NCBI RefSeq assembly: GCF_027594825.1
Contig: NZ_CP088930.1
Coordinates: 868,001-932,000 of the forward strand
DNA: 64,000 bases
Direction of reading: 5' to 3'
DNA from: Serratia liquefaciens
GTDB taxonomy: Bacteria; Pseudomonadota; Gammaproteobacteria; Enterobacterales; Enterobacteriaceae
The translations under genes and the position numbers were made by a program. Positions 1 to 64,000 of the stretch are shown one piece after another. The first letter of the stretch is position 1. Each line of letters begins with the position of its first letter. The notes beneath the pieces were generated by a model, which was not told the origin of the DNA, made no database searches, and saw only the letters and a list, made by a program, of their open reading frames with translations.

Positions 1-591
1 ACCAAAGTGGAAGGCCGCGAATTCACGCCGACCGAACAGCGGGTGATCAAGCGCATGCTGCGACTGGCGCTGGACGCCTACGGCGACGCCTGGAGCGCAA
101 TTTACAAGATCAACGTGGAATACGTGCGCGCTGAAATGCAGGTGAAGTTCACCAATATCACCACGTCGCCAAACGACATCGTGGTCACCACGCCTTTCCA
201 GGTGGAAATTGGTGCGCTGAGCGGTGAGTTCAACATCTGCATTCCGTTTGCCATGATCGAACCGTTGCGCGAACTGCTGACCAACCCACCGTTGGAAAAT
301 TCGCGGCAGGAAGACAGCCACTGGCGTGAAACGCTGGTGAAGCAGGTGCAACATTCCGAGCTGGAGCTGATTGCCAACTTCGTCGATATCCCGATGCGCC
401 TGTCAAAAATCCTGAAGCTGCAGCCGGGAGATGTATTACCGATTGATAAACCGGATCGCCTTATCGCCCACGTCGACGGCGTGCCGGTTTTGACCAGCCA
501 ATACGGCACGTTAAACGGGCAGTACGCCCTGCGTGTTGAACATTTGATTAACCCTATTTTGAATGCTCTGAGTGAGGAACAGCCCAAATGA
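1..591 (+). CDS. fliM: Flagellar motor switch protein FliM (5' part missing)
   Basis: This is the C-terminal part of FliM, open from base 1, so the true start lies outside the window. About 196 of the usual ~334 residues are present: the end of the CheC-like middle domain, which binds FliG and other FliM units, and the C-terminal SpoA domain that pairs with FliN in the cytoplasmic C-ring. FliM receives phospho-CheY, but its N-terminal CheY-binding peptide is not visible here. The stop overlaps the fliN start (ATGA at 588-591), which indicates translational coupling within a fliMNOPQR run. Confidence 0.95.
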   Translation, partial: TKVEGREFTPTEQRVIKRMLRLALDAYGDAWSAIYKINVEYVRAEMQVKFTNITTSPNDIVVTTPFQVEIGALSGEFNICIPFAMIEPLRELLTNPPLENSRQEDSHWRETLVKQVQHSELELIANFVDIPMRLSKILKLQPGDVLPIDKPDRLIAHVDGVPVLTSQYGTLNGQYALRVEHLINPILNALSEEQPK

Positions 592-1001
592 GTGATCCTA
601 AGCAACCGTCTGGCGAAGGAAAGGAATCCGTGGACGATCTGTGGGCTGATGCGTTTAACGAACAGCAAGCAACCGAAAAGACGTCTGCCAGCGATGCGGT
701 GTTCAAATCGCTGGAGCCGCAGGATACCAGCGGCAGCCTGCAGGATATCGATCTGATCCTCGACATCCCGGTCAAATTGACCGTTGAACTGGGCCGCACC
801 AAGATGACCATCAAGGAACTGCTGCGCCTGTCGCAGGGCTCTGTCGTGGCGTTGGATGGGCTGGCGGGTGAACCGCTGGATATTATGATCAACGGTTATC
901 TGATCGCCCAGGGCGAAGTGGTCGTGGTCGCCGACAAATTCGGCGTGCGCATTACCGATATCATCACCCCTTCCGAGCGCATGCGCCGCCTGAGCCGCTG
1001 A
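588..1001 (+). CDS. fliN: Flagellar motor switch protein FliN
   Basis: A 137-residue protein, the family's normal size. A variable acidic N-terminus (about residues 1-50) precedes a SpoA domain containing the segment DIPVKLTVELGRTKMTIKEL. FliN forms the lower part of the C-ring and helps dock export substrates through FliH. The start overlaps the fliM stop and the stop overlaps the fliO start (TGATG), so the three genes are probably coupled. Confidence 0.97.
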   Translation: MSDPKQPSGEGKESVDDLWADAFNEQQATEKTSASDAVFKSLEPQDTSGSLQDIDLILDIPVKLTVELGRTKMTIKELLRLSQGSVVALDGLAGEPLDIMINGYLIAQGEVVVVADKFGVRITDIITPSERMRRLSR

Positions 1002-1405
1002 TGAACCCAAGCGCCGCCGCGCCCACCGTGGGCACCTTGCAATCCACCGAGCCGGCACTGCCGGCCGGTTCAGTGCTGACGCAGGTCAGCAGCGCACTCG
1101 GCGGCATTTTGCTGCTGATCCTGCTGGCCGGCTGGCTGTTCCGTCGCCTGGGCTTTGCCCCGCAGGCACGCAACAGTAAGCTGCTCAACCTGCGCGCCAG
1201 CTGTCAGGTCGGGCAACGCGAGCGCGTGGTGGTGATCGAAGTGGATAACACCTTGCTGGTGCTGGGCGTCACCGCCCAGCAAATCACCCCGCTGCATAGC
1301 CTGCCCGCTCCGGCGCAGGACACCGACGCCGCCGCAGTGACCACGCCGGCGGATTTTCGCCAACTGATGCAAAAAGTTCTCAAACGTCCGGAAAAATCGG
1401 CATGA
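1001..1405 (+). CDS. fliO: Flagellar export apparatus assembly protein FliO
   Basis: A 134-residue bitopic membrane protein with one strong hydrophobic segment around residues 27-47 ([15 protein letters not shown]). A cytoplasmic domain follows, with the FliO signature near '[20 protein letters not shown]'. FliO assists assembly of the FliP-FliR export gate core. It overlaps fliN by one base, and fliP starts inside its last codons (ATGA, 1402-1405). FliO diverges quickly between species, so gene order supports the call as much as similarity does. Confidence 0.93.
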
Positions 1406-2178
1406 AATCCCTCGTTCCCTGTGTCGCCACCCGTGGGCGAGGCCAAAAATGCCTTGGCATTCTAGCCACCGCCCTGTTGTTGATCAGCCCTGCGGCGTTG
1501 GCGCAATTGCCCGGTCTGATCAGCCAGCCGCTGGCCAACGGCGGCCAAAGCTGGTCGCTGCCGGTGCAAACGCTGGTGCTGCTGACCTCACTCAGCTTCC
1601 TGCCGGCGATGCTGCTGATGATGACCAGCTTCACCCGCATCATCATCGTGCTGGGGTTGCTGCGTAATGCCCTCGGTACCCCCTCTGCCCCACCCAACCA
1701 GGTGATGCTGGGCCTGGCGCTGTTCCTGACCTTTTTCATTATGTCGCCGGTGTTCGACAAGGTTTATCAGGACGCTTACTTGCCATTCAGTCAGGACAAA
1801 ATCAGCCTGGATATCGCGCTCGATAAAGGTTCACAACCGTTGCGCGAGTTTATGCTGCGCCAAACGCGTGAAACCGATCTGGCGCTGTATGCCAAGCTCG
1901 CCAACCAGCCGCCGCTGGCCGGGCCGGAAGCGGTGCCGATGCGCATCCTGCTGCCTGCCTACGTCACCAGCGAACTGAAAACCGCGTTCCAAATCGGCTT
2001 CACGGTGTTTATTCCGTTCCTGATTATCGATCTGGTGGTCGCCAGCGTATTGATGGCGCTGGGGATGATGATGGTGCCACCGGCAACCATCTCGTTGCCC
2101 TTCAAGCTGATGCTGTTTGTTCTGGTGGACGGCTGGCAATTGCTGCTGGGCTCGCTGGCGCAAAGTTTCTATTCGTAA
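1402..2178 (+). CDS. fliP: Flagellar export gate protein FliP
   Basis: A 258-residue inner-membrane export-gate protein. The first ~33 residues form a cleavable-type signal peptide ending PAALA, as is typical of enterobacterial FliP. Conserved segments include [20 protein letters not shown] and, near the C-terminus, [20 protein letters not shown]. Five FliP subunits form most of the gate with FliQ and FliR. The gene is coupled to fliO, with 35 bases before fliQ. Confidence 0.97.
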
Positions 2179-2213
2179 TTTGCGGCATACCCGCCGCCAC
2201 TGAGGGATCCATC

Positions 2214-2483
2214 ATGACACCCGAATCGGTTATGGCGCTGGGCACCGAGGCGATGAAAGTGGCGTTGGCCCTGGCCGCACCGCTATTGCTCGCCGCGCTG
2301 GTCAGCGGCCTGGTGGTCAGCCTGCTGCAGGCCGCAACCCAAATCAATGAAATGACGCTGTCGTTCATTCCCAAAATCCTGGCGGTGGTCGCGACCATCG
2401 TGATTGCCGGGCCGTGGATGCTGAACCTGCTGCTGGACTATATGCGTACGCTGTTCACTAACCTGCCGAACCTGATTGGTTAA
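2214..2483 (+). CDS. fliQ: Flagellar export gate protein FliQ
   Basis: An 89-residue protein with two transmembrane helices (about residues 15-40 and 50-75), the exact size expected for FliQ. It packs around the FliP/FliR core of the type III export gate. It lies between fliP and fliR with a 2-base gap to fliR. A GAGG ribosome-binding motif precedes the ATG. Confidence 0.96.
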
Positions 2484-2485
2484 CC

Positions 2486-3265
2486 ATGCTCACATTTGAC
2501 AGCGCACAGTTCGGCGTGTGGCTCAGCCAGTATTTCTGGCCGCTGCTGCGCATTCTGGCGCTGATCAGCACCGCGCCGGTGTTCAGCGAAAAGCAGATCA
2601 GCAAGAAGGTGAAAATTGGCCTCGGCGGGCTGATCGTCATTTTGATTGCCCCCGGACTGCCCACCAGCACCGTGCCTATTTTCTCCGCGGCCGGCCTGTG
2701 GCTGGCGGCCCAGCAAATCCTGATCGGTGTGGCGCTGGGCCTGACCATGCAGTTCGCCTTCGCGGCGATACGCCTGGCCGGCGAAGTGATCGGCATGCAG
2801 ATGGGGCTGTCGTTCGCCACCTTCTTCGACCCCAGCGGTGGGCCTAACATGCCGGTGTTGGCACGGCTGCTCAACCTGCTGGCGATGCTGCTGTTCCTCA
2901 GTTTCAATGGCCATCTGTGGCTGATTTCTTTGTTGGTGGACAGCTTCCATACCCTGCCGATCCAGGCCGAGCCGCTGAACGGCAATGGTTTTCTCGCCCT
3001 GACCCAGGCCGGGTCGCTGATTTTCATCAATGGCATGATGCTGGCACTGCCGCTGATTTGTCTGTTGCTGACGCTGAACATGGCGCTCGGCCTGCTTAAC
3101 CGCATGACACCGCAGCTGTCGGTGTTCGTCATCGGTTTCCCGGTGACCATGACCATTGGCATTATGACCATCGGCATGATGATGCCGATGCTGGCGCCGT
3201 TTTGTGAGCACCTGTTTGGCGAGTTCTTCAACCAGCTGTCCGAAGTAATACGCGGTATGTCATAA
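2486..3265 (+). CDS. fliR: Flagellar export gate protein FliR
   Basis: A 259-residue polytopic membrane protein with about six hydrophobic helices and the characteristic segment [21 protein letters not shown] single FliR closes the FliP5-FliR core and contacts FlhB. It is the last gene of the plus-strand fli block. No other fli gene follows, and the next gene is an unrelated secreted protein. Confidence 0.97.
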
Positions 3266-3760
3266 CCGAGTTATGAAGATGCCCCTCGGAAAGGAATAAG
3301 GCCGGACAGGGGCATAGTTCCGGCCATCGAAAATACTTTCGTGATTATTTCCTCCAAAATCATAATAATCCAGCCCCGGTGTTACTTGTCTTTAATGAAA
3401 TGTATTTCTCTCCCAGCATAACGCCCACAGTTACCCATTATTTTCTTCAACTCTATTACAGCCCAATCACACATCGACCCTGAGTTACAATTGAACACGT
3501 TTAAACCCAGCATTCCCGATGAACCTCGCGATGAAAACACCCATAATAAAACACCTAACCCACTGATAAGGAATGTCACACAGAATTATCCTGTGAAAGA
3601 CCACACATCGTAACAATAAGGTCACCCGCCAGATTTCGTGGAATAGTGAAGGTGAAAAAAGTTATTTAATCAGTGAATAATAATCTCTCGAAATTAGCCG
3701 GGGATTTATATTCACCGAGTGTTATCACACTTAAAAAATATCTCTAACCAAGGAGCCGTT
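3266..3760. other. Intergenic region after fliR with overlapping inverted repeats
   Basis: About 495 AT-rich bases without a convincing gene. Just after fliR an 8-base pair ATGCCCCT/AGGGGCAT (3279-3286, 3308-3315) overlaps a second pair GCCGGA/TCCGGC (3301-3306 with about 3319-3324). The two hairpins would exclude each other, and neither has a T-run. The rest is probably the promoter region of the secreted-protein gene. AGGAG at 3751-3755 is its ribosome-binding site. No sigma-28 motif was found. Confidence 0.5.
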
Positions 3761-5200
3761 ATGTTAAGGAATAAATTAGCTTACTCTATTGCCTCATCAT
3801 TATTTATCCCATTTTTTGTCGGTGCATCATCACTGGTCCCTGACTTTACCCCAGTAGAGGTGATTGCCGATTACGATACCGGTATTTTTAACGTGGTGTG
3901 CGATTATTCACATACGCTGGCCGATGACGCCATTGTCATGCCCGGCCGCCCCGGATTTTCGATGATTCATGACTTTTTCGGCAATACCAGCGCCGACGCC
4001 ATGACCACCACCGAGTCGCTGCAGCACGCCCCTAGAACCACCTGCACCTCTACGTATGACAGTTCATCGTACTGGGCACCACAGCTGATGCGCGCTAACG
4101 GCACCCTCGTCAAACCCTCCTACATCAAAGTGTATTACCGCAACGACAACCCGGAAAAGCAGGCGGCGGCCCCTATCCCACCGGGATTGCAGTTGCTGGC
4201 CGGCAACCACCACCGCCCTGCGGGCCAATATGATCCGCACGTATGGTTCTATTGCCGCACGTCGTTGCAAGGTGGCGACCATTCAAACCAACCACCAGAA
4301 AGTTGCCCGCAAATCCCGGGGTTTGATGAGGGAGCCGAGTTCAATATTTCATTAAGCTTCCCGGATTGTTGGGATGGTAAAAACCTGAAAACCGCCGCCA
4401 ACCCTAAAAATCGCAATGCTGCATTCAGCGAGAATGGCGTATGTCCCGTTGCTTTCCCCGTGAAGATCCCGCAGTTGAACATGCGGATCCACTACGCGAT
4501 GAATGATGACGGTAATCTTAAGGGGGCCAAACTGTCCATGAACCCGACGGTTGACGAGCACGGTGCCCTCACTCCCGTTTGGGGCGATCTGTACAGCGCC
4601 CATGCGGACTTCTTTGCCGCCTGGAACCCGCGCACCACTCGCTACAGCGTTGAAGAGTGCCTCAATCGTAAGGTGGCTTGCGATAAAGACATCACCGGCG
4701 ATTTCGAACGCAGCAGCGCCGACGGCGGGATCTCGGCTAAAGAGGGGCAAAAACATTTTGACGATGCGGTCATCAAGGTCGGGGGCGAAAATAACATTGG
4801 CCTGATCAAATTCGAGCTGCCGGAGCGCCTCGCCAGCCATACCATCACCAAGGCCGATTTACGCCTTTACGGACGTCAGGTGAGCGGCGAAACCGGGCAG
4901 GTACGGTTATATGCGCTGCCGAACGCCGATTGGGATGAAAATGCCCACCAGCCTGTCATCACGCAATGCCCATCGACACCGGCGTTAGGCCATGTCCAGA
5001 TGTGGAAAGACACGGTGATGAAAACCCTCGATGTCACTCAAGCCGTACAGCAAGCTCTGCAGGCAGGAAAGCGCGAAATCGCATTCTGCTTGAGCGGAAG
5101 TCCCACAGCCGACGCTGAATTCAGCAGTAAAGAAGGCAAGCGCGGGCCGATCTTGCGTTTCGATTTTGACCCGGTGGCCGAAGCCTCGGCAGCCAAATAA
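3761..5200 (+). CDS. Secreted DUF1996 protein with C-terminal DNRLRE-like domain
   Basis: A 479-residue protein counted from the ATG at 3761, which has AGGAG five bases upstream; an upstream in-frame ATG at 3719 lacks such a site. Residues 1-23 look like a signal peptide. Residues about 30-265 carry DUF1996 landmarks: PGRPGFSMIHDFFGNTSADA, paired Cys, SYWAP, PDCWDGKNL and a late CP..FPVKIPQL segment. The C-terminal ~140 residues (IKVGGENNIGLIKFELP onward) resemble DNRLRE domains, which are beta-sandwiches of secreted or wall proteins. The function is unknown; binding or modifying extracellular polysaccharide is only an inference. It sits between fliR and flgL without a flagellar role that I recognise. 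Confidence 0.75.
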   Translation: MLRNKLAYSIASSLFIPFFVGASSLVPDFTPVEVIADYDTGIFNVVCDYSHTLADDAIVMPGRPGFSMIHDFFGNTSADAMTTTESLQHAPRTTCTSTYDSSSYWAPQLMRANGTLVKPSYIKVYYRNDNPEKQAAAPIPPGLQLLAGNHHRPAGQYDPHVWFYCRTSLQGGDHSNQPPESCPQIPGFDEGAEFNISLSFPDCWDGKNLKTAANPKNRNAAFSENGVCPVAFPVKIPQLNMRIHYAMNDDGNLKGAKLSMNPTVDEHGALTPVWGDLYSAHADFFAAWNPRTTRYSVEECLNRKVACDKDITGDFERSSADGGISAKEGQKHFDDAVIKVGGENNIGLIKFELPERLASHTITKADLRLYGRQVSGETGQVRLYALPNADWDENAHQPVITQCPSTPALGHVQMWKDTVMKTLDVTQAVQQALQAGKREIAFCLSGSPTADAEFSSKEGKRGPILRFDFDPVAEASAAK

Positions 5201-5238
5201 AACGTTAACGCCTGCTCAACGGATGAGTTTGTGGCGAT

Positions 5239-5287
5239 AAAAAAAGGCACGTCACGCCAAACCTGTGTGGGGGAAGCGTGACGTGCC
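5239..5287 (-). terminator. Rho-independent terminator, end of the flgKL transcript
   Basis: A perfect 12-base stem (5246-5257 with 5276-5287, GGCACGTCACGC) and an 18-base loop are followed on the minus strand by seven T residues (A-run at 5239-5245). The orientation fits termination of flgKL. The hairpin also lies just after the plus-strand DUF1996 gene and could act on it, but without a T-run. Confidence 0.8.
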
Positions 5288-5418
5288 AAACAAGTGCGCC
5301 CGGTTTCAAGAATTCTCTACCGCTGCTACGCAGCAATAACGTCTTCTAAGCACACCCAAAGAGATTACCCACCATGACTTCAACTTCACGGCAGGCCAAG
5401 AACGGCCTATTCCCCTGT

Positions 5419-5448
5419 CCTATGGATTTCGAGTTGCAGCCAGGCTCA
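5419..5448. repeat. ERIC-like terminal fragment
   Basis: The segment containing TATGGATTTCGAGTTGCAGC matches the left end of the complete ERIC element at 25398, apart from single-base differences. The match stops after about 30 bases and no right end is seen, so this is probably a truncated relic. Confidence 0.5.
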
Positions 5449-5474
5449 CGCTCCTCCATCCCCGGCGAACGTAG

Positions 5475-5494
5475 GGGCGCTGCATGCTACGCCC
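5475..5494. repeat. GC-rich palindromic unit downstream of flgL
   Basis: GGGCGCTGCATGCTACGCCC is an imperfect 20-base palindrome preceded by GTAG. It belongs to the same family as the units at 8375, 11205, 11365 and 31006. Confidence 0.6.
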
Positions 5495-5543
5495 ACATCA
5501 ACCATACCGGAGTGAATTTATCTGCCCCGTGCAACAAAGGGGA

Positions 5544-6503
5544 TTAGCGATTCAGCTGGAACAGCGACATCCCCTGCATATCCCCGAAAGTTTTGTATGA
5601 CGCCTGCAAGGCGGCCTGCTGCATAAAATAGCTGGAAATCGACTCGGCCAGATCGGCATCAACCAGCGCGCTCATTTGCGTTTTGTTGATCATGTCGCGG
5701 TCCTTGCCGATACTGTCCAGCGTATCCATTTCCTGCAGTTGACTGCCCAGTTCGGCGCGCACGCTAAGCACTTTGTTATATGAGTTGTCCAGGCCGCGGT
5801 TGGCTTTGGCCAGCGCATCGTTCACCTGCTGCTTGGTGGCCTCATCCGCATCCTTCTGCGGGGTTTTCAATGCCTTAAGCGCGATATCAATGCTTTCAAA
5901 CACGTTAGAGACGGAAGCGCTGCCATCCGGCTCCGGTTTCGGATTGCTGGTCAATGCCATGAAGACCTTATCGCCGGTATGCCCAATGGTCATGGTGCGG
6001 TTGGCATCCACTTTCTGCTCGACCGGCGTGTTACCGCCGACATAGCTGACCGATCCGCCCTTGTCTTCAAACGGGGGCTTGTCGTTCACAAAGCCACCAA
6101 ACATATAGCGGCCGTTGCCGTCGGTGCTGTTGGCCTGGTTGAGCAGTTGATCTTTCAGGCCCTGCAGCTGGGTCGCCAGCGAATCGCGGTCGTCGTCGCT
6201 TTTGGTGCCGCCGGCGCTGACGATCAGCGCTTTCATATCGGAGATGGTGCTGGTCACGCCGGACAGCACCGTCTCTTCCATCGACACACTTTGACGGGCA
6301 AAGGTACGCGCCAAAGCGTACTGAGTGTTTTCCGACTGCGATTGAGCCAGCATCACCGCCTGCGATGCCGCCAGGGGATCGTCGGACGGATTGCTGACTT
6401 TTTTGCCGGTGGAAAGCTGCTCGGCGGCTTTCATAAACAGCGACTGGTTGCCGGTAATGCCGGACATGTTCTGTTGGTACATCATGCTGGTGCTCATGCG
6501 CAT
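5544..6503 (-). CDS. flgL: Flagellar hook-filament junction protein FlgL (HAP3)
   Basis: A 319-residue protein against ~317 in E. coli. The N-terminal (MRMSTSMMYQQNMSGI) and C-terminal (YFMQQAALQASYKTFGDMQG) heptad-rich regions are the flagellin-like D0/D1 coils. A variable middle carries the HAP3 segment TDGNGRYMFGGF. FlgL joins the last hook-associated ring to flagellin. It is secreted with chaperone FlgN and lies 58 bases after flgK in the same sigma-28-dependent unit. Confidence 0.97.
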   Translation of the reverse strand: MRMSTSMMYQQNMSGITGNQSLFMKAAEQLSTGKKVSNPSDDPLAASQAVMLAQSQSENTQYALARTFARQSVSMEETVLSGVTSTISDMKALIVSAGGTKSDDDRDSLATQLQGLKDQLLNQANSTDGNGRYMFGGFVNDKPPFEDKGGSVSYVGGNTPVEQKVDANRTMTIGHTGDKVFMALTSNPKPEPDGSASVSNVFESIDIALKALKTPQKDADEATKQQVNDALAKANRGLDNSYNKVLSVRAELGSQLQEMDTLDSIGKDRDMINKTQMSALVDADLAESISSYFMQQAALQASYKTFGDMQGMSLFQLNR

Positions 6504-6561
6504 GGTGCAGGTTCCTCAAAATCAGCGACCGAAGCCGTCGGGGCTCCGGTCAAAGTGGAAA

Positions 6562-8211
6562 TCAACGGATATTCAGCAGCGCGTCAAACATTGAGCTGGC
6601 GGTTTGAATGACCTGCGCATTAGCCATGTAATACTGCTGAAAACGCAGCAGTTCGCCGTACTCTTCGTCCAGGTTGACGCCGGAGATCGACTGCTGCTGG
6701 ACGGTCAATTGCTTGACGATATTGGCCTGAGAAGTCGCCGAAACCTTGGCCGATGCCGTCTGGTTGCCGACGCTGCTCACCATGCTGGCGTAGGCGCCGC
6801 TGAAGGTGGCTTTGCCGTCGACCAACTTTTTGGTCTGCAGGTCGAGCAGCTTTTTGGCGTTTTCGTTATCGCCGCGACCGCTGTCGTCTTTGCCGGCAGC
6901 GGCAATGTTCGCCGAGTCGGTAATGGCGACTTTCAGGCTGCCCGCCACGTCGCTGACCGGTTTCACGGTAAAGCTGTCGTTCTTTTGTGCCGTGCCGTCG
7001 ATATCGACCTTCAGGCCGTCAAAGCTCAGCGTCGGTTTGCCGGTGGTGGCATCGACGCCCGCCGTGGCGTTGACCTTGACGTTGTCCGGCAGGCGGCTGA
7101 CCTGCCAGTTGCTGCCGTCGAACTCCACCCGGTAATCGTTGGCCTTCACCTTGCTGGTATCGGTGTAGGACACCGACAGCGCCGCATCGCCGGCATTGCG
7201 GCTGTTATCCACCACGCGGCCGCCGCCGAAGCTGAAGAAGTCGGTGCCGGCGTCGCCGTTGAGATCGAACCCGGCACGGTGCTGCTGGTTAAAGCTGTCC
7301 GCCATCGCCAGCGCCAATTGCCCCAACTGGTTGCGTGCGCTATCCAGCGATTCGCTGCGGAACTTCAGTACGCCGCTGACGCTGCCGCTGGTTATTTGCC
7401 CTTCCGGCACTTCGCTGACGCCGTTGCCGCGGTTATAGCCGATGGTCAGGCGAGAAGGATCGCCGCTGGAGGGCACTGCCTCCACCTGGTAGGCATTGCT
7501 CCCCTGCACCAGCGTCAGGCCGTTGGCGAAAGACACGGTATAAGCGTCGCCGTCTTGCTGCATCACCTGCACGCCCACTACCTGGTTTAACTCAGTAACC
7601 AGTTGGTCACGCTGATCGAGCAAGGCATTGGGCTCACCGCCGCTGCCGCGCAGGCGGGTGATTTCATCGTTCAGTTTGGCGATTTGCTGGCTGTAGCTGT
7701 TGATCTGGTTAGCGCTGTCGCTGAGCTGTTGGTTAACGCCGCTGTCCATATCGCGCAGGTATTTGTCGGTGTTGTTGAACTGATTGACCAGCCCATTGGC
7801 CTTGCCCAGCACCGTTTGGCGCGCCGCGTCATCGCCGGCGTTGCTGACCAGGTTCTCCAGGTTGCTGAAGAAATCCTGCATGTTGGTCGACAAGGTATTG
7901 GTTTTGCTCGCCAGCAGGTTATCGATCTGCGAGATTTTCTCGAAGTAGGCGTTCTGTGCCCCGGCCTGGCTCTGTGCTCCGCGCAACTGATTGGTGATGA
8001 ACTGGTTGTACTCGCGGTTAACGCTGGTCACGGTGACGCCGTTGCCAATGAAGCCGCTCATGGTACTCATACCGCCGTTCTGCGCCAGGATCGCAGTCTG
8101 TCGGTTATAGCCTGCCACGTTGTAGTTAGAAATGTTGTTACTGACGGTGCTGAGCGCCACCTGAGCCGCATTCAGCCCGCTCATCGCGGTATTGATTAAG
8201 CTATTGGACAT
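6562..8211 (-). CDS. flgK: Flagellar hook-associated protein FlgK (HAP1)
   Basis: A 549-residue protein. The N-terminus (MSNSLINTAMSGLNAAQ, then NNISNYNVAGYNRQ) carries the rod/hook/HAP signature. The C-terminus (LDEEYGELLRFQQYYMANAQ) forms the partner helix of D0. FlgK caps the hook before filament assembly and is a FlgN client. A sigma-28 promoter stands about 80 bases upstream, and flgL follows. The middle domain is variable, as usual. Confidence 0.97.
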   Translation of the reverse strand: MSNSLINTAMSGLNAAQVALSTVSNNISNYNVAGYNRQTAILAQNGGMSTMSGFIGNGVTVTSVNREYNQFITNQLRGAQSQAGAQNAYFEKISQIDNLLASKTNTLSTNMQDFFSNLENLVSNAGDDAARQTVLGKANGLVNQFNNTDKYLRDMDSGVNQQLSDSANQINSYSQQIAKLNDEITRLRGSGGEPNALLDQRDQLVTELNQVVGVQVMQQDGDAYTVSFANGLTLVQGSNAYQVEAVPSSGDPSRLTIGYNRGNGVSEVPEGQITSGSVSGVLKFRSESLDSARNQLGQLALAMADSFNQQHRAGFDLNGDAGTDFFSFGGGRVVDNSRNAGDAALSVSYTDTSKVKANDYRVEFDGSNWQVSRLPDNVKVNATAGVDATTGKPTLSFDGLKVDIDGTAQKNDSFTVKPVSDVAGSLKVAITDSANIAAAGKDDSGRGDNENAKKLLDLQTKKLVDGKATFSGAYASMVSSVGNQTASAKVSATSQANIVKQLTVQQQSISGVNLDEEYGELLRFQQYYMANAQVIQTASSMFDALLNIR

Positions 8212-8289
8212 AAAAATTCCTTTTGCTGCGGCGCCGGTGGCCCACAGGAGTCAATTAATCTGCTGAGCCGTTCACTCAGCCTGTCTTGG

Positions 8290-8316
8290 TTATCGGCAAA
8301 AACGGGGGAAACTTGA
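8290..8316 (-). promoter_or_regulatory. Sigma-28 promoter for flgKL
   Basis: On the minus strand it reads TCAA, 15 bases, GCCGATAA. The -10 element is perfect and the -35 differs from TAAA at one base. It lies about 80 bases before the flgK ATG, a suitable place for a class III promoter. Confidence 0.75.
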
Positions 8317-8327
8317 GGGAAAAATCC

Positions 8328-8394
8328 GGGTTCAGCATGCTGAACCCCTACATTAAATACGGCCTATTGCGTACGGGCGCTGCATGCTGCGCCC
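8328..8394. repeat. Pair of 20-base palindromes between flgJ and flgK
   Basis: The first unit (8328-8347, GGGTTCAGCATGCTGAACCC) is a perfect palindrome and the second (8375-8394, GGGCGCTGCATGCTGCGCCC) a near-perfect one. They are 27 bases apart. Both sit between the flgJ stop and the flgK promoter, so they fall in the 3' end of the flgBCDEFGHIJ transcript and may act as a terminator or mRNA-stabilising structure. Confidence 0.6.
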
Positions 8395-8399
8395 AGTGG

Positions 8400-9341
8400 C
8401 TAAAACAGATCCTTCAGGTCGTGGGTATAAGCCTTCACCACCTGCTCGCCGGCGTTTTTCATCTGCTGTATCACGCTGACCAACTTGCTGGCGTATTGCG
8501 GATCGGTGGCGTAACCGGCCTGTTGCAGCGCCTGCGCCGCCTGCTCCGGGCTGCGGGCGTTGGCCACCCCGGCGTAGCGTGGGTTATTGGTCAACAGCTT
8601 GACGTAGTCAGCCATCGCCTCGACGTAAGAGCCGTAAACCCGGAACTTCGCCTTGATCTTCTTCGCCGCGCCCTGCTCGAACTCGGTGGTGGTGATCTCG
8701 GTCACCGGCCCGTCCCAGCTGCCGCCCGCCTTGATGCCAAACAGGTTGTAGCTCGGCGAACCGTCGGCGGTCGGGATCTCTCGCTGGCCCCAGCCGGATT
8801 CCAGCGCGGCCTGCGCCACAATCAGCTGATGCGGAATGCCGCTCTGCTGGCTGGCGACGCGCGCAGGGGTAGACAGCCGGGCCACAAAGTTGCCGTTGTT
8901 GAGCGACAGCGGGGCCGCGCTCGGCGCTTTCGGCACCGCGCGGCGGATCATCTGCTCCAGCGCCTGATTCGGCAGCGTTCGCAGCACCTCATCGTCCAGC
9001 GCCATCGGTGAGGTGCCCGCCGTTTCACTCGGCACCGCGTTGGCGTTGCTCATCTGCTTCACCATCATGTCGGCCAGCCCCAGGCCTTTCTGCGACATCT
9101 GCTGGGCAATTTGCTGGTCATACATTGAGGTGTAGAGCCGGGACTGATCGTTGCTCAAGACCCCATCCTGCGGCAGTGCTGCACGCATGCTTTTCAGCAT
9201 CATCTGCACGAACATGCCTTCCACCTGCTGCGCCACCTGCTTCAGGTTGCCCTGCGGATCGCTCGCCGCATCGCGTTTCAGTCCATTGAGCGCCTGCGCA
9301 TCATAGGCGGCGCCCGACATTGCCATCAGATCGCCGGCCAT
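8400..9341 (-). CDS. flgJ: Flagellar rod-cap protein and peptidoglycan hydrolase FlgJ
   Basis: A 313-residue protein, the E. coli length. Residues 1 to ~130 form the rod-capping domain. The C-terminal half is a glucosaminidase-type muramidase with the presumed catalytic Glu in QAALESGWGQRE, followed by YNLFGIKA. It lets the growing rod cross the cell wall in the periplasm. The start overlaps the flgI stop (TGATG), and it is the last gene of the flgB-J operon. Confidence 0.97.
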   Translation of the reverse strand: MAGDLMAMSGAAYDAQALNGLKRDAASDPQGNLKQVAQQVEGMFVQMMLKSMRAALPQDGVLSNDQSRLYTSMYDQQIAQQMSQKGLGLADMMVKQMSNANAVPSETAGTSPMALDDEVLRTLPNQALEQMIRRAVPKAPSAAPLSLNNGNFVARLSTPARVASQQSGIPHQLIVAQAALESGWGQREIPTADGSPSYNLFGIKAGGSWDGPVTEITTTEFEQGAAKKIKAKFRVYGSYVEAMADYVKLLTNNPRYAGVANARSPEQAAQALQQAGYATDPQYASKLVSVIQQMKNAGEQVVKAYTHDLKDLF

Positions 9342-10441
9342 CAGATAATTTCCAGCTTGGCGCGCAGACAGCCGGCGCTTTGCATCGCCTGCAGGATAGA
9401 CATCAGGTCGATCGGCGTTGCCCCCAACGCGTTAAGCGCGCGGATCACGTTGTTCAGATTGGCGCTGGCGTTGACCTTCTGCAGTGAGCCCCCCTGCTGT
9501 TGCACCGAGATTTGGGTGTTCGGCGTCACCACCGTTTGCCCGCCGCCAAACGGCGTATTTGGCTGGCTGACGGTATTTTGCCGATCGACCACCACCGACA
9601 GGTTGCCTTGCGCCACCGCGCAGGAGTCCAGGATCACGTCGCGGTTCATCACCACCGAGCCGGTGCGAGAGTTGATGATCACCTTGGCGTCAATCGCGCC
9701 GACGCTGACGTTAATATTCTGGATCTCCGCCAGGAAGCGCACCTGTGAACTGTTGCCCTGCGGCACCAGTACCTGGATGGTACGGGCGTCCAGCGGGGAG
9801 GCGGTGCCGCCACCGCGTTGGCGGTTGATGGCATCGCTGATTTGCTGCGCCAGCGTAAAGTCTTCATCGTTGAGCTGCAGGTTAATCACCCCGCCGGCCC
9901 CGAAGGTGGTCGGCAGCTCACGCTCAATGGTGGCGCCGTTGCTGATGCGCCCGCCGGCCAGTTGGTTAACCTGTACGCTGCTGCCACCGGCCGAAGCACC
10001 GGCCCCGCCGACCAGCACGTTGCCCTGTGCCAGCGCGTAGACCTGGTTGTCCACCCCTTTCAGCGGCGTCATCAGCAGGGTGCCGCCACGCAGGCTTTTG
10101 GCGTTCCCCATTGAGGACACCACCACGTCAATATTTTGCCCGGTGCGCGAAAACGGCGGCAACTTGGCGGTGACCATGACCGCAGCTACGTTTTTCAGCT
10201 GCATATTGGTGCCTGGCGGCACGGTAATGCCCAACTGCGACAGCATGTTGCTCAGGCTCTGGGTGGTGAACGGGGTCTGCATGGTCTGGTCACCGGAACC
10301 GTCCAGCCCCACCACCAGTCCGTAACCGATCAGCGCGTTATCGCGTACGCCCTGTACCGTGACCAGATCGCGAATGCGCTCCGCCGCGGCCGGCAAACCA
10401 ACCAGCCCAATGAGCAGCGTAAGCAGTAATTTTTTCAGCAT
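9341..10441 (-). CDS. flgI: Flagellar P-ring protein FlgI
   Basis: A 366-residue periplasmic protein with a signal peptide ([20 protein letters not shown]). Conserved segments include [20 protein letters not shown] near the start and [15 protein letters not shown] at the C-terminus. It forms the peptidoglycan bushing around the rod with FlgA as chaperone. It begins 10 bases after the flgH stop and is coupled to flgJ. Confidence 0.98.
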
Positions 10442-10451
10442 CGGTCAATCC

Positions 10452-11153
10452 TTAGAACGGTGAGACATTTAAGAAGAAGCGTTGTAACCACCCCATGGTC
10501 TGCGCCTCGTTGATATAGCCGTTGCCGACATATTCAATGCGCGCATCCGCCACCTGGGTGGAGGCGACCGAGTTACTGCCGCTGATGGTGCGCGGGTTGA
10601 CCACCCCAGAGAAACGGATGAACTCGGTCCCCTGATTGATGGCGATCTGTTTTTCGCCCACCACGTGCAGATTGCCGTTAACCAGCACCTGATTGACCGT
10701 CACGGTAATGGTGCCGTTGAAGGTATTGTTGGCGTTGGCTCCGCCCTTGCCGCCGAAGGTGCTGTCGCCGGACATCTCCATATCCGCGCGCGCATTACCT
10801 AACAGGCCATCGAGATAACGCGGCGCGGTGGCCACGCCGAACTTGCTGGCACCGTTGCGGCTGGCGTTGGCCGAGGAGCTTTTGCTGGCGCTGACGTTTT
10901 CCTGCAGCGCGATGGTCAGGGTATCGCCGATATTGCGTGGACGTCGGTCTTCAAACAGAGGCTGATAGCCGTAGTTCATCGGCTGTACCGTCTGGAAAAT
11001 CGAGCCGTTCGGCACCGGAGCGCCCGCCGGAGCCGGTTGCGCCGTGGTCGTGCCGTCCACCAGAGGTTTATGCGGAATATATGCGCAGCCGCCCAGCGTC
11101 AGCATCACCATCGCCGTCAACCAGCGTTTGCCTTGCGGCGGCACGTTTGCCAT
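10452..11153 (-). CDS. flgH: Flagellar L-ring lipoprotein FlgH
   Basis: From the ATG at 11153 the protein has 233 residues, close to E. coli's 232. It has a short lipoprotein signal ending in the lipobox LGGC, and then [19 protein letters not shown] and [17 protein letters not shown]. It forms the outer-membrane ring. A GTG at 11171 preceded by AAAGGCG is an alternative start. The frame stays open upstream to 11309 through the repeat-filled gap, but that 52-codon extension would bury the lipoprotein signal and is rejected. Confidence 0.93.
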
Positions 11154-11204
11154 CAGAGTTGTGGTTACCACGGGTATCGCCTTTGTTTCACAAAATAGGG
11201 TTAC

Positions 11205-11386
11205 GGGCGCTGCAGCGCCCGTGAATGTGTTGACAAAGTGGGGAAAAAGCGTGGTTTTTCCCCACTTTGTGGTTATCAGCCGAAAATCAATAATTTGATT
11301 TTCCTTCATTTTTTATTCGCAAATCCTGACCTTCCAACCCTGTTTTAAGATTGGTTAGCTACCTGACGGGCGCTGCAGCGCCCGTC
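11205..11386. repeat. Hairpin cassette between flgG and flgH
   Basis: This gap inside an otherwise tight operon holds four inverted repeats. There is a 16-base palindrome GGGCGCTGCAGCGCCC (11205-11220) and a perfect 16-base stem with a 6-base loop (11233-11248 with 11255-11270, arm ACAAAGTGGGGAAAAA). A 9-base stem follows (11282-11290 with 11295-11303), then a perfect 22-base palindrome (11365-11386) built on the same GGGCGCTGCAGCGCCC core. The core palindromes bracket the other two hairpins. Confidence 0.75.
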
Positions 11387-11388
11387 AA

Positions 11389-12174
<786 letters not shown>

Positions 12175-12189
12175 TTATTTCCTTGCTAA

Positions 12190-12945
12190 TTAACTCATTG
12201 ATAACAATGAGTTGGCGCGCTGTTCATTTTCATCCACGCTGTGGATGACCTTCATCTGCATTTCAAAACGGCGGGCGTTGGCAATCATGTCGACCATGGT
12301 TTCCATCGGTTTGACGTTACTGCCTTCCAGCACGCCCGGCATCACCTGCACCAGCGGATCGTTGGGCAACTGATTGCCGCGCTGCCGTTGGGTTTCCGGC
12401 GTCAGGCGGAACAAGCCGTCATCGCCACGCATCACTTCGCGCGCGTCGGCCTTCACCAGTTTCAGCCTGCCGATTTGTGCAATGCTGTTCGGCGGATCGC
12501 CCGCATTCAGCGCCGAAATGGTCCCGTCGGCGGCAATGGTGATCTCTGCCGACGGTGGCACCTCAATCGGTCCGCCGTCACCCATCAGCGGCATGCCCTG
12601 CACCGTCAACTGGCCGGTGGAGGAAATCTGGATGTTACCGTTACGGGTGTAGGCTTCGCCGCCGTCCGGCAGGCTGACGGCCAGAAAGCCGTCCTGCTGC
12701 AGCGCCACGTCCAGCGGGCGTGCGGTATAATTCAGCGCCCCCTGGCTCATGTCCGCCCCCGGCGTTGACGCGGTGACCAGCGTCCGCGTCGGCAAGCTTG
12801 GCCCGTCCACCGGCACGGCACGCAGCGCCGACAGCTGGGCGCGAAAACCCGGCGTCGATGCGTTGGCCAGATTATTGGCGGTGACAGACTGCTGCTCCAG
12901 CGTCTGTCGCGCTGCGCCCATCGCGGTATAAATCGCGTGATCCAT
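12190..12945 (-). CDS. flgF: Flagellar proximal rod protein FlgF
   Basis: A 251-residue rod protein, the same length as in E. coli. The N-terminus has the rod signature (QSVTANNLANASTPGFRAQ) and the C-terminus has EGSNVKPMETMVDMIANARR. It is secreted without a signal peptide by the flagellar type III apparatus. It begins 12 bases after flgE. Confidence 0.97.
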   Translation of the reverse strand: MDHAIYTAMGAARQTLEQQSVTANNLANASTPGFRAQLSALRAVPVDGPSLPTRTLVTASTPGADMSQGALNYTARPLDVALQQDGFLAVSLPDGGEAYTRNGNIQISSTGQLTVQGMPLMGDGGPIEVPPSAEITIAADGTISALNAGDPPNSIAQIGRLKLVKADAREVMRGDDGLFRLTPETQRQRGNQLPNDPLVQVMPGVLEGSNVKPMETMVDMIANARRFEMQMKVIHSVDENEQRANSLLSMS

Positions 12946-12957
12946 AAATCAGTCCTA

Positions 12958-14181
12958 TTAGCGCAGGCTAACCAGCGTTTGCAGAATCGAGTCCTGCGTT
13001 TTGATGGTTTGGGCGTTCGACTGGTAGTTACGTTGCGCGACGATCATGTTCACCAGTTCCTGGCTCAGATCGACGTTGGACGCTTCCAGCGCACCGCTGG
13101 TCAGCTTGCCCAAACCGCCGTTGCCCGCCAGACCTACGCGTGGCTGACCGGATGCGCCGGTTTCCTGCCAAACGTTATCGCCCTGCGAGGACAGGCCTTC
13201 CGGGTTGGAGAAGTTGGCCATGACGATCTGGCCCAGCACCTGAGTCTGCTGGTTGGAGTAGATGCCCATCACCGTGCCGTCGTTGTTTATCTGGAAGTTG
13301 GTGTATTCGCCCGCACCATAGCCATCCTGCGACACTTTGCTGACGGAGTCGGCGCTGACGCTCTGCTGCATGCTCTTGGCGAAGTTCAGGGTGAAGTTCT
13401 GTGCCGGAGCGCCATCTTTGGCCTCCATCGGGATCAGCATGCTGAATTCGCCGGCGGTGCCTTGTTTGCTGGTGGTGCTGGCCAGATTGCCGCTGGTGTC
13501 GAACGTCATGGTACCGGCATCTACCGGAGCAGCCGTTCCATCCTGGGTATAAACCTGCCACTTGTTCTCGTCGGTTTTCACAAAGTAAGCGTTGATGTTG
13601 TGCGCATTACCTAACGAGTCATAAGTGGTGATGGTGTTGACGTAGTTGTAAGAATCCTTCTTGGCGGGATCGAAGGTGTGGTTATCCGGAACCTTGTGCG
13701 TGGATTTCAGGTTGGCGACCATGTTGCCGGAGGTTGACGCCTTGGCGTTCATCATGCCTTCAGGAATGCTTAGCGGCACCGGGTTCGCGCCCTGTTGAAT
13801 GGTCGGTGGCGTACCGGCAGCCGGGTAGCCGGTCAGTTGCAGGCCCTGCATGTTGGTCAGGTTACGGTTTTCATCCAGCTTGAACTGGCCGTTGCGGCTG
13901 TAGAAGATGCCGCCGTCCTGATCCTGCAGGCGGAAAAAGCCGTTGCCGGAAATCGCCACGTCCAGCGCACGGCTGGTGCCGGTGGTGGTACCGCCTTTAA
14001 AGTTCTGGGTGATCCCCGCCACCTTAACGCCCAGGCCAACCTGTGAACCGGCGAACATGTCAGCAAAGGAAACGCTGCCTGATTTAAAACCGGAAGTGGC
14101 GGAGTTAGCGATGTTGTTACCGATCACGTCCAGATTGGTTGCTGCCGCGTTTAAGCCGCTTACTGCCTGAGAAAAGGCCAT
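12958..14181 (-). CDS. flgE: Flagellar hook protein FlgE
   Basis: A 407-residue hook subunit. The N-terminal MAFSQAVSGLNAAATNLDVI with NNIANSATSGFKSG, and the C-terminal LEASNVDLSQELVNMIVAQR, are the conserved axial helices. The large middle part forms the exposed hook domains. The hook is the universal joint, and its completion triggers FlgM export. It is separated from flgD by a 119-base gap containing a compound hairpin. Confidence 0.98.
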   Translation of the reverse strand: MAFSQAVSGLNAAATNLDVIGNNIANSATSGFKSGSVSFADMFAGSQVGLGVKVAGITQNFKGGTTTGTSRALDVAISGNGFFRLQDQDGGIFYSRNGQFKLDENRNLTNMQGLQLTGYPAAGTPPTIQQGANPVPLSIPEGMMNAKASTSGNMVANLKSTHKVPDNHTFDPAKKDSYNYVNTITTYDSLGNAHNINAYFVKTDENKWQVYTQDGTAAPVDAGTMTFDTSGNLASTTSKQGTAGEFSMLIPMEAKDGAPAQNFTLNFAKSMQQSVSADSVSKVSQDGYGAGEYTNFQINNDGTVMGIYSNQQTQVLGQIVMANFSNPEGLSSQGDNVWQETGASGQPRVGLAGNGGLGKLTSGALEASNVDLSQELVNMIVAQRNYQSNAQTIKTQDSILQTLVSLR

Positions 14182-14241
14182 GTCATTCTCCGAATAGTGG
14201 TCAGGCTATCGTCCGATAACGCCTGATAATCTGTGGATAGC

Positions 14242-14300
14242 CCCAATAACCTTCAGGTGACCGCATCGATGCGTCAGCCTGAAGGATGAAGGGTATTGGG
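14242..14300 (-). other. Compound hairpin between flgD and flgE
   Basis: Nested inverted repeats lie directly after the flgD stop. The outer pair is CCCAATA/TATTGGG (14242-14248, 14294-14300), the middle pair CCTTCAGG/CCTGAAGG (14250-14257, 14278-14285), and inside them is CGCAT-CG-ATGCG. There is no T-run, so partial attenuation or mRNA processing that sets the hook protein level seems likelier than full termination. Confidence 0.6.
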
Positions 14301-14978
14301 TTAAAGGATCTGCCGGACATCCTCCAGCGTGGCGCTGCCCGCCAGGCCAAGATCCAGCTTTGCTCCGTCCGCGCTGCGGATAACGCCGTTGACCATGCCA
14401 AAATGCAGGTTGCGCGCCACCAGCTGTTCGCCGTTGGCTTTGGCGTTGATCGTAAAGCTGTAGGCACCGTCCGGTGCAGTGGTGCCGTCTGTCATCGAGC
14501 CGTCCCAACTGAACGAATGCACGCCGGCGGTCAGGCCGCCGAGTTCGATGGTGCGTACCGCTTTGCCGGTGGCGTCGGTGATGGTGGCGGTCACCGTATC
14601 GGCCGAACGCTCCAGTTCCAGGCCGAACGGCGTGGTGCTGACCTTGCCGTCTTTGCTGCCGGCCAGAATATTGCTGCCCGGAACCATCACGCCGTGGCCG
14701 ATCAAAGCGGTAGCCTGCAGTGACTGATTGCTGTTGATCTGACCGGAGATCGACCCCAGCGTGGTATTGAGTTTCTCGATGCCCTGAACGGTATTGATCT
14801 GCGCCAGCTGAGTGGTCAGTTCATTGTTCTGCATTGGGTTGGTCGGATCCTGGTTCTTCAACTGCGCCACCAGCAGCGTCAGGAAATTGGTCTGCAGATC
14901 CTGACTGGTGCTTTTTTGGGTGTTGACGCCGGTGAGGTCGTTATTCAGTGATTCATTGGTGGTTGCGGCAATCGCCAT
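14301..14978 (-). CDS. flgD: Flagellar hook-capping protein FlgD
   Basis: A 225-residue hook-assembly scaffold. The conserved N-terminal third includes FLTLLVAQLKNQDPTNPMQN, followed by an FlgD Ig-like/tudor C-terminal region with SWDGSMTDGTTAPDGAYSF. It caps the growing hook and is lost afterwards. It starts 12 bases after flgC. Confidence 0.97.
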   Translation of the reverse strand: MAIAATTNESLNNDLTGVNTQKSTSQDLQTNFLTLLVAQLKNQDPTNPMQNNELTTQLAQINTVQGIEKLNTTLGSISGQINSNQSLQATALIGHGVMVPGSNILAGSKDGKVSTTPFGLELERSADTVTATITDATGKAVRTIELGGLTAGVHSFSWDGSMTDGTTAPDGAYSFTINAKANGEQLVARNLHFGMVNGVIRSADGAKLDLGLAGSATLEDVRQIL

Positions 14979-14990
14979 GACGAGCTCCGG

Positions 14991-15395
14991 TTATTGACCC
15001 AACGTCAGGGTTTTCATCATCATCGACTTGGTGGTGTTGAGCACCTCGACGTTGGCCTGATAGCTGCGGGAGGCGGAAATGGTGTTGACCATCTCGCCCA
15101 CCACATCCACGTTAGGCATGCGTACATAGCCCTTACCGTCCGCCAGCGGGTTACCCGGCTGGTAAACCAGGCGCTCCGGCGCCGGGTCGTCAACCACCTG
15201 CGCTACGCGTACGCCGCCGGTGGGCTGTCCGGCCGCGGCGGCAACTTCAAACACCACCTGCTTGGCGCGGTAGGGTTGGCCGTCCGGCCCGGTAACGCTG
15301 TCGGCATTGGCCATGTTGCTGGCGCTGACGTTCATGCGTTGCGACTGGGCAGACAGCGCCGAGCCGGAGATATCAAAAATATTCAGTAGCGACAT
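14991..15395 (-). CDS. flgC: Flagellar proximal rod protein FlgC
   Basis: A 134-residue rod protein matching the family length. The N-terminus has [20 protein letters not shown] and the C-terminus [20 protein letters not shown]. It follows flgB by 5 bases and forms part of the proximal rod. Confidence 0.97.
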
Positions 15396-15400
15396 GCGCC

Positions 15401-15814
15401 TTATCCTTGTTGTAACACTGACATCATCCCTTTGATCTGACCGTTGATCAGCGTCAGGTCGGTCTGATACTTCAGGCTGTTATCGGCGAAGTTGGTGCGT
15501 TCGCGATCCATGTCAACCGTGTTGCCGTCCATGGAGGGCTGATCCGGCACGCGGAACAGCAAGTCGAGCTGTGGCGGCTGCATGTTCTGCGCCGGAATAT
15601 GGCGCGATGACGTCATGTTCAGCGCAATGCCGCTGCCGCTGGCGCGGCCCTGTTCCAGCACCTTGTTCAGTTGGCCGGCGAAATCGATATCCCGCGCCTG
15701 ATAACCCGGGGTGTCTGCGTTGGCGATGTTGGCGGCCAAAATTTCCTGCCGCTGGGCGCGCAGGTTCAGCGCCTCTTGACCAAAGCGCAGAGCAGCGTCC
15801 AGTTTGTCGATCAT
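15401..15814 (-). CDS. flgB: Flagellar proximal rod protein FlgB
   Basis: A 137-residue rod protein with the rod signature [20 protein letters not shown] near the N-terminus. It is the first gene of flgBCDEFGHIJ. The 160 bases between it and the divergent flgA should hold the two class II (FlhDC plus sigma-70) promoters. I could not assign the FlhDC boxes by eye. Confidence 0.97.
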
Positions 15815-15974
15815 GCTCCCTCCGCGAGGTTAGAATTTGGAGCCGACAGCATAAACGCCCCTTCCGCCAGCCTATCGTGGGAATAAGGGCAAAATGCGTC
15901 GCTATTTATCTGCTTAGCCTGCGCGCACTCCGGGTACACTTACGCGCACCCTGAGGCTTTTTGAGGAAGCGAAG

Positions 15975-16628
15975 ATGAGAGCGAAAATGCTGCTGTTGGC
16001 CGCCCTGCTGTGCAGCCTGAACGCACGGGCCGAAGATCTGGCGGCGCAGATCGATCGCTTCATCAGCAGCCAGTTCACCGGCAGTCCGGTGCAGGTTAAA
16101 GTGCTGGTGCGCACGCCCGCCACCCAATGGCCACAGTGCGAATTCCCGCAGCTTTCTTTGCCGCAGAATGCACGACGTTGGGGTAATATCAGCGTTTCGG
16201 CGCGCTGCGGCCAGGAACGACGTTTTATCCAGACCCAGGTTCAGGTGATTGGCAAATATCTGGTGTCGGCCCGCGGCATCAGCGCCGGCAGCAAGCTGAC
16301 GGCGGCGGATATCACCTTCAAAAGTGGCCGGCTCGACACCTTGCCACCGCGCACGCTAAGTGAAACCGGCAAAGCGCTGGGGGCCGTCAGCCTGCGCAAT
16401 ATCAGTCCCGGCCAGCCGCTGACCTTCGCCATGCTGCGCCGTGCCTGGGCCGTCAAGGCCGGCCAGACGGTGCAGGTGACCGCCCAGGGCAGCGGGTTTA
16501 ACATCAGCGGTTCGGGCAAAGCCATGAACAATGCCGCCGCCGAAGACAACGTCCGCGTACGTATGGCTTCCGGGCAAATCGTCAGCGGCACAGCCGGTGA
16601 CGACGGTACGATCCGCATTGGGTTATAA
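15975..16628 (+). CDS. flgA: Flagellar P-ring assembly chaperone FlgA
   Basis: A 217-residue periplasmic protein with a signal peptide ending LNARA. The C-terminal SAF domain includes VSARGISAGSKLTAADITF and AVSLRNISPGQPLTFAMLRR. It helps FlgI form the P ring. It is divergent from flgB and followed by the sigma-28 promoter of flgM. GAGGAAGCGAAG before the ATG provides the ribosome-binding site. Confidence 0.97.
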   Translation: MRAKMLLLAALLCSLNARAEDLAAQIDRFISSQFTGSPVQVKVLVRTPATQWPQCEFPQLSLPQNARRWGNISVSARCGQERRFIQTQVQVIGKYLVSARGISAGSKLTAADITFKSGRLDTLPPRTLSETGKALGAVSLRNISPGQPLTFAMLRRAWAVKAGQTVQVTAQGSGFNISGSGKAMNNAAAEDNVRVRMASGQIVSGTAGDDGTIRIGL

Positions 16629-16633
16629 AAAGG

Positions 16634-16660
16634 TAAAGGTTTATCAAAACCTGCCGATAA
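16634..16660 (+). promoter_or_regulatory. Sigma-28 promoter for flgMN
   Basis: TAAA (16634-16637), exactly 15 bases, then GCCGATAA (16653-16660): a full match to the enterobacterial FliA consensus. It lies about 90 bases before the flgM ATG. It would add a class III input to read-through from flgA. Confidence 0.9.
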
Positions 16661-16749
16661 GAAAATCATAAGCAGACTTTTATTGGCCGCCAGGGCCACA
16701 AAAATATCAGCCATTGCCTTCGCGGCGACGGCATCGATGGAGATTGACC

Positions 16750-17076
16750 ATGAGTATCGATCGCACCCAGCGGCTGCAACCCGTTCCAACGGTGCAACCT
16801 CGTGAGACACCGACTGAAAACCAACTTCAGCGGCGCTTGGCCCCCCAGACGGAAGGCACCGTCAGCGGCACCCAGGTAAAATTGAGCGACGCGCAAGCAC
16901 GCCTGATGCAGCCGGGTACGCAAGATATTGATATGAACCGGGTGGACGCCATCAAGCAGGCGATCCGCAACGGCGAACTGAAAATGGATGCCGGGAAAAT
17001 TGCCGATGCGCTGCTGAAAGATGCGCAAAGCGATGCCCTGTGGATGGCTAACGGCCAGCAAACGCCGGAGGCTTAA
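16750..17076 (+). CDS. flgM: Anti-sigma-28 factor FlgM
   Basis: A 108-residue protein from the ATG at 16750 ([12 protein letters not shown]). An upstream in-frame ATG at 16714 would add a basic, non-conserved tail. The disordered N-terminus carries the export signal. The C-terminal half ([40 protein letters not shown]) is the sigma-28 binding region. FlgM holds FliA until the hook is finished and FlgM is exported. It has its own sigma-28 promoter, giving negative feedback. Confidence 0.95.
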
Positions 17077-17123
17077 CCCTCGGGTTAAACACCAAGGAAT
17101 TCTTTGACAGGTGGTTATTTGTA

Positions 17124-17558
17124 ATGGAAAGTCTGGCGCAACTGATTGATAAGCTGTTGGAAACCCTGAATGCGCTGAGTACGGTGCTGACGGAAGAACA
17201 CCATCTGCTCTGTTCGGGACAGTTACCGGGCGTGGCGCTGCAACGCGCTACCGATGCCAAGAGCCAGTTGCTGGCTACGGTAAACTATATAGAGCAGCAG
17301 CGACTGAACCTGGAGCGCGCACAGGGACTACAGGCACCCTATTCCGCATACCCGCGTCTGGCGGACGGCTGGCAACGAGTACAAACGCTCAGTCAGCAGC
17401 TGCGGGAAAAAAACCAGCATAACGGCATGCTGCTCAATCAGCAGATCGACCACAACGCTCAGGCGCTGGCGATCCTGAGCAAGCAAAACAAATCGCTCTA
17501 CGGCCCGGATGGCCAGTCGCGCAACGCCAGCCTGCTGGGGCGAAAAATCGGCGTTTAA
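17124..17558 (+). CDS. flgN: FlgK/FlgL export chaperone FlgN
   Basis: A 144-residue cytoplasmic alpha-helical protein (MESLAQLIDKLLETLNALST) of standard FlgN length. It keeps FlgK and FlgL export-competent. It begins 47 bases after flgM, probably co-transcribed. A short hairpin CACCCG/CGGGTG (17571-17576, 17590-17595) follows its stop and marks the end of flagellar sequence before the toxin-antitoxin/umuDC insert. Confidence 0.95.
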   Translation: MESLAQLIDKLLETLNALSTVLTEEHHLLCSGQLPGVALQRATDAKSQLLATVNYIEQQRLNLERAQGLQAPYSAYPRLADGWQRVQTLSQQLREKNQHNGMLLNQQIDHNAQALAILSKQNKSLYGPDGQSRNASLLGRKIGV

Positions 17559-17746
17559 TCAAAGACACTTCACCCGGCCAGCCTGAAGTCGGGTGCCTCC
17601 CTTACGCTGCGAGCCCACTCGCACTTTGAACGCTCCCTTGCCTGCACGGCAGTTTTTATTTGCACAACGCTGCGCATACCCAACCTTCCTCTATTCGCCT
17701 TCCCATTCAATTCCTTCACCCTGTGCTGGTTTTTAAACCGCTTGAT

Positions 17747-17767
17747 CTATACCCGTAAAGGGGATAG
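17747..17767 (+). promoter_or_regulatory. Candidate operator of the toxin-antitoxin operon
   Basis: CTATACCC-GTAAA-GGGGATAG is an inverted repeat with seven of eight matching pairs, ending 17 bases before the toxin ATG. Autoregulation by the antitoxin at such a site is common in HigBA-type systems; here it is inferred. Confidence 0.5.
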
Positions 17768-17784
17768 TTTCACAGGGAGAGTGA

Positions 17785-18171
17785 ATGACCGATATTTATC
17801 TCACCAAAACGTTTCAGGCATTTGCCGCCCATGAACGCATCAGCGATGCCACGGTAATCAAGGCCGCACGTGAAATACAAAACCACCTCTACGAGGCTAA
17901 TCTGGGCAGCTGCGTTTATAAAAAACGCGTCGCCAGAGCAGGAGGCGGAAAGCGTGGGGGCTATCGTGTGCTTATCGCTTTTCGGGATGAGGACCGCCTG
18001 TTTTTCATGCGGGGATTTGCCAAAAATGAAAAGGATACCGTGGCGAATGATGAGCTAGTCGGGTTAAAACGCCTGGCTGCGCTCTATCTGGATTATTCGC
18101 CTTTCAGGCTTTATCAGTTGGTTAATGACAGGAAGTTGAGGAGGTTAACCTATGAGCAAAATCCTTGCTGA
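17785..18171 (+). CDS. RelE/HigB-like toxin of a type II toxin-antitoxin pair
   Basis: A 128-residue basic protein of the RelE-like family often annotated DUF1044. Landmarks are LGSCVYKKRVARAGGGKRGG, YRVLIAFRDEDRLFFMRGFA and KNEKDTV. Such toxins are ribosome-dependent mRNA endoribonucleases; that activity is inferred from the family. Toxin first, with the antitoxin start inside its 3' end (20-base overlap), is the HigBA-like order. GGGAGAG precedes the ATG. The pair interrupts the flagellar cluster together with umuDC. Confidence 0.8.
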   Translation: MTDIYLTKTFQAFAAHERISDATVIKAAREIQNHLYEANLGSCVYKKRVARAGGGKRGGYRVLIAFRDEDRLFFMRGFAKNEKDTVANDELVGLKRLAALYLDYSPFRLYQLVNDRKLRRLTYEQNPC

Positions 18172-18454
18172 GATCCACCAGGAAGTTCAGGAACTGCATC
18201 ATGCCGGTTTTGTCGACGATGTGACTATGCGGACCTTCGACATGCTGTGCTTACGCCCAGTCAAGCAATACACTCCTGCGGACATCCGCGCCCTGCGCGA
18301 ACGTGAAAACGTCAGTCAGCCGGTATTTGCCCTGCACCTGAACGTCAGCAAAAAAGCGGTGCAAAAATGGGAGCGCGGCGAAGCCGTCCCTAACTCCGCC
18401 GCCATGAAATTGCTTTCGCTGGTCGACCGCAGCGGTCTGGCGATCCTGACGTAG
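18152..18454 (+). CDS. XRE-family antitoxin of the same pair
   Basis: A 100-residue protein with a C-terminal helix-turn-helix (about residues 45-85: IRALRERENVSQPVFALHLN, then VSKKAVQKWERGEAVPNSAA). The N-terminal segment would bind the toxin. It resembles the NadS/HigA-like antitoxins that accompany RelE-type toxins. It overlaps the toxin gene by 20 bases and is convergent with umuC, 45 bases apart. Confidence 0.82.
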   Translation: MSKILAEIHQEVQELHHAGFVDDVTMRTFDMLCLRPVKQYTPADIRALRERENVSQPVFALHLNVSKKAVQKWERGEAVPNSAAMKLLSLVDRSGLAILT

Positions 18455-18499
18455 GCTACCCGAACTGCGCATACCCGATGAATGATAAGCCCCCCAGGG

Positions 18500-19762
18500 C
18501 TATTTGACGGACGGCAGGTCCGAGTACCTTGTGGTATAGCTGGGGGACAGCATTTCGCGTTTCATCGCCCAGCTTTTTTGGATCCCCTGCCCGGCAAACC
18601 ACACCGTGCCTCGGCCGGACTGATTAAGTCGATCGAGGGTCTGCATCAGCTCATTGCTGTTGGGCCTGGGCTGGTGTTCATCAAACAAATTAAGCTGCGC
18701 CACCCCCTGGCTAAAGAAATCACTCAGCATTACGCCGGCTTTCATATAGCGAAAATCCTCTTTCCAGATCCGATCAAGCGCGCTGATAGCAACGCGAATG
18801 ATGTCACGCGTATCGTTGGAAGGGATCGCCAGGCGCCCGCTGGCCTGAGGGCCGTAAAATATTTCATTTTCGGCATGGGGGCTGGTCCTCATAAATACGC
18901 TGATCACACAGCAGAACTGCTTCTCTGCCCTGAGCTTTTCGGCTGCGCGTTCCGCATAGGTACAAATGGCCTGGCGCATATCTTGATAAGCCGTGATGCG
19001 GTGACCAAATGAGCGGCTACAGATGATCTGCTGTTTGGTGGGCGCAAACTCATCCAGCGCTAAACAGGATTCGCCGCGCAGCTCACGAACCGTACGTTCG
19101 AGGACTACATTGAAGTGTTTACGGATCACCCAGGTTGAGCAGTCAGCAAGCTGTAGCGCCGTTTCGATCCCCATCAAGCTGAGCCTCTTGCCGATGCGGC
19201 GGCCCACGCCCCACACCTCGTCCACCGGCACTAACGCCAGCAGTTTTCGCAGACGCTCAGGATCGGACAACTCAACAACGCCCCCCGTTTGACGCCATTT
19301 CTTTGCCGCAAAATTGGCGATCTTCGCCAGCGTTTTTGTCGACGCTATACCAACGCCAACGGTCAGCCCGGTATTCTTTAACACCCGATCGCGCATTTGG
19401 TGCCCAAAGGTGCTCAGCGAAAGGCTGCCACTCAGGCCAGACACATCAATAAAAGCTTCATCGATGGAGTATATCTCTACGACAGGCGCCATCTCGATTA
19501 GCGTCAGCATCACCCGATGGCTGAGATCGGCATAAAGCGTATAATTCGAGCTGAAAACGCTGACCTGCTGGCGCCGTAATTCCTCTTTGATTTTGAAGTA
19601 AGGCGCCCCCATTTTGATACCCAGCACTTTAGCTTCCGCCGAAAGCGAAATAATGCATCCGTCGTTGTTTGAAACGACGACGATGGGTTTGCCCTTAAGA
19701 TCTGGCCGAAAAACAGTCTCGCAGGACGTGTAGAAGCTGTTAACGTCAACAAGTGCGAACAT
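18500..19762 (-). CDS. umuC: DNA polymerase V catalytic subunit UmuC
   Basis: A 420-residue Y-family translesion polymerase of the usual UmuC length. The N-terminus [20 protein letters not shown] holds the first catalytic Asp. [20 protein letters not shown] and the palm motif [12 protein letters not shown] (second acidic pair) are intact. With UmuD'2 it forms Pol V, which copies damaged DNA during the SOS response. It overlaps umuD by 17 bases in one LexA-controlled operon. Confidence 0.96.
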
Positions 19763-20180
19763 GTCTGTTTGATTTCAATGTAAATGTCACAACGCCAAAG
19801 ATTTCCAGCTCTTCTTCGGCCTGGAAAACAATCGGAGAATAGTCCGTATTGTGAGGTACCAGCTGAATGCGTGGATGGGTTTGCAGCTCCTTCACGGTAA
19901 ATTCGCCGGCGACTGCCGCTATGACGATGTCGCCATGAACGGCGGTGAGGGAACGATCAACCACCAGTAAGTCACCGTGGCCGATACCTGCGCCAATCAT
20001 CGAATCGCCGCTGACCCGGACAAAGTACGTCGCACTGGGGTGTTTAACCACCAGCTTATTCAGATCGAGGCTATCTTCGACGTAGTCCTGCGCCGGGCTG
20101 GGAAAACCACAGGGGACTCGCTCCATAAAGAGGGGAAGTGGCTGGTGGCTGATGAACTGACTGGGATGGATAAACTGCAT
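19746..20180 (-). CDS. umuD: SOS mutagenesis protein UmuD
   Basis: A 144-residue LexA-like self-cleaving protein. The cleavage site Cys24-Gly25, the nucleophile Ser60 (VSGDSM) and the general base Lys97 (EFTVKEL) are all at the E. coli positions. RecA-stimulated cleavage yields UmuD'. A perfect LexA box lies 19 bases before the start. Together with umuC this is a complete operon, inserted between flgN and flhE. Confidence 0.96.
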
Positions 20181-20198
20181 AATGGCGAACCTGAATAA

Positions 20199-20214
20199 CT
20201 GTATTTATATACAG
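20199..20214 (-). promoter_or_regulatory. LexA (SOS) box of umuDC
   Basis: CTGTATTTATATACAG fits the CTG-N10-CAG consensus with the AT-rich centre typical of strong LexA sites. It lies immediately upstream of umuD and predicts tight repression with late SOS induction. Confidence 0.92.
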
Positions 20215-20395
20215 TATCCATGATTAGCAGTCACGATCAAGCGGCGTATAATAAAATTCCTGAAAGCGATTGAAGCGTCAGATAATTTAAATTGGCTTAC
20301 CGATCTCATCGCTAAAGATACCCTGAGGTACCGAAACTCCTGCCCCCTCAGGCAAGCATAAACGCCAGTAAAAAAGACGGGGCTAAAATAAGAAC

Positions 20396-20423
20396 GTGGC
20401 GAAGTCGTTGCTGACTCCGCCAC
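20396..20423. terminator. Hairpin after flhE, between flhBAE and umuDC
   Basis: GTGGCG/CGCCAC (20396-20401, 20418-20423) encloses AGTC/GACT with a GTTGCT loop. On the minus strand only a weak T-rich stretch follows. It lies in the 265-base gap between the flhE stop and the umuD LexA box. This gap has no gene I can support. Confidence 0.5.
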
Positions 20424-20479
20424 AATAAAACGCCTGTCGTTGGTCGACGCTAAGGGCCTGGGTTTAGGCCGCTTTATTT

Positions 20480-20884
20480 TTACTCGTAATTGACAATCAC
20501 CTGATTGCTGATCACGCGCAGCGGCGGATTCAGGCTGCCGCGCGCCTGCACGTAATAAACAAAACGCAGCTCGGCGTTCGCCGGTTCCCCTTTCAGCCCG
20601 GTGCTGCTGCCACTGCCGCCGCCCAATACAATGCAGCGCGTCAGGGTGCAAAGCTGCGCCTGCATGCCGGCCGGTTCATCGGCCAGCAGCCGGTAACGCC
20701 AGCTTACGCTGGTGATGCGGGCATTAGCGTCCGGCAGCGCATTGGGGGCGCGTAACCCCGGCGACTCCCCCCGCTCACCACCATATTCCAGCGTGGCGCC
20801 GACGCTGTCGGCGACCCAGGAACCGGATGCTGCCTGCACGCTCAACGGCGCTAAAAGGCAAATTAACGCCAGACGGTATTTCAT
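20480..20884 (-). CDS. flhE: Flagellar protein FlhE
   Basis: A 134-residue periplasmic protein with a signal peptide (MKYRLALICLLAPLSVQA) and the FlhE segments SWVADSVGATLEYGGERGES and VTSVSWRY-like strands. In Salmonella it is linked to control of proton leakage through the export gate. Its start overlaps the flhA stop by one base (TAATG), so it is the third gene of flhBAE. Confidence 0.93.
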   Translation of the reverse strand: MKYRLALICLLAPLSVQAASGSWVADSVGATLEYGGERGESPGLRAPNALPDANARITSVSWRYRLLADEPAGMQAQLCTLTRCIVLGGGSGSSTGLKGEPANAELRFVYYVQARGSLNPPLRVISNQVIVNYE

Positions 20885-22962
20885 TATGCGGCCCCAATGG
20901 TAGAGGTCATGCGGATTTGGCGGTCGTCATTGATCTCCAGATTCGACAACACCACCATCTGCGGCAGGCTGCGGCGCAGGAAACGCGCCAGCAAGGCCCG
21001 CAGTGCGTGGTTCACTAGCAGAACCGGAGGCGCGCTGAGCATTTCCTGCCGCTGCAACGCCTGTTTGGCCTGATCCAACAAACGATCTGCCAGGCCCGGT
21101 TCCAAACCGCCGCCGCCCTGCAACGCTTGCAGCAACAGACGTTCAAGCTGGGTATCCAGACCAATTACCTGAATTTCGCCGTTGCCCGGGAACCACTGCT
21201 GGGTAATCGCCCTGCCCAGCGCCACCCGCACCACGGTGGTCAGCTCATAAGGGTCGGTTTGTGACGGCGCATGCTCCGCCAGCGTTTCAATAATGGTGCG
21301 CATATCGCGGATGGAAACTCGTTCCGCCAGCAGGTTCTGCAACACCTTATGCAAGGTGGTCAGGCTTACCACGCCCGGCACGAAATCTTCGGTCAACTTC
21401 GGCATGTCCTGTGCGACGCGATCCAGTAATTGCTGCGCTTCCTGTCGGCCAAACAGCTCACTGGCAAACTGGCCAATCAAATGATTAAGGTGCGTCGCGA
21501 CCACCGTGCTGGCTTCCACCACGGTGAAGCCCTGGATCTGCGCCTGCTCGCGCAGCGCGCTGTCAATCCATACCGCTTCCAGCCCAAACGCCGGATCGGT
21601 GGTTTTATCCCCCGCCAATTCGCCCACAGCATTGCCTGGGTTAATTGCCAACCAGCGGCCCGGCTGCGCTTCGCCACTGCCGATTTCTACGCCCTTCATC
21701 AAAATACGGTAGCTGGCCGGCGGCAGTTCCAGATTGTCGCGGATATGCACCACCGGTGGCAGATAGCCCATCTCCTGCGCGAATTTTTTACGGATACCGC
21801 GGATACGGCCCAGCAATTCACCATTCTGTTGGAAATCCACCATTGGGATCAGCCGGTAACCGACCTCCATCCCCAACGGATCTTCCAGCTGTACGTCAGA
21901 CCAACTGGCTTCCACCGCCTGCGGATTATCCTGCGTGACCGGCACTTCCTGCACTTTGGGCGCTTGCTGATCGCGCCCGCGCAGCCACCAGGCCAACCCT
22001 AACAGGGCCGCAGTAAATAGCAGGAATACCAGGTTCGGCATCCCCGGCACCAGCCCAAGCAGGCCGAGCACCGCAGCGCTGAGCAACATCACCCGCGGGT
22101 TGTTGAACAGTTGGCCAACCATCTGCTCACCCACGTCCTGATCGGTTGCCACGCGAGTCACGATCACGCCGGCGGCGGTCGAAATCACCAACGCCGGGAT
22201 CTGCGCGACCAGGCCATCACCGATAGTCAGCAAGGTGTAAGTTTCCGCCGCCGTGCCCAGTTCCATTCCGTGCTGAAGCACGCCGACCAACAGACCGCCG
22301 ACCACGTTTAACATCATGATCATCAGACCGGCAACCGCGTCGCCACGGACGAACTTGCTGGCACCGTCCATCGAACCGTAGAAGTCCGCTTCCTGCGTGA
22401 CCTCAGAGCGACGTTTTTTCGCCTCTTCTTCACCGATCAAACCGGCGTTGAGATCGGCATCGATCGCCATCTGCTTGCCGGGCATGCCGTCCAACACAAA
22501 GCGTGCGCCCACTTCGGCAATACGTCCGGCACCCTTGGTGATAACCATAAAGTTGATCAACACCAAAATGATAAACACCACGATACCGATGGCGAAGTTA
22601 CCGCCCACCAGGAAGTGACCGAAGGCCTCTACCACTCGCCCTGCGGCGGCAGATCCGGTATGCCCTTCCATCAGGATGATCCGCGTCGAAGCTACGTTAA
22701 GCGACAGGCGCAGCAAGGTTGAGAACAGCAAAATGGTGGGGAACGCGGCAAATTCAAGCGTACGCTGGGTAAACATTGCTACCAGCAATACCATGATCGA
22801 CAAGGCAATATTGAAAGTGAACAGCAGATCGAGGATAAATGCCGGCAACGGCAGCACCATCATCGACAGGATCATCAGAATCAGTATCGGGCCGGCCAGC
22901 ACCTGCCACTGCGTATCTTTAAAACTGCCCGGCAAACGAAGCAAGGCGGCCAAATTAGCCAT
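20884..22962 (-). CDS. flhA: Flagellar type III export gate protein FlhA
   Basis: 692 residues from the ATG at 22962 (MANLAALLRLPG), the E. coli length; an upstream in-frame start at 22983 would overlap flhB more. Eight N-terminal membrane helices are followed by the conserved loop GARFVLDGMPGKQMAIDADL and GEEEAKKRRSEVTQEADFYG. A cytoplasmic domain then forms the nonameric ring that docks chaperone-substrate complexes. It overlaps the flhB 3' end by 8 bases. Confidence 0.97.
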   Translation of the reverse strand: MANLAALLRLPGSFKDTQWQVLAGPILILMILSMMVLPLPAFILDLLFTFNIALSIMVLLVAMFTQRTLEFAAFPTILLFSTLLRLSLNVASTRIILMEGHTGSAAAGRVVEAFGHFLVGGNFAIGIVVFIILVLINFMVITKGAGRIAEVGARFVLDGMPGKQMAIDADLNAGLIGEEEAKKRRSEVTQEADFYGSMDGASKFVRGDAVAGLMIMMLNVVGGLLVGVLQHGMELGTAAETYTLLTIGDGLVAQIPALVISTAAGVIVTRVATDQDVGEQMVGQLFNNPRVMLLSAAVLGLLGLVPGMPNLVFLLFTAALLGLAWWLRGRDQQAPKVQEVPVTQDNPQAVEASWSDVQLEDPLGMEVGYRLIPMVDFQQNGELLGRIRGIRKKFAQEMGYLPPVVHIRDNLELPPASYRILMKGVEIGSGEAQPGRWLAINPGNAVGELAGDKTTDPAFGLEAVWIDSALREQAQIQGFTVVEASTVVATHLNHLIGQFASELFGRQEAQQLLDRVAQDMPKLTEDFVPGVVSLTTLHKVLQNLLAERVSIRDMRTIIETLAEHAPSQTDPYELTTVVRVALGRAITQQWFPGNGEIQVIGLDTQLERLLLQALQGGGGLEPGLADRLLDQAKQALQRQEMLSAPPVLLVNHALRALLARFLRRSLPQMVVLSNLEINDDRQIRMTSTIGAA

Positions 22963-24106
22963 TTGTATTACTTTCTCCAGCAAAATCCAGTGCTTCCGGC
23001 ACCGGTAAACGTTCAGGTTTTTTCGGGATCAGCCCCCCTTCGCGCCGCCAGCGTCGCAGCTGGTAAACCCAGGCCAATACTTCGGCCACGGCGGCATACA
23101 GGGTGGCGGGAATGTGTTGTCCAATCTCGCTGTGTCGATAAAGGGCGCGTGCCAACGGCGGTGCTTCGAGCATGGGAATACGGTGTTCCGCGCCCAGTTC
23201 ACGAATGCGCAGCGCAATTTCGCCGGCCCCCTTGGCCAGCACCTTCGGCGCACTCATGTTTTTATCGTTGTACTGCAGCGCGACGGCGTAATGCGTCGGG
23301 TTGGTCACAATGACGTCGGCCTTGGGGACGTCGGCCATCATCCGCCGCCGTGCAACGGCACGCTGTTGCTGTCGGATACGCCCTTTGACGTGCGGGTCCC
23401 CCTCCTGCTCTTTGAACTCGTCGCGAATGTCCTGCTTGGTCATCTTCAGCTTTTTGAAGTGGCTCCACAGTTGGTAAAACACGTCAAACGCCACCATCGG
23501 CGTCAGCCCGAGTACCACCAGCAGGCCGCAAAAGATGATCATTCGCAGCGCGTTACCCAGCGCATCAAGTGGCTGTTGCGTCACCAGATGCAGCATCGCC
23601 GCCCAGTTGTGCCACAGGTATAACCCGGTGATCCACCCTACCAGCGTCGCCTTCAGAATGCCCTTCAACAGCTCCGCCAGCACCTGGCTGGAAAAGATCC
23701 GTTTCAGCCCGGACAGCGGGTTCATGCGCTTGAGATCGAACTTGAGCGATTTACCGCTCAGCAGCAGGCCGCCCAGCAGCATCGGCGCAGTCAGCGCTAC
23801 CAGCGCCAACCCGGCCATGATCGGCAGCAGCGCCCATACCGCCTGACGTAACAACATCGCCAACTGGCGCAGCATCTGTTTGTCGTTACTGACCATGCCG
23901 TGGTCGAAATTCAGGCCCTGGGTCAACATGGCCGCCAACTGCTGGGCCATGTTGCCGCCAGAAACCCAGATGATCGACAAGCCTGCCACCAGCATCAGCA
24001 CCGACGTCAGCTCGCGGGAACGCGGGATCTGGCCATCTTCACGCGCCTTCTCCACCCTATGGGGCGTGGGGGCCTCGCTCTTTTCCAGATCGCTGTCTTC
24101 AGCCAC
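22955..24106 (-). CDS. flhB: Flagellar export switch protein FlhB
   Basis: A 383-residue protein with four membrane helices and a cytoplasmic domain containing the autocleavage motif NPTH (in VIVTNPTHYAVALQYND). Cleavage there switches export from rod/hook to filament substrates, with FliK as ruler. The start is GTG, with AGGAA upstream. It is the first gene of flhBAE, with a 174-base gap to cheZ that should hold the class II promoter. Confidence 0.97.
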   Translation of the reverse strand: MAEDSDLEKSEAPTPHRVEKAREDGQIPRSRELTSVLMLVAGLSIIWVSGGNMAQQLAAMLTQGLNFDHGMVSNDKQMLRQLAMLLRQAVWALLPIMAGLALVALTAPMLLGGLLLSGKSLKFDLKRMNPLSGLKRIFSSQVLAELLKGILKATLVGWITGLYLWHNWAAMLHLVTQQPLDALGNALRMIIFCGLLVVLGLTPMVAFDVFYQLWSHFKKLKMTKQDIRDEFKEQEGDPHVKGRIRQQQRAVARRRMMADVPKADVIVTNPTHYAVALQYNDKNMSAPKVLAKGAGEIALRIRELGAEHRIPMLEAPPLARALYRHSEIGQHIPATLYAAVAEVLAWVYQLRRWRREGGLIPKKPERLPVPEALDFAGESNTNG

Positions 24107-24248
24107 GGGGCGGTTCCTGTGCCGGAGGGAATAAAATTGCGGTCAGCATGCCAAAAAAATACTGATTTCATTGGTGGAACAGCGGGGAAAAAGGACGGTT
24201 ATTTGGGGGATGGGGCTAGATTGGGGACGCAGGAGCAACGCTGCCTGT

Positions 24249-24274
24249 CTGGGGCGCAACAAGATGCGCCCCAG
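24249..24274. terminator. Hairpin following cheZ
   Basis: A perfect 10-base GC-rich stem (CTGGGGCGCA with TGCGCCCCAG) and a 6-base loop lie 6 bases after the cheZ stop. There is no T-run. It may insulate cheRBYZ from flhBAE. Confidence 0.55.
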
Positions 24275-24280
24275 GAGCTA

Positions 24281-24925
24281 TCAGAAACCCAGGCTGTCCA
24301 GAAGATCGTCCACCTGCGCCTGATTGGCGATCACGCCGGCGCCATTCTGGTCGAGCTGCGGGCCATTGAGCAGGCTGTCGTTCGGTTTTTTCTCTTTCGC
24401 CGGTTGCTCAGGAATATTTTCCATCAGCACCATCAGCAGCTGCTTTTCAATCTCCTGCACCACGTCCATCATGCGTTTGATCACCTGGCCGGTCAGATCC
24501 TGGAAATCCTGCGCCATCATGATTTCCAGCAGTTGGGCATTGGTGAACGCCGTATGTTCCGGCACCTGATCCAGGTACTGGCGGGTATCGGTAACCAATT
24601 CACGGGCGTCGTCCAACTCGATCGGGTTGGCGAACCACTCGTCCCAACGGCCTTTCAATCCTTTGGCTTCGGACTCCAGCTGTGCCTGGCGCGGCTGCGC
24701 CGCCTCCACACAGTTCAACGCCCGTTCCGCCGCCTGCGCCGTCATGGTGACCACGTAATCAAGACGATCGCGTGCATCCGGGATTGCCTCTGCCGCCTGG
24801 GCGATCGCCTGATCGAGCCCCAGTTCGCGCATGCTGTCGCGCAACATCCGCGTCAGTTGGCCAATGCGGGAGATGATCTCCCCCGCGGTTGCCGCATCGC
24901 TGGCAGGCATTGGAATGTCTCTCAT
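24281..24925 (-). CDS. cheZ: CheY-P phosphatase CheZ
   Basis: A 214-residue helical protein, the E. coli size. The central catalytic segment [20 protein letters not shown] holds the conserved Asp and Gln of the phosphatase site. The C-terminal [13 protein letters not shown] is the CheY-binding tail. It lies 12 bases after cheY at the end of the tsr-tap-cheRBYZ unit. Confidence 0.97.
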
Positions 24926-24937
24926 CGCCCTTTCTCC

Positions 24938-25342
<405 letters not shown>

Positions 25343-25397
25343 TTACCTAATACAAACAACAGCCAGCCTCACGGCAGCTGTTCGCTATACCCCCCTA

Positions 25398-25524
25398 TAT
25401 ACCCTATGAATTTCGAGTTGCAGCTAGGCGACCAGCTCGCTCATCCTCAGGAGCTTACTCAAGTAAGTGACTGAGGTGAGCGAGTGCAGGTAACAACGCT
25501 GCGGCTCGAAAGGCGACGGGTATA
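25398..25524. repeat. ERIC (IRU) element inserted between cheB and cheY
   Basis: The element is 127 bases with terminal inverted TATACCC/GGGTATA. Its core contains CAAGTAAGTGACTGAGGTGA, close to the classical ERIC2 primer sequence as I recall it. The length equals the canonical ERIC length. It lies in the 211-base cheB-cheY gap and would be transcribed as a long hairpin in the cheRBYZ mRNA. Confidence 0.88.
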
Positions 25525-25538
25525 ATTAAGGGTAAAAA

Positions 25539-26588
25539 TCAAATACGCAGCGCCTGCCCACCGGCAATTTGCGCCAGCATGCGTTGGCTCATGCGATCCA
25601 GTTCGACAACTTCATTCACTCCGCCGCTGGCGATCGCCTCGCGCGGCATACCGAACACCACACAGCTGGCTTCGTTTTGCGCCAGGGTATAGGCGCCGGC
25701 GCGATGCATTTCCAACATGCCTGCCGCGCCGTCATTGCCCATGCCGGTCAGTATCACGCCAACCGCATTACGGCCGGCGTACTGCGCAACCGAGCGGAAA
25801 AGCACGTCTACCGATGGCCGGTGACGGTTGACCGCCGGGCCGTCGTGCAGCTTCACCTGATAGTTGGCGCCGCTGCGTGACAGTTCCATATGGCGATCGC
25901 CCGGCGCGATGTAGGCATGGCCCGGCAGCACGCGTTCACCGTCCTCGGCCTCTTTCACCGTAATCTGGCACAGCTTGTTCAGCCGCTCGGCGAACGAGCG
26001 CGTAAACCCCGGCGGCATATGCTGGGTGATCAACAACGCCGGGCTGGTGGCCGGCAGCGGCTGCAGCACCTGCCGAATGGCTTCGGTGCCGCCGGTAGAG
26101 GCCCCGATGGCGATCAGTTTTTCACTGCTCAACAGCGGCGCATGGCTTAGGATAGCCGGGGCCGGGCTGCTGGAACGTTGCGGCAATCGCGCCTTGGCCG
26201 CCGTGCGAATTTTTTCGGCTATCAGCTCGCTGTAGGCCAACATGCCCTCGCGGATGCCAAGCTGCGGTTTGGTGACAAAATCCACCGCCCCCAGCTCCAG
26301 CGCGCGCAGCGTAATTTCCGAGCCCTGGCCTGTCAGCGACGACACCATCACCACCGGCATCGGCCGCAGGCGCATCAGTTTCTCGAGGAAGTCGAGGCCG
26401 TCCATGCGCGGCATTTCGACGTCCAGCGTCAGCACCTGCGGGTTAAACTTTTTGATCAGATCGCGCGCGACCAGAGGGTCAGGCGCGCTCGCCACCATCT
26501 CCATATCGGGATGGCTGTTGACAATTTCGGTCATCAGCTGCCGCATCAGGGCCGAATCGTCTACGCTCAATACTCTGATTTTATTCAT
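25539..26588 (-). CDS. cheB: Chemotaxis methylesterase/deamidase CheB
   Basis: A 349-residue protein. The N-terminal receiver has Asp in [14 protein letters not shown] linker precedes the methylesterase domain with GASTGG (nucleophile Ser), TQHMPPGF (His) and [11 protein letters not shown] (Asp). It removes methyl groups from receptors Tsr and Tap. It overlaps cheR by one base; downstream of it is the ERIC insertion. Confidence 0.98.
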
Positions 26589-27460
26589 TACCTCTCCTTG
26601 GTCAGGCCATACACGGTCTGCCCACGCAAGTAGAAATCCCGGCTGATCTGGCTGAAATTCTCGGAGTGGCCGGCAAACATCAGGCCCCCCGGTTTGAGCA
26701 AGGGCACGAAGCGACGCAGAATGCGCTCCTGTGTCGCCTTATCGAAATAGATCATCACGTTGCGGCAGAAAATGGCGTCGAATTGCCCCGGCAACGCCCA
26801 CTCTGGCGCCAGCAGGTTGAGCGCCTGAAAATTCACCCGCCCAGCCAGCTCCGGCCGTACCCGCACCAGCCCCTGATGCGGGCCGGTGCCACGCAGGAAA
26901 TAACGCTGCATTTGCGCCGGCGTCAGGGTACGCAGATCTTCCTGGCGATAAACGCCCGCTTCCGCTTTCTCCAGCACCTGGGTATCGATATCGCTGGCCC
27001 ATACCTGGCAACCCGTGGCGCGTTGTCCAAGCACCTCACTTAAAGTGATGGCAATCGAATAAGGCTCTTCGCCGGTCGAAGCCGCCGTGCTCCACACGCT
27101 GTAGCCGTTAGGCCGCTGACGCGCATGTTCCGCCAGGATCGGGAAGTGATGCGCCTCGCGGAAAAAAGCCGTCAGGTTGGTGGTCAGGGCATTGATGAAC
27201 GCTTGCCATTCGGCGCTGTTCGGATCGCTTTCCAACAGCGCCAAATAATCGCCAAAGTCGTTCAGGCCCAGCAGCCGCAGGCGTCGCACCAGGCGGTTAT
27301 AAACCATCTCGCGCTTGTGCTCTGCCAGCACGATGCCGGCACGCTGATAAATCAGTTGGCTGATGCGGCGAAAATGCACGTCCAGCAACGGCAGGCGCTG
27401 CACCATCTGCGTCAGTAATGTCGCAGGGTCTCGGTTAGGGATCGACGACGCCGGCTTCAT
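26588..27460 (-). CDS. cheR: Chemoreceptor methyltransferase CheR
   Basis: A 290-residue S-adenosylmethionine-dependent methyltransferase. A small N-terminal helical domain is followed by the catalytic domain with [20 protein letters not shown] (AdoMet site) and [13 protein letters not shown]. It methylates receptor glutamates. It can tether to the NWETF tail, which Tsr carries and Tap lacks. It begins 28 bases after tap. Confidence 0.98.
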
Positions 27461-27488
27461 GCCATATCACTCAAAAAGAACGGACTGC

Positions 27489-29114
27489 TTATGCGGTTTG
27501 ACAATCTGGGGCTTCCTTTACCACGGGTGAAACTGCGTCTTGATGGTTAGCCTGCGCGGTGAAGTTATCGTCCGCCAGGCGGAATACCGACACCGCATCG
27601 GCCAGGGTAATCGCCTGATCCTCCAGTGCGGTGGCCGCCGAGGCGGCTTCTTCTACCAGCGCGGCGTTCTGCTGGGTTACCTGATCCATTTGGGTCACGG
27701 CCTGCGTGACCTGTTCGATGCCGCGGCTCTGCTCGTCGGAAGCCGAAGCGATTTCGCCCATGATGTCGGTAACCCGGGTGACCGAACGGACGATGTCCTG
27801 CATGGTGGCACCGGAGTTTTCCACCAGCACCGAACCCTGCTTGACCCGACTGACCGATTCGTCGATCAGGCCTTTGATTTCTTTCGCCGCCTGGGCGCTG
27901 CGCTGTGCCAGGTTGCGCACTTCGCCCGCCACCACAGCAAAACCGCGTCCCTGCTCACCGGCACGCGCCGCTTCGACCGCCGCGTTCAAGGCCAGGATAT
28001 TGGTCTGGAAGGCAATGCCGTCGATAACGCTGGTAATCGCGCCAATCTTCTGCGAACTGTTGGCAATATCATGCATGGTGGTCACCACGTCGCCCGCCAA
28101 CTCGCCGCCCTTGGCGGCAGTGGTAGAGGCGTCACGTGCCAGCTGAGAAGCCTGACGCGCGTTATCGGCGTTCTGTTTCACCGTCGCGGTCAACTGCTCC
28201 ATACTGGCGGCCGTTTCTTCCAGCGAAGCGGCCTGCTGCTCGGTGCGGGAAGAGAGATCGTTGTTACCTTCGGAGATTTCCTGCAGGCCAATCAGGATCG
28301 ACTCGGCGCCGTCACGCACCGCGCCAACGGTGCCGATCAGCGACTGCTGCATGCGCTGTAAACTGGCGAACAGCTGGCTGATCTCATTGCGGCCGTACAC
28401 CTGAATCGGCGTGGCCAGATCGCCGGCGGCGATGCGGTCAAAGTGACTGCGCATGATGTTCAGCGGCTGCACCAGCATATTGCGTAACCACCACATGGCG
28501 CTGCCGGTCACCACCAGCAGCATCAGTACCGCACCGGCGACCAGCCAGCCGGACAGGGTGAAGGATTGCTGATTCGCCGTATTGGCTTCGCTCACGTTGG
28601 CGTTCACCAACTGCAGGTACTGAACAAAATCCGCTTCAAACAGATCCTGGGTTTTCTGCGTCGGCTGGTCCATAAAGGCCTGCAGTTGATCGTTTTCCAG
28701 GAAGCCGATCAGCTCACGTAGCGCGCTGCGCAACTTGTCGTAACTGGCTTTGGTGGTTTCGGTCAGCTGTTGTTCCTGCTCGCTGTTACGCGGTACGGCC
28801 AGGAACTGGTTGAAATAGAGGTCGGCTTTCTGCAGCGAGCTGCGTGCGTTGCCCATCAAGGCATTGACCTGATCCTGCGGCAGTTTGAGTGCCGCACGGG
28901 TCCCGGCACGGTTCAGCGTATTGCGGGCCTGCAGCAGGGAAACCCAGCTCAGGCTGAGGGCGTCGCGCTGTTGGCTGCCGAGGGTGATCAGGTTCAGATT
29001 GTGGTTATCGGAACGGAAAGCGGTGTACGACAAGCCGCTGGTGGCCAACTGCATAACACAAAAAGTCATCAACAACAGAAACAGGCTGGTAGAGACGCGG
29101 ATTCGGTTAAACAC
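27489..29114 (-). CDS. tap: Methyl-accepting chemotaxis protein, Tap-like
   Basis: A 541-residue chemoreceptor. It has an N-terminal helix (RVSTSLFLLLMTFCVMQLAT), a four-helix periplasmic domain, a second helix near residues 190-212, a HAMP domain and the signalling hairpin ([20 protein letters not shown]). The HAMP entry SHFDRIAAGDLATPIQVYGR follows E. coli Tap closely. The C-terminus (PDCQTA) lacks the CheR/CheB-binding NWETF, as in Tap. The start is GTG with a strong AAGGAGG. E. coli Tap senses dipeptides through DppA; the ligand here is inferred. Confidence 0.88.
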   Translation of the reverse strand: MFNRIRVSTSLFLLLMTFCVMQLATSGLSYTAFRSDNHNLNLITLGSQQRDALSLSWVSLLQARNTLNRAGTRAALKLPQDQVNALMGNARSSLQKADLYFNQFLAVPRNSEQEQQLTETTKASYDKLRSALRELIGFLENDQLQAFMDQPTQKTQDLFEADFVQYLQLVNANVSEANTANQQSFTLSGWLVAGAVLMLLVVTGSAMWWLRNMLVQPLNIMRSHFDRIAAGDLATPIQVYGRNEISQLFASLQRMQQSLIGTVGAVRDGAESILIGLQEISEGNNDLSSRTEQQAASLEETAASMEQLTATVKQNADNARQASQLARDASTTAAKGGELAGDVVTTMHDIANSSQKIGAITSVIDGIAFQTNILALNAAVEAARAGEQGRGFAVVAGEVRNLAQRSAQAAKEIKGLIDESVSRVKQGSVLVENSGATMQDIVRSVTRVTDIMGEIASASDEQSRGIEQVTQAVTQMDQVTQQNAALVEEAASAATALEDQAITLADAVSVFRLADDNFTAQANHQDAVSPVVKEAPDCQTA

Positions 29115-29197
29115 TGTGAACCTCCTTGCAGCCGGCCGATGGCCAGCTTACGACGGGGAATCGGCCTCCCCGAAAATGCAGGGAGGCCCAATGCCGG

Positions 29198-30868
29198 TTA
29201 GAACGTTTCCCAGTTATCCTGCGGATCGCTGGCGTTCATTTTTTTATGATTGAGTACCGGTGTGACTGCCGCCTTGCTGCTGACGGGCATTTTGAACTCT
29301 TCCTGCCCTGCCGCTTTCAGGCGGAAGACCGCCACGGACTGGGTCAGCATGCTGGCCTGTTCTTCCAGCGCCGCCGCCGCAGAGGCGGATTCTTCCACCA
29401 GCGAGGCGTTCTGCTGAGTGACGCGGTCCATTTCCGCCACCGCCTGGCCGACCTGATCGATACCGCGGCTCTGTTCGTCCGACGCCGAAGCTATTTCGCC
29501 CATGATGTCGGTAACGCGGGTCACGGCATTGACGATATCGCCCATGGTTTCCCCGGCGCTTTCCACCAGTACCGACCCCATATCAACGCGGTTGACGGAG
29601 TCTTCGATCAGGCCTTTGATTTCTTTCGCCGCCTGGGCGCTGCGCTGCGCCAGGTTACGGACTTCACCGGCCACCACTGCAAAGCCACGCCCCTGCTCAC
29701 CGGCACGCGCCGCTTCTACCGCCGCGTTCAGCGCCAGGATATTGGTCTGGAAAGCGATGCCGTCGATTACGCCGGTAATGTCGGCAATCTTCTGCGAACT
29801 GCCGGCGATATCGTGCATGGTCTGCACCACGTTAGCCACCACCTTGCCGCCTTTCTGCGCGGTTTCGGAGGCGCTCAATGCCAGTTGGCTGGCCTGACGG
29901 GCATTTTCGGCGTTCTGTTTCACCGTCGCGGTCAACTGCTCCATGCTGGCGGCGGTTTCTTCCAGCGAGGCAGCCTGCTGTTCGGTACGTGAAGAGAGAT
30001 CGTTATTGCCGGCGGCAATTTCGGAAGCGCCGCTGTAGATAGCGTCGGCCCCCTGACGCACACCGCTGACGGTGTCGATCAATTCGCTCTGCATGTGCTT
30101 GAGGCTGGCAGCCAGCACGCCCATTTCATTGCGGTTGGTGACGGCGATCGGCTGAGTCAAATCGCCGGCGGCAATCATCTTGATGTGTTCGATTATGCGG
30201 TTCAGCGGGCGCACCAGAATGTGGTGAATACCGCTCCACACCAGCACAATCACCGCCAGCACGACCAACAGCACCACTACCAGCGTCCAAATGGCGAAGC
30301 TGAATGACTTGTTACTGTCTTCTACCGCGGTCTGGTAAAGCTTGTCGTTTTGCGCCAGATAGATGTTGTAGATGTCTTCGAACGCGTCCTGATAGCTTTG
30401 CGTCGGCTGGTCAAAGAATGCGTTGATTTTGCCTTCACCCAGCAGTTGGGTCAGCTCGGTCAGCGCGCCCTGCAAGATGCCGTATTGCTGTTTGAGCTTT
30501 TCGGCCGATTGCGCGTCCTGACGGGCGTCGAGAGGAATTTTGTCATAGGCGGCATAGTGCTGTTCCGCAACCACCAGGTTGCTCTTGGCGCGAGCCAACA
30601 GTTCGGTGACGCTGGCGCCGCTGCCGATGTTAGTGGCGTCCATCATGTGACGAATACCGGCACGGTTCAGCGTGTTTCGAGCCTGCAGCAGGTTGACCCA
30701 GCTTTCGTTCAGCTCGGACTGCTGCTGGCGAATGGTTTGCAAAACGGTGAAGTTTTCTTTGTCATTCTTCAGTGAGGAGAAAAAGAGCCCGCCTGAAACC
30801 AGCTGCAAGGCGCCAAATAACACCAGCACCAGTAACAGGCTGGTGACCACCTTCATACGATTAAACAT
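29198..30868 (-). CDS. tsr: Methyl-accepting chemotaxis protein, Tsr-like (serine)
   Basis: A 556-residue chemoreceptor. The N-terminus through [20 protein letters not shown] and [15 protein letters not shown] follows E. coli Tsr nearly residue for residue, including the Arg/Asn ligand-site stretch, so serine sensing is likely. It ends in NWETF, the CheR/CheB tether. It sits where E. coli has tar, and a perfect sigma-28 promoter lies 57 bases upstream. It is the first gene of the tsr-tap-cheRBYZ unit. Confidence 0.9.
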
Positions 30869-30924
30869 GTTTTCCCTTGTTGAACGCCCGCGCGGACAGG
30901 CCCTGATTACGTTGATTGACAGAG

Positions 30925-30951
30925 TTATCGGCGCGGCGGGGAAGAACTTTA
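30925..30951 (-). promoter_or_regulatory. Sigma-28 promoter for tsr-tap-cheRBYZ
   Basis: On the minus strand it reads TAAA, 15 bases, GCCGATAA: a complete consensus match, positioned just upstream of tsr. Confidence 0.9.
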
Positions 30952-31005
30952 TGAGAAGAGGTAACTATTTTGTGCAGAGTTTGGGTTGGTCCGGTTTCCA
31001 AATCA

Positions 31006-31025
31006 GGGCGCGGCATGCCGCGCCC
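31006..31025. repeat. Perfect 20-base palindrome downstream of cheW
   Basis: GGGCGCGGCATGCCGCGCCC lies 14 bases after the cheW stop and is flanked by CTAC like other members of the family. It may serve as a terminator or processing hairpin for the motAB-cheAW transcript. Confidence 0.65.
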
Positions 31026-31039
31026 CTACGGGTAGCGGA

Positions 31040-31540
31040 TCAGGCGCTTTTCGCTACGCTGTCAACCAATGACATCTCTTCGCTGCTCAGCAGCTTTTCG
31101 ATATCCACCAGGATCAGCATGCGTTCACCCAATGAGCCCAGCCCGGTGAGGTACTCGGTGGCCAGCGTTACGGCAAACTCCGGCGCCGGGCGGATCTGTT
31201 CGGTGGTCAGCGACAATACGTCAGACACGCCGTCAACCACGATACCCACCACGCGCTGACCAAAGTTAAGCACGATCACCACGGTGTTTTCATCATAGGA
31301 CACGTCCTGCTGGGCGAACTTCACCCGCAAATCGATAATCGGCACAATCACGCCGCGCAGGTTGGTGACGCCCTTGATAAAGGCCGGAGTATTGGCAATG
31401 CGCGTAACCTGATCGTAACCGCGGATCTCCTGCACCTTGAGGATATCAATGCCGTATTCTTCGTTACCCAAGGTAAAAATCAGGAACTCCTGCCCTACCG
31501 TTTCGCCAGCCAGTTTGCTGACGGTTGCCAGTCCTGCCAT
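31040..31540 (-). CDS. cheW: Chemotaxis coupling protein CheW
   Basis: A 166-residue protein from the ATG at 31540 ([13 protein letters not shown]), with AAGGGTGA upstream; a GTG at 31549 would add three residues. It has the double beta-barrel signature [20 protein letters not shown] and [15 protein letters not shown]. It links receptors to CheA. It is the last gene of motA-motB-cheA-cheW. Confidence 0.97.
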
Positions 31541-31572
31541 GTCATTCACCCTTTAAATCAATAGATTAATTA

Positions 31573-33540
31573 TTATGCAGCTGCGTCCGTCTGACGCTGC
31601 TCGCGGTTCAGGGTTTGCAGCGCCGAGACATCGACAATCAGCGCCACGCTGCCGTCACCGAGAATGGTGGCGGCGGAAATGCCCGGCACCTTGCGATAGT
31701 TGCTTTCCAGATTCTTCACCACCACCTGATGCTGGCCGATCAGCTGATCCACCAACAGCGCATAGCGGCGGCCGGCGCTTTGCAGGATCACCACAATGCC
31801 CTGGGTGGCGTCGGTTTTGGCCCCCGCCACGTCGAACACCCGAAACAGCTCTACCAGCGGCAAATATTCCCCGCGCACCTGCAACACCCGCTCGCCACCG
31901 GCCAACGGATGCAGATCTTCAGCCTGTGGCTGCAGCGATTCCATCACCGCGTTGAGCGGCAGGATAAACACTTCATTGTTCACCTTGACCGACATGCCAT
32001 CGAGGATCGCCAGCGTTAACGGCAGCAAGATCCGGATGGCCGTGCCCTTGCCCGCCTGGGAATGGATTTCGACGTGCCCACCCATTTCCTGAATATTTCG
32101 CTTCACCACGTCCATGCCGACGCCACGGCCGGAGACGTCGGTGACCTGCTCGGCGGTGGAAAAACCCGGTGCGAAAATCAGCATGCCGACGTCTTCATCG
32201 CTCATGCTGTCACTGACCGCCAGCCCCTGCGAGGCCGCCTTGGCGAGAATTTTCTCGCGGTTCAGGCCGGCACCGTCGTCGGTGACTTCGATACAGATAT
32301 TACCGCCCTGATGCTCTGCCGACAGGATCAGGTTCCCCACCTCCGACTTGCCCGCCGCGAGGCGCGTGGCCAGATCTTCAATGCCGTGATCCAGGCTGTT
32401 GCGCACCAGGTGCGTCAGAGGATCGATAATGCGTTCAATCAGGCTCTTATCCAGTTCGGTAGAGCTGCCCTGCAGCTGCAACTCCACCTGCTTGTTCAGC
32501 TTGCCGGCCAGATCGCGTACCAGACGAGGGAAGCGGCTGAATACGTATTCCATCGGCATCATACGGATCGACATCACCGATTCTTGCAGGTCGCGTGCGT
32601 TGCGTTCCAACTGGCTCATGCTGTTGAGCAGATCGCCGTGATTCACCGGATCCAGACTGCCGGAGCGCTGCGCCAGCATCGACTGGGTGATCACCAACTC
32701 CCCGACCAGGTTGATCAATTGGTCCACTTTTTCTACCGCTACGCGGATGCTGGTGGATTCGCTGGCCTTGGCGCGCGGTTTAACCGCTTCCGTCACTGCC
32801 GGCGCCGGTTTGGCGACAGCGGGCGCAACGGCTACCGGCACTACCGGCTCGGCAACCACCGGCGGCAATTCTGCCTGTGGCGGCGTGGTGAAGCTGATTT
32901 GCTCCGGCTCCAGTACAAAACACAGCACCGCGCTGATGTCATCTTCGCTGGCGGAGGTCAGCAGCGTCACTTCCAGGCTATTTTCGGTCTGATGCGGGTT
33001 TTTCACCTCACCCAGATTACCCAACTCTTCCAGCATCAACGGGACTTCGTTCGGCTTCAGACCGCACAGGCAAACCCGCATGCCGCCTTCGATGGCCGCC
33101 GGTGCTGCGACGGCGTGTTGCGCGACGGCAGGTGCTGCGGGGGCATCTTGCTGCTGTGCGTCCAACGCAAGCTGCCGCAACGCCTGACAGATGTATTCAA
33201 AGCTGTCGACGTCAGGCTTTTGCGAAGTTTTATAGGCGTCCAGTTGCTCCTGCATAATGTCTTTGGTTTCCAGAAACAGGTTTATAATCTCGGTGCTCAG
33301 GCTCATTTCCTGACGCCGCGCACCGTCCAACAGGTTCTCCAGCAGGTGGGTGGTTTCCTGCAGCACCGAAAAGCCAAAAGTCGCCGCACCGCCCTTGATC
33401 GAGTGCGCCGCGCGAAAAATGGCGTTCAGCGGCTCAATGTCCGGAGCCAGCGGATCCAGCTCCAGCAGGTGTTGCTCCATATCGGCCAGCAACTCGTCTG
33501 CTTCATCAAAAAAGGTCTGATAAAACGCACTAATATCCAT
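31573..33540 (-). CDS. cheA: Chemotaxis histidine kinase CheA
   Basis: 655 residues from the ATG at 33540 (MDISAFYQTFFDEADELL). An upstream in-frame start at 33612 lies inside motB and is unlikely. P1 carries the phospho-His in FRAAHSIKGGAATFG. P2, a Pro/Ala linker, the dimerisation P3, the kinase domain (N-box LVRNSLDHGIE; G boxes EVTDDGAGL and GRGVGMDVV) and a CheW-like P5 follow. It phosphorylates CheY and CheB. It is preceded by AGGTGA 10 bases after motB. Confidence 0.97.
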   Translation of the reverse strand: MDISAFYQTFFDEADELLADMEQHLLELDPLAPDIEPLNAIFRAAHSIKGGAATFGFSVLQETTHLLENLLDGARRQEMSLSTEIINLFLETKDIMQEQLDAYKTSQKPDVDSFEYICQALRQLALDAQQQDAPAAPAVAQHAVAAPAAIEGGMRVCLCGLKPNEVPLMLEELGNLGEVKNPHQTENSLEVTLLTSASEDDISAVLCFVLEPEQISFTTPPQAELPPVVAEPVVPVAVAPAVAKPAPAVTEAVKPRAKASESTSIRVAVEKVDQLINLVGELVITQSMLAQRSGSLDPVNHGDLLNSMSQLERNARDLQESVMSIRMMPMEYVFSRFPRLVRDLAGKLNKQVELQLQGSSTELDKSLIERIIDPLTHLVRNSLDHGIEDLATRLAAGKSEVGNLILSAEHQGGNICIEVTDDGAGLNREKILAKAASQGLAVSDSMSDEDVGMLIFAPGFSTAEQVTDVSGRGVGMDVVKRNIQEMGGHVEIHSQAGKGTAIRILLPLTLAILDGMSVKVNNEVFILPLNAVMESLQPQAEDLHPLAGGERVLQVRGEYLPLVELFRVFDVAGAKTDATQGIVVILQSAGRRYALLVDQLIGQHQVVVKNLESNYRKVPGISAATILGDGSVALIVDVSALQTLNREQRQTDAAA

Positions 33541-33550
33541 GCTCACGGGG

Positions 33551-34516
33551 TCACCTCTGCTGTGAGTCGCTGTTAGTCGGTACAGGGACAGCCGCCGGCT
33601 GCTCCGGTGCAATGAGGGTGGCCGGAGCCGTCGCCGACGGGGCCAACGGTTTTAAATCGACCGGCTGGGCAATCTCCATCGCGTTGCTTTCGCCATTTTC
33701 ATGTTCAATGCCCTGCTGGGTTTGTTTGTTGAGCACCAGTACGGTAATGCGACGGTTGATGGCATCGTCGGCCCCGTGCTGTTTCAGGCTCATGGTGGCG
33801 GCCATACCGACCACCCGCAGGACCTTCCCTTCCGACAACCCGCCGGCTATCAACTCACGCCGCGAAGCATTGGCGCGATCGGCCGAAAGCTCCCAGTTGC
33901 TGTAACCGCGCTCGCCGGTGGCGTAGGGAATATCGTCGGTGTGGCCGGACAGGCTGATCTTATTCGGCAGGTCATTGAGGATCGGCGCAATTGCCCGCAG
34001 GATGTCGCGCATATAGCTTTCCACCTGCGCGCTGCCGGTCTTGAACATCGGTCGGTTTTGGCTGTCGATGATCTGAATGCGCAAGCCTTCATCCATCATG
34101 TTGATCAACAGATGCGGCCGCAGCGCTTTAAGCCGCGGATCGGACTCAATCAGTTCGTCCAGTTTTTCCCGCAGCTTGTTCAGCCGCAGTTCTTCGTCAC
34201 GCTTCTCGAGCGTATCAATCTGCTTTTTCACCAACCCGTCTTGCTGAGTAGGATCGTCGCCGCCGCCGGGGATCGGGCTGCTTTCGGAGCTGCTCTTATC
34301 GCCGGAGGTCAGCGCCACTTTCAGCGGCGTGCGGAAGTATTCGGCGATTTGCGTCAGTTCCTGCGGGCTGGCAATCGCCAGCAGCCACATCACCAGGAAG
34401 AAGGCCATCATCGCCGTCATAAAATCGGCGTAGGCAATCTTCCAGGAACCGCCATGATGGCTGGCGTGATGTGACTTGCGTTTTCTGACCAGAACAACCG
34501 GGTGATTCTGTTTCAT
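33551..34516 (-). CDS. motB: Flagellar stator protein MotB
   Basis: A 321-residue protein with one N-terminal helix bearing the proton-carrying Asp ([20 protein letters not shown]). A plug/linker is followed by an OmpA-like peptidoglycan-binding domain ([28 protein letters not shown]). It anchors the stator to the cell wall. It is coupled to motA by a 4-base overlap. Confidence 0.97.
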
Positions 34517-35409
34517 GCCTGTTCTTCTTCCGTCGCCTGCTGTGCCGGCGCCTTCACGCGGCGCACATGTTCTTCCAGCTCAACGAAGGAGGGACGTTCG
34601 GTGGTGTACAGCGTTTTACGGCCGAATTCGACCGCAATCTGCGGCGCGTAGCCATTCAAACTGGACAGCAAAGTGACCTTGATGCACTGCATCATTTTGA
34701 CGTTTTCGGCACTCTTTTGTCGCAACAGGGTCGCCAGCGGTGAGATAAAGCCGTAAGCCAGCAAAATGCCCAGGAAGGTGCCGACCATCGCGTTGGCGAT
34801 CAGCGCCCCCAGTTCGGCTGCCGGACGGTCGGCCGAGGCCAGCGCATGCACTACCCCCATCACCGCCGCAACAATGCCAAAGGCCGGCAACGAGTCACCG
34901 ACCATCGCCAGGCTGCCTGCCGGCACCTCGCTTTCCTGTTCAAAGGTTTCGATCTCTTCGTCCATCAAGGCTTCGATCTCAAAGGCATTCATGTTGCCGC
35001 TCACCATCAGCCGTAAGTAATCGGTAATAAACTCCACCAGGGTGTTATCGGCAAGAATGCGGGGATAATTAGAGAAAATTTCACTTTCCTGCGGATTATC
35101 AATATCGAACTCGAGAGAAAGCATGCCTTGTTGACGGGATTTGGCCAGCAGCCGGAACAGCAGAGCCATCAGATCCATGTAGAGATCTTTGCTGTATTTC
35201 GAACGACGCATCAGCTTGGGAATGGCGCGCAGGGTGGATTTTATCGCCTTACCGTTGTTGCCTACGATAAAAGCGCCGATACCCGCGCCGCCGATAATCA
35301 GAAATTCTGCCGGCTGATAAAGCGCGCCCAGATGGCCCCCCACAATCAGGTAGCCCCCAAAGACCGCACCCAATACCACGAGATAACCCAAAATAACTAA
35401 CACACGCAT
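34513..35409 (-). CDS. motA: Flagellar stator protein MotA
   Basis: A 298-residue polytopic protein with four membrane helices. Hallmarks are the charged cytoplasmic loop and [20 protein letters not shown], with the paired prolines of the E. coli protein. With MotB it forms the proton-driven stator. A near-consensus sigma-28 promoter lies about 200 bases upstream, inside flhC. Confidence 0.97.
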
Positions 35410-35491
35410 TCCTTAAATTAACAATGTGGATGGAAGGTGGGGTAAGCGCGCAAATGAGCCGCACAGGCGCAACAGGCTGAGCTGCGCCTTT

Positions 35492-35511
35492 GGGTTCGGC
35501 ACGCCGAACCC
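35492..35511. repeat. 20-base palindrome between flhC and motA
   Basis: GGGTTCGGCACGCCGAACCC is perfect except at the centre. It is a relative of the GGGTTC-type unit at 8328. It separates flhDC from motA. Confidence 0.6.
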
Positions 35512-35561
35512 TGCATTTCATCAATCGGTTTAAATCTGGATAAACCGGCGCTGCCGCCGGC

Positions 35562-36143
35562 TCAAATTGCGCGTTTAACCTGCTCGTCCAGCAGTTGAGG
35601 AATAATATCGGCCAGTTGCGGCGAAAGTTTACGTCTTTTTACTGCGCGGGATGGGGGCTGGCATAAACTGCAAACAAAATTGTTCAACGGTTGGTGCGCA
35701 TGGGTGATAAAAGTGCCGCCGCAGCAGTTGCAGGCAGAGAGCTGCAGCATGCCGCTGTCGACGAAGCGCACCAGCGTCCAGGCTCGCGTCAGCGCCAGCA
35801 ACGGCGGCTCACCCGGCTGGTGCGGGCACTGTTCCAGATACAGACGATAGGCTTTAATCACTGCCTCAACGCCGGTGCAGTGCCCGCTTTTCATCAGGAA
35901 ACTGAAGGCGTTGTAGAACATCGATGAATGAATGTTCTGTTCCCAGGTCATAAACCAGTCCGTCGAGAACGGCAACATCCCTTTCGGCGGTGGACTGCCG
36001 CGTAACTCCTTATAGAGCTTGATCAAACGCCCACGGCTGAGCTGCGTTTCGCTTTCCAGCATCTGCAAACGCGCACCCAGCGTAATCAGCTCCATGGCCA
36101 GCTGAATATCCTTGGCTTCCTGAACAATACTTTTCTCTGCCAT
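35562..36143 (-). CDS. flhC: Flagellar master regulator subunit FlhC
   Basis: A 193-residue protein from the ATG at 36143 ([20 protein letters not shown]); an adjacent ATG at 36146 is equally possible. It is highly similar to E. coli FlhC. The zinc-binding cysteines are in [11 protein letters not shown] and NFVCSLCQ. FlhD4C2 activates class II flagellar promoters. It is coupled to flhD. Confidence 0.98.
35605..35631 (-). promoter_or_regulatory. Sigma-28 promoter for motAB-cheAW inside the 3' end of flhC
   Basis: The minus strand reads TAAA, 15 bases, GCCGATAT, one base short of the consensus. It is embedded in the last 70 bases of flhC and about 200 bases before motA. The 152-base flhC-motA gap itself has no better match. 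Confidence 0.72.
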
Positions 36144-36145
36144 CA

Positions 36146-36496
36146 TCAAGCTCTTTTCTTCGTCGCACTGCCGTCTTTTGCCGACAGTTCTTGCAGTAAA
36201 TGGCTTGAGAGCAAAATACCGGTATGGATTTGCTGCAGATCGTCGACACGCGACTCTTTCGTCAGACGTTCGATGGTTTGGTGATCGTTAAAGCGGAAGT
36301 GACAGACCAGCTGGTTGGTTTCAGCCAATTTGACCATTTGCGGTAACGTGAGCTGAGCAAGCGCATCGGCCATGGTTTCGTCGATACCCAAACGGAACAT
36401 TGCCGAGGCTTTTTCATCATTAATCAGACGCTGTGCTAAAAGTAAATATGACAAATTGATGTCATAAATATGCTTAAGTAATTCAGACGTACCCAT
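36146..36496 (-). CDS. flhD: Flagellar master regulator subunit FlhD
   Basis: 116 residues from the ATG at 36496 ([20 protein letters not shown]), equal to E. coli; an ATG three codons upstream is less well placed relative to GGGG. The helical body includes [16 protein letters not shown] and [20 protein letters not shown]. It heads the flhDC operon, which integrates CRP and Rcs signals through the upstream sites. Confidence 0.97.
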
Positions 36497-36741
36497 ATTC
36501 CCCATCCCGACAGACTATGTTTAAAAACATACGCTGGGTGATAATTTTTATCGCCCGTGACCTGGGTTTGTTCCCTAAGTTGGCAATGAAGCCCTGAATA
36601 ACGACCGTTATAAATTTTTCAACATCACTAAATTCGGACCATCATTCAGTATTTGAGACGTGCGCAAACCAACGTGTATGGATGTACAGCATTTTGCTCC
36701 AGCGGTGTTTAATCACCGTGAAACTATTTTTACAAAATTAA

Positions 36742-36755
36742 TAAGATTATTCCTA
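36742..36755 (-). promoter_or_regulatory. RcsAB box in the flhDC promoter
   Basis: TAAGATTATTCCTA differs at one base from the RcsAB consensus TAAGAATATTCCTA as I recall it. Its centre is 83 bases from the CRP-site centre, matching my memory of the E. coli layout (CRP near -72, box near +12). That places the flhDC start near 36760 with a leader of about 260 bases. Confidence 0.75.
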
Positions 36756-36823
36756 ATGCAGCGCAACTCTACCCCTGAACCATTAGCACACACAATGTAA
36801 GTGAGAGGCAATTTTAAATACAA

Positions 36824-36839
36824 TGTGATCTAGATCACA
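36824..36839 (-). promoter_or_regulatory. CRP site of flhDC
   Basis: TGTGATCTAGATCACA is a perfect palindrome with the TGTGA-N6-TCACA arms. It lies upstream of the inferred flhDC start, so cAMP-CRP activation of motility is expected, as in E. coli. Confidence 0.9.
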
Positions 36840-37903
36840 AAAATAAAAAATAAATAAGCCAAATATCAGGTTTGCCGTACGGTTTTTAACCGCATTTCCG
36901 CTCATAAAACAGACATAAGTAAAAAAACGTCTTAAAAACAATGTATATAAGCCAAAAAAATATCTTTTTTAGATCAATTCGAACAAAAGCATCACCAAAC
37001 TAAAATAACAGAACAAAAATCTGCTCGTAGCCGATAAAGACAGTATAAATAACCGTTTAATAAACAATAAACTATCAGCCTTGAAAAATAACGCATGTAA
37101 ACTATAAGGTTATTAGCTTTCGGATTTGACTTAAGCTTGCGGGAATCTCCTGTTTTATTTTTCAACGAATGTTCCAATTCGATTAACAACGGCTCGGTTA
37201 CGTTGTAAACAAGAAAACAGAGGTAACGATTTGTTTCCTGATAAATGGAATGAAAGCCGCAGGTTTCGGGTGGTTTTTTGGGCGAGGTGATGGCAAAACG
37301 TTTTATCGGCAGCGTTAATTAAAACTTTAATAGTTTTTCAGCGCCACGGAAAAATTAGATCCTGTCTGATGTTTATGCGCCAAGAATAAGTGCTGTTATT
37401 TTCAGTAGCACTAATAAAGTAAAACGCAGTTTCGTTTTATTCTTCTCTGAGGGGCCACTCTCTCCTGCGCGGTGGAAAATAGCGCGTCGCGGGCCGTTCG
37501 ATTAATCCTGGCGGTTCGGACAAGCAACCTGCTGCCGGAACAGGGGCGCAATCGGGCTAGAAAACGTTCAATCCCAGGTGTAATCCGCCCTCCTTGTCCC
37601 TAAAAAGGCCGGAACTCAACGCCAGGCGCATTGGCAAGCGATTCTGTCCCCCTGGCTGCTGGCTACCCAACCTGAGGCTTTCCCTATTTTGCGTACAGAT
37701 CAGCAAGATGCCATTGCCGACGGCGCATGGGCATATTATTATTCTCACAGCAGGGAAACTTGCACGCAGACAATTATTACGTATCGCAATTTATTTATTT
37801 GAAATTAATTTTTCAGGTCGCACATCACGCTTTTGCTGCTGTCACGATGACAGCGTGATGTTTCTTCGTTCGGCTACAACTCTTAACAGGCTATATTTTA
37901 ATC
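36840..37903. other. Long AT-rich region upstream of flhDC
   Basis: About 1.06 kb with no gene I can support. The first ~350 bases are very AT-rich and may bind H-NS or other global regulators. A hairpin TAAAACG-CAGTTT-CGTTTTA lies at 37420-37439. Bases 37450-37760 are more GC-rich and may hold a decayed gene (see the separate entry). The final part precedes the Hha-like gene and has an inverted repeat around CTGTCA/TGACAG near 37840-37855. Confidence 0.5.
37557..37748 (-). pseudogene. Possible relic of an outer-membrane beta-barrel gene
   Basis: A 63-codon minus-strand frame ends LALSSGLFRDKEGGLHLGLN-VF. Alternating hydrophobic residues and a terminal Phe are typical of the last strand of outer-membrane barrels. 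There is no start or upstream barrel sequence, so at best this is a remnant; chance is a real alternative. Confidence 0.2.
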
Positions 37904-38119
37904 ATGACCGATACCCTGGATTACCTGATGACTTTCCGTAAATGCACCAGCTTGGACAGCGTGGAGAAAGTGTACGACAAGCTTAACTACTCCATCGATA
38001 ATGATATTGAAATCAGCAACATGTATCGCGCCGCCGATCATCGTCGCGCTGAGCTGGTTGCAGGGAAACTCTTCGATTTGGGCAAGGTGCCGAAGACGCT
38101 GTGGGCACAGGTGCTATAA
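37904..38119 (+). CDS. Hha/YmoA-family nucleoid-associated protein
   Basis: 71 residues. [20 protein letters not shown] and [19 protein letters not shown] align with Hha (TDYLMRLRRCQSIDTLERV and SAADHRLAEL). Hha-type proteins lack their own DNA-binding domain and act with H-NS to silence AT-rich and acquired genes. No strong ribosome-binding site precedes the ATG, and an ATG at codon 9 is possible. It lies 1.4 kb upstream of flhDC, divergently, beside AT-rich DNA. It is a paralogue candidate rather than the usual hha-tomB, since no tomB is present. Confidence 0.82.
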
Positions 38120-38270
38120 TTTGCATTCATTGCGCGCGCAGGCAATTTATCTTTTATTGCTAAATAACGGTAATCTCTCCCGGATTTATTGGTGCGCGTG
38201 ATACAAAACACATTTATTCACTTCACCAGGCTCTACCCTTTACCCTATCAACAGGAAACAGGAGTGGAAG

Positions 38271-38690
38271 ATGGGATATCAAAACGTTTTGGTTACCGTC
38301 GCCGTGGCGGCAGACAGCCACCGCCTGGTTGAAAAAGCCGTCTCCATCGTACGTCCTTACAACGGCAAAATTACCCTGCTAAGCACCATCGCCAATCCGG
38401 AAATGTACAATAACTTTGCGGGCCCCATGCTGGGCGACCTGCGTGCGCTGATGGAAGAAGAAACGCTGCTGTTTCTGGAGGAACTTCGCCTGCGGGCGGA
38501 TTACCCGATTACCGATACGCTGATCGTCCACGGTGAACTGGCCGATAGCCTGAACTATGCCAGCCAACGACATCCCTTTGATCTGGTGGTTTGCGGCAAT
38601 CACAGCGACGGCGTGATGAACAAAATCGCCTGCTCTGCCGCCCGCTTTATCAATACCAGCCGCATCGACGTGCTGATCATCCCGCTGTAA
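38271..38690 (+). CDS. uspC: Universal stress protein UspC
   Basis: A 139-residue UspA-domain protein close to E. coli UspC: AVSIVRPYNGKITLLSTIAN, PEMYNNFAGPMLGDLRALME and FDLVVCGNH. In E. coli, UspC lies near flhDC and affects motility and stress survival, so this synteny supports the name. GGAGTGGAAG precedes the ATG. Confidence 0.9.
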   Translation: MGYQNVLVTVAVAADSHRLVEKAVSIVRPYNGKITLLSTIANPEMYNNFAGPMLGDLRALMEEETLLFLEELRLRADYPITDTLIVHGELADSLNYASQRHPFDLVVCGNHSDGVMNKIACSAARFINTSRIDVLIIPL

Positions 38691-38768
38691 CGCTGAGCAC
38701 ATTAGGCCATTCGCTCTTTTCGATGATTGACTAGACTTAGGCTCTCTTGTCCGCATAAGGAATGCCTG

Positions 38769-39803
38769 ATGTCTCAGTCTACACAACAAAACCGTCGTTT
38801 TCTGTTGGCTTCTCGCCCGCACGGCGAGCCTGTCGCAGACAACTTCCGTCTGGAAACCGTCGCTACGCCACAGCCCGCCGCCGGCCAGGTGTTATTGCGC
38901 ACCGTCTACCTGTCGCTCGATCCTTACATGCGAGGCCGCATGAGCGATGCGCCCTCTTACGCCCCGCCGGTGCAGATCGGCGAAACCATGGTGGGCGGCA
39001 CGGTCTCAAGGGTCGTGACCTCACAGCACCCCGATTTCAAACCCGGTGACTGGGTATTAGGCTACGACGGCTGGCAGGATTACGCGCTGTCTGACGGTAG
39101 CGGCCTGCGCAACCTCGGCCCTCATCAGACGCACCCTTCTCGCCTGCTCGGCGTTCTGGGTATGCCGGGCTTCACCGCTTATATGGGGCTGCTGGAGATC
39201 GGCCAGCCGAAACCCGGTGAAACCCTGGTGGTGGCTGCCGCCAGCGGCGCCGTCGGATCGGTCGTCGGGCAGGTTGCCAAACTGAAAGGGTGTCGGGTCG
39301 TCGGCGTGGCGGGCGGTAAAGAAAAATGCCGCTATGTGGTGGAAGAGCTGGGCTTCGATGCCTGTATCGATCATCGTGCTGCCGACTTTGCCGAACAACT
39401 GGCCGCCGCCTGCCCACAGGGCATCGATATTTATTATGAAAACGTCGGCGGTGCGGTGTTTGATGCGGTGATCCCGCTGTTGAATACCCAGGCACGTATC
39501 CCGGTCTGCGGGATTATCGCCCACTATAATGCCACCGACCTGCCTGCCGGGCCGGATCGTCTGCCGATGCTGCAGGGGTTGATCTTACGCAAGCGCATCC
39601 GCATGCAAGGCTTCATCATTTTCGATGACTTCGCGGAAGGCTTTGATGAATTCCTGCAGCAAATGAGCGAATGGGTCGATCAGGGAAAAATCAAATTCCG
39701 TGAAGACCTGGTCGACGGGCTTGAAAATGCGCCGCAGGCATTTATCGGCCTGTTGCAGGGCAAGAACTTCGGCAAATTGGTGATCCGTGTCGCCGACGAG
39801 TAA
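38769..39803 (+). CDS. curA: NADPH-dependent curcumin/alkenal reductase CurA
   Basis: 344 residues from the ATG at 38769 (MSQSTQQNRRFLLASRPHGE), with AAGGAA upstream. It is a medium-chain dehydrogenase/reductase without zinc ligands. It has RTVYLSLDPYMRGRMSDAPS, the cofactor motif AAASGAVGSVVGQVAKLKGC, and IDIYYENVGGAVFD. It aligns along its length with E. coli CurA (YncB), which reduces conjugated double bonds of curcumin and related alkenals/alkenones. Convergent with pcp across a terminator. Confidence 0.93.
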   Translation: MSQSTQQNRRFLLASRPHGEPVADNFRLETVATPQPAAGQVLLRTVYLSLDPYMRGRMSDAPSYAPPVQIGETMVGGTVSRVVTSQHPDFKPGDWVLGYDGWQDYALSDGSGLRNLGPHQTHPSRLLGVLGMPGFTAYMGLLEIGQPKPGETLVVAAASGAVGSVVGQVAKLKGCRVVGVAGGKEKCRYVVEELGFDACIDHRAADFAEQLAAACPQGIDIYYENVGGAVFDAVIPLLNTQARIPVCGIIAHYNATDLPAGPDRLPMLQGLILRKRIRMQGFIIFDDFAEGFDEFLQQMSEWVDQGKIKFREDLVDGLENAPQAFIGLLQGKNFGKLVIRVADE

Positions 39804-39809
39804 TTCCCA

Positions 39810-39839
39810 CAGGGCGCGGTGATGAACTGCCGCGCCCTG
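39810..39839. terminator. Bidirectional terminator between curA and pcp
   Basis: A perfect 10-base stem (CAGGGCGCGG with CCGCGCCCTG) and a 10-base loop fill the convergent 44-base gap. No T-run is present. Confidence 0.65.
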
Positions 39840-39847
39840 ATATGCCC

Positions 39848-40495
39848 TCAATGCAGCGCACCGCCACTGAGGGATAAATCCTCATCCACCGTCAGTGTGG
39901 TATGCACAATACTGCGTACCGCCTCTATCATTGTGGTTAACGCCAGGCTGGGTTTTCCCGGATGATTCACCGCCAGCTGATGGCTGTAAGGGATGTGGAT
40001 AAACCCACCTTTGATCGCCAAATTTTGGCTGGCGATATGATGGCTCAGCCCGTAGAAAAGCTGGTTGCAATTATAAGTGCCTGCCGTGTGCGACACCGCG
40101 GCGGGAATGCCTGCCTGATGTAGATGATGGACGATCGCCTTTACCGGCAGCGTGGAGAAATAGCCCACCGGCCCCCCTTCCACCACCGGGATGTCTATCG
40201 GTTGTTTTCCGGCGTTATCCGGAATGCGGGCGTCAATCAGGTTGATGGCGACCCGTTCAACGGAGATTTCGCCGCGCCCGCCGGCCAGCCCCAGGCAGAT
40301 CACGGCTTTGGGCCGCAGCTCTTCAATAGCGGCAATCAGCTGCTGGTTGGACAACCCCAGCACGCAGGCCAATTGACGCACCACCACTTCTGCGCCGGCG
40401 ATCCGCTCTCCCGCCAGCGCCTGCGCCACCTGCCACGAAGGGTTAACCTCGTCCCCGTCAAACGGCTCAATGCCGATCACCAATACCCTTTCCAT
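39848..40495 (-). CDS. pcp: Pyrrolidone-carboxylate (pyroglutamyl) peptidase
   Basis: 215 residues from the ATG at 40495 ([20 protein letters not shown]), the normal family length; GAGGT lies seven bases upstream, and a GTG at 40501 is the alternative. The C15 catalytic triad is visible: Glu in [14 protein letters not shown], Cys in [14 protein letters not shown], His in [10 protein letters not shown]. It removes N-terminal pyroglutamate from peptides in the cytoplasm. It is divergent from a LysR gene that may control it. Confidence 0.95.
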
Positions 40496-40593
40496 CGTCA
40501 CACCTCAGGTTGTTATTGAATCCGCGTGCTCTCAGCCTAAACAACGCGCTATGATTCTGGAAATGGATTATCTGTATATAGAGTATTCATAAA

Positions 40594-41523
40594 ATGAATT
40601 TATCCAGCGTCGATCTCAATCTTCTGGTGGTGTTTGAAGCGTTATACCAAACGCGCAACGTCACCGCTGCCGGCGGACGTCTGAACCGTGCCCAGCCGTC
40701 GGTCAGCAATGCGCTGTCTCGCTTGCGGCTGTTGTTTGACGATCCGCTGTTTATCCGCAGCGGCGGCGGCATGTTGCCAACCGCGCGAGCTCACCAACTG
40801 ATGCTGCAAATCCATCCGGTGCTGGAACAAATCCACCAGACGCTGACGCCACCGATGCGCTTCGATCCCTCGACGGCCCGCCAGCGCCGATTCAGACTAG
40901 CCGCCGGCGACTACGCCGATATCACGCTATTGCCCACCATTATCAGTCGGCTGCGGCAGGATGCTCCGGGCATAGATATCCGGGTTTCCCGGCTGGATCG
41001 CCGCAATGTGGTGCAACAGCTTGAGAGTGGTGAAATAGATGTGGCGCTGGGCGGGCATATCGAAACGGTGAAGGGCATGCTGGTGCAGCCGTTGTTTACC
41101 GAAAGCTTTACCTGTATCGCCAGCCGACATCATCCGCAATTAGCTACCGAAAGCTGGGGCCTGGCGCAATACGTCGGCCTGCCCCATGCCCTTTACGCGC
41201 CTTCGGACGACGGCTCCGCACGCGGGATTATCGATCGTCAGCTGGGGGAACTGGGGCTGGAGCGACGCGTGGCTGCAACATTTTCGCATATCGTGGCGCT
41301 GCCTGCGGTCGTCGCCGGCAGCGATTTGATCGCAACCCTGGCGCACAGCGTCGCCAGGCAGTTTGCCGATCCGGCGAAGGTGCGCTTTCTGCCGCTGCCG
41401 GCAGAACTGGCGGTGGGCGATTTTTCTGTCGATCTGGTTGCCGGTCGCCAGGCCCGGCGCGATCCGGCGCTGACCTGGCTGTGCGATACCCTTACCCAAC
41501 TGAATTGGGGAGAGAATCGATGA
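40594..41523 (+). CDS. LysR-family transcriptional regulator
   Basis: A 309-residue protein. The winged helix-turn-helix at residues 4-65 (LNLLVVFEALYQTRNVTAAG, then QPSVSNALSRLR) is followed by a periplasmic-binding-like effector domain. The overall pattern resembles the NodD/NahR branch. The 98-base divergent gap with pcp is the natural target, and convergent tryptophan 2,3-dioxygenase is another candidate. The effector is unknown. Confidence 0.88.
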   Translation: MNLSSVDLNLLVVFEALYQTRNVTAAGGRLNRAQPSVSNALSRLRLLFDDPLFIRSGGGMLPTARAHQLMLQIHPVLEQIHQTLTPPMRFDPSTARQRRFRLAAGDYADITLLPTIISRLRQDAPGIDIRVSRLDRRNVVQQLESGEIDVALGGHIETVKGMLVQPLFTESFTCIASRHHPQLATESWGLAQYVGLPHALYAPSDDGSARGIIDRQLGELGLERRVAATFSHIVALPAVVAGSDLIATLAHSVARQFADPAKVRFLPLPAELAVGDFSVDLVAGRQARRDPALTWLCDTLTQLNWGENR

Positions 41524-41557
41524 AAATTGCCTCTGCTGGTACCATTAAGGCCCTAAG

Positions 41558-42400
41558 CTAGGCGCCGATTTCGGTGCGCACATCCAACAGTTCAGGGAAG
41601 AAAGTCAACTCCAGCGCCTTTTTCAGGAAGCTGACGCCGCTCGAACCGCCGGTGCCTGTTTTAAAGCCGATAATCCGCTCCACCGTCTTCATGTGCCGGA
41701 AACGCCACAGGTGGAAGCTTTCCTCTATATCCACCAGCTTCTCGGCCATTTCATAGGCTTCCCAATACTTTTGCGGATGGTCATAGATCTCTTTAAAAGC
41801 CGGCAGCAGGTTTGGATTGCGTTGGTAAGGTTGGGTCCAGTCACGTTCAATACACTCCTGCGGGATCGGCAGACCGTGGCGGGACAGGTAAAGCAGGTAT
41901 TCATCGTACAGGCTGGGCGCTTCAAGAATGGCCTTCAGCGCCGCGTGTTTTTCCGCATCGTTGCTGAACACCGCCAGCATCGCCGCATTCTTGTTGCCGA
42001 GTAAAAATTCAATCGAACGGTATTGATGGGACTGGAAGCCCGACGAACTGCCCAGCACGTCGCGAAATTCGACGTACTCCGACGGCGTCAGGGTTTCCAG
42101 CACCGCCCATTGTTCGAACAGCAGCCGCTGGATCTGTTTGACCCGCGCCAGGATCTTGAAGCAGTGGCTGAGCTTATCTTGTTGCACCAGCATCCGCGCC
42201 GCCTGCAGTTCATGCAGCATCAACTTCATCCACAGTTCCGACGTCTGGTGCTGCACCACAAACAGCATTTCATCATGGTGTTGCGGGTTGGACAGCGGGT
42301 GCTGACAGTCCAGCAGTTGATCCAGGCACAGATAGTCGCCATAGCTCATGCGTTTGGAAAAATCGGTGACAATCGCGCTTTCTAATTCTCGTTTGTTCAT
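41558..42400 (-). CDS. kynA: Tryptophan 2,3-dioxygenase
   Basis: A 280-residue heme dioxygenase. It has [19 protein letters not shown] (distal-pocket His and substrate contacts), [20 protein letters not shown], the proximal region [20 protein letters not shown] and the mobile loop GTGGSSG. It opens the indole ring of L-tryptophan to N-formylkynurenine. No kynurenine formamidase or kynureninase is adjacent. It has its own GGAGAGAG site and a 250-base gap from the MaoC gene, so it may be a separate unit or the last member of the accessory operon. Confidence 0.93.
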
Positions 42401-42568
42401 CTGCTCTCTCCGCTGCGCTCACGGCCGGAAGCGGCGTGTAGCGTGCTGCAAACAGAAAACAATAGTCCATAACTCCCCGCCGCGAAGGACTATAAACGAG
42501 AGTTGCCTCGCAGATTTCAGGGTTGGTCATGCCAGGTTGACGCCCTCCTTATTAAGGCCTGAATTGCC

Positions 42569-42591
42569 CCCCGCAGTGATTATCTGCGGGG
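42569..42591. terminator. Hairpin between the MaoC operon and tryptophan dioxygenase
   Basis: CCCCGCAG-TGATTAT-CTGCGGGG forms a perfect 8-base stem 60 bases after the MaoC stop. No T-run follows on the minus strand, so read-through into the dioxygenase gene is possible. Confidence 0.5.
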
Positions 42592-42650
42592 ATGGGATCG
42601 GCGACGCCTGAGCATAAACATTGCTCTGCCGATCCCCAAACCGCTGAAAA

Positions 42651-43145
42651 TCAAGACTCTTTGTAATCTCGTCGCCGAACCATAAAGGAGCGTTCGAAGG
42701 TGATCACCGTCTCTCCCGTTGACTTGATACCCCGAGTTTCTACCGTGATGATGCCGTTGTGCGGTTGGGATTTTGACGGCCGTTTAGCCAGGATCCTGCT
42801 GGTGGCGTAAAGCGTATCGCCGACAAAAAGCGGCTCTTTCAGGCGCACCGTTTCCCAGCCCAGATTAGCCACCGCCCTGGCAGACAATGCCTGCACGGTC
42901 ATTCCGCTGACCAGCGCCAGCGTGATGCTGCTGTTGACCAAGACGCGGCCATATTCCGCTTGGGCGCCATAGGCCCGATCGAAATGCAAAGGATGCTGAT
43001 TCATCGTCAACAGGGTGAGCCAGGTGTTGTCGGCTTCGGAAAGCGTGCGCCCCGGCCAGTGCTTAATCGTCATGCCGGTTTCGAAGTCTTCATAGTCCCC
43101 ACCGTGCTCTTCCTGATACTCATTTTCGCCGACTTTTCTTAACAT
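42651..43145 (-). CDS. MaoC-like hot-dog enoyl-CoA hydratase
   Basis: A 164-residue single hot-dog protein. The hydratase signature is LTMNQHPLHFDRAYGAQAEY. The usual Asp of the Asp/His pair is Asn here, a form I recall from mesaconyl/itaconyl-CoA hydratase-type MaoC proteins. It probably adds or removes water on a CoA-thioester double bond; the substrate is unknown. It is the last gene of the eight-gene run, overlapping the preceding reductase by 7 bases. RipB of the itaconate pathway is the closest functional analogy, and it too works beside a CitE-type lyase. Confidence 0.82.
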   Translation of the reverse strand: MLRKVGENEYQEEHGGDYEDFETGMTIKHWPGRTLSEADNTWLTLLTMNQHPLHFDRAYGAQAEYGRVLVNSSITLALVSGMTVQALSARAVANLGWETVRLKEPLFVGDTLYATSRILAKRPSKSQPHNGIITVETRGIKSTGETVITFERSFMVRRRDYKES

Positions 43146-44089
43146 GGGGTTTTCTCCCTGAATGGGTATAGCGCCACCGCGGCAGCGGTGTCTTCAATGG
43201 CCAGCCCCACGCTGCGAAATACCGTGGTCTGCCCCGCCGTTGCCGCGGACTCACCCAGCACAAGAGCGCCCAGCTCATTGAGTCCTTCAGGCCGAATGTA
43301 TTCCTGCGCCAGAGCGCTTCGAACCTCCCCCGCATCCTCCCTGGCGGCCGCGCCGGTTTCCACCACCACAAAGGCGGTTTTCAATAACGCAGGGTCTACC
43401 TCAATAGCATCCTCGTGGGTGCCGCCGATAATGTTCAGGTGGGCTCCTGGCGCTACCCAATCGGCATACACCAAAGGTTCACGGGCATGGGTTGAGGTGG
43501 TGGTGCAGATAAGATCCGCCCCCTGCACGGCCTCGAATGCGCTACTGCAAACGCTGACCGGCGCGGTTGTCAGCGTACGGGCCCAGTGCGCAAACTCTTG
43601 CGTTCTGAGCGCCGAACGGGAAAAAATTCGCACCTTGCGGATCTGCCGCACCGCCAGCATCGCCAACAGCGTGGCGCGTGCCTGCACGCCCGCGCCCAGG
43701 ATGGCAAGATCGCCGGCCTGCTCAGGCGCGCACAGCTGGGTCGCCAGCCCGGCCACCGCGCCGGTTCGCACGGCGGTCAAACTTGCGCCGTCGAGCAAAG
43801 CCAGTATCTGGCCGGTATTGATGTCCGTGAGTACCACCACACCATGAATCAACGGCAGTCCATGCTCAGCATTGCCGGGCGTGAGCGTTGTGATTTTGAC
43901 GCTGGCGACACCGCGTCTGCTCCAGGCCGCCGGGCTGATCAAGGTCTCAGAAGGACCATGCTGGAGCAAGGTCCGCGTCGGCGATTGTTCGTCGCCACGA
44001 CGTAAATCCCCGAATGCCTCACTCAGCATCGCCATGACCTGCCGCAGTCGGATCTCTCCGGACATTTCGGCTGCATTGATGATTTGCAT
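43139..44089 (-). CDS. Ornithine cyclodeaminase/mu-crystallin family protein
   Basis: 316 residues from the ATG at 44089; a GTG at 44095 overlaps the aldolase stop. The Rossmann motif LAILGAGVQARATLLAM is intact, with VRTGAVAGLATQLCAPEQAG before it. The family includes ornithine cyclodeaminase, alanine dehydrogenase, SbnB-type N-(1-amino-1-carboxyl-2-ethyl)-glutamate dehydrogenase and ketimine reductases. These all make or reduce an amino-acid imine with NAD(P). The exact reaction cannot be read from sequence; reduction of a cyclic ketimine downstream of the aldolase would fit the cluster. Confidence 0.85.
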   Translation of the reverse strand: MQIINAAEMSGEIRLRQVMAMLSEAFGDLRRGDEQSPTRTLLQHGPSETLISPAAWSRRGVASVKITTLTPGNAEHGLPLIHGVVVLTDINTGQILALLDGASLTAVRTGAVAGLATQLCAPEQAGDLAILGAGVQARATLLAMLAVRQIRKVRIFSRSALRTQEFAHWARTLTTAPVSVCSSAFEAVQGADLICTTTSTHAREPLVYADWVAPGAHLNIIGGTHEDAIEVDPALLKTAFVVVETGAAAREDAGEVRSALAQEYIRPEGLNELGALVLGESAATAGQTTVFRSVGLAIEDTAAAVALYPFREKTPC

Positions 44090-44091
44090 CG

Positions 44092-45093
44092 TCACAGGGC
44101 GACCCTCTTTAACTGCGCGGCCACTTCTACGATAAGGTCTTCTTGCCCGGCCACCGCCTGGCGTTTTCCCAATTCGAAGAAGACATCACGCGGATCGACA
44201 CCCGCAGAGGCCGAATGGCTTAACACCGGGTTTTTGAAACCGGAAAAAACGCCGGCCAGGCCACTGACGATGCCCACGGAGTCGATCATCGGTGGGGTGA
44301 CCATCAGCTCCCGGGCGGCAAGCTCGGCAGCGTCCAGAAAATGATAAAGATCGATACCGGTGTTGAACCCCAAACGTTCCAGTACCGGCACCAGAACTTC
44401 AAGTTGGGTGTTCCCTGCCCCAGCTCCGAACCCGCGAGCGCAGCCATCAATCAGGGTAGCGCCGGCCTGAGCGGCGGCGACCGAGTTGGCCACCGCCATG
44501 CCCAAATTATTGTGGGCGTGGAAAATAAGCGGCACTTCCACCTGCCGCCGCATCGCGGTGATGCGTTCGGTCACATCCTGCGGCAACAGGTTGCCGGCAG
44601 AATCCATGATGCCAACGGCCTGCGCACCGTACTCCACCAGCAGTTGAGCCTGATCGGCTAACTGTTGGGGCGTGGCCATATGGCTCATCATCAGTACCGC
44701 ATGCGCCTCGACCCCGTGCTCACGCAGCCATCCCAGATGACGTTCGGCCAGGGTTGCCTCAGTGCAATGGGTCCCGATCCGCACCACATCCGCACCGCAG
44801 GATAACGCCTTCGCCAGATCGACGACGGTTCCCCAGCCCGGCAGCATAAATACGCCCATCTTGCTGTTTTGCAAACACTCGCGCACGGTGTTCAGCATGG
44901 TTTCATCACTTAACGCGGCGCGCCCGACCTGATACGAGGAGGCGCCAAGCCCGTTGCCATGGCCAACCTCGACAATCGCCACCCCCGTTTTATCCACCGC
45001 CGTCGCGTAGTCTCGTAACTGAGCCACCGTGAGTTGATGTTTCACCGCGTGTTGACCATCACGCAGGGTGGAGTCGTTAATCAGAATGGCCAT
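44092..45093 (-). CDS. DRE-TIM 4-hydroxy-2-oxoacid aldolase (MhpE/NikB-like)
   Basis: 333 residues from the ATG at 45093 ([20 protein letters not shown]). The DRE-TIM barrel motifs are present: TLRDGQHA (catalytic Arg, metal Asp), the metal ligands HAHNNLG, and the C-terminal DmpG-type communication domain. The family joins or splits pyruvate and an aldehyde (4-hydroxy-2-oxovalerate aldolase). It overlaps the aldehyde dehydrogenase gene by 17 bases, and the two normally form a channelled complex. No aromatic meta-cleavage genes are nearby, so a synthetic direction is plausible. Confidence 0.9.
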
Positions 45094-45964
45094 TAGCCCC
45101 CTCCGTTTTATTTCGATAGCTCGCATACTGTTCGGCAACCAGGATGGCGGCAGAATTGATCAGATCCAGATTCCCGGCGTATTCAGGCATCACCTTGCTG
45201 CTGGCAACCACCTCCAGCGAGACTGAAACGCGTCCTTCGCTGACGTTGAGCGCCGTAAGCGAATAGCCCGCCGAGAATCCCCGCACCGCTTCAACGGCCT
45301 CAGCAAGTACCGGAGCGATCTGTTCCTTTGTGACCCCAGGGATACCGGCAAAAATGGTGACCCTGAACATGGCGGGCGGCGTGGCCGGGCTGATATTAAG
45401 GATCGCCTTGGTGTTGGCTACGCCGGTAAAAGCGCTGAGCGCCCGCTGCGTGGTGTCCACATATTCGTCGATGTTGATCCGCGTGGCCCGCCCCAGAATA
45501 TTGCTGGCGACGGTCGCCACCACCTCGATATCGTTGATGCGAAAGTGTCGGCTCAGGGCATGCAGAATGGGTATCGACGCCTGTCCACCGCAGCTGATCA
45601 GGCTGACATTGCGCTCGGTCAGCGCATCGGTTCCCGTCACCGTAGGCACGATCATTTTGCCCAAGTGGCTGGGGGTTAAGTCGATCAGCAAGGAGCCCAG
45701 CGGACGCAGCAGCGCCCAATGCCTGACATGCGACATCGCGTTGGTGGCGTCGAAAACCACATCGAAAGGCGTTGGCGACGCCAAAACAGCGTCAATGCCA
45801 CCGGCGCTGGTTGGGCAGCCCAACCGGACGGCGGCCTCAAGACCGGCGGAGTCCTTGTTGCGCCCCGCCAGCAACCCGCAATGCAGCAGCGGGGAACGCT
45901 GGATCTTATTGACCAGATCCATGCCAATGGCGCCGGTTCCAATGACCGCAACGGAGAGCGTCAT
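45077..45964 (-). CDS. Acylating aldehyde dehydrogenase (MhpF/DmpF-like)
   Basis: 295 residues, somewhat shorter than MhpF (~316). It has an N-terminal Rossmann motif ([17 protein letters not shown]) and the catalytic Cys in [16 protein letters not shown]. It interconverts an aldehyde and acyl-CoA with NAD(H). Coupled by ATGA to the CitE-like gene and overlapping the aldolase gene. In nikkomycin biosynthesis a homologous pair (NikA/NikB) is reported to reduce picolinoyl-CoA and condense the aldehyde with a 2-oxoacid, a precedent for biosynthetic use. Confidence 0.9.
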
Positions 45965-46824
45965 GAGTTCCCCCTACTGAAACGAGCGGCCCAGGCCTTG
46001 CCTGATTGCAGGGTATTGCGCGCCATGCGGGCAAAGGGCGGCCCCACCATATGCCCATCCAGCAGCGCAATCCCGCCCTGGGCCGCTTTCACGGCATCGG
46101 TAATGCGGCTTGCCGCCAAAAGTGCGCTCTCGCAGGGCCGTAACGTCGAGTTGATCAGTTCAAGCTCGCTGGGATGAACGGTGGCTTTGCCGTGGAAGCC
46201 CAGATCTTTGACGCACTGAATTTCATTGGCCAACACGTCGGGTTCGGAAAGCCGATAATTGGCGGTATCGATACAGCCGATGCCGTGCCTGGCACTCGCC
46301 AACACCATCGCCTGGCGCGCGGCCAGCATCCCGGACCAGGTGATCGGCACCCCTAAAGTGGCCGCCAAATCTGCAGAGCCAAAAATCAGCCCATCCGCCA
46401 CCGCCGCGACATTGTCCAGATCGGTAATGGCCTCGACGGTCTCTATCGTCAGGTAAATTTCAGGGAACCTTCCGGCAGAGGCGAAGGTTTCGCGTAGGAA
46501 AACCACCTCGGCCGGGGTTCGAACCATCGACATCACGATAAAACTGGGCGTGGTTTGACCGGAACACAGCATCACCAAGTCATGCAAAGCGTCAATCGTG
46601 CCCAGCGCGTTGATCCGCACGGCAATATTGGCAGAGGGCGGCGCATTATCGAGAGCCGTGCGGCAAATGGTCCTGGCCTCCGCTTTTGCCGGGCCAGGTA
46701 CCGAGTCTTCCAAATCCATCAAATGCACATCGGCGTCATAAGACAGAGCCTTGACGACCCGGCTGAGCGACAAGGCCGGCGTGTACAGAATGCTGCGGGG
46801 AACAGCCCGGGCGATATCCGTCAT
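45961..46824 (-). CDS. CitE-like CoA-ester lyase (HpcH/HpaI superfamily)
   Basis: 287 residues from the ATG at 46824, which overlaps the upstream stop (ATGA). Motifs are RSILYTPAL, VHLMDLEDSVPGPAKAEAR (acidic metal site), AVRINALG, LTIETVEAI, FGSADLAATLG and KATVHPSEL. Such lyases cleave or form malyl-, citramalyl- or related CoA esters. No citrate lyase alpha/gamma subunits are present, so this is a stand-alone CitE homologue. With the MaoC hydratase it recalls RipB/RipC of itaconate degradation, but no CoA-transferase (RipA) is here. Confidence 0.85.
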   Translation of the reverse strand: MTDIARAVPRSILYTPALSLSRVVKALSYDADVHLMDLEDSVPGPAKAEARTICRTALDNAPPSANIAVRINALGTIDALHDLVMLCSGQTTPSFIVMSMVRTPAEVVFLRETFASAGRFPEIYLTIETVEAITDLDNVAAVADGLIFGSADLAATLGVPITWSGMLAARQAMVLASARHGIGCIDTANYRLSEPDVLANEIQCVKDLGFHGKATVHPSELELINSTLRPCESALLAASRITDAVKAAQGGIALLDGHMVGPPFARMARNTLQSGKAWAARFSRGNS

Positions 46825-48044
46825 TGCGGCCCCCTGACAGCAGAGATAACCTGGCACAGGCCGCGGATCTGCTCTTGCGTTTGTCCGGCTCGCATCATGA
46901 CCCGCAGGCCGGCGGTGCCTTTGGCGACGATAGGGAAAAACACCGGCGAGACATAGAAGCCAGCCTCTATCACCTGGCGCCCCGCCTCGATCACCCGGTC
47001 ATCGCTCATCGGCACCAGGCGGATCGGATAGGTATTGCCGCTTTGTTCCGTCGGGATCAGGGAATCGAACAGCGCGATGTTGTCGTACAGTTTCTTTTGT
47101 AACCGGGGCAATTCGGCCGTACGGTGAATTTCTGCCGACGCCAGGCTGGCGCCGATGGCCGCCGTATTCAGGTTTTGCGAGTAGTTGAGCCCGCCGCCAA
47201 AGCGTTCGACCAGGCGCAGCATCTGCTGCGAATAACCGTTGAGCAATATCGCCGCCCCGCTGGTGCCGAATGCTTTGTTGAGCGTGACAACCATAATGGT
47301 GTTTTCATCCAACGCCGGGCTATGGGAACGAACATAGCCAATACCGCGCTCGCCATAAGCGGAGATCGAATGCGAATCGTCGTAAAACACCATCAGGCCG
47401 TATTTGTCCTGCAGTTCAGCCAAGGCTTTGACCGGGGCATAGCCTCCCAGGCTATCGCTGCCGTCGACCACGTAACAGACCCGTTGATATTGTTTGCAGC
47501 AGTCTTCGATGAAATTCAGATCGTGGTAATTGCAGGTAACGACCTCGGTTTCATCGGCACAGGCGGGTTTGGCCGCCGCCAGCGACACGTGGGCGTGCTT
47601 ATCGAATATCATCAAAGGCCGCACGCCGTTGCCTAAATGGCCCGAGGCGATAAGCGGAAGCAAGCCGCCGCTGACGCTGCTCGCCGACACGCCGCTGAGC
47701 ACATCGGCCTGGAACAGCTCACCCAACGACGCCTCCAACTCCTTCATGGCAGGGAGCTGGACCCGGCTGCGGGCGATGCAATGATCCAGCACGCCGTAGC
47801 GGCGCACAGCGTCGATAGCGCCTTCGATCACCTTACTGTGGGAGTCCAGGTTCAGGTAGGAGCAGCAGCTGAAATTGACGAACTGATGGCCACTTGGGGT
47901 GGACAACAGGTCGTTATCGAGCCCGGCAACGATACCCGCAAGGCCGTTTTGCTCTGACATATCCCAGAAAGGATTGCCTATGCCGATGGCCTTATCGTTG
48001 TTACGGAATTTATTGGTGGGAATGATCTGCTTACGGCTGCTCAT
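46821..48044 (-). CDS. Alpha-oxoamine synthase-like PLP enzyme
   Basis: 407 residues from the ATG at 48044 (MSSRKQIIPTNKFRN), with GAGGAAGG upstream; a longer frame runs into the oxygenase gene. It is a fold-type I PLP enzyme of the BioF/Kbl/HemA/CqsA group. FVNFSCCSYLNLDSH resembles the group's glycine-rich start. VFYDDSHSISAYGERGIGY is the PLP-ring region and TLNKAFGTSGAAIL carries the Schiff-base Lys. These enzymes condense an amino acid with an acyl-CoA and lose CO2 to give an alpha-aminoketone. Substrates here are unknown. Confidence 0.85.
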   Translation of the reverse strand: MSSRKQIIPTNKFRNNDKAIGIGNPFWDMSEQNGLAGIVAGLDNDLLSTPSGHQFVNFSCCSYLNLDSHSKVIEGAIDAVRRYGVLDHCIARSRVQLPAMKELEASLGELFQADVLSGVSASSVSGGLLPLIASGHLGNGVRPLMIFDKHAHVSLAAAKPACADETEVVTCNYHDLNFIEDCCKQYQRVCYVVDGSDSLGGYAPVKALAELQDKYGLMVFYDDSHSISAYGERGIGYVRSHSPALDENTIMVVTLNKAFGTSGAAILLNGYSQQMLRLVERFGGGLNYSQNLNTAAIGASLASAEIHRTAELPRLQKKLYDNIALFDSLIPTEQSGNTYPIRLVPMSDDRVIEAGRQVIEAGFYVSPVFFPIVAKGTAGLRVMMRAGQTQEQIRGLCQVISAVRGPQ

Positions 48045-48897
48045 CAAGTGCCTTCCTCTTGGTGGGTTCTGGTTGATAGTTGTAGATGCCTTTAAACTTG
48101 CGGTAAGCCGCCGTGTAGAGCGCGGAGTAGAAAACATAAGGGCGGCGCAGGATTTTCAGATCCCACAGCCAAAAATTAACGTTGATATTCAGGTCGTCTA
48201 AAGATTCGGCCTGGTGCCACCACCCCAGCGGCAAATACAGCATCTCGCCGGGCTCTAAAATAAAGTCGCGGCGCTGCGGGATTTTTGCCGCCAAGCGGGG
48301 AAAACGCTGCGGGTCGATATTGTCAAAATCAAAAGCCTGGGATTTATCGCCGAACCCCTGCAGGATAGATCGCGGATAGTAATCTCTGCGGCCAGGAGGA
48401 AAAAGAATGAACCGTTTTCTGCCCTGCAAAGAAATATTAAAATTTTCCAGCTCATCGAAGTGGCTTTGGGTAAAGACCCCGTGGTAGCTGACCCATAAAT
48501 TGGCGGCGTTCAACCCACGACGGGAGGCCAACAGGGAAAAGGCATCGAAGCCAAGGATATTATTGACGTCCTCGGGGCGGTGCATAATATTAGAAACCAC
48601 GCGATACCAGGTATTGTTGTCGCTTTGGTACTCTTTATTTTCCAAAAAACCACGCAGCTGAATTTTCATGGTTTGCCAGCGTTCGGTGTTTTCTTTATTA
48701 CTGGCCTCCCGGAATAAGGTGACATTGTCATCGCCCAGGCGTTGTGAAATCAGGTCACTCGCCCCTATGCTGGTATCAATGGGTAAATCGGTAATAATGA
48801 CCGGGACATCGGCTCGGAAAATAGCTTCAACACCAAAGGCGACGAACTCTTTAAAGGTCATGCGTGGAACGGGAACCCCCGTCGTTAACTGTTTCAC
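48031..48897 (-). CDS. Cupin_8/JmjC-type Fe(II)/2-oxoglutarate oxygenase
   Basis: 288 residues with a GTG start and AGGAAAA upstream. The metal triad is clear: HFDELENFNISLQGRKRFIL (HxD) and the distal His in YLPLGWWHQAESL. The family hydroxylates proteins, peptides or small molecules. It lies 62 bases after the MFS gene and overlaps the PLP enzyme gene by 14 bases. Its base composition is richer in A and T than its neighbours, which suggests separate acquisition. The substrate could be an intermediate or a cluster product. Confidence 0.85.
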   Translation of the reverse strand: MKQLTTGVPVPRMTFKEFVAFGVEAIFRADVPVIITDLPIDTSIGASDLISQRLGDDNVTLFREASNKENTERWQTMKIQLRGFLENKEYQSDNNTWYRVVSNIMHRPEDVNNILGFDAFSLLASRRGLNAANLWVSYHGVFTQSHFDELENFNISLQGRKRFILFPPGRRDYYPRSILQGFGDKSQAFDFDNIDPQRFPRLAAKIPQRRDFILEPGEMLYLPLGWWHQAESLDDLNINVNFWLWDLKILRRPYVFYSALYTAAYRKFKGIYNYQPEPTKRKALDEQP

Positions 48898-48959
48898 GAT
48901 TGCCGTTTTCCTGTTTCGAAAATAATAATGTGAGGCCCCGCTATTCTGGGGCGCGGTTT

Positions 48960-50168
48960 TTATTTATTGCTGAGTAATTTCTGACTAAACAGGCTGGATA
49001 ATAAAGCGAGTGTTCCTGCGGCCATGGCGACCCAGGCCACCTGACCCGCTCCGCTTTGATCGGAAAGCTGTCCGCCAAGCGAGACGCCCAGTGAAAAGCC
49101 CAGCCAACCGGCGCTGGACAACCAGGAGAAGCCTTCGGATAAACACCCTTTCGGCGTCAAGGACTCCAGCAGGTTGCTGCAGGTGATCAATAACGGCGCC
49201 ACCGACAGCCCGGCGATAAAAGCGGAAATGCCCATGACAACGGGAACGCTGGTGAAAATCAGGGGCAGCGTGCCGGCGCACAGGGTGGCGGAGGTGATAA
49301 GCAGCAGGCGGGGTTGCGATAAAGACCAGTTCATGGCGCCGTAGCAAGTGCCGCCCACCAGGCTGCCTGCGGCGCAAATGGACAACAGCACCCCGGCGAG
49401 GGTTGGATTGCCCACCTCTTTGGCGTAGGCGATCATCATGACGTCGATTGAGCCAAGAAACAGGCCTACCGCCGCATAGGAGATCATTAGCGCCCGTACC
49501 CAGACCATGCTGATTGCCCGACGGTCGCTTTCTTCGCTCTTGTGCACAATAACCGGCTCAGAACGCCGATGTAACACCAGGGCCAGAGAACCGCTGAAGG
49601 TGAGCGCGGCGCATAACGCCAGCCCCGCTGCGGGGTGCCACGCCGTGGCCAAAACAATGGCGATTAACGGCCCCAACAAGAAAATGATCTCATCAAGCAC
49701 GGTTTCTAACGCGTACGCGGTTCGTAGCGCTTCGTCGGTCACCATGGCGGCCCAGCGAGTACGAATAAATCCATCCACCGGCACCGACGAACAACCGGTA
49801 GCAATGGCCGCCGCCATAATGGCCCATAAGTGCATATTCAGCAGCACCAGGCCAATTAACGAAAGGATCGCAATGACGTGGCAGCAGCAGGTAATAATAA
49901 GCACCTTTCGCTGACTGAATTTATCGGCAAATCGGCCTAATATCGGGCTGGCTATCGCCTGCGTAATCATTAATGTTCCCGCCACGGTTCCGGCAATCCA
50001 TAACGAGTCCATAGTGGCGGAAATCAACATTATGCAACTGATGGATCGCATCGCCACCGGAAACCTGACCAGCAGGCCAAACAATGAAAGCGTCGCATGT
50101 CCGGGATCAGACAATAATCGGGTATAAGAACCAAAACTGAACTTGGACTCAACGGCCTCTGTTTCCAT
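48960..50168 (-). CDS. MFS transporter
   Basis: A 402-residue protein with about twelve hydrophobic helices. The loop 2-3 type motif appears as GRFADKFSQRKVLIITCCCH. It is the first gene of the eight-gene run and probably exports the product or protects the cell; uptake is not excluded. The N-terminal cytoplasmic segment is ~30 residues. It follows a 600-base regulatory region shared with the M24 peptidase gene. Confidence 0.85.
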   Translation of the reverse strand: METEAVESKFSFGSYTRLLSDPGHATLSLFGLLVRFPVAMRSISCIMLISATMDSLWIAGTVAGTLMITQAIASPILGRFADKFSQRKVLIITCCCHVIAILSLIGLVLLNMHLWAIMAAAIATGCSSVPVDGFIRTRWAAMVTDEALRTAYALETVLDEIIFLLGPLIAIVLATAWHPAAGLALCAALTFSGSLALVLHRRSEPVIVHKSEESDRRAISMVWVRALMISYAAVGLFLGSIDVMMIAYAKEVGNPTLAGVLLSICAAGSLVGGTCYGAMNWSLSQPRLLLITSATLCAGTLPLIFTSVPVVMGISAFIAGLSVAPLLITCSNLLESLTPKGCLSEGFSWLSSAGWLGFSLGVSLGGQLSDQSGAGQVAWVAMAAGTLALLSSLFSQKLLSNK

Positions 50169-50305
50169 AGGGTGCTCTCAATAGAAATTCGCTAAAAAAA
50201 CGAATGAATATATCAATCGAACATACCCACTCATTTATTTGAACGGATACACTCAATGGAATAAATGATTTAAATATTTATTTATGCGCAACAATAAAGC
50301 GAAGG

Positions 50306-50509
50306 TAACGCGCTAAGGCGTTAATCCTTCTCTAATGGAGTTCAGGCCATAGGATATTGTTAGCGTTGAAATCATCCTGGTTAATAATGATTAATTCCCC
50401 ATCTTAAAAAGTCCCCGAAATTTATCATAAACAATTTTAATGCATGGGCATTAAGAATTAGCAACGCTAATCATTATTTACAAGAGCGTTTTTGCATCAC
50501 ATTGATGCA
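50306..50509. promoter_or_regulatory. Cluster of palindromes between the MFS and M24 genes
   Basis: The 601-base divergent gap (50169-50769) is AT-rich and has no supportable gene. Four perfect inverted repeats stand within it: TAACGC-N6-GCGTTA (50306-50323), TTAATGC-N4-GCATTAA (50437-50454), ATTAGC-N3-GCTAAT (50457-50471) and TGCATCA-N3-TGATGCA (50493-50509). The last three have centres about 18.5 and 37 bases apart, so dimers could bind on a repeating helical face. No dedicated regulator gene lies in the cluster. Confidence 0.55.
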
Positions 50510-50769
50510 TTATTGCATTCACAATTAAATACAGTGTGTTAGGTGTTAATTAAGGTGGAGATTATAATTTTCAGTCCGCGAATAACGCCCTCTGAACCAA
50601 ACTCTCTGGGACCTCTGGCGGTATAGCGGCGCAGAAAGCAGAAACTGTGCCGTAATCGTCATTTTTATTCCCTATTGGAGCCAAGTATTCCTGCCGCGCT
50701 TTATTTATGATGAAGGTTTGACGCGCGGGGACATTGGCCCTGACATTAACATCTACGCTAGGAGAACAC

Positions 50770-51996
50770 ATGGCTACAGGCATTGGCGGTTGTACGCCAC
50801 AACAGGCCCTGGAACAGCTGCAACCGCTCACGGACAACCCGCCTGAAATCGCCGAGGTGGAATACCGGCAACGCATTCAGCACGCACAGCGCCTGATGCG
50901 TGACAACGGCATTGACGCCTGCTACCTCAATGCCGGCAGCAATCTGCTCTATTTTACCGGTACCTCCTGGTCGCCCAGCGAACGTATGGTGGGCGCGGTG
51001 ATCCCGGCCGAGGGGGAAATCGCCTATATTGTGCCCTGGTTTGAGATCGGCACGTTCAGGGATACGCAGGTGATTGAGGGGGAAATATTTAGCTGGCATG
51101 AGGAAGAAGATCCCTATCGGTTGTTCTTCACCGTACTGGCCGCGCGTGGGCTGGCAGGCTCAGGCCGCCAACTCAAAGTGGCCATTTGCGAAACCGCATC
51201 GGTTACTCTGTTCCTCGGCCTGCAACAGCATGCCGGTGAGATAAAGTTGGTCAGCGCCCTGCCGGTCACCGGGTACTGCCGCAGCCGCAAATCGGCGGCC
51301 GAAATTGCGCTGATGCAAACCGCGAATAACATTACCCTGCGGGTCCAACAGGCGGCGGCAAGCATATTGCGCCCAGGGATCACCGCCAGAGAGCTGGTCG
51401 ATTTTGTCGATCAGGCCCATCGCAAAATGGGCACCACCGGCTCTTACTTCTGCATTGCACTGTTCGGATCCGATAGCGCGTTTCCTCATGGCGTAAAAGC
51501 CCCCAACCCGCTGCAATATAACGATGTCGTGCTGCTGGATACCGGCTGCCGCTACAAGGGGTACCTATCCGATATCACCCGAACTTATGTGTACGGCGAA
51601 GCCAACCCACGCCAACGCTTTGCCTGGCAGGCTGAACATGATGCGCAGGCTGCGGCATTTGCCGTTATCGCGCCCGGCGTACCCTGCCATAAAGTGGATG
51701 ACGCCGCGCGCGAAGCGCTGATTTCTCATGGTTTTGGGCCGGATTATCAACTGCCGGGGCTGCCGCACCGCACCGGGCACGGTATCGGGCTGGACATTCA
51801 TGAAGCGCCGTATCTGATCCGCAAGCAGCAGGAGCCGCTCGACGTGGGCATGTGCGCCAGTATCGAACCCATGCTATGCCTGCCGGGCGAGTTCGGCATT
51901 CGTCTTGAGGATCATTTCTACGTCACTGAAAACGGGGCTCGCTGGTTTACCCCCCCGGCAAAATCTATTGATGATCCCTTTGGTTTAGCCTCCTGA
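50770..51996 (+). CDS. M24-family aminopeptidase (Xaa-Pro/creatinase type)
   Basis: 408 residues from the ATG at 50770, with GGAG six bases upstream. A creatinase-type N-domain (ACYLNAGSNLLYFTGTSWSP) precedes a pita-bread domain. The metal ligands are in VVLLDTGCRYKGYLSDITRT (two Asp), GLPHRTGHGIGLDIHE (His), SIEPMLCLPG (Glu) and IRLEDHFYV (Glu). Intracellular Xaa-Pro peptidases of this type trim peptides. Its position between the pathway operon and the microcin-like gene may be meaningful or incidental. A terminator follows. Confidence 0.9.
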   Translation: MATGIGGCTPQQALEQLQPLTDNPPEIAEVEYRQRIQHAQRLMRDNGIDACYLNAGSNLLYFTGTSWSPSERMVGAVIPAEGEIAYIVPWFEIGTFRDTQVIEGEIFSWHEEEDPYRLFFTVLAARGLAGSGRQLKVAICETASVTLFLGLQQHAGEIKLVSALPVTGYCRSRKSAAEIALMQTANNITLRVQQAAASILRPGITARELVDFVDQAHRKMGTTGSYFCIALFGSDSAFPHGVKAPNPLQYNDVVLLDTGCRYKGYLSDITRTYVYGEANPRQRFAWQAEHDAQAAAFAVIAPGVPCHKVDDAAREALISHGFGPDYQLPGLPHRTGHGIGLDIHEAPYLIRKQQEPLDVGMCASIEPMLCLPGEFGIRLEDHFYVTENGARWFTPPAKSIDDPFGLAS

Positions 51997-52002
51997 TCTC
52001 CC

Positions 52003-52025
52003 TTCGGGCGGCGATGCCGCCCGAA
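52003..52025 (+). terminator. Terminator of the M24 peptidase gene
   Basis: TTCGGGCGGC-GAT-GCCGCCCGAA is a perfect 10-base stem with a 3-base loop 6 bases after the stop, followed by TTAAAAG. It separates the peptidase from the microcin-like gene transcriptionally. Confidence 0.75.
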
Positions 52026-52242
52026 TTAAAAGATAAGCCGGCCAATGAGAATAGCGGTTATTAATATCGATTTCATTTAGTCATCTTATTTAATTCTTCA
52101 GTTTAATATAACTATTAATTTATAACGCCATCCTAACCCAAGAATAAAATAACGGTTGATATAGCAAATGACTTGAGCTAATAATTAATCGACCTTCAAG
52201 GACAGATATAATAAAAAACCATAAATTAAAAAGGAGTGAGTT

Positions 52243-52593
52243 ATGAAAACAATTGATTCTGCTTTGTTAGAAACTATCGCCGGCGGCCGCGGCAATAATG
52301 GCGGTGATCGTGCGGATAACAGCCGCAGGAATAGAGGGAAAAACAACGGCGGTAATCAGGGGCGTTCAGGCGATTACTATGCTAAAAACACCTCGGAAGA
52401 CTGCATCAATGGCATGGTGGCCGGCGCGGCTTTAGGGGCATTCGGCGGATTGCCCGGGGCGGCGATGGGATTGATTGGCGGTGCGGTGACCGGCGGCTGT
52501 TTCAAAGATGCCAACAGGGGCGGTGGTAACGTAGGCATGGGGAAAGGCGGAAATAAATGCGGCTCAAGTGCCGGCGGCAAGTGTTCCTGGTAG
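52243..52593 (+). CDS. Class II microcin/bacteriocin-like precursor peptide
   Basis: 116 residues. The 15-residue leader MKTIDSALLETIAGG ends in Gly-Gly, like class II microcin leaders (compare MccV MRTLTLNELDSVSGG). The predicted mature part (~101 residues) has a polar Gly/Asn/Arg-rich section (16-50). A glycine-zipper hydrophobic section (54-86) follows, bounded by Cys54 and Cys86. A Gly-rich tail carries Cys106 and Cys114 and ends CSW, so two disulfides are possible. AAGGAG lies six bases before the ATG and the 5' region is AT-rich. No peptidase-containing ABC exporter is nearby. The activity is inferred. Confidence 0.75.
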   Translation: MKTIDSALLETIAGGRGNNGGDRADNSRRNRGKNNGGNQGRSGDYYAKNTSEDCINGMVAGAALGAFGGLPGAAMGLIGGAVTGGCFKDANRGGGNVGMGKGGNKCGSSAGGKCSW

Positions 52594-52651
52594 GCATTAA
52601 GCTTAAAGAAAATAACAGCGGGCAGGCCTTTCGTCGTTCTCAGGTGATCAC

Positions 52652-52867
52652 ATGAATAATAAAGCGCTAAAAATAATATCAGTTGTTATAGGTATATTTT
52701 TATCTTCTTCCTTGCTAAGCGGGGCCGGAGTGGGCTTTTCAACATGGTATCCCGCGCCGAGGGGAATTTCCGTCCTGTTGGTTTCAATTGGCTGCGCTGT
52801 GGCCATGGTACGGTTTATATATTTAATAATTAGATTCATTTTCGGCAAGCCACACCAGGGAAGCTGA
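52652..52867 (+). CDS. Small two-helix membrane protein, putative immunity protein
   Basis: 71 residues with two hydrophobic segments (about 6-27 and 38-62) separated by a short polar loop (STWYPAPRG) and a basic C-terminus. AGGTGA lies just before the ATG. It starts 58 bases after the microcin-like gene on the same strand. Size, topology and position resemble immunity proteins of class II microcins; I recognise no specific family. Confidence 0.6.
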   Translation: MNNKALKIISVVIGIFLSSSLLSGAGVGFSTWYPAPRGISVLLVSIGCAVAMVRFIYLIIRFIFGKPHQGS

Positions 52868-52907
52868 TTTATCTATTGTTTAACACCATGTTCTCCTTCG
52901 TTAATGC

Positions 52908-52935
52908 AAGGCGGCAGTTATTTCCCTGCCGCCTT
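52908..52935. terminator. Bidirectional terminator between the microcin locus and norR
   Basis: AAGGCGGCAG-TTATTTCC-CTGCCGCCTT is a perfect 10-base stem in the convergent gap. It can serve both the plus-strand immunity gene and minus-strand norR. Confidence 0.7.
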
Positions 52936-52968
52936 ATTCCCTCTAAGCGTCTTTAACTGCAATCCAAA

Positions 52969-54492
52969 TCATTTTATATTCAGGCGTTTGGCCAGCCGAT
53001 GCAGATTGCCACTGTCCAACTTTAATTTACGCGCCGTGGCGGCCCAGTTCATGTCGCATTCAGCCAAGGCTTTTTGAATCACGCTACGCTGAAAATGTTG
53101 CGTCATCGTGGCGAGATCGGCCTGAATAAGCGTCTCCGACAGTGCCGGGTCGGGAATGTCCACCGATAAGGCCCCCGCTTGCAGATTAAAATGCGGCGGT
53201 AACAGTTCCAGCTCACCGCTGTTTTGCGCCGCGCGCGCCAAAATGGCAGCCCGATAGATCGCATGTTCCAGTTCGCGAATATTGCCTGGCCACGCATACT
53301 GCTCAAGCACCAGCAGCGCCTGGGCGGAAAGCGTTAACTGCGTCAGCCCCAGCTTAATGCGGCAACGCTCGCAAAAATATCCCGCCAGCAAGGCAATGTC
53401 GCTGCTCCGTTCACGCAGCGGCGGTACCGCAATCGGGAAGACGCTCAGCCGATGGTATAAATCCAGCCGAAACTGCCCCTCGACCGCCGCACGTTTAAGA
53501 TCGCGATTGGTTGCCGCCAATACGCGTACATTAACTCGCTTTATTCGATCATCGCCGACCCGCTGCAGGTCGCCGTATTGGATCACCCGCAGCAATTTGG
53601 CCTGCAGCGACAACGACAGCTCACCAATCTCATCAAGGAACAAAGTACCCTTGTCCGCCATTTCAAATTTGCCGGCGCGGTGCTGAATAGCACCGGTAAA
53701 TGCGCCTTTTACGTGTCCGAACAGCTCGCTTTCCGCCACGCTCTCCGGCAGCGCGGCGCAGTTAAGGTAGACCAGCGGATGGGCAGCGCGTGCCGACCCC
53801 TGATGAATTGCCCGCACCACCAGCTCTTTACCGACTCCAGTCTCCCCAGTGATCAATACGTTGAGTTCGGATCCGGCAACAATACCGATTTCCTGCTTGA
53901 GCTGTTGCATAACCGGGGCCAGCCCGATGATTTCACCGTTTTCTCTCGGAGTGCTGCCTCCGCCTGAGGCCAACGGTGGCAGGGCCTGGCTTTCTAACGC
54001 CTCCATCAGTAACGCATTGTTTAGCGCCCCCGCCGCCAAGGCGCTGATCAGCCGCAGTTCTTCATCGCTGAAGCGATCGAATTGCTGCGGGTTGAGGCTA
54101 TCAAAGGTCAGCGCGCCGATTAAATCCTGTTCGGCAAACAGCGGTAATCCAATGCAGGCATGCACCTTGAGTTCGTCATGGCCAGGGATCAGCCCATCGT
54201 AGGGATCCGGCAAATCGCTATCCGCCGGGAAACGCACCACATCACCGGCGCGGGCAATGGCTTCCAGGCGCGGATGCGCATCCAGAGCGAAGCGACGCCC
54301 GAGGACGTCCTGAGCCAGGCCATCGATGGCCAGCGGGCGGAATTGTTGACCTTCAAAACGCAGTAAGGCCGAAGCGTCACAGCGCAGCAGGCGGCGCAGG
54401 CTGTTGATTAACCGTTGAAAACGGTCGCCTTGCGTCAGCCCGCTTTGTAATTCGATAGCGATGGCGGCAAGCGATTGTATGGAGAGGGACAT
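52969..54492 (-). CDS. norR: Nitric oxide-responsive sigma-54 activator NorR
   Basis: 507 residues from the ATG at 54492; an ATG three codons earlier is possible. The N-terminal GAF domain, which senses NO through a non-heme iron, contains [21 protein letters not shown]. The AAA+ domain has Walker A GETGVGKE and the sigma-54 contact GAFTGA. A Fis-type helix-turn-helix is at the C-terminus ([20 protein letters not shown]). It is divergent from norVW, with three sites and a sigma-54 promoter in between. Confidence 0.97.
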
Positions 54493-54496
54493 GATT

Positions 54497-54551
54497 GTCA
54501 TTCCGACACTGAGTTGTCATAAAGACAATGCTACGCCGATGTCAAAACGAC
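54497..54551 (+). promoter_or_regulatory. Three NorR enhancer sites
   Basis: GTCATTCCGAC (54497-54507), GTCATAAAGAC (54516-54526) and GTCAAAACGAC (54541-54551) all fit the GT-N7-AC NorR core. Three such sites are also present upstream of norV in E. coli. Confidence 0.88.
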
Positions 54552-54593
54552 ATCAATGATTTAATAATCATTAAAAAACAATAAGATATTAGT

Positions 54594-54609
54594 TGGCACG
54601 CCGTTTGCT
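54594..54609 (+). promoter_or_regulatory. Sigma-54 promoter of norVW
   Basis: TGGCAC-N5-TTGCT carries the invariant -24 GG and -12 GC. It lies 46 bases before the norV start and 43 bases after the last NorR site. Confidence 0.9.
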
Positions 54610-54654
54610 CACTACGGGTATCGAAACGTAATAACCGACAAAAAGGTAATGAGC

Positions 54655-56106
54655 ATGGCAATTCAGGTAAAAAACAATATCCAGTGGGTTGGGCAACGTG
54701 ACTGGGAAGTCCGAGATTTTCATGGGACAGAGTACAAAACCCTGAAGGGCAGCAGCTATAACAGCTACCTGATCCGTGAAGAAAAAACCGTGTTGATCGA
54801 CACGGTAGACCATAAATTCAGCCGCGAGTTTGTGCAAAATCTGGCGGCGGAAATCGACCTTAATACCCTCGATTACATCATCATCAATCACGCAGAAGAA
54901 GATCATGCCGGGGCCCTGACGGAGCTGATGGCGCAGATCCCGGGCACCCCGATTTACTGCACCGAAAATGGTATCGATTCAATCACCGGTCACCACCATC
55001 ACCCCGAATGGAACTTCCAGGTGGTGCATACCGGCGACAGCCTGGATATCGGCAACGACAAACAGCTGATCTTCGTTGAAACCCCCATGCTGCACTGGCC
55101 GGACAGTATGATGACCTACCTGACCGGCGATGCGGTGCTGTTCAGCAATGACGCCTTTGGTCAGCACTATTGCGATGAGCATCTGTTTAACGACGAGGTG
55201 GATCAAAATGAACTGTTCGAACAATGCCAGCGGTATTACGCCAATATCCTGACGCCCTTCAGTCGGCTGGTGACGCCAAAAATTAATGAAATCCTCGGTT
55301 TCAATCTGCCGGTCGAGATGATCGCCACCTCGCACGGGGTGGTATGGCGCGATAATCCGACGCAGATTGTGCACCGCTATTTAGAATGGGCCGCCGATTA
55401 TCAGGAAGATCGCATCACGCTGTTTTACGACACCATGTCCAACAATACCCGCATGATGGCGGACGCTATCGCGCAGGGCATCAACGAAGCCGACCCGCGC
55501 GTGGCGGTGAAGATTTTTAACGTGGCGCGACACGACAAGAACGACATCCTGACCAATGTATTCCGTTCCAAGGGCGTGCTGGTAGGCTCTTCGACCATGA
55601 ATAACGTGATGATGCCCAAAGTCGCCGGGCTGCTGGAGGAGATCACCGGGATGCGCTTTCGCAGCAAAAAAGCCTCGGCCTTCGGCAGCTATGGCTGGAA
55701 CGGCGGCGCGGTCGATCGCATTCAAACCCGCTTAATGGATTGCGGTTTCGAAACCACGCTGGCACTGAAGGCCAAATGGCGTCCTGACGGTGACACGCTG
55801 GAAATCTGTCGCCAACATGGCCGGGATATCGCGCGTCAATGGGCATTAACCCCCTTGCCTGCCACTGCCCCAACGTCGATAGCACCTCCCGCTCAGCCAC
55901 AGCCTGAAAAAGCAGATAGCGATGCCGACCTGGGGCCTCGGATGCAATGCAGCGTTTGCCTCTGGATCTACGATCCGAAAGTGGGTGAACCTATGCAGGA
56001 TGTGGCCCCCGGAACCTGCTGGCAAGACGTGCCGGATGACTTCCTGTGCCCGGAATGCTCCATGGGCAAAGACGTATTCGATCCGCTCGCTACGGAGGCA
56101 AAATGA
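54655..56106 (+). CDS. norV: Anaerobic nitric oxide reductase flavorubredoxin NorV
   Basis: 483 residues from the ATG at 54655 (AAGG eight bases upstream). It has an N-terminal diiron metallo-beta-lactamase domain ([11 protein letters not shown]), a flavodoxin domain ([19 protein letters not shown]) and a C-terminal rubredoxin ([10 protein letters not shown], then CPECSMG). It reduces NO to N2O under anaerobic conditions, with electrons from NorW. It is coupled to norW by ATGA. Confidence 0.97.
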
Positions 56107-57260
56107 ACCCTGGCATTTTGATCGTCGGCTCCGGCTTTGCCGCCCGACAGTTGGTAAAGAATCTGCGCAGGCAGGATGGCGAGATCCCGATTCGGTTGAT
56201 CGCTGCCGACAGCTGTGATGAATACAACAAGCCGGAACTCAGCCACGCGATCGGTCAGCAGCAAACGGCTGACGCATTGACGCGGCAAACATCCGGCAGC
56301 TTTGCGGAACAGTTTCAACTGACATTGCATCCAGATACCTGCATTACCGGCATCGATAGCCAACAAAAAAGGGTGCACAGCGGTGAGCAATGCTGGCCTT
56401 ATGACAAACTGGTTCTGGCGGTAGGCGCCACGGCTATCGTGCCCAAGATTCCGGGCCACGAGCTGATGCTGACGCTCAACAGCCAGCAGGAGTACCGCGA
56501 AAACCAAGAAACATTGCTGCGGGCGCAACGGGTGCTGATCCTCGGTGGCGGTCTGATCGGCTGTGAGCTGGCGATGGACATGCAGCGCGCCGGCAAGCAA
56601 GTCACCCTGGTGGACAGGGCCGGTAGTCTGCTGTCCGCGCTGATGCCAATCGAGGCCGCCAGCCGCTTGCAATATTGCCTGCAGCACATGGGGGTTGAAC
56701 TGCTGTTAAATCAGCAAATTACAGAACTGTCCTCACAGGAAAGTGGCCTGCGGGCGACGCTGAATAATGGCCGTACGCTGTGGGTCGATGCAGCGATTGC
56801 ATCGGTAGGACTGCAACCGAACCTTGGCCTGGCGCGTCAGGCTGGTTTGCAGGTTAATCGCGGTATTCAGGTAAATAACCGCTTACAGACTTCAATGGCC
56901 GATGTGTACGCGCTCGGCGACTGCGCGGAGATTGGTGGCCGACTGCTGCCGTTCCTTCAGCCGATACAGTTCAGTGCCATGACCCTGGCGAAAAATTTGC
57001 TGGGTGCCACGGAAGAGGTGAAGCTGCCCGCTATGTTGGTCAAGGTGAAAACCCCCAACCTGCCGCTGCACCTGGCGGGGGAAACTCATCGACAGGATCT
57101 GAGCTGGAGCATTACCGCCGAACAGCAAGGCATGATCGCCAAAGGCTTTGATCGGCAACGGCGGTTACGTGCCTTTATCGTTAGCGAAGAGCACATGAAA
57201 CTGGCTTTCAGCTTGCTGAAGGAATTGAACGCCTTAGCGGCAGAGGGGACTTCGGCCTGA
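56103..57260 (+). CDS. norW: NorV-reducing NADH oxidoreductase NorW
   Basis: 385 residues from the ATG at 56103, overlapping the norV stop. It is an FAD-dependent pyridine nucleotide-disulfide-type reductase: [20 protein letters not shown] (FAD), [20 protein letters not shown] (NADH) and the late [20 protein letters not shown]. It passes electrons from NADH to the rubredoxin domain of NorV. Confidence 0.95.
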
Positions 57261-57286
57261 CGGTAGCCTGGCGTAATCGTACCCGC

Positions 57287-57317
57287 GCCGATGGCAATTT
57301 TTTTATTCGCCATCGGC
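57287..57317. terminator. Hairpin after norW with a T-tract in its loop
   Basis: GCCGATGGC and GCCATCGGC pair over 9 bases around a loop containing seven T residues; no T-run follows the stem. It is probably the norVW transcript end, though the arrangement is unusual for an intrinsic terminator. Confidence 0.5.
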
Positions 57318-57413
57318 CTTCTGTGACTCCACACGTCAACTGGGGTTAATCAGTTGGCGTGACCGCCAAAATAGATTAGTTTTAAGCTCTGACTCTCCTC
57401 GGCACTGGATGCT

Positions 57414-58370
57414 ATGACTACCCAAAATCAACACCCTCAGGCTGTCTTCAGCCCCGTGACACGCCACGCCATTTTTTTGGTCGCGACTTTATCCGCCAAC
57501 CCTGCACAGCTCGCTGCGGTGCGCGGCTGGTGTGCAGATATCAGCGGCGTAATTCGTTCCGTCGGTAAAAGATCCCCGGCGGGCAATCTGTCCTGCGTCT
57601 GCGGATTTGGCTCCACGGCCTGGGATCGGCTGTTCGGCCAGCCCCGCCCGGCGCTGCTTCATCCTTTTCGTGAGATAGGCACCGGCGACCGCGTTGCCGT
57701 TTCGACCCCTGGCGATATCCTGCTGCACATTCGCGCCGACGAGATGGATTTGTGCTTCGAACTTGCCACACAGTTGATGAACAAGCTTGGCGACGCCGTG
57801 ACGGTAATAGAGGAAGTACACGGTTTCCGTTATTTCGACCAGCGGGCAATGATTGGCTTTGTCGACGGCACCGAAAACCCCGAGGGGCACGAAGCGTTCG
57901 ACTATACGGTGATTGGCGAGGAAGACGCCGAGTTTTCCGGCGGCAGCTACGTTCTGGTACAAAAGTACCTGCACGACATGAAAGGCTGGAACTCACTGAG
58001 CGTCGAAACGCAAGAGCGCATTATTGGTCGCCACAAGCAATCCAATATTGAATTGGATGAGGACGTCAAACCTTCGTCATCCCACAGTTCTCTGACGACG
58101 CTGACCGATGAAAACGGCAATGAAGTCAAAATATTGCGCGACAACATGCCGTTTGGCAAACCCGGCATGGGCGAGTTCGGCACTTACTTTATCGGCTACG
58201 CCCGTTCCCCTCAGCCGATAGAGCAAATGCTGGAGAACATGTTTGTGGGCCGGCCGGCCGGCAACTACGATCGCCTGCTGGATTTCAGCCGCGCGGTCAC
58301 CGGTAGCCTGTTCTTTACGCCATCGGCAACCCTGTTGGAGGCCCTGGCCGAGCGTAACGGCCCGCAATAA
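57414..58370 (+). CDS. Dyp-type heme peroxidase (YfeX-like)
   Basis: A 318-residue protein. It has the GXXDG motif in MIGFVDGTENPEG (distal Asp), the proximal His region in SSSHSSLTTL, and a distal Arg-containing segment near FIGYARSPQPIEQML. It lines up with E. coli YfeX along its length. There is no Tat signal and no encapsulin cargo tail, so it is cytosolic. Physiological substrates of this group are unsettled (porphyrinogens and dyes in vitro). It stands alone between norW and pcaR. Confidence 0.9.
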   Translation: MTTQNQHPQAVFSPVTRHAIFLVATLSANPAQLAAVRGWCADISGVIRSVGKRSPAGNLSCVCGFGSTAWDRLFGQPRPALLHPFREIGTGDRVAVSTPGDILLHIRADEMDLCFELATQLMNKLGDAVTVIEEVHGFRYFDQRAMIGFVDGTENPEGHEAFDYTVIGEEDAEFSGGSYVLVQKYLHDMKGWNSLSVETQERIIGRHKQSNIELDEDVKPSSSHSSLTTLTDENGNEVKILRDNMPFGKPGMGEFGTYFIGYARSPQPIEQMLENMFVGRPAGNYDRLLDFSRAVTGSLFFTPSATLLEALAERNGPQ

Positions 58371-58379
58371 TCGCTAATA

Positions 58380-58421
58380 GGAGGGAGACTGACCCAGCGC
58401 AAACTCAGGGTCAGTCCTCCC
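58380..58421. terminator. Bidirectional hairpin between the peroxidase and pcaR
   Basis: GACTGACCC (58387-58395) pairs with GGGTCAGTC (58408-58416). Outer GAGG/CCTC-type pairs extend the stem around one bulge. It fills the 53-base convergent gap. Confidence 0.6.
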
Positions 58422-58423
58422 GA

Positions 58424-59257
58424 CTACAGCAGCAGTGCCAGCTCCATTGCCGTACGCTGCAACTGCGGCAGCACGCGCTCACGCAATTCCGCCGACGAAA
58501 TCTGCGAGGCATTCACCCCCACGTTCATCGCCGCCACTACCCCGCCCTTGCGTGAATGCATCGGCACCGCGATCGAACGTAAGCCTATTTCTAACTGTTG
58601 ATCATTAATGGCATACCCCTGACGACGCACCTTGGCCAACTGTTCACGCAGTTGCTCAGCACTGGCAACGGTAAACTCGGTCAGCGGTTCGAAGCTGACC
58701 CGCGACAGATAATCGTCCAACTGCGCTTCGTCCAAAGCGCTGAGTAAAACCAATCCCATAGATGTCGCATAGGCCGGCAAACGGCTGCCCCGCCCCAGAT
58801 CGATGGTCATGATGCGCTTCACCGAAGCCCGGGCGATATACAGAATATTGTCACCGTCCAGGGTCGCTACCGAGCAGGATTCATTCAGCAGTTTACTGAG
58901 GTAGTCCAGCGAGTTTTGTGCCGCTTTCGCCAATTCGGAAGAGGAAAGATAGGCGTGACCGATAGTCAGAACCCGTGGCAACAGCCGGTAATGCCGACCG
59001 TCAGGGCAATGGACAAAGCCGAGCGCGCGCAGAGTGTAAAGGCAGCGGCGCACCGCCGCACGGGGGATACCGGTAATGTGGCTGATTTCAGAAACCGACA
59101 TTTGCGAATATTGCGGCTGGAAGGCCTGCAACACCTCCAGCCCCCTGGCCAGGGACGCCATAAAATTAGGGTCGCCTTTATACTGGTCGTTACTTAAATC
59201 CCCGATTTCCTGTAGCCGGCGCAGTTCTCCAGCGCCAAATTCCGACTCATCACCCAT
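58424..59257 (-). CDS. pcaR: IclR-family regulator PcaR
   Basis: A 277-residue protein. After a ~30-residue tail, the winged HTH (FMASLARGLEVLQAFQ, then SVSEISHITGIPRAAVRRCL) and the IclR effector domain follow. It matches Pseudomonas PcaR as I recall it, including LPRVLTIGHAYLSSSELA and LEIGLRSIAVPMHSR. PcaR activates pca genes in response to 3-oxoadipate. It is divergent from pcaIJFD. Confidence 0.93.
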   Translation of the reverse strand: MGDESEFGAGELRRLQEIGDLSNDQYKGDPNFMASLARGLEVLQAFQPQYSQMSVSEISHITGIPRAAVRRCLYTLRALGFVHCPDGRHYRLLPRVLTIGHAYLSSSELAKAAQNSLDYLSKLLNESCSVATLDGDNILYIARASVKRIMTIDLGRGSRLPAYATSMGLVLLSALDEAQLDDYLSRVSFEPLTEFTVASAEQLREQLAKVRRQGYAINDQQLEIGLRSIAVPMHSRKGGVVAAMNVGVNASQISSAELRERVLPQLQRTAMELALLL

Positions 59258-59379
59258 CCGGACCTCCGATTAAACAAACCTTCGCATTATAAGCCTGTGG
59301 CGCCGCGATGCTGCTTTGTCTGGCACCCAATAGCGATTTAGTTATCTGCGTCACAGAATTGACAGGCAAATCATCATCG

Positions 59380-59413
59380 TTTCGATAATCGCACAAACAG
59401 TTGATATTCGCAC
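59380..59413 (+). promoter_or_regulatory. Candidate PcaR binding repeats
   Basis: TTTCGATAATCGCAC (59380-59394) and AGTTGATATTCGCAC (59399-59413) form a direct repeat. The first differs at one base from the 15-base motif reported for PcaR upstream of pcaI in Pseudomonas, as I remember it. The rest of the 241-base divergent gap has no clear feature. Confidence 0.65.
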
Positions 59414-59498
59414 TTGTCGCTGCATTTTTCCTCGCTTAAGGTAAATCCAGACCCACCAGCGTCACGCTGAGAGACCCCTAGCGTACTCAGGAGAGCAA

Positions 59499-60185
59499 AT
59501 GATCGATAAAAGCGTGGCGTCCGTAGACGCCGCCGTCGCCGATATCCCCGACGGCGCGACCATTATGGTCGGCGGTTTTGGCCCCGCCGGCCAGCCTTAT
59601 GCGCTACTGGATGCGCTGATCCGCCGCCGCCCACGCGAGCTGACGTTGATCAGCAACAATGCCGGCAATGGCGACTTCGGCCTGGCGGCGCTGCTGAAGG
59701 CCGGTTGCGTACGCAAGGTTATTTGTTCATTCCCGCGTCAGTCGGACTCCTGGGTATTTGACGACCTGTACCGCCGCGGCGAACTGGAGCTGGAGCTGAT
59801 CCCGCAGGGGAATTTGGCGGCACGCATCCAGGCTGCCGGTTCCGGGCTCGGGGGGTTTTACACGCCCACCGGCTACGGCACCGAATTGGCGCAGGGCAAA
59901 GAAACCCGCGAGATTGACGGCAGGCACTACGTGTTCGAACTGCCGCTGAGGGCGGACTTTGCACTGATCAAGGCCGACCAGGCCGATCGCTGGGGCAACC
60001 TGCGGTATAACAAAACCGGGCGCAACTTTGGGCCAATCATGGCCATGGCCGCCACCTGCACCATTGCTGAAGTCAATCGCATGGTGTCGCTGGGCGAACT
60101 GGATCCTGAAAACATCATTACGCCAGGGATTTTCGTACAGCGCCTGGTGACCTCGCCTGATCATCCTGCGCAGCTTTCAGCTTAA
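59499..60185 (+). CDS. pcaI: 3-oxoadipate CoA-transferase subunit A
   Basis: A 228-residue class I CoA-transferase alpha subunit with the N-terminal glycine-rich motif MVGGFGPAGQPYALLDALIR. It pairs with PcaJ to move CoA from succinyl-CoA to 3-oxoadipate. CAGGAGAG precedes the ATG; 9 bases to pcaJ. Confidence 0.95.
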   Translation: MIDKSVASVDAAVADIPDGATIMVGGFGPAGQPYALLDALIRRRPRELTLISNNAGNGDFGLAALLKAGCVRKVICSFPRQSDSWVFDDLYRRGELELELIPQGNLAARIQAAGSGLGGFYTPTGYGTELAQGKETREIDGRHYVFELPLRADFALIKADQADRWGNLRYNKTGRNFGPIMAMAATCTIAEVNRMVSLGELDPENIITPGIFVQRLVTSPDHPAQLSA

Positions 60186-60194
60186 GGGATCCCC

Positions 60195-60875
60195 ATGACC
60201 AAACTTACTCATCAACAGTTGGCAGAACGTATTGCGCGCGATATCCCTGAAGGCGCCTACGTCAATCTGGGCATTGGCATTCCCACGCAGATCGCCAACT
60301 ACCTGCCGGCGGATAAAGAGATTTTCCTGCACAGCGAGAACGGCATTCTCGGCATGGGCCCGGCACCGGCGGCGGGCCAGGAGGATCCCGAACTGATCAA
60401 TGCCGGCAAGCAGCCGGTCACCCTGCTCAAGGGCGGCTGTTTTTTCCATCACGGTGACTCCTTCGCCATGATGCGCGGCGGCCACCTGGATATCTGTGTG
60501 CTCGGCGCCTACCAGGTTTCCGAACGAGGCGATCTGGCTAACTGGAGCACCGGCGCCCCTGGAGCCATTCCGGCAGTCGGCGGCGCGATGGATTTGGCCA
60601 TTGGTGCCCGCCAGGTGTTTGTGATGACCGAGCACCTGACCAAAAAAGGGGAATGCAAAATTGTCCGTCACTGCACTTATCCATTGACCGGCGTCGGCTG
60701 CATCGATCGCATCTACAGCGATCTGGCGGTGATGGACGTGACTCCGCAAGGCCTGGTGGTCCGCGAAATATTCGGCGGTCTGACCCCGGAACAGCTGCAG
60801 GAAGTCACCCCGGTCGAGCTAACCTTCGCCCTTCAGCACGGAGAACAGCCTCATGAATCCAGCCTACCTGTGTGA
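60195..60875 (+). CDS. pcaJ: 3-oxoadipate CoA-transferase subunit B
   Basis: A 226-residue beta subunit with the catalytic Glu in FLHSENGILGMGPAP and NLGIGIPTQIANYLP at the start. It completes the transferase with PcaI. It overlaps pcaF by 23 bases. Confidence 0.95.
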   Translation: MTKLTHQQLAERIARDIPEGAYVNLGIGIPTQIANYLPADKEIFLHSENGILGMGPAPAAGQEDPELINAGKQPVTLLKGGCFFHHGDSFAMMRGGHLDICVLGAYQVSERGDLANWSTGAPGAIPAVGGAMDLAIGARQVFVMTEHLTKKGECKIVRHCTYPLTGVGCIDRIYSDLAVMDVTPQGLVVREIFGGLTPEQLQEVTPVELTFALQHGEQPHESSLPV

Positions 60876-62055
60876 CGCCGTCCGCACGCCTTTTGGCCGA
60901 TTGAACGGGAGTCTGGCAACCGTTCGCGCCGACGATTTGGCCGCCCTGCCGCTGAAAGCGCTGCAGGTTCGGCACCCTCAGCTGGACTGGGCCGCAGTGG
61001 ATGACGTGCTGCTCGGCTGCGCCAATCAGGCTGGCGAAGACAACCGCAACGTGGCGCGCATGGCATTGCTGCTGGCAGGCCTGCCGGTACAAATCCCCGG
61101 TTGTACCCTTAATCGCCTGTGTGGCTCCAGCCTGGATGCGGTCGCGATGGCGGCACGTGCGATAAAAACCGGTGAAAGCGAACTGATGATTGCCGGTGGC
61201 GTAGAGAGCATGTCCCGCGCGCCCTTCGTCATGGGCAAGGCGGAAAGCGCCTTCAGCCGGGCGATGAAACTGGAAGACACCACCATGGGCTGGCGGTTTA
61301 TCAATCCGCAGATGAAAGCGCAGTACGGTGTGGAGTCGATGCCACAAACCGCCGAAAACGTCGCCCTGAAGTTCAATATTTCCCGTCAGGATCAGGATGC
61401 CTTCGCCCTGCGCAGCCAACAGCGTACCGCCGCCGCACAGGAAAGCGGCTTTTTTGTCGACCAACTGATTGATGTCAGCATCGCGCAGAAAAAAGGCGAG
61501 CCGCGGCTGTTCACGCAAGACGAACACCCTCGCGCTACCACGATGGAGGCAATGGCGAAACTGAAACCGGTAGTGGCTCCGCAGGGTACCGTCACCGCCG
61601 GCAATGCCTCCGGGCTGAACGACGGCGCCTGTGCGCTGTTGCTGGCCGGCGAATCCGGGCTGTCCCGCCACGGCCTGCAGCCCATGGCACGCATTGTTGC
61701 CAGCGCCGTTACCGGTATTGAGCCGTCGATCATGGGCTTTGCTCCGGCGCAAGCGGTTCGCAAGGTGCTGAAAGTTGCCGGTTTAAGCCTGGATCAGATG
61801 GACGTGATCGAGCTTAACGAGGCCTTTGCGGCGCAGGCGCTGGCAGTGACCCGTGAGCTGGGACTCCCCGACGATGCCGCCCAGGTCAATCCCAACGGCG
61901 GCGCCATCGCCCTGGGCCACCCGCTGGGCGCCTCCGGCGGCAGGCTGGTGATGAACGCGGCCTGGCAATTGCAGAAAACGCGCGGGCGTTATGGCCTGTG
62001 CACCATGTGTATCGGCGTCGGCCAGGGGATTGCGCTGATTATCGAACGGGTGTGA
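60853..62055 (+). CDS. pcaF: 3-oxoadipyl-CoA thiolase
   Basis: A 400-residue thiolase: nucleophilic Cys in [34 protein letters not shown] with the catalytic His, and the second Cys in [10 protein letters not shown]. It splits 3-oxoadipyl-CoA into succinyl-CoA and acetyl-CoA. The start lies inside pcaJ after GGAG. Confidence 0.96.
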
Positions 62056-62068
62056 CAAGGGGACAAAG

Positions 62069-62839
62069 ATGGATATCGACTATCGTCTTGATGGCCGCGC
62101 GGCTGCGCCGCTGTTGGTGTTGTCCAACTCACTGGGCACCACCTTCGACCTGTGGCAACCGCAGCTGTTGGCACTGAGCGAACACTTTCGGGTATTGCGT
62201 TATAACCAACGAGGACACGGTGCTACGCCGCTGTCTACCCGACGGTTACGGCTTGAGGATCTCGGACAGGATGTGATCGCCCTGCTCGATTATCTGGATG
62301 TACCAAGCGCCCATTTCTGCGGCATTTCAATGGGCGGCCTGACCGGTCTGTGGCTTAACCGTTACCACCCGCAGCGCATCAAGCGGATGGTAGTCGCCAA
62401 TACCGCCGCACGTATCGGCAATGCCGAAGGCTGGCAACAGCGGGCACAGCAGGTGCGTAGCCAAGGGTTGTCTTCGATTGCCGCCGCCTCCCCCGCCCGT
62501 TGGTTCACCGAAGCCTTTCTGCGAAATCATCCTGAGCAGGTTGCCGCTCTGGTCGCCGGTCTGGCGGCCGGCAACCCCGAGGGATACGCCGGCTGCTGCG
62601 ATGCATTGTCAGTGGCGGATTTACGCGCCGACGTGGTTTCCATGAGCCGACCGATGCAAGTCATCGCCGGAGAGGCCGATCCGGTAACTACCGTCGCGGA
62701 CGCCGAGTTTCTGGTGGCCAACGCACCGCATGCCGAACTGCAGCGGCTGCCGGCTTCGCATATCTCCAACCTCGCCTGTCCGGGCCTATTCAGCCATAGC
62801 GTGATCGAATTCCTGACCGAGGGGCGCATGGCGAGCTAA
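62069..62839 (+). CDS. pcaD: 3-oxoadipate enol-lactonase
   Basis: A 256-residue alpha/beta hydrolase with nucleophile Ser in FCGISMGGLTG, Asp near GEADPVTTV and His in LPASHISNLACP. It opens 3-oxoadipate enol-lactone to 3-oxoadipate, feeding PcaIJ. It is the last gene of pcaIJFD. The ring-cleaving enzymes (pcaHG, pcaB, pcaC) are not in the window. Confidence 0.93.
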   Translation: MDIDYRLDGRAAAPLLVLSNSLGTTFDLWQPQLLALSEHFRVLRYNQRGHGATPLSTRRLRLEDLGQDVIALLDYLDVPSAHFCGISMGGLTGLWLNRYHPQRIKRMVVANTAARIGNAEGWQQRAQQVRSQGLSSIAAASPARWFTEAFLRNHPEQVAALVAGLAAGNPEGYAGCCDALSVADLRADVVSMSRPMQVIAGEADPVTTVADAEFLVANAPHAELQRLPASHISNLACPGLFSHSVIEFLTEGRMAS

Positions 62840-62844
62840 GTCGG

Positions 62845-63276
62845 TTATTGGTCTGCTATTCGTCGCCCTTGCGCATCGATCACCGGTTCACCGTCTTCCT
62901 TGGTGAAAGGACCTTGCTGCGGATCCGGCAGGATATCCAGCACGGCTTCCGACGGTCGACACAGACGGGTGCCCAAGGGTGTCACCACAATAGGTCGATT
63001 AATCAATATCGGCTGTTGCAACATAAAGTCGATCAACTGTTCGTCACTCCAGCCTACCTCTGCCAGCCCCAACGATTCATAAGGCTCCACGTTTTTACGC
63101 AATAAGGCTCGCGCAGATATCCCCATATCGGCAATCAGCTTGAGCAATTGCTGGCGGTCGGGCGGTGTTTCCAGATACAAAATCACCGTCGGTTCCACAC
63201 CGCTGTTGCGGATCAGTGCCAACGTATTGCGCGATGTGCCGCAAGCCGGGTTGTGGTAAATCTTGATGTTACTCAT
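62845..63276 (-). CDS. arsC: Glutaredoxin-dependent arsenate reductase
   Basis: A 143-residue ArsC of the plasmid R773 type. The catalytic Cys is in IYHNPACGTSRNTLALIRN and the arsenate-binding arginines in VVTPLGTRLCRPSEAVLDIL. It reduces arsenate to arsenite for export by ArsB. It lies 21 bases after arsB and is convergent with pcaD. Confidence 0.95.
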   Translation of the reverse strand: MSNIKIYHNPACGTSRNTLALIRNSGVEPTVILYLETPPDRQQLLKLIADMGISARALLRKNVEPYESLGLAEVGWSDEQLIDFMLQQPILINRPIVVTPLGTRLCRPSEAVLDILPDPQQGPFTKEDGEPVIDAQGRRIADQ

Positions 63277-63297
63277 GGCGTTCTCTCTGAGTTAAGG

Positions 63298-64000
63298 CTA
63301 AAGCGACAGGCGCAGAGCCAGAGCGGTCAGCGCAACCAACAGCACCGGCAGGGTCATCACTATCCCTACCCGGAAATAGTATCCCCAGCTTATAACGATG
63401 CTTTTCTTCGACAATACGTGCAGCCACAACAGCGTGGCCAGGCTACCGATCGGCGTAATTTTTGGCCCCAGATCGCTGCCGATGACATTGGCATAAATCA
63501 TTGCCTGTTTAATGACGCCTTCGGCATTGCTGCCGTCAATCGACAAGGCCCCCACCAACACCGTCGGCATGTTGTTCATCACCGAGGATAAAAATGCCGT
63601 CAGGAAACCGGTGCCCAGCGTGGCTGCCCAAATTCCGCGTTCGGCCAGAAAATCAAGCACACCGGCCAGCGTATCGGTCAGCCCTGCATTACGCAGCCCG
63701 TAGACCACCAGATACATCCCCAGTGAGAAGACCACGATCTGCCAGGGGGCGCCCCGCAACACTTTGGCAGTGTCGATGGCCTGCCCCTTTTTCGCCACCA
63801 GCAGCAGGATCAACGCCCCCACGGCGGCGACCAGGCTAACCGGCACGCCCAGCGGCTCAAGCCCAAAAAAACCCACCAGCAACAGCACCAATACGCCCCA
63901 ACCGGCTCTGAACGTCGGCAAATCGCGAATGGCCTCACGCGGTGGCCGCAGTAACCTCAGGTCATAGCTGCGCGGAATATCTTTGCGGAAGAACAGGTGC
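63298..64000 (-). CDS. arsB: Arsenite efflux transporter ArsB (5' part outside the window)
   Basis: The frame is open to the window edge; the visible part is the last ~233 residues of the usual ~429. Landmarks are [60 protein letters not shown] and [18 protein letters not shown]. It is a polytopic arsenite/antimonite exporter. With arsC it indicates an ars(R)BC operon; arsR would lie beyond 64000. Confidence 0.95.

Follow-up and report, generated by a model that had tools for sequence, protein, structure and literature searches.

The window, a stretch of 64,000 nucleotides of the Serratia liquefaciens genome, contains an operon of eight genes, here called A to H, and a divergent gene for an M24 metallopeptidase. 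The features are listed below, with coordinates referring to the window and, in brackets, the evidence used for each assignment.

48960..50168, minus strand: A, MFS transporter, probable exporter, 402 aa (PF07690)
48031..48897, minus strand: B, JmjC/cupin_8 iron/2-oxoglutarate oxygenase, FIH/JMJD5-like, 288 aa (PF13621, FIH matches)
46821..48044, minus strand: C, PLP-dependent alpha-oxoamine synthase (AOS), 407 aa (NF005697)
45961..46824, minus strand: D, HpcH/HpaI (CitE/RipC-like) aldolase, 287 aa (PF03328)
45077..45964, minus strand: E, acylating aldehyde dehydrogenase, DmpF type, 295 aa (TIGR03215)
44092..45093, minus strand: F, 4-hydroxy-2-oxo acid aldolase, DmpG type, 333 aa (TIGR03217)
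43139..44095, minus strand: G, ornithine cyclodeaminase (OCD)/mu-crystallin-family reductase, 318 aa (PF02423)
42651..43145, minus strand: H, MaoC dehydratase, 164 aa (RipB-like, MaoC structure matches)
50734..51996, plus strand: M24 metallopeptidase gene, Xaa-Pro dipeptidase-like, start uncertain (match to 4r60)
50169..50733, no strand: A/M24 intergenic region, expected site of divergent promoters (ORF layout)
42527..52144, no strand: acquired island of about 9.6 kb (blastn against the operon-less Serratia stretches L039 and L042)

The eight minus-strand frames are all open at the places given by a sequence-only reading, and each of the families it assigned is upheld by Pfam or NCBIfam profile matches. 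A and B are separated by 62 bp, while the following junctions overlap by 14 (B-C), 4 (C-D), 4 (D-E), 17 (E-F), 4 (F-G) and 7 bp (G-H), as measured from starts chosen in the light of where homologues start and of the upstream sequence; the tight coupling claimed earlier, with overlaps of 1-17 bases past the first junction, is borne out, at 4-17 bp. The starts of C at 48044 (giving 407 aa), of F at 45093 and of D at 46824 are the most likely ones. Promoter and terminator scans gave scores not above those of shuffled sequence, the A/M24 intergenic region included. The M24 gene shares the island with the operon and was absent from the gene set originally described.

The gene for the PLP enzyme C was found in 9 of 30 Serratia genomes. 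A gene-neighbourhood comparison, as had been proposed, showed that the order is shared by 8 other Serratia loci and, apart from an inverted H, by 15 of 25 actinomycete loci; B-H are present in 23 of the 26 actinomycete loci retrieved by the PLP gene, and a homologue of A lies close to C in all 8 of the other Serratia loci and in 17/26 of the actinomycete ones. The genes are therefore not conserved independently of each other, which the sequence-only reading had named as grounds against itself: the set moves together across phyla. Values of dN/dS range between 0.03 and 0.15 for A-H (three Serratia pairs, with dS partly saturated); like the conserved order, they indicate that the frames are not a chance arrangement.

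Operon-less L039 and L042 have about 0.21-0.22 kb in place of the island, as judged by blastn; two of the six operon-less stretches compared matched on both sides, and four on the left side only. GC content is 57.7% in the operon and 57.0% in the remainder of the window; on this measure the island does not appear recent. A tryptophan 2,3-dioxygenase-family gene at 41558-42400 was rejected as an operon member, since 26 of 30 Serratia genomes carry it at 95-100% identity, whether or not they have the operon. In a tree of concatenated C-H (33 loci, rooted on R. lusitanum) Serratia stands beside all actinomycetes; single-gene trees conflict, B, D and G placing the locus L072 next to Serratia. In a tree of the AOS with a wider choice of outgroups, Serratia falls within the actinomycetes, as sister to six loci including L072 and L095-L097, with support of 0.99 for this node and of 0.63 and 0.23 for those above. 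One alignment row (L022), being out of frame, was left out. On these comparisons, an actinomycete source of the operon appears likely.

The ketomemicin-type carbonylmethylene pathway, with KtmA, KtmB, KtmC and KtmF, was reportedly described by Kawata et al. in 2017; there an AOS, an aldolase and a dehydratase, together with an enoyl reductase, are said to produce a ketomethylene pseudodipeptide, and the cluster reportedly includes a PGM1-type peptide ligase. The clustered AOS, HpcH/CitE aldolase and MaoC dehydratase that define such a module are present in the window as C, D and H. C scores 545.6 bits with NF005697 (PRK07505 AOS subfamily; curated cut-off 342), the expected PLP lysine, Lys257 (hand-counted), is invariant in 35 sequences, and the nearest solved structure is Alb29 (8xha; phmmer E 1.4e-90). 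H matches a MaoC dehydratase (4e3e, E 5e-30) and a beta-methylmalyl-CoA dehydratase (8hgn, E 3.7e-27). With 166.7 bits for D against RipC (cut-off 375) and 195.2 bits for H against RipB (cut-off 340), the two were dropped as true enzymes of itaconate degradation, and D, under the relevant cut-offs, also as citrate lyase proper; these low scores weaken the ketomemicin-type reading as well.

C, D and H occur together in 47 of the 62 synthase loci examined. Loci were retrieved by their AOS, and five AOS groups were defined afterwards: the triad is co-located in 47 of the 48 loci of these groups, D lying within 7 kb of C in all 48, and the 14 loci outside them have neither D nor H. All matches with an AOS of intermediate identity (38-47%) were taken, and D and H lie beside C in 10/10, four of which also have a PGM1-type peptide ligase. 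Two ligase-bearing loci, L138 and L142, which we take to be ketomemicin-like, are 34% (D), 42% (C) and 51-53% (H) identical to the window. D and H are missing from eight AOS loci of similar identity, namely seven plasmid loci and L024, the latter placed among the comparison loci once its missing D/H had been seen; an AOS by itself does not, therefore, imply the module. The co-occurrence, the intermediate loci and the ligase-bearing loci support a ketomemicin-type reading, and the gene set, held earlier to be without precedent, has one in its core triad, which recurs in loci resembling ketomemicin clusters.

The genes E and F form a DmpF/DmpG pair by both equivalog cut-offs (E, 286.6 bits with the acetaldehyde dehydrogenase model TIGR03215, cut-off 282.25; F, 381.9 bits with the 4-hydroxy-2-oxovalerate aldolase model TIGR03217, cut-off 286), by the catalytic cysteine of E (Cys125, hand-counted, invariant in 33 sequences) and by the RDGxHA motif of F, which is kept in 33 sequences together with HxHxN. 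F homologues are also present in plasmid clusters of biosynthetic look (two regions viewed). L072 has no E/F, and carries an aminotransferase, an HpaB-type hydroxylase, an O-methyltransferase and a P450 beside the core, a gene set which matches expectation if E and F merely provide a 2-oxo acid.

Among the 48 triad-group loci, 39 have G, 6 an MDR dehydrogenase (by a model made from three of these six), 3 neither (L134, L135 and L137) and none both. Typed by profiles, the eight genes of the window include no MDR and G instead; no MDR was found within 7 kb of C in the 8 Serratia loci, three of which have a weak flank match farther out (E ~1e-14), and no PGM1-type ligase near C in the same eight. 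This mutual exclusion in the examined triad loci points to enoyl reduction by G. The imine reduction earlier assigned to the OCD-family gene is probably wrong, since G occurs in triad loci devoid of MDR and never alongside one. The three loci with neither reductase weaken the ketomemicin-type reading, and so do the nearest solved relatives of G, which are ketimine and pyrroline-2-carboxylate reductases and an alanine dehydrogenase; against named ornithine cyclodeaminase/pyrroline-2-carboxylate reductase equivalogs, G gave 0/16 matches at cut-off. We know of no enoyl-reductase precedent in the OCD/mu-crystallin family.

We consider it reasonably probable, from gene content and family membership, that the operon encodes a ketomemicin-like pathway to a ketomethylene (carbonylmethylene) pseudodipeptide, H2N-CH(R1)-CO-CH2-CH(R2)-COOH. 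In the route that we infer, E would turn an acyl-CoA into an aldehyde, which F would join to pyruvate, or another 2-oxo acid, to give a 4-hydroxy-2-oxo acid; D would add acetyl- or malonyl-CoA to the latter, and the resulting 2-substituted malyl-CoA would be dehydrated by H to a substituted fumaryl-CoA. G would then place a hydride onto the carboxylate-bearing carbon, yielding a substituted succinyl-CoA that C would couple to an amino acid in a condensation that releases CO2. B may hydroxylate the product or a precursor, and A would export the product. H146, D148, K161 and H228 of B, whose roles we presume, are invariant in 34 sequences (positions hand-counted); the ketomemicin parallel leaves this oxygenase unexplained, which weakens it. 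The more general earlier proposal, of a small-molecule pathway free of NRPS and PKS, fed by an amino acid and acyl-CoA-derived carbon and ending in export, is supported at the family level.

A convergent route, which we regard as unlikely, would take the structural relatives of G at face value: G would reductively aminate the 4-hydroxy-2-oxo acid of E/F to a 4-hydroxy amino acid, or form a proline-like imino acid by reducing a cyclic imine; D/H would supply an unsaturated dicarboxylic acyl-CoA, and C would link the two, yielding an aminolevulinate-like or proline-like antimetabolite with no enoyl reduction. The adjoining Xaa-Pro-type M24 gene would suit an imino acid, but G turns up as well in loci in which E and F were not found (L072, L075, L150, three enterobacterial loci and L143), and the never-together pattern of G and MDR is left unexplained. 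It is far less probable still that the operon is catabolic, degrading its product or a plant compound to acetyl-CoA and pyruvate through a RipB/RipC- and DmpF/DmpG-like chain with A as importer, even though both of these pairs serve catabolism in the curated families matched. The eight genes include neither the ring-cleavage dioxygenase, hydrolase and vinylpyruvate hydratase of a meta-cleavage operon nor a CoA ligase, and the AOS reaction is an irreversible C-C bond formation according to the accessible part of PMC11906848. The AOS gene (E<=1e-110) is moreover sparse in actinomycetes (13/392 Streptomyces genomes and 12/390 genomes of Labedaea's family), which, with the peptide ligases of related triad loci, gives the module a look of specialised metabolism. 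The same counts show that it is not very rare, and there is a modest chance that the product is an already known molecule with a published cluster; no such operon appeared in the titles and abstract openings searched, a scope outside which most subscription journals fall.

The M24 protein matches the proline dipeptidase 4r60 (E 4.8e-115) and has conserved residues. In all 8 other Serratia loci and in 10/26 actinomycete loci an M24 gene is located at most 7 kb from C; none was found over that distance in the other 16, and two Serratia genomes have the gene but no operon. Its position beside the operon supports a pathway with self-protection, in which the peptidase might shield the producer, either as a copy of the target that is insensitive or through hydrolysis; its absence near C in the 16 actinomycete loci and its operon-free occurrence weaken the ketomemicin-type reading. 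Most actinomycete versions encode an extra protein X, whose motif reading as an ATP-grasp ligase was rejected after searches of Pfam (three X proteins), NCBIfam (two), PDB and the profiles of two ligases gave no match; the structure model of X has a pLDDT of 49.7.

The operon, common to Serratia and soil actinomycetes, probably builds a small dipeptide look-alike, with a carbon link for the peptide bond, using a reductase of an unexpected family. If so, AOS, CitE and MaoC with an MDR or OCD-family reductase would be a genomic signature for ketomethylene peptide mimics, a protease-inhibitor scaffold class, that needs no NRPS/PKS genes; new chemistry would be predicted for the OCD/mu-crystallin family, in a natural-product-type operon common to actinomycetes and enterobacteria. 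A joint reading is put forward tentatively, being on balance doubtful: an OCD/mu-crystallin-family enzyme, recruited in place of MDR to reduce an enoyl-CoA (C=C rather than C=N), would serve a ketomethylene pseudodipeptide pathway that supplies the 4-hydroxy-2-oxo acid side chain itself and has moved between actinomycetes and Serratia, and the product would be a dipeptide isostere targeting Xaa-Pro (M24) peptidases, with a protecting copy in the cluster.

Among known systems, RipB/RipC of itaconate degradation are the curated families nearest to H and D, which fall far under their equivalog cut-offs and stand in a biosynthetic context. The Pantoea clusters PNP-1 and PNP-3 are likewise eight-gene clusters of Enterobacterales; in the accessible parts of their descriptions, the genes of PNP-1 differ from the operon, which was dropped as a PNP-1 cluster, and PNP-3 is reported from Pantoea only. 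In nikkomycin biosynthesis a DmpF/DmpG pair, NikA/NikB, makes a 4-hydroxy-2-oxo acid; in this use it resembles E/F, but that step has no AOS, CitE or MaoC. Alb29 of Streptomyces albogriseolus, an AOS related to C, is a natural-product enzyme that couples L-Glu to acyl-CoAs, as stated in the accessible parts of PMC11906848 and PMC10230504, and to that extent supports the ketomemicin-type reading. Ketomemicin clusters, as reportedly described, share with the window the adjacent AOS, HpcH/CitE aldolase and MaoC dehydratase; the window differs in having the OCD-family G in the place of MDR and no PGM1 ligase, and in its further genes for the E/F pair, the JmjC oxygenase and the M24 peptidase.

The operon consists of eight open frames, all on the minus strand, at 42651-50168 of the window:

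A, minus strand, MFS transporter
B, minus strand, JmjC/cupin_8 oxygenase
C, minus strand, alpha-oxoamine synthase (AOS)
D, minus strand, HpcH/CitE-type aldolase
E, minus strand, acylating aldehyde dehydrogenase
F, minus strand, DmpG-type aldolase
G, minus strand, ornithine-cyclodeaminase (OCD)-family reductase
H, minus strand, MaoC dehydratase

A and B are separated by a 62-bp gap, and the junctions from B-C to G-H overlap by 14, 4, 4, 17, 4 and 7 bp. The iron-binding triad of B, the PLP lysine of C, the cysteine of E and the RDGxH motif of F, all presumably catalytic, are kept across cluster members. No description of this operon was seen among the titles and abstract openings listed by literature searches that cover few subscription journals.

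In two operon-less Serratia genomes, position 42518-42526 joins 52145 across 0.21-0.22 kb, so that the island corresponds to about 42.53-52.14 kb of the window, including the metallopeptidase gene (M24) divergent from A; four more operon-less Serratia stretches match the window on the left side only. The downstream tryptophan 2,3-dioxygenase-family gene, present in 26 of 30 Serratia genomes, was rejected as a part of the operon. The genome under study (5.35 Mb, one contig) shares the operon with G301, a genome listed under the same species, and a Serratia liquefaciens record contains an AOS 100% identical to C. The AOS gene was found in 9/30 genomes of the genus and in 6/295 of a wider family sample, two of these six being Serratia (E-value <=1e-60 in both surveys), and in 1/360 genomes of a class sample, namely the window's own (<=1e-110). 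A Xenorhabdus hominickii homologue, 87% identical, was among the best 120 of 456 matches of a protein search (<=1e-60).

For the Serratia M24 protein, the closest relatives are proline dipeptidases (4r60, E-value 4.8e-115). Its gene occurs in 11 of 30 Serratia genomes, corresponding to the nine operon carriers and two with the gene elsewhere; the latter are the operon-less L040, where it lies at 7083-8309, flanked by genes for an AraC-type regulator and for cation efflux, and L041.

A scan of public genomes turned up the AOS in Saccharothrix, Labedaea and Streptomyces, with identities of 67-75%. At E-values <=1e-110, AOS was present in 12/390 genomes of the Labedaea family, which we take to be Pseudonocardiaceae, and in 13/392 of the Streptomyces genus. 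All these matches were inspected (25 loci), and 23 contain the complete B-H set plus a conserved protein, X, adjoining H. Fifteen loci show the order A-B-C-D-E-F-G followed by inverted H and X (layout 1), and eight, all from Streptomyces, the order E-F-B-C-D-G-X-H (layout 2); L072 and L075 are devoid of E, F and X, and L075 also of H. A further locus added later, L150, contains B, C, D, G, X, H and M24, E and F being absent from the stretch fetched, and brings the counts to 23/26 for B-H, 24/26 for X and 10/26 for M24. The operon is thus conserved as a unit across phyla.

M24 adjoins 9 of the 13 Streptomyces loci (5/5 of layout 1, divergent from A as in Serratia, and 4/8 of layout 2), and was found in none of the 12 stretches fetched from the Labedaea family. 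Two of the M24 proteins adjoining these loci were scanned, and both carry the aminopeptidase P N-domain PF05195; they therefore represent an M24 subfamily distinct from that of the Serratia gene. A copy of the target that is insensitive to a peptide mimic, or a hydrolase of such a mimic, might explain the association with the operon.

X, about 444 aa long and strongly conserved (e.g. L033:15550-16884), gave no Pfam, NCBIfam or PDB match for the proteins tested; an X-related protein is encoded in 7/8 layout-2 loci. The actinomycete genome G1650 carries, besides L150, the locus L138, containing C, D, H, a PGM1 ligase and an MDR reductase. At L072:12799-17677, genes for a P450, an HpaB-type hydroxylase, an aminotransferase and an O-methyltransferase adjoin A-B-C-D-G-H; these genes, in a locus without E and F, are what an aromatic 2-oxo acid supply would predict, and the cluster possibly makes an aromatic version of the product. 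On plasmid p_1 of Rhizobium lusitanum (L046:2253-14356), the order is F-E-carbamoyltransferase-C-D-H-G, the inserted enzyme being of the NodU/CmcH O-carbamoyltransferase type; a GNAT/FemAB-like enzyme, an SDR and a SATase_N protein are also encoded. This variant cluster hints at a carbamoylated compound related to the operon's product.

The contexts of 62 AOS loci were counted. Five groups account for 48 of them (8 Serratia, 26 actinomycete, 1 Rhizobium, 3 other enterobacterial and 10 intermediate), and here D lies within 7 kb of C in 48/48 and H in 47/48. Neither D nor H was found near AOS in the remaining 14, which comprise six distant AOS (E-values about 1e-36 to 1e-39; 6 fetched out of 11 matches in that range), L024 (6e-82) and seven plasmid AOS hand-picked from match lists. 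Because the grouping was made when some contexts (L024, the plasmid loci) were already known, the fair figure for C, D and H together is 47/62. The eight comparison loci formed by L024 and the plasmids, with AOS 38-44% identical to C and without D or H, show that an AOS by itself does not imply this triad. The three loci from other enterobacterial genera (L022, L023, L025) combine C-D-H-G with a methyltransferase and a pair of oxygenases of the JmjC type; a protein with a weak, below cut-off AMP-binding match is encoded in L022 as well, and in L025 the AOS gene is split over two frames.

Within the 48 loci, G is present in 39, and 6 encode an MDR zinc-type dehydrogenase instead; 3 have neither and none has both, the MDR model having been derived from three of the six. 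A PGM1-type peptide ligase accompanies four of the six MDR loci. The 48 loci are not independent samples, the 8 from Serratia being closely related, but on the AOS tree G-bearing loci fall on three separate branches and MDR-bearing loci on one.

Other AOS or DmpF/DmpG genes lie in different surroundings. On rhizobial conjugative plasmids (L047, L048, L049), AOS genes 41-44% identical to C adjoin genes for response regulators, an aminotransferase and an acetolactate synthase-like protein, and could form a CqsA-like signalling system. Plasmids of Pantoea and Rahnella (L051 and L052) carry a peptide-type cluster that may be PNP-3, in which the AOS is accompanied by an MFS transporter, a TauD oxygenase, an FMN monooxygenase and three ATP-grasp proteins. 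A Phaeobacter piscinae plasmid (L071:209-6000), fetched for F and left out of the 62 for want of an AOS, encodes an L-amino acid ligase-like ATP-grasp protein, DmpG, DmpF, an aminotransferase and an MFS transporter, and may show the pair put to biosynthetic use in a minimal form. On a Streptomyces plasmid (L070:4827-14820) the pair, with a DmpG about 70% identical to F, is accompanied by KSIII, ACP, NRPS and 4-hydroxyphenylacetate 3-hydroxylase-type genes.

In ketomemicin, the carbonylmethylene unit reportedly arises from malonyl-CoA and a 2-oxo acid through the successive action of an aldolase, a dehydratase and a reductase, and of a PLP enzyme that adds arginine (Kawata and colleagues, 2017, a reference of PMC11906848). 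Compared with the window, L138 and L142 (another ligase-bearing locus) are 34% identical in D, 42% in C and 51-53% in H. By analogy, D, H and C would directly take the aldolase, dehydratase and PLP steps, leaving only the enoyl reductase slot. G fits this predicted function, because it is presumably NAD(P)H-dependent, by family, because it keeps an Arg and a Lys aligned with those of ketimine reductases, where we take the pair to bind the substrate carboxylate, and because its proposed substrate, HOOC-C(R)=CH-CO-SCoA, resembles HOOC-C(R)=N. E and F would provide the 2-oxo acid, much as the DmpF/DmpG pair does in the nikkomycin pathway.
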